Positions 1 to 37,127 of a DNA stretch of 37,127 nt are shown here, piece after piece. The stretch comes from Methylococcales bacterium. Its GTDB lineage: Bacteria; Pseudomonadota; Gammaproteobacteria; Methylococcales; Methylomonadaceae. The stretch is from the NCBI GenBank assembly GCA_030753675.1, contig JASMBU010000013.1, positions 1 to 37,127 on the forward strand, written 5' to 3'. The first letter of the stretch is position 1, and each line of letters begins with the position of its first letter. The notes under the pieces were generated by a model that made no database searches, had not been told where the DNA came from, and saw only the letters and a list, made by a program, of their open reading frames with translations. The position numbers and the translations under genes are program-made.

Positions 1-321
1 TTTCTTCGAACCCGTTATTGGCAAGAGCAACAACGTACGGTCTGGATATTAGAAGAAATAGGGAAAAACGAGCCGATAACCGTGGGTGTGATTATCGACA
101 ACCACAAAATTGTCCAACTGCAAGTTCTGGCATTTCGAGAAAGTCGCGGTTGGGAAGTTAAACACAGTTTCTTTACTGACCAGTTCATAGCCTCAACACT
201 GTCTGCTGAACAAACACTCAGCAAATCGATTGACGGCATTTCCGGCGCCACCCTGTCGGTTAATGCCTTAACTAAAATCGCCCAACTCGCACTTTTTTTT
301 GATCAAACGATTGGCCCATGA
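1..321 (+). CDS. FMN-binding domain protein, C-terminal part (5' end outside window)
   Basis: The reading frame is open from base 1, so the gene begins upstream of the window; the GTG at 82 is internal and not a start. The visible 106 residues contain the short motif SGATLS near the end. In FMN_bind-domain proteins the threonine of an (S/T)GAT motif carries covalent FMN, attached by the flavin transferase ApbE outside the cytoplasm. The likely role is a periplasmic, membrane-linked one-electron carrier. The stop overlaps the start of the next gene (ATGA at 318-321), a PepSY-type membrane protein, so the two are probably translated together and may work as one electron-transfer unit. What lies upstream, including the signal peptide, cannot be seen. 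Confidence 0.8.
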   Translation, partial: FLRTRYWQEQQRTVWILEEIGKNEPITVGVIIDNHKIVQLQVLAFRESRGWEVKHSFFTDQFIASTLSAEQTLSKSIDGISGATLSVNALTKIAQLALFFDQTIGP

Positions 322-1079
322 AAAACGCCCGAAAATCGCCGTGGCGACTGCTCTATAAACTCCATCGCTATCTGGGGCTTGCCATCAGTATGATTTTAAT
401 TCTACTGGCCATTACCGGCATTGCCTTAAATCACACCGATGACTGGCAACTTAATAGCCGTTATATTAAATCACCTACCGTGCTAAATTGGTATGGCCTT
501 AATCGACCCAGTGCTATTCGTAGCTTTAAAGCAAAACCGCATTGGATCAGCCAACTGGATCAACAAAGCTACTTTAACAACCAGGCTTTAATCACTAACA
601 AACAATTACTGGTCGGCGCTATCCGTACCGAAGCCTTCTTAGTTTTGGCTTTTGAAAAACAATTATTACTGATTTCTGACAACGGCACCCTCATTGAAAA
701 AATACCGTTAGAAAAAGCTATTCATTCGATTGGGGTCAGCGGACAAGACTCGGTTTTTATTCACCTAGACACCCAGATCAAAGTCAGCCATGACGGATTA
801 CTCTCGTGGCAAAGCGCCCCAGATTCCGGTATTCAATGGAGTCAAGAAACCGCACTAACTGAACCGTTAAGCGACCAAATCCAGCAAACACACCGACAAC
901 ACATTATCCCCTATGAACGCTTCTTACTCGACCTGCATAGCGGGCGACTCTTTGGTGAAGTCGGTGTTTTTGTCGTTGACCTGAGTGGTATTCTACTCAT
1001 ATTATTAACCCTTTCAGGGTGTTGGATCTGGATCAGACACCGAATAAAATCACGATTCCACAATAAAAGGCTATATTAA
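318..1079 (+). CDS. PepSY-associated transmembrane protein
   Basis: A 253-residue protein with two clear hydrophobic segments, at about residues 18-37 and 217-239, and a hydrophilic loop of about 180 residues between them. Both termini are rich in Arg and Lys, which puts them in the cytoplasm and the loop in the periplasm. The start (KLHRYLGL just before the first helix) and the WIWIRHR ending are typical of the PepSY-associated TM family, often found beside FMN-binding proteins and proposed to pass electrons across the membrane. It overlaps the upstream FMN-binding gene by 4 bases, and its stop directly abuts the thiD start. A redox or haem/flavin-handling role is inferred from family and context. 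No haem motif of the CxxCH type is present. Confidence 0.72.
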   Translation: MKNARKSPWRLLYKLHRYLGLAISMILILLAITGIALNHTDDWQLNSRYIKSPTVLNWYGLNRPSAIRSFKAKPHWISQLDQQSYFNNQALITNKQLLVGAIRTEAFLVLAFEKQLLLISDNGTLIEKIPLEKAIHSIGVSGQDSVFIHLDTQIKVSHDGLLSWQSAPDSGIQWSQETALTEPLSDQIQQTHRQHIIPYERFLLDLHSGRLFGEVGVFVVDLSGILLILLTLSGCWIWIRHRIKSRFHNKRLY

Positions 1080-1871
1080 ATGAGCAATTGTCCGCCGGTT
1101 GTCTTAAGCTTTTCAGGTCACGATCCTTCTGGGGGCGCAGGCATTCAGGCCGATATTGAAACCCTCTCAAGCCACCAGTGTCATAGCACCAGCATCATCA
1201 CCGCACTCACCGAACAAGACACCACCAATGTCTACCGTATTTTCCCGCAACAACCCGCCACCATCATTCAACAAGCAAATCGTATTTTTAACGATATGCC
1301 GGTCAAGGCTATTAAAATAGGTCTGATTGGCCATGCCGACATCGCCTATAGTATCGCTAAAATTATTATCGAGCACCCTGAAATACCCGTAGTACTGGAC
1401 CCTATCTTAGCCGCTGGCGGCGGCACACCCGTCGCCAACCAAGCCTTGATTGAAGCGATCATTGAAGCCTTATTACCACTCACTACCGTACTCACACCGA
1501 ACAGCGAAGAAGCACGCAAATTAACATCGCACCATGACCTTGATAACTGCGGCATACAATTACTGCAATCAGGCTGCCAATATGTTCTGATCACTGGAAC
1601 CCATGAGCAAACCCCAAATGTAACCCATAAACTGTACCACCAAGACCGCTGCATTGAGACCCTGTCGTGGGACCGACTGCCCCATGACTATCACGGCTCG
1701 GGTTGTACACTGGCAACCAGTATCGCCGCTTTATTAGCCTATCAACTCACGCCGGTCACCGCGATTATTGAAGCTCAGCAATACTGTTGGGACACCCTCG
1801 ACAATGGCTATAAAATTGGCCAAGGTCAACACCTACCTAACCGCCTGTTCTGGATGCAAACAGACCCATGA
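1080..1871 (+). CDS. thiD: Hydroxymethylpyrimidine/phosphomethylpyrimidine kinase
   Basis: ThiD phosphorylates HMP to HMP-P and then to HMP-PP, the pyrimidine half of thiamine diphosphate, in the cytoplasm. The 263-residue length fits the family. The N-terminal SFSGHDPSGGAGIQADI segment is the substrate loop of the ribokinase-like fold, and the GSGCT motif near residue 208 forms the anion hole with the catalytic cysteine seen in ThiD enzymes. The start abuts the stop of the PepSY gene, and the 3' end overlaps thiE by 4 bases (ATGA), so it lies inside a long operon. No TPP riboswitch can be placed here because the operon's 5' end is outside the window. Confidence 0.95.
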   Translation: MSNCPPVVLSFSGHDPSGGAGIQADIETLSSHQCHSTSIITALTEQDTTNVYRIFPQQPATIIQQANRIFNDMPVKAIKIGLIGHADIAYSIAKIIIEHPEIPVVLDPILAAGGGTPVANQALIEAIIEALLPLTTVLTPNSEEARKLTSHHDLDNCGIQLLQSGCQYVLITGTHEQTPNVTHKLYHQDRCIETLSWDRLPHDYHGSGCTLATSIAALLAYQLTPVTAIIEAQQYCWDTLDNGYKIGQGQHLPNRLFWMQTDP

Positions 1872-2500
1872 AATTTCCCACAAGCGGCGTTTACGCCATT
1901 ACCCAAACGGAAGGAAAAACAGACCATGCTATCGTCAAGGCAACCCTAGCAGCTCTTAAAGGCGGCGCTGCTGTCATTCAATACCGTCATAAAAACCCAC
2001 GAGATGTCTCCATTACCTTGGCCCAAGAAGTTCACCGTCATTGTCAATATTTCAACGTACCCCTACTGATTAATGACAACATCGAATTAGCACACGCAAT
2101 CGGTGCCGAGGGTGTTCATCTGGGTCAAAACGATGCCAGTATCGAAACCGCCCAAACCCGACTGGGCCCTGAGGCTATTATCGGTGTCTCCTGTTATGAC
2201 TCTTTAGACTTAGCACTCAAGGCGCAAAAACAACAAATCAGTTATGTTGCCTTTGGCCGCTTCTTTTGCTCTGAATCCAAACCCCAAGCACCGCCCGCAC
2301 AGCTCTCTACACTCACCCAAGCCGCACAAAAAATCACCCTGCCGATTGTAGCGATTGGCGGTATTTTACCCAGCAACGGTCACCTGTTACTGAATGCCGG
2401 CGCTGATGTACTCGCTATTATTGGTGGCATCTTTGATCAAGACCCGTTCACTGCGACGCAACATTATTGCCGGCTTTTTAATACTGATACTGAAACGTGA
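1868..2500 (+). CDS. thiE: Thiamine-phosphate synthase
   Basis: ThiE joins HMP-PP and thiazole phosphate to make thiamine monophosphate. The 210-residue protein is a TIM barrel with the expected stretches in order: QYRHK (pyrophosphate binding) near residue 38, LLINDN and GVHLGQND in the middle, GVSCY, YVAFGRFF, and AIGGI near the C-terminus. It overlaps thiD by 4 bases, and its TGA overlaps the ATG proposed for soxX by one base (TGATG at 2498-2502). The thiDE pair directly upstream of sox genes is unusual. Other thiamine genes (thiC, thiG, thiS, thiL) are not in the window. Confidence 0.95.
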   Translation: MKFPTSGVYAITQTEGKTDHAIVKATLAALKGGAAVIQYRHKNPRDVSITLAQEVHRHCQYFNVPLLINDNIELAHAIGAEGVHLGQNDASIETAQTRLGPEAIIGVSCYDSLDLALKAQKQQISYVAFGRFFCSESKPQAPPAQLSTLTQAAQKITLPIVAIGGILPSNGHLLLNAGADVLAIIGGIFDQDPFTATQHYCRLFNTDTET

Positions 2501-2868
2501 TGACAACGATGAAAACCGTCGGACTGCTCTTAGCCTTACTGATCATCGGCTGCACGCCCCCGCTCAATCTCGAACCACAGATGAATGGTCAACAATTAGC
2601 CTTTGACCGAAAAAAAGGCAATTGCCTGGCTTGCCACCGAATCGCTAACGGTGAATCTCCCGGCAACATCGGGCCACCGTTAACTCATCTAAGCACCCGT
2701 TTTACCCACAAGGATGCTCTGGTCACGTTTATTGAAGACCCGACCCGCTTTAATCCCGAGACCAGCATGCCACCTTTCGGAAAAAATAATATTCTTAGCC
2801 ACCAAGAAATTCAAATGATCGCCAATTTTCTATGGACACTGCCGGCAACTCAAACCATAATCCCATAG
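2500..2868 (+). CDS. soxX: Sulfur-oxidation c-type cytochrome SoxX, predicted lipoprotein
   Basis: SoxX is the small haem subunit of SoxAX, which oxidatively couples thiosulfate to the SoxY cysteine in the periplasm. About 122 residues, with one haem site CLACH near residue 43 and a downstream SMPPFG motif that supplies the distal methionine ligand. The N-terminus has a hydrophobic stretch ending IIGC, which fits a lipobox, so the mature protein may be membrane-anchored; most SoxX proteins are soluble with an ordinary signal peptide. I chose the ATG at 2500, which overlaps the thiE stop. GTG 2497 and ATG 2509 are alternatives that do not change the mature product. A 42-base gap separates it from soxY. 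The Sox assignment rests on haem/methionine spacing plus the soxYZA neighbours. Confidence 0.88.
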   Translation: MTTMKTVGLLLALLIIGCTPPLNLEPQMNGQQLAFDRKKGNCLACHRIANGESPGNIGPPLTHLSTRFTHKDALVTFIEDPTRFNPETSMPPFGKNNILSHQEIQMIANFLWTLPATQTIIP

Positions 2869-2910
2869 GATAAGAATCAAATCTTTAATCACCTTGATTA
2901 TGAGTACTTA

Positions 2911-3387
2911 ATGATGCAAACACGTCGCCAATTTATCAAAAAAACACTCACTATTGGCGGGGCTTTTTGGGCCTCTTCATGGCTGATTGTCAAACCACTT
3001 TGGGCACAAACTGAAACACTATGGCCCACTGGTCTATTTGCGCATTTAAAATACCAAGCAACCCTTGATCAGATTACCGGTGGACAAGCCCTTATTGCTT
3101 CCAAAGACATTACCCTTACCATTCCACGGATTGCCGAAAATGGCGCACTCATTCCTTTTACCCTTTCTTCAACGATCGAAAAGGCTGAACGTGTTTTTGT
3201 TCTAGTTAAAAAGAACCCAGTTCCACTAGTAGCTCGTTTTACCCTATCGCCACAGGTCAACACACAACTCTCAGCACGCTTAAAAATGGCTAAAACTAGT
3301 CAAGTCGTTAGCATTGTCTTGGCCAACGGTCAGTATTATTATACCGACAAGACCGTTAAAGTAACCCTTGGCGGCTGTGGAGGCTAG
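2911..3387 (+). CDS. soxY: Thiosulfate oxidation carrier protein SoxY
   Basis: SoxY carries the sulfur substrate covalently on the cysteine of its C-terminal swinging arm during thiosulfate oxidation. The 158-residue protein ends in the diagnostic GGCGG motif. The N-terminus has a twin-arginine signal (TRRQFIKK followed by a hydrophobic run to about residue 33), as expected for SoxY, which folds and binds SoxZ before Tat export. It lies between soxX and soxZ. The sequence ahead of the ATG at 2911 has only a weak purine signal (GAG at 2902-2904), and ATG 2914 is an equally possible start. The codons for the last two glycines double as the ribosome-binding site of soxZ. Confidence 0.96.
   Translation: MMQTRRQFIKKTLTIGGAFWASSWLIVKPLWAQTETLWPTGLFAHLKYQATLDQITGGQALIASKDITLTIPRIAENGALIPFTLSSTIEKAERVFVLVKKNPVPLVARFTLSPQVNTQLSARLKMAKTSQVVSIVLANGQYYYTDKTVKVTLGGCGG
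3379..3383 (+). promoter_or_regulatory. Shine-Dalgarno site of soxZ inside the soxY C-terminal codons
   Basis: GGAGG at 3379-3383 lies in the GGA-GGC codons for the last two glycines of SoxY and sits five bases before the ATG at 3389. It decides the soxZ start in favour of 3389 rather than the in-frame GTG at 3368, which would lie inside soxY and add seven unconserved residues. Confidence 0.75.
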
Positions 3388-3388
3388 T

Positions 3389-3700
3389 ATGTCCAGTATT
3401 AAAATTCGCACCAAACGTCAACAAGGAACCACCCAAATAAGAACCTTAATTGCGCACCCGATGGAAACCGGTTTGAATACCGATAATCAAAACCAGAAAA
3501 CTATTGCAGCCCACTTTATTCAGACCTTAACGGTACGCCATAATGATGAAATTATTCTAACCACTGATATGGGTAGCGGAATATCTCGAAACCCATACTT
3601 TTCATTTGAAATGAAAGGCGGTGATGTAGGCGATAAAATCACTATTCAATGGTCTGACAATCAAGGTAACCGTGATTCCCAAGACGCCTTAATCTCATGA
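3389..3700 (+). CDS. soxZ: Thiosulfate oxidation carrier complex protein SoxZ
   Basis: SoxZ is the partner of SoxY in the heterodimeric carrier that shuttles sulfur intermediates between Sox enzymes in the periplasm. The 103-residue product (from ATG 3389) begins MSSIKIRTK and contains the family features HPMETG, FIQTLTV and an immunoglobulin-like beta sandwich ending with KITIQWSDNQG. There is no signal peptide of its own, consistent with export as a SoxYZ complex through Tat. It starts one base after the soxY stop region and overlaps soxA by 4 bases (ATGA at 3697-3700). Confidence 0.95.
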   Translation: MSSIKIRTKRQQGTTQIRTLIAHPMETGLNTDNQNQKTIAAHFIQTLTVRHNDEIILTTDMGSGISRNPYFSFEMKGGDVGDKITIQWSDNQGNRDSQDALIS

Positions 3701-4527
3701 CAAAACTGCTGTTCTGGTTGCTTTTTCTGGGCCTACTCCCAATTGCGCCCAGCACCGCTACACCGTTGAATGACCAACGCACGCTGCAACAGCATTTCTT
3801 TACTCAGTTTCCCACCCTTTCACGTCAGGATTTTGCAAACGGTGTCTACGCTCTTGACCCCGATGCCAAACAATCCTGGCTTGCCATTGAACAATTCCCC
3901 CCTTATGAGATAGCCATTGATCGGGGTAAAAAAAACTTCTTCACCCCGTTTAAAAACGGTCAACGCTATCAGGACTGTTTCGTTGATTATCAACAGGGCA
4001 TCAGTCAACACTACCCGTACTGGGATCTTAAAACCAAAACGGTGGTCACCTTAAGTCAGGCTATTAACCGCTGCCGGCAACTCAACCTAGAGGCCCCGCT
4101 CAAACCCACTGCCGGTGACTTAATTGCCTTAACCGCTTATCTCGCTTTTCTCTCAAGAGATCAGCCCATCGCCATTACCATACCGCCCGTACCTGCCGCC
4201 CAAGTCGCGTATCAACAAGGCAAAGACTATTACCATCAACGGCGTGGGCAGCTAAACTTTTCCTGCGCCAGTTGTCATATCCAAAATGCCGGTAAGCGCC
4301 TGCGTACTGAAACATTAAGCCCGTTACTGGGCCAAACGAGCAATTGGCCGACATACCGACTTAAATGGGGTCGTGTTGGTACGTTACATCAACGCTTTAT
4401 CGGCTGCCATCGACAAATCAGGGCAAAAACCCCAGCCCCTCAAAGCGAGGTTCTTCGAAACCTTGAATATTATATGAGTTATCTCAGTAACGGCCTTCCC
4501 ATTAATGGACCCAGTGTACGAAAATGA
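3697..4527 (+). CDS. soxA: Sulfur-oxidation cytochrome SoxA, single CxxCH haem site
   Basis: SoxA is the catalytic subunit of SoxAX, which forms the disulfide between thiosulfate and SoxY. The protein has 276 residues with a signal peptide of about 21 residues. It contains one classical haem-binding motif (CASCH, near residue 190), and the later segment RFIGCHRQIRA carries the conserved cysteine that ligates the active-site haem in this family. Two earlier cysteines (QDCF and NRCRQ) occupy the region where di-haem SoxA proteins have the first haem, so this is the mono-haem type with a probable disulfide there. It overlaps soxZ and moeA by 4 bases each. The assignment is secure from sequence and context. 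Confidence 0.93.
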   Translation: MTKLLFWLLFLGLLPIAPSTATPLNDQRTLQQHFFTQFPTLSRQDFANGVYALDPDAKQSWLAIEQFPPYEIAIDRGKKNFFTPFKNGQRYQDCFVDYQQGISQHYPYWDLKTKTVVTLSQAINRCRQLNLEAPLKPTAGDLIALTAYLAFLSRDQPIAITIPPVPAAQVAYQQGKDYYHQRRGQLNFSCASCHIQNAGKRLRTETLSPLLGQTSNWPTYRLKWGRVGTLHQRFIGCHRQIRAKTPAPQSEVLRNLEYYMSYLSNGLPINGPSVRK

Positions 4528-5786
4528 TTAAAAACCAAGCAAACTGCTCAGATATTAATGAACCTAACTTAATAACTGTCAGTACAGCACTGAAGAAAAT
4601 CCTCAGCCAAATTAAACCGCTGCACCAACACCAGCAAATCAATCTTGAGCAAGCCCGCGGTCGCACCTTATCCCATTCGATCATGGCCCCATTTAATGTA
4701 CCGCCCCATCGAAATTCAGCCGTTGACGGCTATGCCATAAACCACACTGATTTACCCGAGCCGGGTCATCTAGTCGAACTATCCATTGCCGGCTGTGCCT
4801 ATGCGGGCCAACCTTTTACCGACGCCCTTGCGCCCGGTGAGTGTATTAGAATTATGACCGGCGCCCCAGTCCCTGAAGGACTGACTATTATTATCATGCA
4901 GGAACAAGTCGAGCATTTTGATAATCATATTCGCATTGATCACAACCACCGACTCCATCAAAATATCAGACAAGCCGGTGAAGATATTGCCCAAGAATCT
5001 CCGGTATTATTCGCGGGAAAACTATTAACGCCGGCAGACATTGGAATTATGGCTTCTTTAGGATTAACCCAAATCAATGTCAATCGAAAACTCCGCATTG
5101 CCATTGCCTCAACCGGCGATGAACTGCACAGCCTAGGCAGTGAATTACCCCATGGCGGTATTTATGACAGTAATACCCATACCCTCCAAGCCAGTTTAGA
5201 TCGCCCTGACATCACCGTGGTCAACTTAGGAATTTTGGATGATAACCCTGCATCATTGCAACACTGCTTTGAAGAAAGCGCCCAGCATTACGATCTGATT
5301 ATTTCAACCGGAGGCGTTTCGGTCGGCGATGCCGACCATACCCGAGAAGCCTTACGGGCGTTAGGCACGGTTGAATTTTGGAAAGTTGCGATCAAACCGG
5401 GGCGCCCCTTAGCCTTTGGTTGCGTCAATAAAACCCCTTTTTTTGGCTTGCCGGGTAATCCTGTTGCGGTCTTAGTGACCTTCTACCAATTTGTTTTACC
5501 TGCCATCGATCAATTACTCGGTATCACCGACCGACCGGTTTGCCCGACCTTCACCGCCATCAGTACCGAAGCCATACGCAAACGCCCCGGACGGACAGAA
5601 ATTCAACGCGGAATTATCTCCCAAGCCCCCAATGGCCACTGGCGAGTCAAAACCACCGGCCAACAAGGATCCGGTATTTTACGTTCAATGAGTCTAGCCA
5701 ATGCATTTATTATCCTTGCGCATAACCAAGGTCCTGTGAGTGCAGGTGAACCGGTGACCGTACAACCCTTTTCAGGACTGCTATAA
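4524..5786 (+). CDS. moeA: Molybdopterin molybdenumtransferase
   Basis: MoeA inserts molybdate into adenylylated molybdopterin, the last common step of molybdenum cofactor synthesis. The protein has 420 residues, close to the usual length. Family motifs are visible in order: NSAVDGYAI near residue 67, the MIMTGAPVP-like segment RIMTGAPVPEG near 110, STGDEL, IYDSNTH, STGGVSVGDADH near 258, KPGRPLAFG, and LPGNPVA. It overlaps soxA (ATGA at 4524-4527) and is the last gene of the operon. Its place here suggests that a molybdoenzyme of sulfur metabolism (a SoxCD or sulfite dehydrogenase type) is used by the same organism; that is inference. It ends 2 bases from the convergent yadH-type gene, with no visible terminator between. 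Confidence 0.95.
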   Translation: MIKNQANCSDINEPNLITVSTALKKILSQIKPLHQHQQINLEQARGRTLSHSIMAPFNVPPHRNSAVDGYAINHTDLPEPGHLVELSIAGCAYAGQPFTDALAPGECIRIMTGAPVPEGLTIIIMQEQVEHFDNHIRIDHNHRLHQNIRQAGEDIAQESPVLFAGKLLTPADIGIMASLGLTQINVNRKLRIAIASTGDELHSLGSELPHGGIYDSNTHTLQASLDRPDITVVNLGILDDNPASLQHCFEESAQHYDLIISTGGVSVGDADHTREALRALGTVEFWKVAIKPGRPLAFGCVNKTPFFGLPGNPVAVLVTFYQFVLPAIDQLLGITDRPVCPTFTAISTEAIRKRPGRTEIQRGIISQAPNGHWRVKTTGQQGSGILRSMSLANAFIILAHNQGPVSAGEPVTVQPFSGLL

Positions 5787-5788
5787 AA

Positions 5789-6553
5789 TTATTGTTTAAT
5801 GCCTATCCCTTTATCTAGCAAGTACAAACTCAGACTAATTAAGGTAACAATAAAACCAACAATCATCGTTAAAGCCAGCGTAATATCAACATCGGTCACA
5901 CCGATTAAGCCATAACGAAAACTATTTACAATATATAAAATCGGGTTGGCCAAAGAGATATTTTGCCAAAGCTCAGGTAGCATCTCGACCGAATAAAAAA
6001 CCCCGCCCAAATAAGTCAGGGGTGTCAAAATAAAATTAGGGATGATCGAAATATCATCAAAACTATCTGCAAAAACGGCATTAATAAAACCGGCTAAAGC
6101 GAATAATACCGCGGTCAAAAAGAAAATCAAACAAGACAATCCCCAGTGACTCACTGAGATTGAAGTAAACAATAATGAAATTCCAATCACCACCGATCCC
6201 ACCAAGAGTCCTCGGCAAACCCCGCCGCCCACATACCCGGCTAAAATAACCCAATTAGGTACGGGCGACACCAACAGCTCTTCAATATGACGCTGAAATT
6301 TAGTGGAATAAAAAGAGGAAACCACATTCGCATAAGAGTGACTGATCACCGACATCAAAATAATACCCGGCACAATGTAGTCCATATAACTGGCCCCAGA
6401 GATATCACCTATGCGCTGTCCCATCAGCGTACCAAAAATTAAAAAATACAAGGCGGTGGTGATCGCTGGGGGGAGCATAGTCTGAGGCCAAATACGCATG
6501 AAACGGCGCACTTCTTTAGACATAATGGTCAACAAAGCAATTCGGTAACCCAT
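5789..6553 (-). CDS. yadH: ABC-2 type transporter permease, YadH family
   Basis: This is the membrane subunit of an ABC exporter. The 254-residue protein has about six hydrophobic segments and resembles E. coli YadH along its whole length, with recognisable stretches RFMRIWPQT, MDYIVPGIILMSV, KFQRHIEELLVSPVP, GYVGGGV and LTPLTYLGGVFYS (the last is typical of the ABC-2 permease family). It lies 4 bases downstream of the matching ATPase gene, so the two form an operon. The substrate is unknown; neither YadGH nor this pair has an agreed transported compound. The gene converges on moeA with only 2 bases between stop codons. Confidence 0.9.
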   Translation of the reverse strand: MGYRIALLTIMSKEVRRFMRIWPQTMLPPAITTALYFLIFGTLMGQRIGDISGASYMDYIVPGIILMSVISHSYANVVSSFYSTKFQRHIEELLVSPVPNWVILAGYVGGGVCRGLLVGSVVIGISLLFTSISVSHWGLSCLIFFLTAVLFALAGFINAVFADSFDDISIIPNFILTPLTYLGGVFYSVEMLPELWQNISLANPILYIVNSFRYGLIGVTDVDITLALTMIVGFIVTLISLSLYLLDKGIGIKQ

Positions 6554-6557
6554 TGGC

Positions 6558-7466
6558 CTAGCCTCCCACCAAATCCAGAAACAAGCTTTCTAATCGATTC
6601 GATTTATTTTTCATACTCGTCACCGAAATTCCCTGTCGAGTTAACTCAGAAAATAACTGATTAAAACCTTTTTCACCCGGGATACCTACTTGTAAAGTCT
6701 GGCTATCAAGTTGCACAACGTCATAACCCTCAACAACCGGAGGCTTGGCAAGCCTATCGGCTAAATCCAAAATAAAATGATTTACCTTTATTTGCGCTAA
6801 TAAATCTGACATTTTGGAATGTTTAATAATCGTACCTTTATCAATAATGGCAATATTCCGACACAAACTTTCGGCTTCTTCCAGATAATGCGTGGTCAGA
6901 ATAATAGTGGTTCCACCGGCATTGACCTCACGCATTAATTGCCACATAGAGCGGCGGATTTCAATATCAACACCGGCCGTAGGCTCATCTAAAATCAACA
7001 ACCTCGGGTCGTGCACCAATGCGCGAGCGATCATCACCCGACGTTTCATGCCGCCTGATAATCGTCTAGAAACGGTATGCCGGTGATCCCATAAATGCAT
7101 TTGCTTCAAACACTTTTCAGCGCGCACCAAGGCTTCTTGATAAGCAATGCCATAATAACCGGCCTGATTCAAAATAATATTTTGCACGGTTTCAAACTGA
7201 TTAAAGTTAATCTCTTGCGGCACCATCCCGATGCATTGTTTAACTTGTTCTGTTTGGCGCACTAAATCATAACCAAAAACACGCACCGAGCCACCGGACA
7301 AATTAACTAACGAACAAATAATACCAATCGCCGTCGATTTACCCGCACCATTAGGACCCAATAAGGCAAAAAAATCACCGTCTTCAACGTCTAAATCAAT
7401 ACCGTGCAAGGCGGTAAAACCATTACCATAAGTCTTGCTTAAATTGCGAATAGCTAACGCTTTCAT
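6558..7466 (-). CDS. yadG: ABC transporter ATP-binding protein, YadG family
   Basis: This is the ATPase partner of the YadH-type permease. From ATG 7466 the product has 302 residues, close to E. coli YadG. It has a Walker A GPNGAGKST, a signature LSGGMKRR, a Walker B LLILDEPTAG, and the switch histidine in LTTHYLEEAE; the C-terminal domain ends with the SMKNKSNRLESLFLDL stretch seen in this family. A longer in-frame version starting at 7553 adds 29 residues unlike the family, so I use 7466, where the homology begins (MKALAIRNLSKTYG). No strong ribosome-binding site precedes either start. The promoter should lie in the region shared with the divergent ppx gene. Confidence 0.9.
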   Translation of the reverse strand: MKALAIRNLSKTYGNGFTALHGIDLDVEDGDFFALLGPNGAGKSTAIGIICSLVNLSGGSVRVFGYDLVRQTEQVKQCIGMVPQEINFNQFETVQNIILNQAGYYGIAYQEALVRAEKCLKQMHLWDHRHTVSRRLSGGMKRRVMIARALVHDPRLLILDEPTAGVDIEIRRSMWQLMREVNAGGTTIILTTHYLEEAESLCRNIAIIDKGTIIKHSKMSDLLAQIKVNHFILDLADRLAKPPVVEGYDVVQLDSQTLQVGIPGEKGFNQLFSELTRQGISVTSMKNKSNRLESLFLDLVGG

Positions 7467-7580
7467 AAAAAAACCCGGTGGCACAGGAAAAAAATTGATG
7501 CTCTCAACGGATAACCCGATAAACTCGCTCTTCATGAGTTTCTGAAAACCCAAAAAAAACCACTCATCGAAAGATGCGAC

Positions 7581-7610
7581 TTGACAACATTATTTAATTA
7601 ACTTGATAAT
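7581..7610 (+). promoter_or_regulatory. Sigma-70 type promoter of ppx
   Basis: A perfect -35 TTGACA at 7581-7586 is followed after 18 bases by GATAAT at 7605-7610 (preceded by T). Transcription would start near 7617, about 45 bases ahead of the ppx start codon. It is the best match to the sigma-70 consensus that I found in the window. Confidence 0.7.
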
Positions 7611-7661
7611 TTTAGCAGAATCTTAAAAAAATCGTTTCAGTAATCAATAGGACTTAGAACT

Positions 7662-9158
7662 TTGCCTCAGAAAACCCCTGAATTTGTTGCTGCTGTTGAC
7701 TTAGGTTCCAATAGCTTTCATATGTTGGTTTGTAGTCTCACTGACGATAAATTACAAACCGTCGATCGCCTTAAAGAAATGGTACGCCTTGCTTCAGGCT
7801 TAGATAAACATAAATATCTGGATGATATCACCCAGCAACAGGCACTCCAATGTCTCGAACGTTTTGGCCAACGCATAAAACAATTCCCCTCGGGCAGTGT
7901 TCAAATTGTGGGTACCAACACCCTAAGAACGGCTAGCAATGCGCAACAATTTATTACCAAAGCCGAACAAGCACTCGGCCACCCCATCCACGTTATTTCA
8001 GGCACAGAAGAAGCGCGGTTAATTTACCAGGGGGTTGCTCACAGCCTAGAAACCAATGCCAAAAGACGCTTTGTCATGGATATTGGCGGCGGTAGTACCG
8101 AATATATTATTGGTACCGGAAAAAAATCCCAGCGTAAAGAAAGCGTGCCAATTGGTTGCGTTTCGATGACGCATAAGTTTTTTAAAAACAACAAAGTGAC
8201 CCAAAAATCATTCCAACAAGCCATTTTGCATGCCGAACAATTACTCGAGCCGTATCAACGTGACTTTCATTTTAGCCATTGGGATGAAGCCATTGGCGCC
8301 TCTGGAACTCTTCGTTCTATCAATCAGATATTAATGGAAAATGACTGGAGCAATAATGGCATCACCTTAGACGGTCTGCAAAAACTAGCCCGCTATCTTA
8401 TCAAAAAGAAACACCTAGAGCACGTTAACCTTGACGGGCTAGACCCCGAGCGCTTAGACATTCTTCCCGGTGGGCTGGCCATCATTTATGCCACCTTCAT
8501 GAGTTTAGGTCTACAGCAAATGACAGTTTCTGAGGGGGCTTTACGCGAAGGCTTGATTGTTGATTTAGTCGGTAGAATCCATAATCATGATATACGTTCT
8601 GAGACTATCAAGATACTGGCTAAGCGTTATCATACCGAGAAAAAACACGCTCACCAGATCAAAGAAACGCTCCGGTCACTGGTGTCACAACTCACGCTCC
8701 CGCCGGCCATTGAGCCCGGCATTGCTTTGCAGTGGCTGAACTGGGCTGCTGACTTACATGAAATCGGCCACGATATTGCCCATAACCAATACCATAAACA
8801 CAGTGCATATATTATTGAGAATGCCGACTTACCCGGTTTTTCACGCCAAGACCAACTGCTACTGGGTGCTTTAGTTATCAGCCATCGTCGTAAACTTTCA
8901 TTTAAGACCTTTAACAACTTACCCTACCCTTGGGATAAAAATATGATTTATTTGGTCATGGTCTTACGCCTTGCTGTGGTCTTACACCGTAACCGTAATG
9001 AAGCGGACCTGCCGCCCTTTAAATGCACCTTAAACGGACAAACCCTGATACTCAAATTTCCAACCGACTGGTTAGCACAATACCCGTTAACCTTGGCAGA
9101 TTTAAACGATGAAGCCAAACATCTCACCAACATTGGCTTTCAGCTCACGTTTGAATAA
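7662..9158 (+). CDS. ppx: Exopolyphosphatase, Ppx/GppA family
   Basis: Ppx releases phosphate from the ends of polyphosphate; the related GppA hydrolyses pppGpp. The protein has 498 residues, as in gammaproteobacterial Ppx. It shows the ASKHA-fold nucleotide/phosphate motifs VDLGSNSFHMLV at the N-terminus, GTNTLRTA and GTEEARLIY in the first domain, and MDIGGGSTE near residue 142. The C-terminal half is an HD-like helical domain with LHEIGHDI and ISHRRK. The start is a TTG at 7662 with AGGA at 7649-7652 ahead of it; the next ATG would remove the first motif. Ppx and GppA cannot be separated with certainty by eye. It is followed after 9 bases by an unrecognised gene. Confidence 0.9.
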   Translation: MPQKTPEFVAAVDLGSNSFHMLVCSLTDDKLQTVDRLKEMVRLASGLDKHKYLDDITQQQALQCLERFGQRIKQFPSGSVQIVGTNTLRTASNAQQFITKAEQALGHPIHVISGTEEARLIYQGVAHSLETNAKRRFVMDIGGGSTEYIIGTGKKSQRKESVPIGCVSMTHKFFKNNKVTQKSFQQAILHAEQLLEPYQRDFHFSHWDEAIGASGTLRSINQILMENDWSNNGITLDGLQKLARYLIKKKHLEHVNLDGLDPERLDILPGGLAIIYATFMSLGLQQMTVSEGALREGLIVDLVGRIHNHDIRSETIKILAKRYHTEKKHAHQIKETLRSLVSQLTLPPAIEPGIALQWLNWAADLHEIGHDIAHNQYHKHSAYIIENADLPGFSRQDQLLLGALVISHRRKLSFKTFNNLPYPWDKNMIYLVMVLRLAVVLHRNRNEADLPPFKCTLNGQTLILKFPTDWLAQYPLTLADLNDEAKHLTNIGFQLTFE

Positions 9159-9167
9159 CCGTTAATC

Positions 9168-10436
9168 ATGCTCACTGTAATCCGGTTGTTATTTTTTGTG
9201 CTCGTCACACCGCTACTGATTATCTTCTTAATCGCCTTTTACGTCACTGACAAGCACCCCAGTGTTGAAAGCCAGTGGCTGTTAAGTGCGAAAGATATTC
9301 AGCGTGCCCGGATGATTCTTAACGGGCAGTCGGCACCTGACCCCAGCGCTGCGCTCAACACCCTTCATCTTGAAGAAAAAGACCTCAATATTGCCGCCAA
9401 CCATTTGCTTAACCAATATTTTGACAGCACGGCCCAAGTCCACATCAAAGACAATCATTTTCGCTTTGACAGCAGCATTAAACTCCCCGTTAACCACATT
9501 AACCCGTACTTAAACCTCGGCTTTACCTTACGCCAAGAAAACCAACATCCGCGTATTTCACAGCTGACTCTCGGCCCCTTAACCCTGCCCGATGCCTATG
9601 CCAACACGTTGATTGAGCTTTTGATTAACCACAGCAACCTTGACCAATACTATTTATTAGCCACCCATCAGGTGCAAAATATCACCATTACCCGTACAGC
9701 GTTGACCATCACATATCACTGGACACCCAAGACTTATGCCGCCGCCCAACAGTTACTAACCCATAACGCCAATCTGGAAGCCTTACGTTTTTACCAACAA
9801 CAGTTAATTAACACCGTGGCACAACATGACCCTCACTGGCGCCTGTCTTTAGCTACACTGTTACAAGCACTCTTTGAGTCCTCGTCACAACGGGGACCGC
9901 CTCTTGATCCTATCAAAGAAAATCAGGCCATTATTTTAGTGACCGGGCTTTATACCTTACAGCAAGATATTAACGTCTTGTTCCCTAAAAACACCGCCCC
10001 AAAATCGGTGAAATTTATCCCTGTTTTTATGTATCAACGCATCGATATAGCCCAACATTTTATCTCTTCGGCACTACTGCTAAGCATTAATAATGCGGCT
10101 TTTTCAGAACGTTTGGGACTCAAAAAAGAACTCTACGATGGCTATAAAGGCCAAGGGTTTAGCTTTATTGATTTGGCCGCTAACCGGGCCGGCATTCATC
10201 TGGCACAAACAGCAACCCATCAAGACAGCGCATTAGTACTACAAAAAAAGATGGCGGCTATTTCCAGTTACAAAGCCTTTATGCCCGATGTCAGAACCTT
10301 ACCTGAAAACCTGAGCAGCGCCGCTTTTAAACAACGCTTTCAGTCTACTGACAGTTTAGCCTACCGTCAGCAAGTCCGACAGATTGACCAAAAAATAGCG
10401 GCTTGCTCACTTTACGCGGCATTAAAACGCCCATAA
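9168..10436 (+). CDS. Unrecognised membrane-anchored protein, ppx operon
   Basis: I do not recognise this 422-residue protein. It has one hydrophobic segment at about residues 5-26 with no cleavage-like motif, which suggests an N-terminal anchor with the remainder in the periplasm. The remainder is rich in Gln, Asn, His and Leu, with alternating beta-like stretches in the first half (residues 85-180) and helical, Gln-rich sequence afterwards. It has few cysteines and no nucleotide-binding, metal or haem motif that I can see. It begins 9 bases after ppx and ends in a terminator, so it is likely co-transcribed with ppx. Codon use looks like its neighbours. A link to polyphosphate or the cell envelope is only a guess from position. 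Confidence 0.75.
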   Translation: MLTVIRLLFFVLVTPLLIIFLIAFYVTDKHPSVESQWLLSAKDIQRARMILNGQSAPDPSAALNTLHLEEKDLNIAANHLLNQYFDSTAQVHIKDNHFRFDSSIKLPVNHINPYLNLGFTLRQENQHPRISQLTLGPLTLPDAYANTLIELLINHSNLDQYYLLATHQVQNITITRTALTITYHWTPKTYAAAQQLLTHNANLEALRFYQQQLINTVAQHDPHWRLSLATLLQALFESSSQRGPPLDPIKENQAIILVTGLYTLQQDINVLFPKNTAPKSVKFIPVFMYQRIDIAQHFISSALLLSINNAAFSERLGLKKELYDGYKGQGFSFIDLAANRAGIHLAQTATHQDSALVLQKKMAAISSYKAFMPDVRTLPENLSSAAFKQRFQSTDSLAYRQQVRQIDQKIAACSLYAALKRP

Positions 10437-10464
10437 AAAAAGGGCCCTTAATGCGCCCTTTTTT
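10435..10464. terminator. Bidirectional intrinsic terminator
   Basis: AAAAAAGGGC at 10436-10445 pairs with GCCCTTTTTT at 10455-10464 around a 9-base loop. The A-run on one side and T-run on the other let it end both the ppx operon (plus) and the cytochrome c peroxidase gene (minus), which converge here. Confidence 0.85.
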
Positions 10465-10510
10465 AACATTAGCAACTAACCCTAACCATCCAGAGCCAGT
10501 TTCATTAGCC

Positions 10511-11530
10511 TTACTTAGTCACAATACGGGTATTGGGCGTAGTCGGCAAACGGTGTGGATTGCGATGCTCTGGGAATTCACCGGTCAAGGCATTTAAGAA
10601 AGCGACAATATCAGCGGTTTCTTCTTTCGATAAATTTTTATTCAATTGTAATTTAGCCATGACTTTAACAGCACCCTCTAACGTTCCCACCGCACCGTTG
10701 TGAAAATAAGGAGCTGTCAACGCGATATTACGTAAGGTAGGGACTTTCCACAGACTGTTATCTTCAGAGTTTTTAGTCACTTCAGCGCGACCCTTATCTT
10801 TATCGAAATGGTAACGGGCTCTAAGCGCATTGTTTTTAAAGGTTGGGAATTTCATAAAAACGCCGGTGGTACTAAACAATGGGGCGGCATGACAACTGGT
10901 ACATCCGGTTTCAGAAAAAGTATTCATCCCTCTGATTTGCTGCTCGGTCATCGCAGTTTTATCGCCTTTCACATACTTGTCATAAGCACTGTTCGGCGTA
11001 ATCAAAGTTCTTTCAAAAGCGGCAATCGCTTTAGTGGCATTGTCTTTTGAGATCGAATCAGCACCAAAAGCGGCTTCAAAAGCGCTTTGATAGCCTGGAA
11101 TGGTTTTTAACCGTGCCACCACTTGCTTCCAGCTTTTCATACCCATTTCAATCGAGTTAGTTACAGGACCTGCGGCTTGCGCTTCTAAACTAGCGGCACG
11201 GCCGTCCCAGAACTGTACCTCATTAAAGGCCGCATTCCAGACTGTCGGCGCACTACGCCCGCCGGTTTGACCGTGAACCCCCATAGAAAATTTACGGTTA
11301 TCGTCACCGCCTAACAAGGTACTGTGACAAGACGAACACGATACTGTTCCGGTAGAAGAAAGTCTGGGGTCATGGAAAAGCATTTTTCCGAGCTCTATTT
11401 TAGCCTCGGTCGTCGGGTTATTCGCCGGGGCGGGTGCTGTTTCCGGCAAGGCCGTCCATCTGGCTGCTGACGCTACACTGGTTACACTCACAAGGGCTAT
11501 GACTGCCAGCCAAGGTTTTACTGTAAACAT
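10511..11530 (-). CDS. Di-haem cytochrome c peroxidase (CcpA/MauG family)
   Basis: Bacterial di-haem peroxidases reduce hydrogen peroxide in the periplasm with electrons from cytochromes. From ATG 11530 the product has 339 residues with a signal peptide ending near ASA (residue 22). Two c-haem sites are visible: CSSCH at about residues 65-69 and CTSCH at about 210-214. Conserved stretches include LGKMLFHDPRLS, SAPTVWNA, QFWDGRAASLE, ERTLITPNSAYDKY and KVPTLRNIALTAPYFHNG. An upstream in-frame TTG (11545) exists, but a strong GAGGAG ribosome-binding site at 11537-11542 overlaps that stretch and sets the ATG as start. The gene is monocistronic. A MauG-like maturation role cannot be excluded, but nothing nearby suggests a substrate protein. 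Confidence 0.9.
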   Translation of the reverse strand: MFTVKPWLAVIALVSVTSVASAARWTALPETAPAPANNPTTEAKIELGKMLFHDPRLSSTGTVSCSSCHSTLLGGDDNRKFSMGVHGQTGGRSAPTVWNAAFNEVQFWDGRAASLEAQAAGPVTNSIEMGMKSWKQVVARLKTIPGYQSAFEAAFGADSISKDNATKAIAAFERTLITPNSAYDKYVKGDKTAMTEQQIRGMNTFSETGCTSCHAAPLFSTTGVFMKFPTFKNNALRARYHFDKDKGRAEVTKNSEDNSLWKVPTLRNIALTAPYFHNGAVGTLEGAVKVMAKLQLNKNLSKEETADIVAFLNALTGEFPEHRNPHRLPTTPNTRIVTK

Positions 11531-11714
11531 AATTGATCTCCTCAAATTTTTTTATTTTTCACGCACCTAAAGCGTAAAACCCTTAATTTTTTATTCGTTT
11601 TAGGGCCTTAAGCGTTAGTTTCTCATTTTTACCCTAAGGAATAAAGGGCTTTATGGTGTTCTTTATACGGCTAAAAACGACGCTTTAACCGTTTAATAGC
11701 CCAAAACCCGCATT

Positions 11715-11730
11715 TGGCACAGTATCTGCA
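11715..11730 (+). promoter_or_regulatory. Sigma-54 promoter of the pilin gene
   Basis: TGGCAC at 11715-11720, five bases, then CTGCA at 11726-11730 match the -24/-12 consensus TGGCAC-N5-TTGCA with one change; the invariant GG and GC are 12 bases apart. It lies about 50 bases before the pilin start codon. Type IV pilin genes are classically under sigma-54 with the PilR activator. Confidence 0.8.
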
Positions 11731-11779
11731 ATTCTTTTAACAAAACTAAAAAAATACCTTAACCAACACAGGAACACTA

Positions 11780-12190
11780 ATGACTCTTAAACAAAACCAA
11801 AAAGGCTTTACCCTAATCGAATTAATGATCATTATCGCTATTATCGGCATTTTAGCCGCCATTGCGATTCCGGCTTACAGCACTTACACCAAAAAAGCGA
11901 AATTCACCGAAGTGGTCGCCGCCACGACCCCTGCCAAATTAGATGTTGAAGGCTGTTTCTTCAAAGATAGTTCTTTAGATGACTGTGACAGCGGCACAAG
12001 AATTAGCGTTACGGGCGCTAATACGGGCCCCAATGTGGACTCCGTAAACGTAGCGGATGGCGTAATCACCGCAACAGATGCGGACTCCGTGGATGCTGCA
12101 ACCTTTATTTTAACGCCAACAGCGATTTCCGGAACATTAACTTGGGCAATCCAATCAAACTCAAGCTGTTTGACCAAAGGTCTGTGTTAA
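11780..12190 (+). CDS. pilA: Type IV major pilin-like protein
   Basis: This is the structural subunit of a type IV pilus, processed in the membrane by prepilin peptidase. The 136-residue precursor has a short leader (MTLKQNQKG) cleaved before FTLIE, with the essential glycine at -1 and glutamate at +5, and then the hydrophobic helix [19 protein letters not shown]. Four cysteines follow, in [12 protein letters not shown] and near the end (SSCLTKGLC), giving a C-terminal disulfide loop that closes on the very last residue. The middle is Asp/Ala/Val-rich with a repeated DSV motif; a 9-base repeat (12037-12045 and 12082-12090) lies 45 bases apart in frame. It is a single gene with its own sigma-54 promoter and terminator. 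A minor pilin is possible, but the architecture fits a major one. Confidence 0.88.
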
Positions 12191-12224
12191 CCCTTTTTTC
12201 TATTAAGTAAACCTTCAATTTTAC

Positions 12225-12249
12225 GCTCCTTTTCGGGGGCATTTTTTTT
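12225..12249 (+). terminator. Intrinsic terminator of the pilin gene
   Basis: GCTCC (12225-12229) pairs with GGGGC (12236-12240, one G-U pair) around a short T-rich loop, followed by eight T at 12242-12249. The stop codon of the convergent pncC gene lies inside this T-run. Confidence 0.65.
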
Positions 12250-12736
12250 ACCTTAATGCTTTAAGTAACGCTTTTAACACAAACTCGACACTGCGCGCCC
12301 GGACCTCACCCCGATCCCCCTTAAAACGGCGTTTGTCGATTTTAACCGCTTGCCCTTTATGGCCAATGCCGAAAAAAACCGTACCCACCGGTTTTTCTGC
12401 CGTTCCGCCGGTTGGCCCTGCTATGCCGGTAATAGCAATGGCCAGTTCGGCATGGCTCTGGCCATGCACGCCCTCTACCATGGCACGGGCAGTTTCAAAA
12501 CTCACGGCGCCGTATTGCTCGAGTAAAGTAGAACTCACCCCAAGCATGTCCACTTTCGCCTGGTTACTGTAGGTGATAAAGCCCCGGTCAAACCACACAG
12601 AACTTCCCGGAATGTCGGTTAAAGCCTGACAGAGCGCCCCGCCGGTACAAGACTCTGCAACCGCTAGCGTTATTTTTTGCTCGGTCAGTAAAAGTGCCAC
12701 TTCGCCGGCCAACGCTAGCACTGTTTTATCGGTCAT
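12248..12736 (-). CDS. pncC: Nicotinamide-nucleotide amidase (CinA C-terminal domain)
   Basis: PncC deamidates nicotinamide mononucleotide to nicotinate mononucleotide in the pyridine-nucleotide salvage cycle. The protein has 162 residues, the length of the stand-alone CinA C-terminal domain, without the molybdopterin-binding-like N-terminal part of full CinA. Family motifs are AVAESCTGG near residue 27, FITYSNQAK, AVSFETARAM and AIAITGIAGPTGG. In E. coli relatives pncC lies beside recA; here it stands back to back with mutS instead, with 57 bases between the two starts. No clear ribosome-binding site precedes the ATG at 12736. Confidence 0.93.
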   Translation of the reverse strand: MTDKTVLALAGEVALLLTEQKITLAVAESCTGGALCQALTDIPGSSVWFDRGFITYSNQAKVDMLGVSSTLLEQYGAVSFETARAMVEGVHGQSHAELAIAITGIAGPTGGTAEKPVGTVFFGIGHKGQAVKIDKRRFKGDRGEVRARSVEFVLKALLKALR

Positions 12737-12793
12737 AGTGGACCCACTGATAATTTATCACCTGTAAAAACTCCGATTCAGTAAAATAGAGGG

Positions 12794-15370
12794 ATGAGTA
12801 TAAAAGAAAAACCCACCAAACAACATACCCCGATGATGGTCCAGTACCACCGTATTAAAGCCCAACACCCCGACACCTTATTGTTCTACCGTATGGGGGA
12901 TTTTTACGAATTGTTTTTTGACGACGCTCAAAAGGCTTCCCGCCTGCTCGATATTACCCTCACCAGCCGCGGCAGTTCAGCCGGAAGCCCGATCCCGATG
13001 GCAGGAATCCCCTACCATGCCGCCGACAATTATCTGGCTAAATTGCTCAAAGCCGGTGAATCAGTGGCGATTTGTGAGCAAATTGGCGACCCGGCCACCA
13101 GTAAAGGCCCGGTTGAACGAGAAGTGGTACGCATTATTACCCCCGGCACCTTAACCGATGAATCACTCCTCGATGCGAACTGCGACAATCTCTTAGTCGC
13201 GATAAATCAACACCTCACGCGCACCACCATGGCCAGTTTAGAGGTCAGTACCGGCCGTTTAACGGTGGAAGAAATCGAATCAGACGCCCTGACCAGCGTC
13301 CTTGAACGATTACAACCGGCAGAATGTTTACTGAGCGAAGACCTTACCCTCCCACAACTTCTCAACCCACGCACCGGTATCACCACTCGACCGCCGTGGC
13401 ATTTTGATCCTGCCAGTGCCCGGCAACTGATCTTAAGCCAATTTAAAATTCACGATTTAAACGGCTTTGGCTTAGAAAACAAGCTCGAAGCGATCGGCGC
13501 TGTAGGCTGTTTATTGCAATACCTTAAAGACACCCAAAAACAAGCCCTGCCGCATCTTCAAGGAATCCGAATTGAACGCAGTGACGCCACCATCACGCTC
13601 GATGCTGCCAGCCGAAAAAACCTCGAACTCGACCAACACCCGAGCGGCGATTTACGCTATACCCTGTTTGGCGTACTCAATAACACCCAAACGGCGATGG
13701 GCGGCCGACACCTTCGGCGCTGGATTAATACGCCACTGCGCTGCCAAGAGACCTTAAGCCAACGCTATCAAGCGATTAATGCACTACTGGCTGACGACTA
13801 CTTTTTAACACTGCAGCCACCGTTAAAAACGGTGGGTGATATTGAACGTATCAGTACCCGCATTGCGCTTAAATCAGCACGGCCCCGAGATTTAATTGTC
13901 CTGCGCCAGACCCTCGCCGCCCTCCCGGAACTCCAACAATTATTAGCCCCCCTTCAAGACCAGCACACACTCAATGCATTGGCCTTGACCATCGGCACCC
14001 AGCAGGGTTTATTAACCCTGCTCCAACGTGCACTGGTCGACAATCCGCCGATGCTGATTCGAGACGGCGGGGTGATTGCTGAAAACTACCACGCCGATCT
14101 TGATGAACTGCGCAATTTAAGCCAAAATGCCGACCAATTTTTACTGGACCTTGAAATCCAGGAAAAACAAAACAGTGGCATTGCCACCCTCCGTGTGAAT
14201 TACAATCGGGTGCACGGTTTTTATATTGAAATACCGCGTTCACAATCTGAACAGGTCCCGGTTCATTACACCCGTAAACAAACCCTCAAAAACACCGAGC
14301 GTTTTATTACCGAAGAACTCAAAGCCTTTGAAGACAAAATCCTCAGTGCCCGGGAAAAATCACTCGCTTTTGAAAAAAAACTGTACGACGATTTACTCAA
14401 TCAACTCGGCGAATCAGTCCCAGCCCTGCAGCGCTTAAGCCAAGGCCTTTCTGAACTGGATATTTTAGTTAATTTTGCTGAACGCAGTAGCACCTTAAAT
14501 CTTGCCTGTCCAACCCTGAAAACCAGCCCCGGCATTGCCATTCAAGAAGGACGCCATCTGGTGGTAGAACATGTGAGCGATGCCCCCTTTGTGGCCAATG
14601 ACTTACACTTTTCACCGACGCGGCGCATGCTCATTGTCACCGGCCCGAATATGGGCGGTAAATCGACCTATATGCGTCAAAATGCACTGATTGTCCTGAT
14701 GGCACATATCGGCTGCTTTGTACCGGCAAAAGGTGCTGAAATAGGCCCGATTGACCGAATCTTTACCCGTATTGGCGCTTTTGATGATCTCGCCAGTGGT
14801 CGCTCGACCTTTATGGTCGAAATGTCTGAAACGGCGCATATCCTTAACAATGCCACCGCTAATAGTTTAATTTTAATGGATGAAATCGGGCGGGGCACCA
14901 GTACCTTTGATGGCTTGTCACTGGCTTGGGCCTGCGCTGAATTTCTGGCCAACCAAACCCAAGCATTTACCCTGTTTGCAACCCACTATTTTGAATTAAC
15001 GCAATTAACCAATGCCAAGAAAACCATTCATAACGTTCATTTAACCGTGCGCGAACATGACCATAAAATTTTCTTTTTACATGCAATCAAAGAAGGCCCT
15101 GCAAGCCAAAGCTATGGCTTGCAAGTCGCTGCACTCGCCGGAGTCCCGACGCCCGTCATTGAAAAAGCCCAAGAGAAATTACAAACGTTAGAACAACAAA
15201 GTTATCGTAGCCAACAAGCCGATCTTAATAGTGATCAGTTGGATTTGTTTACCTTAAAAGAACCCGTGGAGCCATCGCCGGTACTGAAAGCATTAGAGGC
15301 TATCGAACCTGACAAACTCACGCCGCTGGCGGCTCTGGATTTACTCTATCGGCTTAAAAAACTACTATGA
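12794..15370 (+). CDS. mutS: DNA mismatch repair protein MutS
   Basis: MutS recognises mismatches and small loops in newly replicated DNA and, on ATP binding, recruits MutL. The 858-residue product is full length. The mismatch-binding motif [11 protein letters not shown] is near residue 35 (the Phe-X-Glu wedge), followed by the connector and lever domains. The ATPase domain has Walker [11 protein letters not shown] near residue 616, then the ST(F)MVEM segment, Walker [17 protein letters not shown] and the ATHYFEL motif. The start codon agrees with the family N-terminus ([16 protein letters not shown] follows). The purine run AGAGGG directly touches the ATG, too close for a normal ribosome-binding site. 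It converges on dsbC with a 7-base gap. Confidence 0.97.
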
Positions 15371-15377
15371 AGTCACC

Positions 15378-16091
15378 TTATTCTAACGCCAAGGCTTTTT
15401 CTAACTGCTCTGCGGGCATGTAACCTGCAAAAATAGTCCCTTTCGCCGTCACCATCATCGGGGTACCGCTCAGACCCAACGTATTCGCCAACGCCATGTG
15501 TTTTTTCACCGGGTTATCACAAGTTTTTTTAACCGGGTCTTGACCTGATTTAGCAGCGGTTAATGCACCGTGCCGGTCTTTGGCACACCACACTGAAACG
15601 GCCTTATCATAAGATTCAGACCCTAGACCGGCTCTGGGGTAAAACAAATAATGCACACTGATTCCACGCACTAAATATTGGTCGATTTCACGGTGTAATT
15701 TCCGGCAATAGGCGCAATCAATATCGGTAAACACGGTAATCTGATATTTAGGCTCATCCGCGCTAAAAATAAGCATTTCTTCAGGGCCAATAGCGGCTAC
15801 TGCTTTGACACGAGTAACACTTAAACGTTGCTCGGTTAAATCTTTCCGCGCAGCAATATCGATAAGTTGGCCTTGTAATAAATAATTCCCATCACTGGAG
15901 ACATAAACGATCTTAGAACCAATAACCACTTCATAAACGCCCGCAATTTCAGAGCCTTGAATGGAATCAATGGCCAGCGAGGGCATCGCTTTCGTTAATG
16001 CGGCTCTCACCGCCTCTTCCCCCGCATACACAGGACTGATGCAAACAGTTGCCAACACTATCTTTAAAAACCCAATACCCGATAACCGCAT
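15378..16091 (-). CDS. dsbC: Thiol:disulfide interchange protein DsbC
   Basis: DsbC is the periplasmic disulfide isomerase, kept reduced by DsbD, that corrects wrongly paired cysteines. The 237-residue protein has a signal peptide ending near VYA (about residue 23), an N-terminal dimerisation domain, and a thioredoxin domain with the active site DCAYCRKLH near residue 125 (CGYC in E. coli). A second cysteine pair (VWCAKD and KKTCDNP) and the cis-proline region GTPMMV are also present. A good AAGGAG ribosome-binding site overlaps the end of rseP, 13 bases upstream, so the two are probably one transcription unit. Many c-type cytochromes and cysteine-bearing periplasmic proteins in this window could be clients. 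Confidence 0.92.
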   Translation of the reverse strand: MRLSGIGFLKIVLATVCISPVYAGEEAVRAALTKAMPSLAIDSIQGSEIAGVYEVVIGSKIVYVSSDGNYLLQGQLIDIAARKDLTEQRLSVTRVKAVAAIGPEEMLIFSADEPKYQITVFTDIDCAYCRKLHREIDQYLVRGISVHYLFYPRAGLGSESYDKAVSVWCAKDRHGALTAAKSGQDPVKKTCDNPVKKHMALANTLGLSGTPMMVTAKGTIFAGYMPAEQLEKALALE

Positions 16092-16104
16092 AAGTCCAGA
16101 CTCC

Positions 16105-17475
16105 TTAACTAAATAATCGCTGTAGATCTAATAGAACGGCCAAAGCCATGAGTGATAACAAGGTGACAAAACCAAATTGCTGAAATATGTTCTGAACACG
16201 ATCAGAAACCGGACTGCCTTTAATCGCTTCAATCGCATAAAACATTAAATGACCTCCGTCTAATACCGGAATCGGTAATAAATTCAAAATACCCAAACTC
16301 ACGCTGATCACGGCAAGAAATTTCAAGAAATGAACCAGCCCTAAATCAGCTGACTGACCGGCATATTGCGCAATCGTTATCGGCCCGCTCAGATTGTCAA
16401 CCGACGCGGTGCCCGCGACCATAAAACCAATCATCTTTATTGTCGCCGTGGAAAATTGATAGGTTTTATCACACGCCCTTAAAAAACCTTCTAATGCTGG
16501 CAAAGTATATTCCACACGCATCGATTCAATGAGTTCAACCGGTACTTTAGCACCAACACCAATTTTCCCTTGCACCCCTGATTCTGACTCTATCCGGTCT
16601 GGGGTAATCGCTAAATCCATAATTACGCCACCACGTTCAATGACCAACAAAACCCGCTGCCCGGGTGATTTTTGCACAAAGTCGACGACATCCATCCACT
16701 TCGTTATCGCCTCACCATCGGCACTCACGATCAAGTCATCAACCCGAAGACCAGCCGTCTCAGCCGGTCCTTCCGGGACCACTTTACCAATAACCGGTGC
16801 GATCGTCGGGGACCATAAGGTCAACCCCAAGGCTTGATAATATTTTTTCGGATCGGTCTCTTGTTCTTGAGGTAGGTCTATATACTTAGTAACGGACTCA
16901 CCGCTATCCGCTATAATCGCTACCGCAATCGTACCCCCACCACTCAAACTACTGGAAAACAATGTGCCCATCGCTTCCGACCAAGTGGGTGTTAACTTAT
17001 TATTTACCGAAACAATTTCATCTCTTTCGCTGAATCCAGCGCGCGCCGCAAGGGTCGCTGGCTCAGGCTCTGCTAACACCGGGCGAATACCAATATCGCC
17101 AATAAAAAAAACAGCCCAATACAAGAAGACCGCTAAGATTATGTTAAATAATGGCCCCGCCGCAACAATAGCAACCCGTGACCACAACGGTTGTCGGTTG
17201 AATGCAAACCGCAATTCCGACGGCTGCACCGGCTCTACGTTCTCATCGAGCATTTTGACATAACCGCCTAAAGGAATGGCGGCAATAACATATTCAGTCG
17301 AGGCTGAGGTTTTCTGATAACGCCACAACACTTTACCAAAACCAACGGAAAAACGAAGTACCCTAACCCCTAATTTACGCGCCACCCAAAAGTGGCCATA
17401 TTCGTGAAAGGAGACTAAAATCCCTATTGCGATTAAAAAGTAAAATATCGTGTAAATAAGAGAAGGCGATTCCAC
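16105..17475 (-). CDS. rseP: Site-2 intramembrane zinc protease RseP
   Basis: RseP cleaves the anti-sigma factor RseA within the inner membrane during envelope stress and removes remnant signal peptides. The protein has 456 residues. The zinc-binding HEYGH is at residues 24-28 in the first membrane helix, and the third ligand is in PVLDGGH near residue 400. Two PDZ domains lie in the periplasmic part (GFSERDEIV and GLRVDDLIVSADG). The start is a GTG at 17475, two bases after the dxr stop; no nearby ATG fits. In most gammaproteobacteria bamA follows; here dsbC does. Confidence 0.94.
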   Translation of the reverse strand: MESPSLIYTIFYFLIAIGILVSFHEYGHFWVARKLGVRVLRFSVGFGKVLWRYQKTSASTEYVIAAIPLGGYVKMLDENVEPVQPSELRFAFNRQPLWSRVAIVAAGPLFNIILAVFLYWAVFFIGDIGIRPVLAEPEPATLAARAGFSERDEIVSVNNKLTPTWSEAMGTLFSSSLSGGGTIAVAIIADSGESVTKYIDLPQEQETDPKKYYQALGLTLWSPTIAPVIGKVVPEGPAETAGLRVDDLIVSADGEAITKWMDVVDFVQKSPGQRVLLVIERGGVIMDLAITPDRIESESGVQGKIGVGAKVPVELIESMRVEYTLPALEGFLRACDKTYQFSTATIKMIGFMVAGTASVDNLSGPITIAQYAGQSADLGLVHFLKFLAVISVSLGILNLLPIPVLDGGHLMFYAIEAIKGSPVSDRVQNIFQQFGFVTLLSLMALAVLLDLQRLFS

Positions 17476-17477
17476 AC

Positions 17478-18659
17478 TTAGCCCATTTCGCTAATAATTT
17501 CTTCAGAATGTGTCCGCGCTAGTTTATCTGCATCCAGGATGATATCCAAACTATCCGCACGGGTTACGGCAATCAAATCCATACAGCGTTCAATAACCTT
17601 GGCAATATCGGTAAAGCGAATCCGTTCTTGTAAAAATGCGGCGACAGCAACTTCATTGGCGGCATTTAAAACAGTAGGCATAATACCGCCGGCATCAATG
17701 GCTTGATAAGCCAACCGTAAACAAGGGAAACGTTCTAAATCAGGCTCTTCAAAGTCCATCCGTTTAACACCAAAGATATTTAACGGCTCAGCTCCTGATT
17801 CAAAGCGCTCTGGCATTGCCAACGCATGGGCAATAGGAATACGCATATCGGGATTACCCATTTGAGCTAATACCGTACCATCGATGTAATCAACCATCGA
17901 ATGAATAATACTTTGTGGGTGTAAAACAATTTGAATTTTATCGGATGGTATATTAAACAATAAACAGGCCTCAATCATTTCCAGACCTTTGTTCATCATG
18001 GTCGCAGAATCCACCGAAATCTTCTGCCCCATATCCCAGTTAGGGTGTGCTACAGCCTGTGCCGGGGTCATATCCGCCAATTGCTCCACCGGTGTCGTTC
18101 TAAACGGACCGCCCGATGCTGTTAGCAGGATCCGCCGCGCCACAGGTGCTTTATCCCCAGCTTGATAGCCTGCAGGCATACATTGAAAAATAGCATTATG
18201 TTCACTGTCGATCGGTAATAACTGCGCCTTGGATTCAGCTACAGCATCCATAAATAAGCCACCGGACATCACTAAGGCTTCTTTATTGGCCAGCAATACC
18301 GTTTTACCGGCTTTTGCGGCTGCTAAGGTCGGCAATAAACCTGCGGCACCGACAATGGCTGCCATCACTGAATCAACCGAGGCTAATACAGACACTTGTT
18401 CCAGCCCTGAGGCACCCGATATAACTTCTATTGCTGATACCTCAGAATCGGCTATTAACTGTTTAAATTTTTCAGCCTTGTGCTCATCCACTACGACCGC
18501 GTACTGTGGTCGATGAACCAAACATTGCTGCAATAACGCAGTCACATTAGTATTAGCCGTTAAGGCGATAACCTTATAGCGGTTAGGGTGACGCGCCACC
18601 ACATCCAGTGTACTGACCCCAATCGAGCCAGTTGAACCGAGAATGCAAATACCCTTCAT
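17478..18659 (-). CDS. dxr: 1-deoxy-D-xylulose-5-phosphate reductoisomerase
   Basis: Dxr (IspC) converts DXP to MEP with NADPH, the committed step of the non-mevalonate isoprenoid pathway. The 393-residue protein is full length. The NADPH-binding GSTGSIG is at residues 8-14, [10 protein letters not shown] near 125, the metal and substrate motif [12 protein letters not shown] near 150, TASGGPFR near 186, and [19 protein letters not shown] near 210. It overlaps cdsA by 4 bases. The pathway leads to undecaprenyl diphosphate made by UppS two genes upstream. Confidence 0.97.
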
Positions 18660-19525
18660 GAAACTTGGCGAATTAAAATCACACCCAAATAAAAGACTGG
18701 AATCGCTGCAATTAGGCTATCTAAGCGGTCCAGAACACCACCGTGACCGGGCAGTAAGGTTCCAGAATCTTTAACACCTTGACGACGCTTCAGTAAACTA
18801 ATAAACAAGTCACCGTAAATAGACACTAAAACCGTAAACATCGACAACAATACAAAATTACTGGCGATAATGAGTGGAAAGCCATAATAAAACCCTAAGC
18901 CAATGCCCATCAAAAATGCGGAAACAATGGCGCCATACATGCCGATAATCGTTTTACCCGGACTGATCTCAGGTGCCAACTTCATTTCACCATATTTTCG
19001 ACCGACAAAATAAGCAGCAATATCGGCGGCCCAAATCAGCAGTAGAAAATACATAATCATCTCGTTACCGTACAGTTCTTTGAGCCTGGTAAAGAATAAC
19101 CAGGCCGACAAGAGTAGAAACCACCCCAAGATTAACTTAAAACGCTTTTTAATCTTAATCTCAAGTAAAGCACCACCGGCATTACGAATTAGAATCATCG
19201 TAAACAACCACCAAAGCACCGGTCCAATAGCCAACCAATCAAGAACACCGGAAAGTTCATAAATATCTAAATTATGTAACTCATCAACCAGATACTCAAT
19301 TAAGTCTACCCATGAACCCATCGCTTGCATGGATAAGGCTAAAAACACCAGAAAAATAATTTTAATGATTCGGTCATTAACACCCGATATTGATACCCAT
19401 TCCCAGCCAGCAGCTAAAATGAAAAAGGCACAAAACAGATTAAAATAATCATTCGGCAATAAAAAGATTGCTGCCACAATTGCAGGAATCAAAACCAGTG
19501 CTGTAATAATACGTTTAATTAACAT
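18656..19525 (-). CDS. cdsA: Phosphatidate cytidylyltransferase
   Basis: CdsA makes CDP-diacylglycerol from phosphatidate and CTP, the branch point of phospholipid synthesis, in the inner membrane. The 289-residue protein is strongly hydrophobic with several membrane segments. The family signature near the C-terminus is complete: [13 protein letters not shown] followed by [13 protein letters not shown], which holds the metal-binding aspartates. It lies between uppS (44 bases upstream) and dxr (4-base overlap), the usual order. Confidence 0.96.
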
Positions 19526-19569
19526 TGTCTTTACTAATTTATCTTAAAATTTAAATTTATGATGTGACG

Positions 19570-20322
19570 TTATTTTTGCATTGAGTCAACTTGTTCCCCA
19601 GTATGCCCAAAACGCCGCTGCCTATTCTGGTAATCGAAAATAGCCTCGCTCAAATAATCTTCGTTAAAGTCAGGCCACAGCACCGAACTGTTAAAAAATT
19701 CAGTATAAGCCATTTGCCATAACATAAAATTACTGATCCTTTTTTCACCCCCGGTCCGTATAAACAAATCTGGGTCACTAATTCCTGCTGTTTCTAAACA
19801 GCCTTCCAACAACTGTTCGGTTACCTTAAAATTACTGTCATTATTGGCCACAGCCTGTTGAATAATTTTCTCAGCGGCCTGGCAAATATCCCAACGACCG
19901 CCATAATTTGCGGCGATAATTAAGGTCATCCCTGTATTTTCACATGTCAATTGTTCGCTTTCTTTAATTTTATCTTGCAACGGTTGAGAAAAAGCGCTGC
20001 GATCCCCGATAAAAAGCAAACGAATCTTATTTTCATTTAAGCGCTTAACTTCCTGTTTAAGCGTCGTGATGAATAAGCGCATGAGAAGATCAACTTCTTC
20101 TTTAGGTCTGTGCCAATTCTCACTACTAAACGCAAACAAACTTAAAACCTCTATGCCCTGCTGAGCACAATATTCAACGGTGCGTCGCACAGCTTTCGAA
20201 CCGGCATGATGCCCGGCTGTTCGCGGCAGGTGCTTCGCTTGCGCCCACCGACCATTACCATCCATAACAATTGCAATGTGTTTCGGCATTCTTTCCGTGC
20301 CTTTTTTAATTTGAACGTCCAT
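19570..20322 (-). CDS. uppS: Undecaprenyl diphosphate synthase (cis-prenyltransferase)
   Basis: UppS adds eight isoprene units to farnesyl diphosphate to make the lipid carrier for peptidoglycan and other wall polymers. About 250 residues. Motifs in order: HIAIVMDGNGRWA with the catalytic Asp, HHAGSKAVR, LFAFSSENWHRP, IAANYGGRWDI and DLFIRTGGEKRISNFML with the basic diphosphate-binding residues. The start is uncertain. ATG 20322 is used here; GTG 20325 adds one residue, and ATG 20289 (MPKHIAI, with GGAAAG directly ahead) would match the family N-terminus more closely. Confidence 0.95.
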   Translation of the reverse strand: MDVQIKKGTERMPKHIAIVMDGNGRWAQAKHLPRTAGHHAGSKAVRRTVEYCAQQGIEVLSLFAFSSENWHRPKEEVDLLMRLFITTLKQEVKRLNENKIRLLFIGDRSAFSQPLQDKIKESEQLTCENTGMTLIIAANYGGRWDICQAAEKIIQQAVANNDSNFKVTEQLLEGCLETAGISDPDLFIRTGGEKRISNFMLWQMAYTEFFNSSVLWPDFNEDYLSEAIFDYQNRQRRFGHTGEQVDSMQK

Positions 20323-20359
20323 CACTAACTGTCATTATTTTTTAATACCGACTTAACAT

Positions 20360-20917
20360 CTAAAAAGACATCAAATCAGCTTCTTTTTCTTCCAACAGTT
20401 TTTCCACAGCCTTAACATAACTGTCGGTTATTTTTTGAATCCTTTCTTCACCCTTACGTGACTCGTCTTCGGAGATCATTTTCTCTTTCAACGCTTCTTT
20501 GATATCAGAATTAGCATCCCGGCGAATATTCCGAATAGAAATACGACCATTTTCAACTTCGCGTTTAACCAGTTTCACCAAATCACGACGTCGTTCTTCG
20601 GTTAACGGCGGTAACGGTATACGAATTACCGTACCAATAGTTGCCGGGTTTAAGCCCATATCAGAAGCTAAAATCGCTTTCTCAATCGCCTGAACCATAC
20701 CTTGTTCCCAAGGCGTAACCGTTAATGTTCTTGAGTCTTCCACAGCTACATTGGCAACCTGTGTTAAAGGCGTATCGGTGCCATAATAAGACACTTGTAT
20801 TTGATTGAGTAAACTGGGGTGTGCTCGCCCGGTTCTTATTTTCATAAAAGCCTGCTTTACTACTTCAACACTTTTAGTCATCCGTGCAGAAGCCCCTTGC
20901 TCTATATCACTAATCAT
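20360..20917 (-). CDS. frr: Ribosome recycling factor
   Basis: With EF-G, RRF splits the post-termination ribosome. At 185 residues it has the standard length and the two-domain helix-rich pattern: [11 protein letters not shown] near residue 28, [16 protein letters not shown] in the beta domain, [17 protein letters not shown], and the conserved [14 protein letters not shown] near residue 125. It overlaps the pyrH stop by 4 bases (ATGA), the common arrangement. Confidence 0.97.
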
Positions 20918-21642
20918 TGCTCACCTCTAGCCGTTATTAACGATCCCAAATTCTCGCCTTGCATTAACCGCATAATTGCACCCGGCTCAAAAACATTCAT
21001 TATCCGCAGCGATATATTATTATCACGGCACAAAACCAAGGCCGTTGCATCCATAACACCCAATCGTTGATCCAGTGCTTCATCAAAAGTCAGGTGTTTA
21101 TACAATACAGCATCACTGTGTTGTTCTGGGTCTGCCGAATAGACGCCTTCCACTTTGGTTGCTTTAATCAAAAGGTCAGCATTTATCTCAACCGCCCGTA
21201 AACTAGCTGCAGAGTCCGTTGTAAAAAAAGGGTTACCCATCCCAGCGGCAAAAATAGCCACCCGCCCTTTTTCCAAATGCCGAACGGCACGACGACGAAT
21301 ATAATCCTCACAAACCTGATTAATTTGTAAGGCCGACATCACTCGTACCGGTTGATCAATACATTCCAAAGCATCTTGCATCGCCATTGCATTAATGACT
21401 GTTGCCAACATTCCCATGTGATCACTGGTGACACGGTCCAAACCCTCAGCAGCCTTTTGCGCACCACGCAGTATATTACCACCCCCGATAACCAAACCCA
21501 CTTCAATGCCAGCATCACATAATTCTTTGATTTCAGCGGCTAAACGCTTCAATATCTTAGCATCTATACTACCACCTTCTTTACTCATCAACGCTTCACC
21601 ACTTAACTTCAGCAAAATACGTCGGCAAATCATAGTCGTCAT
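20914..21642 (-). CDS. pyrH: UMP kinase
   Basis: PyrH phosphorylates UMP to UDP and belongs to the amino-acid kinase fold, unlike eukaryotic UMP kinases. The 242-residue protein has [12 protein letters not shown] at the start, [11 protein letters not shown] near residue 53, [12 protein letters not shown] near 77, [11 protein letters not shown] near 137 and MDATALVL near 197. It is allosterically controlled by GTP and UTP in the family. It sits between tsf and frr, as in most proteobacteria. Confidence 0.97.
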
Positions 21643-21712
21643 AACGAGTCTCCTTATCCTAAATCAATATAACAACAAGAGGAGCGATTCTAGCACAGCC
21701 GTGTGGTAAAAG

Positions 21713-22591
21713 TTATCCGCCGCGAACTTGAGCCATTACTTCATCGGCAAAATTTTCTTCTTTCTTTTCGATGCCTTCACCGACTTCAAAACGCTCGAAA
21801 CGAATGATCGCATTATCTTGACCAGCTACGACTTTAGCCACGGTCTGCTTATCATCTTTAATAAAAGCCTGTCCTAATAGCGTAACTTCTGCTAAATATT
21901 TCTTAATGCGTCCTGTGACCATTTTTTCAATAATGGCAGCTGGCTTACCACTTTCAGCCGCTTGAGCTGAAAAAATATCTTTTTCTTTCTCGATCATCTC
22001 GACAGGAACATCGCCTTCACCGAGACAAAAAGGGTTAGTCGCGGCGACATGCATGGCAATGTCTTTACCTAACGCAACATCAGCTTTCTGTAATTCAACA
22101 ATAACGCCAATACGACTACCGTGCAGGTAACAAGCCGTGCCCCCTTGCGATGCAAATTTCTGAACACGTCTAACGGTAATGTTCTCACCTAACTTCGCAA
22201 TCATTTCACGGCGAACACCATCTACCGTTTGACCATTCGCTAAACCTAAAGTATTGATGTCGTCAACCGTTTCACCGTCGGCCAGTAAAACCGCTTCCGC
22301 AACGGCTGCTGCAAAACCTTTAAACTCATCCCCTTTCGAGACAAAATCTGTTTCACAATTCACATCAACCATTGCGACTGATTTACCATCGGCACTCACT
22401 TTAACGCCAATCGTACCTTCTGCCGCAATTCGCCCTGATTTCTTATCCGCTTTTGCTAAGCCTGCTTTGCGCATTTGTTCTACTGCCAACTCCAAATCAC
22501 CTTCTGCTGCAGTTAGAGCACGCTTACATTCCATCATGCCTGAACCTGTTCTTTCGCGCAGTTCTTTAACCAATGCCGCTGAAATTTTCAT
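21713..22591 (-). CDS. tsf: Elongation factor Ts
   Basis: EF-Ts exchanges GDP for GTP on EF-Tu. The protein has 292 residues. The N-terminal KELRERTGSGMMECKRAL (UBA-like) and the core motif VDVNCETDFVSKGDEF, including the TDFV contact with EF-Tu, are both clear, as is the AMHVAATNP segment. A hairpin between rpsB and tsf (see terminator at 22624-22649) probably lowers tsf expression relative to rpsB. Confidence 0.97.
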   Translation of the reverse strand: MKISAALVKELRERTGSGMMECKRALTAAEGDLELAVEQMRKAGLAKADKKSGRIAAEGTIGVKVSADGKSVAMVDVNCETDFVSKGDEFKGFAAAVAEAVLLADGETVDDINTLGLANGQTVDGVRREMIAKLGENITVRRVQKFASQGGTACYLHGSRIGVIVELQKADVALGKDIAMHVAATNPFCLGEGDVPVEMIEKEKDIFSAQAAESGKPAAIIEKMVTGRIKKYLAEVTLLGQAFIKDDKQTVAKVVAGQDNAIIRFERFEVGEGIEKKEENFADEVMAQVRGG

Positions 22592-22623
22592 ATCTTTTCC
22601 ACCTTAAACTATCTTTTATCTAT

Positions 22624-22649
22624 AAAAACGCCCCCACAAGTGGAGGCGT
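22624..22649 (-). terminator. Intrinsic terminator or attenuator between rpsB and tsf
   Basis: On the minus strand ACGCCTCCAC pairs with GTGGGGGCGT (one G-U pair) around a 2-base loop and is followed by TTTTT. It lies in the 120-base gap between rpsB and tsf. Because tsf has no obvious promoter of its own, partial read-through is the likely mode. Confidence 0.8.
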
Positions 22650-22711
22650 TCAATTAAATTCGCTAACGTAATTTGTAACGCTAACAAAATCGTTAACGTC
22701 TGACCAAAAAA

Positions 22712-23470
22712 CTATTCGGCTGCGCTAACTTCCGCCTCAACGCTTTCTGACATCTCAACAAAATCATCTTTAACGCCGCCTAAATTTGCCGCTTTTGCTT
22801 CTAAAACAGCCGCTGATGCTGTTTGACAATAAAGCTTAATAGAACGAATTGAATCATCGTTCCCTGGAATTATGTAGTCAACCAATTCTGGAGAATTGTT
22901 CGTATCGACAACCCCGATCACAGGAATACCTAACTTCCTTGCTTCATTCACTGCATTCTTTTCATAACCCACATCAAAAACAAATATGGCATCAGGAACA
23001 CCTCTCATCTCTTTAATACCACCGACACTGCGTTCCAATTTTTCCATTTCACGCTGCATACCCAAGCCTTCTTTCTTATTAAAACGTTGGTTAATGGTCC
23101 CGTCAGCAGTCATCGCCTCTAATTCTTTCAACCGATCAATTGATTTCTTAATGGTTTTAAAGTTAGTCAACATACCGCCTAACCAGCGATGATTAACATA
23201 AGGCATACCACAACGATTAGCCTCTTCTACCACGGTATTACGTGCAGCTTTCTTCGTACCAACAAACAAAATAGTGCCTTTTTTAGCGGCAATTTTGCCG
23301 ACAAAATTCATTGCATCATTGTACAAAGGCAATGTTTTTTCTAAATTGATGATATGAATGCTACTGCGCGCGCCAAAAATGAACGGTGCCATTTTCGGAT
23401 TCCAATAACGTGTTTGATGTCCAAAATGAACGCCAGCTTCTAACATCTGACGCATGGTTACTGCTGCCAT
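22712..23470 (-). CDS. rpsB: 30S ribosomal protein S2
   Basis: S2 binds the 30S head-body junction and is needed for S1 attachment. The 252-residue protein contains [19 protein letters not shown] at the start, [28 protein letters not shown] and [11 protein letters not shown], all hallmarks of S2. A good TAGGAG ribosome-binding site lies 8 bases before the ATG. A leader of about 150 bases separates it from the proposed promoter, leaving room for the autoregulatory leader known for rpsB in other proteobacteria. I did not identify its structure. Confidence 0.98.
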
Positions 23471-23621
23471 GTATAATACTCCTAAAAATTATTCTGCCTG
23501 ACTTAGTGTCAAACAAAGGGTTACGCCTCCACCTATCCCATTTGATGACCCATCCGCTAAATTTTTAGCTAAAACAGGCACCCTATCAAATGTGTCGATT
23601 AGGTGTGAGAATTAACTGTTC

Positions 23622-23650
23622 TTTATACCATGTTTTGCAGTTACCAACAA
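23622..23650 (-). promoter_or_regulatory. Likely sigma-70 promoter of rpsB
   Basis: On the minus strand TTGTTG (23650-23645), 17 bases, then TATAAA (23627-23622). It would give a leader of about 145 bases before the rpsB start. It overlaps the weaker promoter proposed for the divergent map gene. Confidence 0.5.
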
Positions 23651-23668
23651 TCATTTATCTGCTAAAAT
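23641..23668 (+). promoter_or_regulatory. Possible promoter of map
   Basis: TTACCA (23641-23646), 16 bases, then TAAAAT (23663-23668), about 37 bases ahead of the map start codon. The -35 is weak; the -10 is good. Confidence 0.4.
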
Positions 23669-23704
23669 GCCCTTTTACTCAAAACATTTTATAGTTATAG
23701 CCTC

Positions 23705-24469
23705 ATGAGCATCACCATAAACACTCCCGATGATATCGCAAAAATGCGTATCGCAGGCCGACTCGCTGCTGAAGTTCTTGAAATGATTGAACCCCATGTT
23801 GTACCTGGCGTTACCACAGAAGAACTCGACCAGATCTGCCATGGCTATATTGTCAATACCCAGCAAGCCATCCCCGCTCCCCTGAATTATCGCGGCTTCC
23901 CAAAATCAATTTGTACCTCAATCAATCATCAAGTTTGTCACGGCATACCAGGACCTAAAAAACTAAAAAAAGGCGATATCGTCAATATTGATATTACCGT
24001 TATCAAAGATGGCCACCACGGTGATACCAGCAAAATGTTTCCGATCGGCACGATTACCCCACATGCTAAAAGACTCATTCAAATCACCCAAGAATCTCTA
24101 TTCAAAGGCATAGAGCAAGTTAAACCCGGCGCAACTCTGGGCGATATTGGCTACGCCGTCCAAAAACATGCTGAATCAAACCGTTATTCAATCGTAAGAG
24201 AATTTAGCGGGCACGGGATCGGCAAGGCCTTTCACGAAGAACCCCATGTTTTACACTTCGGTAAACAGGGCAAAGGCTTAGCGATAGATTCCGGCATGAT
24301 TTTTACCATCGAACCCATGCTTAACATAGGTAAACGTAATGTTAAGATTCAATCTGATGGCTGGACCGCTGTCACCAAAGATCGTTCGCTCTCCGCACAA
24401 TTCGAACATACCATCTTAGTCACTGACACCGGCCACGAAATTTTAACACTGCGTCAAGAAGAACAATGA
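23705..24469 (+). CDS. map: Methionine aminopeptidase, type I
   Basis: Map removes the initiator methionine from new proteins. The 254-residue enzyme is of the short bacterial type. Metal ligands and motifs are visible: HQVCHGIPG, the aspartates in NIDITVIKDGHHGDTS, GHGIGKAFHEEP with the catalytic histidines, the Glu in IFTIEPM, and the final Glu in AQFEHTILVT. It is divergent from rpsB, as in E. coli, and overlaps glnD by 4 bases (ATGA at 24466-24469). Confidence 0.97.
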   Translation: MSITINTPDDIAKMRIAGRLAAEVLEMIEPHVVPGVTTEELDQICHGYIVNTQQAIPAPLNYRGFPKSICTSINHQVCHGIPGPKKLKKGDIVNIDITVIKDGHHGDTSKMFPIGTITPHAKRLIQITQESLFKGIEQVKPGATLGDIGYAVQKHAESNRYSIVREFSGHGIGKAFHEEPHVLHFGKQGKGLAIDSGMIFTIEPMLNIGKRNVKIQSDGWTAVTKDRSLSAQFEHTILVTDTGHEILTLRQEEQ

Positions 24470-27138
24470 CTTTAGAAACCCCTCTCGAAACTTTTCAAAA
24501 ACTTTTTGCAAAAGACAATCCGGTTGTTTTGATCAAGCAACAACTTGAACAGCAACAACACGCTATTTTCACCCAGTTCAATCCCGCTCACCCAGTAGAC
24601 ACACTCCTAAAGCAACGCTCACAACTCATTGACGACACCCTCAACGCCTGCTGGAATCACTTCCTCGGTGAGCAGTCACATCTAGGTGCGTTACTGGCTG
24701 TTGGCGGCTACGGCCGCCAAGAGATGTTCCCATACTCTGATGTCGATATCCTAATCTTAATCGATCATCAGGCCTTAACCCCAACACAAATCCAATTACT
24801 GGAAAAATTTTCCAGTTTCCTGTGGGACATTGGCTTAAAACCCGGGCAAAGTATTCGCACCATAGAAGAATGCATCACACTCGCCAAAAATGATCAATCG
24901 GTCATGACCAGTATTACCGAAGTCCGGTTAATCACTGGCAACACCTCATTTCTGGAACAACTCAATAACCAAACAACACCCGACACCATGTGGTCTGTGG
25001 CGCAATTTTTTAATGCTAAATTAGAAGAGCGCACACAACGACACAATAAATTTCATGACACCGCCTACAACCTTGAACCCAATATTAAAGAAGGTCCTGG
25101 CGGACTCCGAGACATTCAAACATTTATCTGGGTTTTTAACCGCCATTATCAACAAAATTCACCTCACCCATTGATAGATCTGAACTACTTGTCAGACGCC
25201 GAACACCAAGAACTGATTGCCGACATTCAAATTTTATGGCGCATCCGCTATGCCTTACACTGCCTGACTAACAAAAACGAGAACCGCTTATTATTTGATC
25301 TTCAACGAGAACTTGCAGAACAATTTGGCTTCCAAGCGCCCAGAAATGGAGCCATAGAACAATTCATGCAATTTTATTTTAAAACCGTAGTTGGCCTTGA
25401 GCGCCTCAACGAAGTCCTGCTGCAACTTTTTCAAGAACGCGTCATCAACAACCCAGACGACCGCCCTGAAAGACTCACCGAAGACTTCCAAGTCACTCAT
25501 GGCTATATTGATGCCATTAACGACAACCTTTTCAGCCGCTCTCCCCAAGCCTTACTGGAAGTTTTTCTTTTATGCCAACAGAACCATCAATGTAAAGGCA
25601 TCAGCGCTAAGACCATTCGCCTCATTCAAAAAAATCTACACTTAATTGATGATGAATTTCGCAACCACAAAGAATCCCGGCGCTTATTCATGGAGATTTT
25701 AAAACAACCGGAAGGGACCACTCACCAACTACGCCGAATGAATCGTTATGGCCTATTAGCGGCCTATTTGCCTTGCTTTAAGAACATTGTTTCACGCATG
25801 CAATACGACTTATTTCATATTCATACCGTTGATGAACACACCCTCTTTGTGATTAGAAACTTAAGACGCTTTGCCCTCAATAAACACAATCACGAAGTTC
25901 CTTTTTGCAACGATATATTTCTGCTAATACAGAAACCAGAAGTCCTTTATCTCGCTGGTTTTTTTCATGATATTGCCAAAGGAAGAGAAGGCGACCACTC
26001 CATTGTCGGTCAAGATATCGCCCAACAATTTTGTCATGACCACGGACTTCCTGAACATGATACCGCTCTGATTGTCTGGCTAGTCCGTCATCACCTGATC
26101 ATGTCGACAACCGCACAACATAAAGACATCTCTGATCCGAGTGTTATTCACACTTTTGCAGAACAAGTCGGCACTCAAGAACGACTCAATTATCTTTATC
26201 TACTGACTGTCGCTGATATTCGAGCCACCAACCCAACACTCTGGAATTCTTGGAAAGACCATCTACTCAAAGAGCTCCATATAGCAACTAGCGCCGCGCT
26301 AGAACACGGACTTAAAAACCCGATCAAACAAAAAGACCATATCGAAAAAACCCGACATGAGGCTAAAAATGCACTGGTTAGCAAAGGGATACCCACTCGT
26401 ACCATTGAACAGTGCTGGGCCCACCTTGATGATAATTATTTTATCAAATATTCGGCCGATGAAATAATCTGGCACACCATAGGTATTGCTTCAACAGACG
26501 ATAATGATACCAATCTGCCATTAGTCCTACTCCGACCTCAAACCTTGCGCGGTAGTGCTGAAGTCTTTATCTTTACGCAAGATGACGGCCCGATCTTTTC
26601 GCTATGCGCCGACATTCTTGACCAGTTAGGCCTTTCAATCTTAGATGCCCGAATTACCACAACACAAAACCAATATGCCTTAAACAGTTTTCACGTGCTA
26701 AGACAATCAGGCGAACCCATCAACAACCTCATTAAAGAAATTAATGTAAGTAGCCAAATTCGCAAACGATTAGTGAATAAAAATGTCAAAGGCCGTGAAA
26801 ACATTCTTCGTTTTTCACGGCAGGCAAAATACTTCCCGATTAAAACCCAAGTTATCTTTCACAACGACCCTAAAAAACGACACACCATTTTAGAATTCAT
26901 TAGCACCGATAGCCCTGGATTACTCGCTAAAGTCGGACAAGTTTTTCAAGAGCACCATATTATTTTGCATAGCGCTAAAATATCAACCATTGGCGGCCGC
27001 GTGGAAGACCGGTTTTACATCACCGACCCAAATCATAAAAGCATCAATGATCAAGACAAGCGTGCCCAGCTAAAAAATGACTTGCTCACCCTTTTAACGC
27101 AAGACACGACTACGCACTCTACGGCTGTAACAGATTAG
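24466..27138 (+). CDS. glnD: Bifunctional PII uridylyltransferase/uridylyl-removing enzyme
   Basis: GlnD senses glutamine and adds or removes UMP on PII proteins, setting nitrogen assimilation. The 890-residue protein is full length. The nucleotidyltransferase motif GGYGRQEMFPYSDVDILIL is near residue 80, the PGGLRDIQ segment near 208, the HD hydrolase motif FFHDIAKGREGDHS near residue 500 with RHH further on, and two ACT domains lie at about 700-765 and 808-880. All activity residues appear intact. It overlaps map and is 7 bases ahead of the M48 protease gene. map-glnD-dapD order is conserved with E. coli apart from the two inserted genes. Confidence 0.97.
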   Translation: MTLETPLETFQKLFAKDNPVVLIKQQLEQQQHAIFTQFNPAHPVDTLLKQRSQLIDDTLNACWNHFLGEQSHLGALLAVGGYGRQEMFPYSDVDILILIDHQALTPTQIQLLEKFSSFLWDIGLKPGQSIRTIEECITLAKNDQSVMTSITEVRLITGNTSFLEQLNNQTTPDTMWSVAQFFNAKLEERTQRHNKFHDTAYNLEPNIKEGPGGLRDIQTFIWVFNRHYQQNSPHPLIDLNYLSDAEHQELIADIQILWRIRYALHCLTNKNENRLLFDLQRELAEQFGFQAPRNGAIEQFMQFYFKTVVGLERLNEVLLQLFQERVINNPDDRPERLTEDFQVTHGYIDAINDNLFSRSPQALLEVFLLCQQNHQCKGISAKTIRLIQKNLHLIDDEFRNHKESRRLFMEILKQPEGTTHQLRRMNRYGLLAAYLPCFKNIVSRMQYDLFHIHTVDEHTLFVIRNLRRFALNKHNHEVPFCNDIFLLIQKPEVLYLAGFFHDIAKGREGDHSIVGQDIAQQFCHDHGLPEHDTALIVWLVRHHLIMSTTAQHKDISDPSVIHTFAEQVGTQERLNYLYLLTVADIRATNPTLWNSWKDHLLKELHIATSAALEHGLKNPIKQKDHIEKTRHEAKNALVSKGIPTRTIEQCWAHLDDNYFIKYSADEIIWHTIGIASTDDNDTNLPLVLLRPQTLRGSAEVFIFTQDDGPIFSLCADILDQLGLSILDARITTTQNQYALNSFHVLRQSGEPINNLIKEINVSSQIRKRLVNKNVKGRENILRFSRQAKYFPIKTQVIFHNDPKKRHTILEFISTDSPGLLAKVGQVFQEHHIILHSAKISTIGGRVEDRFYITDPNHKSINDQDKRAQLKNDLLTLLTQDTTTHSTAVTD

Positions 27139-27145
27139 CTTCATT

Positions 27146-27946
27146 ATGAAAACCCTTTATTTTATTCTTCGACTGATTCTTGTACTCGCTAGCGTTAGCA
27201 CACTGGTCGGCTGTGCAACGACAGCGACCGGACGCCAGCAGCTCATCCTCATGCCTGCTGACCAAATCAATCAAATGGGAATCACTGCTTTCCAAGATCT
27301 CAAAGCTGCCCAAAAAATACTCACCACAGGTAAAAACGTTAATTACATCAACTGTATCACCCAAGCCATGACGCACACCTTTACTAACGCCTCTTGGGAA
27401 GTCGTTTTATTCGTTAACGACAGCCCAAACGCTTTTGCTTTACCGGGCAATAAAATAGGTATCCACAGTGGCCTGATTACACTTACCGACAATCCAGATC
27501 AACTTGCCGCCGTTATTGGCCATGAAATAAGTCATGTATTAGCCCGCCATAGCAATGAACGTCTCTCCCAAAAATTCGCGTTACAACAAGGCCTTATGCT
27601 CAGCTCAAAGATCAGCGCCCCGAACACACAACTAGGAAAAACCGCATTAAGCCTACTCGGACTCGGAGGACATTACGGCATTATCCTCCCCTTTAGTCGT
27701 TTACATGAACAAGAAGCCGATATTCTCGGATTAACATTGATGGCCAAAGCCGGCTTTGACCCTCAACAAAGTATCAACTTGTGGCATAAGATGGCTCAAG
27801 CAAACAAACAACACGTTTCTGAGTTTCTATCAACCCACCCCAGCTATCATCACCGTATCGAAATATTGAGCCAACACATGCCAACGGCATTAGTACTCCG
27901 CGAAAAAGCCAAAGCTCTTGACCGTAACCCACACTGCACCCCTTAA
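27146..27946 (+). CDS. M48-family metalloprotease, predicted lipoprotein
   Basis: This is a zinc peptidase of the periplasm or outer membrane, likely in envelope quality control like LoiP or BepA. The protein has 266 residues. The N-terminus is a lipoprotein signal with lipobox LVGC near residue 23. The zinc site is HEISH (near residue 129, in VIGHEISHVLARH), and the third ligand is the Glu in HEQEADILGL near residue 189. The start LMP..QINQMG region is typical of the family, and there are no TPR repeats, so it is closer to LoiP than to BepA. It lies 7 bases after glnD and 2 bases before dapC, so it belongs to the same operon. The substrate is unknown. Confidence 0.88.
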   Translation: MKTLYFILRLILVLASVSTLVGCATTATGRQQLILMPADQINQMGITAFQDLKAAQKILTTGKNVNYINCITQAMTHTFTNASWEVVLFVNDSPNAFALPGNKIGIHSGLITLTDNPDQLAAVIGHEISHVLARHSNERLSQKFALQQGLMLSSKISAPNTQLGKTALSLLGLGGHYGIILPFSRLHEQEADILGLTLMAKAGFDPQQSINLWHKMAQANKQHVSEFLSTHPSYHHRIEILSQHMPTALVLREKAKALDRNPHCTP

Positions 27947-27948
27947 CT

Positions 27949-29145
27949 ATGAATCCAAAATTAAAGCAATTACACCCCTACCCCTTTGAAAAACTCAAAC
28001 AACTTAAACACGGCATCGTTCCACCTGCTGAAAAATCCGCCATTGCGCTGTCCATTGGTGAACCCAAACACCCTACCCCCGATTTTATTCAACACGCCTT
28101 ACAGCAGCATTTACCGGCTCTGGTAAACTATCCCACTACACGTGGAACTGACGAACTACGCCAAACTATCGCACACTGGATCTGTCGGCGCTTTTCCATT
28201 GAACACCCCTTTATGACCGCTAACGACCATGTTTTACCCGTCAATGGCACGCGTGAAGCCTTATTTGCCTTTGCACAAACCATTATTGACCCCAGCAAGC
28301 AACCCATCGTCATCATGCCCAATCCCTTCTACCAGATTTATGAAGGAGCGGCTCTGTTGGCGGGGGCAGAACCCTATTACCTTAATACCACGGCTGACAA
28401 TCATTACCGCCCAGATTTTGACAGCATTCCCGTTGATATTCTTGAACGTTGCCAATTATTTTTTATCTGTTCACCCGCAAATCCATCAGGCAGCGTACTG
28501 GATCAAAGTGACCATGAAAAACTCATCGCTCTGGCACAACACTATAATTTTGTGATTGCCTCTGATGAGTGCTATAGCGAAATTTATGCCGATGAAAACC
28601 ACCCCCCACAAGGTTTATTACAAACTGCTTTTAGCGCCGGTTATAAAGCTTTTGAGCGCTGCGTCATTTTTCATAGTCTATCTAAACGCTCAAACGCTCC
28701 AGGATTACGTTCCGGCTTTGTTGCAGGCGATGCAAGTTTAATTAAACAATTTCTGCACTACCGCACTTATCACGGCTGCGCCATGTCTTTACCGGTTCAA
28801 CAAGCCAGTATTGTCGCCTGGGAAGACGAGACCCACGTTCTCGAAAATAGAAATTATTATCGTGAAAAATACAATGCAGTTATCAGTATCCTGTCAGATG
28901 TCTGTATAATTTCACAACCACCGGGAAGTTTTTACATCTGGCTTAAAACAACCATTGCCGATACGGAATTTGCGCAAGGACTCTTTGCATTAGAAAATGT
29001 GACCGTTCTCCCAGGAAGTTTTTTATCGCGAGAAGCCAATGGCATTAACCCGGGACAAAACCATGTCAGAATGGCTCTGGTCGCGCCACTAGACGACTGT
29101 ATCGATGCGGCATACCGCATTAAACAATTTATTAAAACTTTATAA
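27949..29145 (+). CDS. dapC: N-succinyldiaminopimelate aminotransferase
   Basis: DapC transfers an amino group from glutamate to N-succinyl-2-amino-6-ketopimelate in the lysine/meso-diaminopimelate pathway. The 398-residue enzyme is a class I/II PLP aminotransferase. It shows [11 protein letters not shown] near residue 36, [12 protein letters not shown] near 96, CSPANPSG near 174, SDECYSEIY near 203, and the PLP-lysine motif [16 protein letters not shown] near 243, which is characteristic of DapC. The very next gene is dapD, the step before it, which supports the choice over a general aspartate aminotransferase. Confidence 0.92.
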
Positions 29146-29155
29146 AGAAATCACC

Positions 29156-29974
29156 ATGAGACAATTAGAAAATATTATTAACGAAGCTTTTGAAAATCGC
29201 GCTGACATCACACCCAGCACAACAAGCCCTGAAGTCCGTAGCGCTGTTGAGCAAGCGATGAACCTACTCGACAGTGGGGAAGCCCGCGTTGCTGAAAAAT
29301 CAAGCGGCGACTGGGTCGTCAATCAATGGCTTAAAAAAGCGGTTTTACTTTCATTTAGAATTAATGAAAATCGCGTTATGGATGGTGGTGTTAATCGTTA
29401 TTACGACAAAGTCGAAACAAAATTTGCCACTTACACCCCTGAAGACTTCCAAAAAGCCGGCGTTCGGGTTGTCCCCAATGCCAATGCACGCCATGGCTCT
29501 TACATCGCCCCAGGGGCCATTTTAATGCCGTCGTATGTCAATATTGGTGCTTACGTCGACAGCGGCACCATGGTGGATACCTGGGTAACAGTCGGCTCTT
29601 GTGCGCAAATTGGCAAGAACGTGCACTTATCCGGCGGCGTGGGTATCGGGGGTGTTTTAGAACCTTTACAAGCAGGCCCAACCATCATTGAAGACAACTG
29701 TTTTATTGGCGCCCGTTCTGAAATTGTAGAAGGCGTGGTCGTTGAACAAGGCTCAGTCATCTCAATGGGTGTCTATATTGGCCAAAGCACTAAGATATTC
29801 AACCGCATGACCGGTGAAATCAGTTATGGCCGCATCCCAGCAGGTTCGGTTGTCGTCTCAGGCAACCTTCCTTCTGCAGATGGTAGCCACAGTTTATATT
29901 GCGCCGTTATCATCAAACAAGTGGATGAGCGTACACGCAGCAAAACCGGTATTAATGAGTTATTAAGAGATTAG
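29156..29974 (+). CDS. dapD: Tetrahydrodipicolinate N-succinyltransferase
   Basis: DapD succinylates tetrahydrodipicolinate using succinyl-CoA. From ATG 29156 the product has 272 residues, matching E. coli DapD in length. The C-terminal half is a left-handed beta-helix of hexapeptide repeats ([20 protein letters not shown], then [14 protein letters not shown] and [18 protein letters not shown]), and [13 protein letters not shown] marks the N-terminal domain. A longer in-frame start at 29105 would lie inside dapC and is rejected. The ribosome-binding site is weak (AAAGAAA), 10 bases after the dapC stop, suggesting translational coupling. A strong terminator follows. Confidence 0.96.
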
Positions 29975-29992
29975 AGCTCTATTTAACCCGAT

Positions 29993-30036
29993 AAAAAAAA
30001 CCGCCAAACTATGCTTCACGGTTTGGCGGCTTTTTT
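29993..30036 (+). terminator. Strong intrinsic terminator after dapD
   Basis: CCGCCAAAC (30001-30009) pairs perfectly with GTTTGGCGG (30021-30029) around an 11-base loop, with a run of eight A before and six T after the stem. It closes the map-glnD-M48-dapC-dapD unit, and the A-run means it could also work on the other strand. Confidence 0.92.
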
Positions 30037-30193
30037 ATTGTTAAAAACTCACCAAGATGAAGGTAGCGATACCTTTTCAGAAACGACTTGATTGAACTTT
30101 TCAATAACGCCCGAACACGGTCCCACCCAAAACAAAAAACCACCCACTTTTCAATTAAACACCCAAACGCTAAAACAAACGCCTCTAAATAAG

Positions 30194-30202
30194 GGTCAGA
30201 CC
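30194..30202. repeat. Single REP-like palindrome GGTCAGACC
   Basis: A perfect 9-base palindrome inside AAGGGTCAGACCT. Similar GGGTC-N-GACC units often flank REP-associated transposase genes in gammaproteobacteria; here one copy is seen, with no transposase beside it, so it may be a remnant or chance. Confidence 0.25.
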
Positions 30203-30240
30203 TAATAGCCATCGGTATAATTTAAACCACAAAAGCATAT

Positions 30241-30255
30241 TAAGTCAGTGACTTA
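30241..30255. promoter_or_regulatory. Perfect 15-base palindrome overlapping a -10-like hexamer
   Basis: TAAGTCA-G-TGACTTA: seven-base arms around one central base. Its right edge overlaps TATAAT at 30254-30259. Size, symmetry and place fit the operator of a dimeric regulator, but the regulator is unknown and the -35 is poor. Confidence 0.4.
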
Positions 30256-30369
30256 TAATTTTAAAACCACCTAACATCAGACTTTAAAAAACAAACAATG
30301 CTTGCTGTGTTTTAAAAAAACATGAATCATTGGTAATACCACTCTAAACGAATAACAAAAAATATACAC

Positions 30370-30382
30370 TGTTTTGAAAACA
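30370..30382. promoter_or_regulatory. 13-base palindrome at the translation start of the PQQ-type gene
   Basis: TGTTTT-G-AAAACA ends two bases before the ATG at 30385 and takes the place where a ribosome-binding site would be. No Shine-Dalgarno sequence is visible. It could be a second operator or simply AT-rich chance symmetry. Confidence 0.3.
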
Positions 30383-30384
30383 AT

Positions 30385-31563
30385 ATGACCACCGTATTGA
30401 TAAATAAATTCTTCCGTTTCTTTGCTCTTACCGCTTCACTCTGGCTTTTCGTTACCTATGGTTTTGGCATCAATATCCCACTCCTAACAAAAATAACACC
30501 CAGTCCAAACACCCTGAAGACTACATTGAAATTACCCCAAGGCTTTACTATTGAGGTTTTTGCTAGCAATCTACCAGGTATTCGCACACTACTGCCAACA
30601 CCTACGGGCGATTTAATTGCCACCTTACCTAAACAGGGGCAGGTTGTCTTATTAAAAAAAACACCGACTAACCCAAGAGCCTCCCAACAAGCGACAATCT
30701 TACTTTCCGGACTAAACTTACCCAGCGGCTTAGCCTTCTACAAAAACTGGCTTTATATTGCTGAAAGTCATGCCATTGGCCGCATTCACTACGACCCTAT
30801 CAAGCAACAAATTTCCGGTAACTACAAAATCATTATTAACAACCTTCCTGATGGCGGTAATCACTGGACCCGAACGATTAAATTTAGTCCTACCGGGAAA
30901 CTTTTTATCGCTGTCGGTTCCAGTTGTAATGTTTGCGAAGAAGAGCATCATTTTCGCGCCTCACTACTGACATACCACCCAGACGGCAGTCACGGCGAAA
31001 TTTATGCAACCGGTCTTCGAAACACGGTCGGATTTGCTTGGGAACCTAACAGCCAACGTTTGTTCGGCGTCGATAACGGCCGTGATTTCTTAGGCGATGA
31101 CACTCCACCAGATGAAATTAATTGGATTCAAAAAGGCCACTTTTACGGTTGGCCCTATAGCCATAGCAATAATCACCCGGACCCTCAGTATGACTCAGAC
31201 AAGAGCCATGAAGTAACCCGTAGCACACCGCCCTACCAACACATCAATGCCCATAGCGCCCCCTTATCAATACTTTTCCTTAAACACTCCCGCTTTCCGG
31301 CCCATTTACGCCAAAAAGCATTGGTAACCTTGCACGGTTCTTGGAACCGCTCCACTAAAACCGGCTATAAAATAATTGCAGTAGATCTAAAGACTCCCAC
31401 AACGATCCGCCAGCAGGATTTTATTACCGGCTTTGAAACACAAGGCGATGTTATTGGCCGCCCCGTTGATATAGCTGAAGACCTCCAAGGTGACTTATTC
31501 CTTTCGGATGACTTTAGCGGAACTGTTTATAAAATCACCTACCAACCCAATCAACACCACTAA
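30385..31563 (+). CDS. PQQ-dependent sugar dehydrogenase family protein (sorbosone dehydrogenase-like)
   Basis: Members of this family are soluble or anchored six-bladed beta-propeller quinoproteins that oxidise sugars or aldehydes in the periplasm. The protein has 392 residues. A hydrophobic segment at about residues 12-32 is followed by a periplasmic domain. Family features are LPQGFTIEVFA at the start of the propeller, LNLPSGLAF, FSPTGKLFIAVGSSCNVC (paired cysteines), ATGLRNTVGFAW with the Arg near the active site, GVDNGRDFLGDDTPPDEIN, and HGSWNRS. The true substrate and cofactor are unproven; some relatives do not bind PQQ. No pqq synthesis genes are in the window. It appears to be transcribed on its own, from a region rich in palindromes. 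Confidence 0.85.
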   Translation: MTTVLINKFFRFFALTASLWLFVTYGFGINIPLLTKITPSPNTLKTTLKLPQGFTIEVFASNLPGIRTLLPTPTGDLIATLPKQGQVVLLKKTPTNPRASQQATILLSGLNLPSGLAFYKNWLYIAESHAIGRIHYDPIKQQISGNYKIIINNLPDGGNHWTRTIKFSPTGKLFIAVGSSCNVCEEEHHFRASLLTYHPDGSHGEIYATGLRNTVGFAWEPNSQRLFGVDNGRDFLGDDTPPDEINWIQKGHFYGWPYSHSNNHPDPQYDSDKSHEVTRSTPPYQHINAHSAPLSILFLKHSRFPAHLRQKALVTLHGSWNRSTKTGYKIIAVDLKTPTTIRQQDFITGFETQGDVIGRPVDIAEDLQGDLFLSDDFSGTVYKITYQPNQHH

Positions 31564-31661
31564 TTTTATTGCTCCTAACCCTTGTAGACAACCTGATCTC
31601 TTGGCACAATGACTCTCTAATAATCGGACTGACTGACACCTATACCTAAACACACAAATCC

Positions 31662-32006
31662 ATGATTACACTGTACGGCATAAAAAACTGCAACACTGTA
31701 AGCAAAGCCAGAAAATGGCTTGAGGGACATGACATTGATTATCAATTCCATGATTTCAGAGCCGATGGCCTAAATCATGATCAACTGGCCATACTTGCCG
31801 AAAGAATCCCTTGGGAAACACTCCTTAATCGACGCAGTACCCGCTGGAAAGACATTCCGGTCGAAACGCGAGAAAATCTCGACCAAACACAAGCGCTTAA
31901 ATTTATGTTATTGCACCCAACGTTAATTAAACGTCCAGTTTTAATAAGTTCTACCCAAGCCTTTGTCGGATTCACAGAATCACTCTACCAGCAACAATTA
32001 ACCTAA
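31662..32006 (+). CDS. ArsC-family reductase, YffB-like
   Basis: A 114-residue thioredoxin-fold protein of the ArsC/Spx superfamily. It begins MITLYGIKNCNTVSKARKWL, with the single N-terminal cysteine at residue 10 typical of YffB, and continues with DFRADGL, WETLLNRRSTRWK and LHPTLIKRPVLI. It lacks the extra residues of true arsenate reductases. In E. coli yffB is immediately upstream of dapE, as here (18-base gap), so gene order supports the identity. The function in the family is unclear; a glutathione-dependent thiol reductase has been proposed. Confidence 0.88.
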   Translation: MITLYGIKNCNTVSKARKWLEGHDIDYQFHDFRADGLNHDQLAILAERIPWETLLNRRSTRWKDIPVETRENLDQTQALKFMLLHPTLIKRPVLISSTQAFVGFTESLYQQQLT

Positions 32007-32024
32007 CAAGCCCCTAAAAATCTC

Positions 32025-33158
32025 ATGACCACAACACTGACATTACTGGAAGCTCTCATCAAAAAACCTTCGGTCACGCCTAATGACGAAGGTTGCCAAG
32101 ATTTAATTGCTCAGCACCTAACGCCACTGGGTTTTGTCGACGAACGGCTTGATTTTGACGACACCCAAAACATCTGGTTACGGCGCGGTCAATCCGCCCC
32201 TTTATTTGTTTTTCTGGGTCATACCGATGTGGTCCCTTCAGGCCCACTGAACGAATGGAACACCCCACCTTTTGAACCAACAATTAAAGGGGATTTACTG
32301 TATGGTCGCGGGACTGCCGATATGAAAGGCGGTATCGCCTGTTTTATCACCGCCTGCGAACGGTTTATTGCAGAACATCCCGACCACGCCGGCTCAATTG
32401 CCATGATGATTACCAGTGATGAAGAAGGTATTGCCACGAATGGCGTGGTTAAAGTAATTGATGTGTTAGAACAACGTCATGAAAAAATAGACTGGTGCCT
32501 GGTGGGCGAACCTTCCAGTGATAAAAAAATCGCCGATGTCATCCGTGTCGGACGCCGAGGCTCATTGTGTGCAAAACTGACTGTTCAGGGTATTCAAGGC
32601 CATGTTGCCTATCCGAATATTGCTGAAAACCCTATCCATGCTGTTACCCCTGCACTCACTGAATTAACCCAAGAAATTTGGGATCGCGGCAATCAATTCT
32701 TCCCCGCAACCAGTTTGCAAATTTCCAATATTAATGCCGGTACCGGTGCTGAAAACATTATCCCCGGTCATGCTGAAATATTATTTAACCTGCGCTTTTC
32801 TACGGCTTTAAATGAGCAAACGATTAAAGACCGAACTCATGACATCTTGGATAAATATAATTTCAACTACACCTTAGACTGGCGTTTATCTGGCAATCCA
32901 TTTTTAACCGACAAAGGCGAACTGATCAGCGCATGCCATCAAGCGATTGAGGGGGTCACTGGCTATGAGCCCGTAGACGATACCGGTGGCGGCACCTCAG
33001 ATGGACGCTTTATCGCACCGACGGGCGCTCAAGTCATAGAACTGGGGCCTATTAATGAAAGTATTCACAAAATAAATGAACATGTTCGCGTTGAAGACTT
33101 AGAAACACTTTCAACTATTTATGAAAAGATCCTAACGCATTTGCTCGTTAGCGATTAA
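32025..33158 (+). CDS. dapE: Succinyl-diaminopimelate desuccinylase
   Basis: DapE removes succinate from N-succinyl-LL-diaminopimelate, a di-zinc M20-family reaction in lysine and peptidoglycan synthesis. The 377-residue enzyme carries the expected motifs: FLGHTDVVPSGP with the first zinc ligand near residue 67, GRGTADMKGG near 97 with the bridging Asp, TSDEEG near 132 with the catalytic Glu, and the late His in GPINESIHKINEHV near 349. Together with dapC and dapD it covers three of the steps of the succinylase route. It converges with moaA, and the two stop codons overlap by 4 bases. Confidence 0.96.
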   Translation: MTTTLTLLEALIKKPSVTPNDEGCQDLIAQHLTPLGFVDERLDFDDTQNIWLRRGQSAPLFVFLGHTDVVPSGPLNEWNTPPFEPTIKGDLLYGRGTADMKGGIACFITACERFIAEHPDHAGSIAMMITSDEEGIATNGVVKVIDVLEQRHEKIDWCLVGEPSSDKKIADVIRVGRRGSLCAKLTVQGIQGHVAYPNIAENPIHAVTPALTELTQEIWDRGNQFFPATSLQISNINAGTGAENIIPGHAEILFNLRFSTALNEQTIKDRTHDILDKYNFNYTLDWRLSGNPFLTDKGELISACHQAIEGVTGYEPVDDTGGGTSDGRFIAPTGAQVIELGPINESIHKINEHVRVEDLETLSTIYEKILTHLLVSD

Positions 33159-34153
33159 CCGCCGGTCACACTCATATGACGAAAGATAACCGGCTTTTCC
33201 TGAAGATTAAATTCATGCTTTTCGGGTTTAATCTTCATTGCTTCAACGATGGTTTGTTTTAACAATTCCCGGTCTCCTGGACTTGAACGTACTATTTTTT
33301 TCAGATCTACTGAATGTTCATTACCGAGACACAACAACAACCGCCCTTCCGCAGTTAACCGAACCCGATTACATTGACTGCAAAAATTCTCGCTGTGCGG
33401 TGAAATAAATCCGACCCGACTGACGCTGCCATCAACTTTAAAATAATTAGAGGGCCCACCGGTTTTATCAGACACCGATGACAACCTAAAATGACGCTCA
33501 AGATCTTCCCGAATTTGATAACTGGGGTAATAAGCCTCAGCACGACTGTGCTCACTCACCTGCCCTAAGGGCATTTCTTCAATAAAACTAATATCAAAAC
33601 CGTGCTCGACCGCATAACGCACTAAATCAACAACTTCGTCATGGTTCCGGTTTTTCAAAATAACCGCATTCAACTTAATTCGTTCAAAGCCCTGTTCCTT
33701 AGCCGCCATGATGCCACGTAAAACCTGCTGTAAATCACCGGTTCGGGTTAACCGCTTAAAACGCCCAGGATTTAAGGTATCCAAACTAATATTCAGTCGC
33801 TTTACGTGTGCCTGATGTAAACCTTGCGCCATTTGCTCAAGATGAGAACCATTGGTCGTCATCAAGAGCTCATCGATACCTTGAAGATCGCCTAACTTAT
33901 GCATCAATTCAAGAATATTTTTACGAATCAAAGGCTCCCCACCGGTCACCCTTAATTTTGTAACACCCAGTTCAGAAAAAGCCTTGGCAATCTGGTAAAT
34001 CTCTTCCAAGGTCAAGATTTGCGCCCGGGGCATAAAGGTCATTTCTTTGGCCATACAGTAAACACAGCGAAAATCACAACGGTCAGTAACTGACAACCGT
34101 AAATAATTTACCGTACGCCCCAAAGCATCAATTAATTTTGGCTGTGCCTGCAT
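33155..34153 (-). CDS. moaA: GTP 3',8-cyclase
   Basis: MoaA is the radical-SAM enzyme that starts molybdenum cofactor synthesis from GTP; MoaC acts next. The protein has 332 residues. The radical-SAM cluster CDFRCVYC is near residue 27, RVTGGEPL near 69 binds SAM, and the second cluster site is CSQCNRVRLT with the third cysteine in LLLCLG near residue 275. The C-terminus ends in the double glycine (VTGG) required for activity. It stands alone, far from moeA in this window, with no visible terminator. The 176 bases upstream show no structure that I can assign to a Moco riboswitch. Confidence 0.97.
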   Translation of the reverse strand: MQAQPKLIDALGRTVNYLRLSVTDRCDFRCVYCMAKEMTFMPRAQILTLEEIYQIAKAFSELGVTKLRVTGGEPLIRKNILELMHKLGDLQGIDELLMTTNGSHLEQMAQGLHQAHVKRLNISLDTLNPGRFKRLTRTGDLQQVLRGIMAAKEQGFERIKLNAVILKNRNHDEVVDLVRYAVEHGFDISFIEEMPLGQVSEHSRAEAYYPSYQIREDLERHFRLSSVSDKTGGPSNYFKVDGSVSRVGFISPHSENFCSQCNRVRLTAEGRLLLCLGNEHSVDLKKIVRSSPGDRELLKQTIVEAMKIKPEKHEFNLQEKPVIFRHMSVTGG

Positions 34154-34329
34154 AATGTATAACTAAAAATAACCTGTGAAAAATTCATAACTGTATAATT
34201 TTGTTAACACCCGATAAAGATCTGTTAACCCGTATAGCCGCTAATAATAACACTTATGTTGCCATCATTCTCGCTTCAAAACCCTCGCCGCGTTAGAATA
34301 GTGGTTTATTATTTTATTCTTCCCTCCCC

Positions 34330-35295
34330 ATGAAAAAAATCATTATTGGTTTCCTTGTCGGACTTTTGATTACCACACCCTTGCAGGCTGAAGAAAAGCC
34401 CACGATTCGATTGGGTGTCTTAGCCTTTGGTACTGTCAACTGGGAATTGACCGCCCTTAAAAATGAAATCAAAACACCCTCATTTAATCTGGATATTCGC
34501 CGATTAACCAGCCCACAAGCCGGAAAAATTGCACTACAATCTGGTGCTGTTGATATGATTGTTGCCGACTGGGTTTGGGTCTCAAGACAACGTGAAAATA
34601 ATTTTAACTTTAGCTTTTACCCATATTCAACCGCCTCCGGTAGACTCATGGTATCCCCCAAGAGCGCCATCCATTCTGTTAACGACCTCATCGGTAAAAA
34701 GTTAGGTATTGCTGGCGGTGCTTTAGATAAAAACTGGCTATTGTTACAAACACTCAGCCAACGCTCGGGCTTAACCCTAAAAGAACACCTTGAACCGGTC
34801 TTTGGCGCCCCCCCGCTCCTGAGCCACCAACTGGAACAAGGCCATCTCGATGCGGTAATGACCTACTGGCACTACGGCGCTAAACTCGAAGCCAAGGGCT
34901 TTCGTTCACTGCTCAGCGGCAGTGATATTATTTCAGGACTGGGTATTGAACAAAAAATACCGATGCTCGGTTATGTTTTTCAACAAGACTTTGCCAACCA
35001 ACACACCAAAGTACTCCCGCATTTTTTTAACAACCTGGATTTAGCCAAAGCACAGTTATGTCTTAACGATGCCAGTTGGCAAAAAATTGTTCCGTTAACC
35101 AAAGCGAACGACCAAAAAACAGCCAAGCTCTTACGCCAACGTTACTGTGAAGGCCGTATTAAACAATGGGGACCAGCGGAACACGACGATGCTGAAAAAA
35201 TTTACACGCTGTTAAAAGAGCTCAGTAACAATCGTTTAACCGGCCAATCTGAACATATTAACCCCGGAACCTTCTGGATGCCTTCAGCACCATGA
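34330..35295 (+). CDS. ABC transporter substrate-binding protein (NitT/TauT type)
   Basis: A periplasmic binding protein of about 321 residues with a signal peptide ending near LQA (residue 20). The pattern RLGVLAFGTVNWEL at the start, GAVDMIVADWVWVSRQR, LIGKKLGIAGGALDKNW and the later GHLDAVMTYWHYG resemble the SsuA/TauA/NMT1-like fold that binds nitrate, sulfonates or other small anions, but the ligand cannot be told from the sequence. The start codon is preceded by CCCTCCCC, with no ribosome-binding site. It overlaps the permease gene by 4 bases, so the three genes form one import system. Two cysteines in the C-terminal part may form a disulfide. Confidence 0.8.
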   Translation: MKKIIIGFLVGLLITTPLQAEEKPTIRLGVLAFGTVNWELTALKNEIKTPSFNLDIRRLTSPQAGKIALQSGAVDMIVADWVWVSRQRENNFNFSFYPYSTASGRLMVSPKSAIHSVNDLIGKKLGIAGGALDKNWLLLQTLSQRSGLTLKEHLEPVFGAPPLLSHQLEQGHLDAVMTYWHYGAKLEAKGFRSLLSGSDIISGLGIEQKIPMLGYVFQQDFANQHTKVLPHFFNNLDLAKAQLCLNDASWQKIVPLTKANDQKTAKLLRQRYCEGRIKQWGPAEHDDAEKIYTLLKELSNNRLTGQSEHINPGTFWMPSAP

Positions 35296-36053
35296 TATCG
35301 ACTGCCAATCCTCAGCGCGCCCGTTATTTAGCCGGACTGTCCCTGTTTGTTTTTATTTTATTATGGCACGGCATCGCCAGTTGGCTGGCAACACCGGTAC
35401 TGCCTGACCCTATCAAAGTCGCTGAAGTTTTATGGTCCGAAACCCATAACGGCGACCTATTACATCATTTAGGCATGACTTTATTTCGCTTAACCATCAG
35501 TTTTATCATTGCGATGATACTAGGTTCAGCGTTAGGTATTTTATTAGGCAGAACCCCGACTATCGACCATTTCTTTGATAACTGGCTCATTATTTTTCTA
35601 AATATTCCGGCACTGGTCACCATTATTTTGTGTTACGTCTGGTTTGGTCTTAGCGAGGTTGCCGCTATTCTCGCCGTGGTCGTTAACAAACTACCCAATG
35701 TTATTGTGACCCTAAGAGAAGGCGCTAAATCACTCGATAAAGACCTGTTAGAAATGGCGCAGAGTTATCGGTTAAGTCGAAAAAAAATATTAACCCAAGT
35801 GATCTGGCCACAGCTCCATCCCTACTTTATGGCTGCAGCGCGTTCTGGTATTGCCCTGATCTGGAAGATCGTCCTAGTCGTTGAATTACTCGGCCGCAGT
35901 GATGGCATGGGCTTTCAATTACATTTATTTTTTCAACTGTTTGATGTTGCCAGTATCTTAGCCTATACCATCGCCTTCATTACTGTCATACAGGTTATCG
36001 AAATTAGCGTATTAAAACCCCTAGACCACTATGGTAGACGGTGGCAACGATGA
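35292..36053 (+). CDS. ABC transporter permease (NitT/TauT type)
   Basis: The inner-membrane subunit of the importer, 253 residues with about six membrane segments. The coupling-loop motif EMAQSYRLSRKKILTQVIWPQL, an EAA-type sequence, is clear near residue 160 and will contact the ATPase. It overlaps the substrate-binding gene (ATGA at 35292-35295) and the ATPase gene by 4 bases each. Related permeases move sulfonates, taurine, nitrate or riboflavin and thiamine precursors. Confidence 0.88.
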   Translation: MISTANPQRARYLAGLSLFVFILLWHGIASWLATPVLPDPIKVAEVLWSETHNGDLLHHLGMTLFRLTISFIIAMILGSALGILLGRTPTIDHFFDNWLIIFLNIPALVTIILCYVWFGLSEVAAILAVVVNKLPNVIVTLREGAKSLDKDLLEMAQSYRLSRKKILTQVIWPQLHPYFMAAARSGIALIWKIVLVVELLGRSDGMGFQLHLFFQLFDVASILAYTIAFITVIQVIEISVLKPLDHYGRRWQR

Positions 36054-36790
36054 CTGAAATTAACCTTACTATTGAACAAAAAAAATTCCCTAAATCAAGC
36101 CAACCTCAAGCAGAAAATATTATTGCTGATTTAAATCTCAATATTCATTCCGGTGAGTTTGTCTGCCTCATTGGACCCTCGGGCTGCGGCAAGACCACTC
36201 TACTTAATTTGGTTGCCGGACTGGATGAAAACTACCAAGGTACAATCGCCTTTGGCGCCCCCCGCAACGACTGCCGTATCGGCTATGTTTTTCAAAATCC
36301 CCGATTACTCCCGTGGCGGACAGTACGAGAAAATATTGAACTGGTTCTCCCCCATGACACCTCAGGTCATACCGTTGATGAATTATTGGCATCAATGAAA
36401 CTCACAGCGGTTCAAGACACTTACCCTCAGCGCCTCTCACTGGGTATGAGTCGACGTGTCGCCTTGGTAAGAGCCTTTGCTATCAATCCGGATATTCTCT
36501 TAATGGATGAACCGTTTGTGTCTTTAGACGCTCCCACCGCACGTAAAATTCGAAAACAACTGATTACACTGTGGGACCAACAGCAACACACGGTCTTATT
36601 TGTCACCCATGATTTAAGAGAAGCCATTACCTTGGCAGACCGGCTGATTTTCTTATCCAGCTCGCCAATGACTATCGTTCGTGATGTCAAAGTTACGGTC
36701 CCAAGAGCGCAGCGTTTTAATGAAAACCAAATAGAACAATTCAAAAATCAACTGTTATCCCAGTACCCTGATATTCATCACTTACTCTAA
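36050..36790 (+). CDS. ABC transporter ATP-binding protein (NitT/TauT type)
   Basis: The ATPase of the importer. From ATG 36050, which overlaps the permease stop in ATGA, the product has 246 residues; a GTG at 36041 adds only three. Walker A is GPSGCGKTT near residue 44, the Q-loop is in FQNPRLLPW, Walker B is LLMDEPFVSLD, and the switch His is in VTHDLREA. The signature motif reads LSLGMSRRVALVRA instead of the usual LSGGMRQRV, a deviation in the third position (Leu for Gly). The enzyme may still work, since such variants are known in the family. Confidence 0.88.
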   Translation: MTEINLTIEQKKFPKSSQPQAENIIADLNLNIHSGEFVCLIGPSGCGKTTLLNLVAGLDENYQGTIAFGAPRNDCRIGYVFQNPRLLPWRTVRENIELVLPHDTSGHTVDELLASMKLTAVQDTYPQRLSLGMSRRVALVRAFAINPDILLMDEPFVSLDAPTARKIRKQLITLWDQQQHTVLFVTHDLREAITLADRLIFLSSSPMTIVRDVKVTVPRAQRFNENQIEQFKNQLLSQYPDIHHLL

Positions 36791-36834
36791 GCCCACAAAT
36801 AAAAATAAGCTGATTTTAAACGACAGACTTTAAC

Positions 36835-36863
36835 AAAAAAGCCCTATCGATCACTCGACAGGG
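36835..36863 (-). terminator. Intrinsic terminator of the porin gene
   Basis: On the minus strand CCCTGTCGA (36863-36855) pairs with TCGATAGGG (36850-36842), one mismatch, 4-base loop, followed by the T-run opposite 36835-36840. It lies between the porin end and the convergent ABC gene. Confidence 0.65.
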
Positions 36864-36921
36864 ATTTCCCAGTACTTTAGATCATTACCGTACCGTCCGT
36901 CCAATAAGACTGTCAATAACT

Positions 36922-37127
36922 TTAGAAGACAACCTGAGCACGTGCTGTTAACGCATGAACAAAATCGTCTTTCGCTGTATCGGTCACTAAATCACGATCA
37001 GAGAAAACATAATTCAAACGTAATGCAACATTATTGGTTGCCCACCAGTTAAGAGCAGCTGTCCAGTTATTCGTTCGACCCGCAGTACTAAAATCACCAT
37101 CAGACAAATCAAGATGACTGTAACGCG
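36922..37127 (-). CDS. Phosphate-selective porin O/P family protein, C-terminal end
   Basis: The gene runs out of the window; only about 67 C-terminal residues are visible. They alternate polar and hydrophobic residues as in outer-membrane beta strands: TNNWTAALNWWATNNVALRLNY (shortened view: NWW..NNVALRLNYV), then a turn and a last strand ending in phenylalanine (ARAQVVF), the signal for BAM-dependent insertion. The N-W-W-x-N-N-V-x-L-N-Y pattern before the end is typical of the OprO/OprP family of anion porins. The true substrate is not evident. It converges with the ABC importer and has its own terminator. Confidence 0.75.
   Translation of the reverse strand, partial: RYSHLDLSDGDFSTAGRTNNWTAALNWWATNNVALRLNYVFSDRDLVTDTAKDDFVHALTARAQVVF

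Follow-up and report, generated by a model that had tools for sequence, protein, structure and literature searches.

A conserved thiDE-soxXYZA-moeA gene order and a separate FMN_bind-PepSY module in a Methylococcales bacterium

Why would genes for thiamine synthesis, sulfur oxidation and molybdenum cofactor assembly be packed into one row behind a putative flavoprotein? The question is raised by the start of a 37,127-nucleotide stretch of DNA, the whole of which we call the window. It comes from an assembly of 1.72 Mb that carries methane/ammonia monooxygenase genes; the closest named relatives found were OPU3-type Methylococcales, and we read the host as a marine methane oxidiser, a gammaproteobacterium. 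A literature search for OPU3 together with Golfo Dulce found no paper.

Composition of the gene row

Open reading frames and family profiles resolve nine tightly packed genes on the same strand, FMN_bind-PepSY_TM-thiD-thiE-soxX-soxY-soxZ-soxA-moeA, and bear out an earlier note on this DNA, which had described a single tight row with 42 bases before soxY as its only notable gap. Because the contig begins at position 1, the 5' end of the FMN_bind gene is missing and only its 3' 106 codons are present (1 to 321, + strand like all nine; PF04205, 42.3 bits vs 22). A PepSY_TM membrane protein gene overlaps it by 4 bases (318 to 1079; PF03929, 52.5 bits; PF16357, 44.8 bits) and is abutted by thiD, of the HMP/HMP-P kinase family (1080 to 1871); the product belongs to the wider family PF08543 (235.6 bits), its 188.5 bits against TIGR00097 lying under the equivalog cut-off of 204.95. 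The next two genes each overlap their predecessor by 4 bases: thiE, for thiamine phosphate synthase (1868 to 2500; TIGR00693, 162.3 bits vs a cut-off of 145.1), and soxX, for a monohaem cytochrome c (2497 to 2868; TIGR04485, 84.1 bits vs 61). After the 42-base gap, the sole real one in the row, come soxY (2911 to 3387; TIGR04488, 137.3 bits vs a cut-off of 125) and soxZ (3389 to 3700; TIGR04490, 116.7 bits vs 76), with an ATG start at about 3389 and a possible TTG at 3368. Two further 4-base overlaps join soxZ to soxA (3697 to 4527; TIGR04484, 231.2 bits vs 110) and soxA to moeA, for molybdopterin molybdotransferase (4524 to 5786; NF007960, 523.1 bits vs 440). The gene that follows (5789-6553) codes for an ABC2 permease and runs convergently.

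A promoter-like site (10 of 12 match) lies at 2833-2861, just before soxY, in a region that holds 20 such sites vs 10.2 expected, and soxYZA-moeA could thereby be separable from thiDE. Control of the whole operon by a TPP riboswitch was considered and rejected: neither this nor any other Rfam match was found near thiD at Rfam gathering scores, in the window or in six related loci, and hence no regulatory logic was found for the operon.

The soxX product has a lipobox-like N-terminus (LLIIGC) followed by a CLACH haem site; SoxY, inspected by eye, has a Tat-type leader (TRRQFIKK) and a C-terminal KVTLGGCGG arm; SoxA has a single CxxCH haem site and the RFIGC cysteine, and matches the solved SoxA 1h31 at 2e-28. 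As the earlier note had remarked, soxB is absent from the operon, and a genome search located its single copy on another contig (C5:6130-7779, 767 bits vs a cut-off of 550). SoxC is also present (563 bits vs a cut-off of 420), and the adjoining next gene encodes a cytochrome c that matches no SoxD-specific model. Thus, as in the Sox thiosulfate-oxidising system (soxXYZAB with soxCD), the genome has SoxX, SoxY, SoxZ, SoxA, SoxB and SoxC over curated cut-offs; it differs in that these genes are spread over three contigs and that thiDE and moeA flank the XYZA part. The operon would hold the periplasmic thiosulfate-binding and carrier half of the system, soxB and soxC lying elsewhere. In this scheme thiosulfate would be attached to the SoxYZ cysteine by SoxXA and sulfate set free by SoxB; SoxCD would oxidise the sulfane sulfur left behind, and the electrons would go to cytochrome c as a supplementary source of energy.

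MoeA carries all three of its domains (MoeA_N, MoCF_biosynth and MoeA_C). The earlier proposal that it supplies a sulfur molybdoenzyme is not supported in the sense of a dedicated MoeA: SoxC is present and needs the cofactor, but NarG (2271 bits) and formate-dehydrogenase-type enzymes (one formate dehydrogenase over its cut-off, two related enzymes under) are further likely clients, and a second moeA copy (39% identical) lies on C6. We thus rejected a MoeA dedicated to Sox.

Conservation of the thiDE-sox-moeA order

A neighbourhood survey found the order in many genera; its presence in one genome only, by recent rearrangement, which the earlier note had named as grounds for refutation, is thus not what is seen. 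In the window's family (f1), 36 soxX loci have 1.8 kb of sequence upstream; thiE is the gene directly before soxX in 34 of them, and in 29/31, from nine genera, when the window and four loci brought in by the thiE search are left out. The thiE-soxX spacing falls within -40 to +30 in 35 of 36 pairs, with the 4-base overlap in 20/36; soxA and moeA overlap by 4 bases in 40 of 41 adjacent pairs. Since other genera show both joints again, with identical 4-base overlaps, they are beyond chance. Among the 59 f1 soxA loci with downstream sequence, moeA adjoins soxA in 37 by the gap rule (39 with two loci just outside it) and is absent from 20; gap counts are lower bounds, since they use stop-to-stop frames and miss some neighbours that the gene order shows (soxA-moeA in L011 and L022; thiE-sox in L041, L140, L146, L150 and L165). 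Two pairs of loci, L004/L039 and L005/L050, are apparently the same contigs, and counts include only L039 and L050.

In two other Methylococcales families, thiE is upstream of soxX in 0/10 (f2) and 0/2 (f8) loci, and none of the 11 f2 or two f8 loci has moeA; the arrangement therefore characterises a single family and not Methylococcales as a whole. The gene soxB follows soxA in 11/11 f2 loci, as it does in 12/40 loci elsewhere in the class. In a quick SoxYZ tree (the window's genus represented by three other members), f1 sequences cluster together (44 rows, SH-aLRT 86) and f2 falls among other Gammaproteobacteria. Beyond Methylococcales, 0/40 class sox loci show thiD, thiE or moeA, in a comparison whose profiles were grown from Methylococcales and lack a positive control outside the order, and where several of the 40 stretches, which cover part of the 159 SoxA-bearing genomes of the class, are cut short by a contig end; this agrees with the earlier view that the mix is unusual.

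Altogether, the thiDE-sox-moeA order is real and conserved, and no recent accident. We consider it likely that the window holds a composite operon of independent modules, a thiD-thiE, soxXYZA and moeA core plus a separate front module, under shared expression. The core, with its overlapping frames, would have been inherited through much of the window's family, and thiDE and moeA would be on the same transcript chiefly so that dosage is coordinated, with MoeA serving SoxC as well.

A neutral origin has to be weighed against this: in an ancestor, soxXYZA would have landed by chance between the housekeeping genes thiDE and moeA, and descent alone, with no functional benefit, would have kept them there. 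ThiDE and MoeA are cytoplasmic cofactor enzymes and, to our knowledge, have no step in common with Sox. In keeping with such an origin, thiE adjoins moeA without sox in one locus (L149, family f3) and lies near moeA in another (L148, family f7), so that a thi-moe neighbourhood may either have gained sox or lost it; the 20 f1 loci that lack moeA fit as well. The order can also break: in the three g18 genomes and one g29 genome (two genera) examined, thiDE-soxX lies apart from the soxA locus. Nevertheless, thiDE-sox and the 4-base overlaps within it survive although the genes upstream of thiD are reshuffled from genus to genus, and in 15 loci that have lost soxXA, thiDE is still found beside soxY; this counts against neutral descent, which is possible but rather unlikely. 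The earlier idea of thiDE as a passenger is likewise unsupported, the thiE-sox joint being among the most conserved and the 15 loci keeping thiDE next to soxY.

SoxY loci without SoxXA

These 15 Methylococcales loci keep thiDE with soxY and have no soxX or soxA on the locus; soxZ is found in 14, the fifteenth being cut by a contig end, and their genomes have no SoxA over cut-off and no SoxB at E 1e-80. All 15 orphan SoxY have a twin-arginine leader, the 14 with a complete 3' end all keep the cysteine, and TIGR04488, the model for 'true' SoxY, was the best model for all 10 scanned and scored over cut-off in 5. A cytoplasmic orphan SoxYZ acting as sulfur donor for thiazole or molybdopterin was rejected, as the N-terminus is twin-arginine leader-like in all 15. 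A SoxYZ clade 4 has been described in organisms for which energy gain from thiosulfate is not known, methane-oxidising symbionts among them (PMC11237559); the 10 orphan SoxY scanned here are best matched by TIGR04488.

Could the operon then be centred on SoxYZ, as a periplasmic sulfane-sulfur carrier needed without SoxXAB, with thiDE and moeA tied to it through the supply of sulfur-dependent cofactors? The orphan loci, with their leaders and cysteines, speak for such a unit. However, the GGCGG arm of SoxY is lost in 12/14 orphan loci vs 0/41 loci with soxA, which also fits decay; the association between loss of SoxXA and loss of the arm (kept in 41/41 canonical vs 2/14 orphan loci) comes down to 2 to 4 independent contrasts and carries no significance. 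Moreover, 23 of the 34 genomes without SoxA over cut-off in the thiE survey have no sox gene after thiE, and no biochemical route is known to us by which SoxYZ in the periplasm would reach ThiE or MoeA in the cytoplasm. We therefore hold this reading to be improbable. Equally doubtful is its widest form, in which thiDE-soxYZ-moeA, and not thiosulfate oxidation, is the conserved heart, SoxYZ being a SoxXAB-independent carrier in many methanotrophs that is tied to thiamine and molybdenum cofactor supply, with the full Sox set kept or added in window-type lineages and a flavin carrier in two genera.

The front module and the meaning of the operon

The front of the row is seen further upstream in two relatives (L004 and L005), where a porin, a 160-aa lipoprotein-like protein, a 168-aa FMN_bind protein and PepSY precede the same order onward, the porin being cut by the contig end in both. 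Porin-FMN_bind-PepSY is the order in 20/20 fetched loci of this module, and Porin_O_P scores over cut-off in the porins of the four relatives scanned. The neighbours of the module in these 20 loci are other genes in 14, thiDE in four and a contig end in two. It is joined to thiDE in two genera, the window's own and g23. In none of the g23 genomes does SoxA score over cut-off or SoxB reach E 1e-80; among 76 fetched Methylococcales sox stretches the FMN_bind-PepSY pair occurs in just two, both of the window's genus, and another sox stretch of that genus starts at thiD. The pair thus belongs to a module of its own, attached to this row in no more than a few lineages. These distributions give no support to an electron path from Sox oxidation to the periplasmic flavoprotein and PepSY membrane protein, with thiDE along for the ride, which the earlier note had given in outline as a possible reading, and leave it highly improbable even though the genes lie on the same strand and overlap or abut in the window, L004 and L005. 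Two other FMN_bind genes exist, in the stretches L084 and L085.

The FMN_bind protein contains DGISGATLS in 5/5 aligned sequences, with GATLSV invariant in 25/25, which we take to be an ApbE-type flavinylation motif. The lone ApbE gene of the genome lies on C22 (311 bits), adjoining nqrF. In PepSY, the histidines H16, H39 and H207, candidate haem ligands, are invariant in 25 aligned sequences, and the profile of these 25 matches the solved PepSY protein 7abw weakly (3.8e-07 overall, single stretches only 0.2); the protein is probably a haem-bearing electron carrier. In described PepSY-like flavinylated systems, a PF03929/PF16357 membrane protein is clustered with a flavinylated protein and a part in iron reduction and uptake has been proposed (PMC8238504, PMC11334425); by the definition given in the first of these, the window likewise pairs a PepSY_TM protein with a flavinylated-type protein. 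Such clusters are described as frequently carrying ApbE, DUF2271 and DUF4198 (PMC8238504, PMC11334425), none of which Pfam detects in the porin, lipoprotein, FMN_bind or PepSY proteins of this cluster; the third member of the present module is an outer-membrane porin, and the word 'porin' has 0 occurrences in the main text of either paper. An ApbE-flavinylated periplasmic flavoprotein would probably work in this module together with a PepSY cytochrome of the membrane to reduce or take up metals, and the module would have become joined to thiDE in two genera.

Sox genes and sqr have been reported in the gammaproteobacterial methanotrophs Methylotuvimicrobium (PMC12911358) and Methylobacter (PMC12810054, PMC13322032), SoxB with or without SoxCD and one MAG with soxXYZABCD, as presence or absence in the portions available to us; these make no mention of a thiDE-sox-moeA order or of thiDE-SoxYZ without SoxXAB. 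Likewise, no paper was found on soxXYZA with thiD and thiE, and the thiDE-sox-moeA order is absent from titles and abstract starts among the matches listed. To this we add an operon, thiDE-soxXYZA, that is found across the family, frequently closes with moeA and has soxB detached; a gradation from Sox sets with SoxB, through sets in which SoxB is not detected, to SoxYZ by itself; and the retention of thiDE-soxYZ after SoxXA loss. The porin-FMN_bind-PepSY module of Methylococcales is now set apart as a candidate for metal reduction or uptake, and the role of SoxYZ in a methanotroph without other Sox proteins becomes a testable question.

A sox operon at the contig end and its flavin pair

Nine genes lie on one strand within positions 1-5786 of the window, in the order FMN_bind, PepSY_TM, thiD, thiE, soxX, soxY, soxZ, soxA and moeA. 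The earlier note was right about this gene row: our reading of the sequence gave the same junction values, and family profile scans returned the same gene families, with the remarks that ThiD scores under its equivalog cut-off yet well inside PF08543, and that FMN_bind lacks its 5' part, the contig starting inside the gene. The window makes up the first 37,127 bases of contig C4, in a 1.72 Mb assembly of 85 contigs with 99.5% completeness. Base 1 most probably marks the end of an assembled contig and nothing more, because two relatives, Methylococcales bacterium OPU3_GD_OMZ (L004) and Methylococcaceae bacterium UWMA-0047 (L005), carry the same order with its front present: a porin (itself truncated by the contig end in both), a 160-aa lipoprotein-like protein, a 168-aa FMN_bind protein, PepSY, thiD, thiE, soxX, soxY, soxZ, soxA and moeA. 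By eye, SoxX starts with a lipobox-like LxGC (window 2497-2560; L004 3499-3560; L005 4333-4390), so it may be a lipoprotein. The window's sole Rfam match at gathering scores is a t44 RNA (RF00127; 23520-23627, minus strand, 64.4 bits).

The FMN_bind-PepSY pair appears to belong to a module of its own. Among the 311 Methylococcales genomes, 36 from 8 genera have PepSY relatives, and the order porin-FMN_bind-PepSY was kept in all 20 further PepSY loci examined. The gene adjoining the pair was thiD in four of these (all in genus g23), another gene in 14 and a contig end in two, and the link to thiDE recurs in a further g23 locus (L129) and in the window's genus. The electron path from Sox oxidation to a membrane flavoprotein, as proposed in the earlier note, is therefore not supported. 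FMN_bind has an invariant GATLSV preceded by D-G-I-S, and the PepSY profile matched the solved PepSY protein 7abw weakly. As far as the accessible text of PMC8238504 goes, the pair fits its PepSY-like flavinylated systems, for which iron reduction and uptake are proposed there; neither that paper nor PMC11334425 mentions in its main text a porin, which is a partner here. A class II aldolase-family gene follows the module in two loci, one each from f8 and f2, two other families of the order (L166 8233-8793, minus strand; L194 6745-7293, plus strand).

Conservation of thiDE-sox-moeA in the window's family

Within the order Methylococcales, 74 of the 311 genomes searched have SoxA over cut-off. 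We examined all other such matches (75 stretches) and one weaker match, with genes marked by profiles grown from the window's own proteins. In the window's family (f1), thiE stands immediately 5' of soxX in 34 of the 36 loci having at least 1.8 kb upstream, and in 29 of 31, across nine genera, when the window and four loci from the thiE search are set aside. The two exceptions are the second soxA-soxX locus of one genome (L009) and L041, where thiE is next in order at a distance beyond the gap rule. Downstream of soxA, moeA follows in 37 of 59 family loci by the gap rule (39 by order) and is missing in 20. With start codons picked by a simple rule and other genera included, 40 of the 41 soxA-moeA pairs that adjoin share a 4-base overlap and the thiE-soxX spacing is -40 to +30 in 35 of 36. 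The neighbours upstream of thiD, by contrast, vary by genus (a multicopper oxidase; a UPF0093 membrane protein with a redoxin; others), which provides the best internal control that thiDE-sox stays together. Glycogen-type genes were also read there by eye in some loci. Split operons occur, with thiDE-soxX at L158, L159, L160 and L161 and the same genomes' soxA-moeA apart at L060, L052, L043 and L076. The arrangement thus characterises the family and is no local accident such as a recent rearrangement in this one genome.

Outside the family the arrangement differs. Family f2 has soxXYZA then soxB without thiDE (11 loci), and f8 has soxXYZA without thiDE (2 loci). Elsewhere in the class, none of 40 sox loci (one each from 40 of 159 genomes with SoxA over cut-off, selected by flank length and family spread) had thiD, thiE or moeA, as judged by Methylococcales-grown profiles that carry no positive control outside the order. 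In a quick SoxYZ tree of 75 rows, f1 sequences form one group (SH-aLRT 86), f2 sequences fall among other Gammaproteobacteria, and the rows of f5 and f6 sit apart from f1 on long branches. The limit of three rows per genus omitted the window's own row, which falls with its genus in a separate tree analysis.

SoxYZ without SoxXA

A thiE survey covered 40 loci picked to spread across the order; for 34 of these, the genome lacks SoxA over cut-off. A sox gene follows thiE in 15 of the 40; among the 34 SoxA-lacking genomes, soxY-soxZ follows in 11 and no sox gene in 23. Adding four more loci gives 15 thiDE-soxY(Z) loci, from families f1, f5 and f6 (one truncated inside soxY), and their genomes all lack both SoxA over cut-off and SoxB at E 1e-80. 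These orphan SoxY all carry a twin-arginine leader (15/15) and, where the end is complete, a C-terminal cysteine (14/14); TIGR04488 was the best model for all ten scanned, five of them over cut-off. The cysteine-bearing arm ends in GGCGG in 41 of 41 soxA-bearing loci on the tree vs 2 of 14 orphans, which amounts to only 2 to 4 independent contrasts, a number too small for a statistical test. That thiDE stays with soxYZ where soxXA is gone would fit a carrier function of SoxYZ independent of SoxXAB and gradual decay alike.

In dozens of Methylococcales there is a short protein, in frames of mostly 130-200 aa, whose match to SoxA is confined to the first half, for example G106:C1:2163972-2164247 and G297:C34:37019-37288; it lies on a contig other than that of thiE in both genomes compared. 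In genus g18 (loci include L052, L054, L055, L060, L067, L069 and L073), SoxA is over cut-off in 15 genomes, and none of these, including three with a completeness of 100%, gave SoxB at E 1e-80; a SoxB too divergent for this threshold may be present.

Sulfur and molybdenum genes of the host genome

Methane/ammonia-monooxygenase genes are present in the genome: those for the B and C subunits score over cut-off, and the one for the A subunit is in two fragments at the ends of contigs C33 and C55 (L174 146-1815, minus strand; L175 583-1341, plus strand). Given these genes and the OPU3 kin, we infer that the organism is a methanotroph. For the B and C subunits, E-values were lower with the NCBIfam AmoB/AmoC models than with those that cover methane and ammonia monooxygenases jointly.

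The search for soxB, soxCD, sorAB and apbE suggested in the earlier note recovered soxB, SoxC and ApbE. The single soxB has no further sox genes in the surrounding 4.7 kb, and the one ApbE gene adjoins nqrF. SoxC, over cut-off and followed by a cytochrome c gene, is the sole Oxidored_molyb gene found in the assembly, so the search turned up no additional sulfite dehydrogenase of the SorA type. Further molybdenum enzymes are NarG, a formate dehydrogenase that passes its cut-off and two formate-dehydrogenase-like proteins that fall short of it; a second MoeA is 39% identical.

Gene content, order, conservation and the other sox genes are direct observations. The operon's components are individually known, and their conserved thiDE-sox-moeA combination in methanotrophs was not met in the titles, abstract starts and passages of the literature searched. 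By analogy with known pathways, SoxXA would attach thiosulfate to the SoxY cysteine, SoxB would then release sulfate, and SoxCD would oxidise the sulfane sulfur, with electrons passing to cytochrome c. MoeA, which the earlier note proposed as supplier of a sulfur molybdoenzyme, would contribute to SoxC but probably to other molybdenum-enzyme clients as well. A putative shared transcript of thiDE, sox and moeA would coordinate their dosage.
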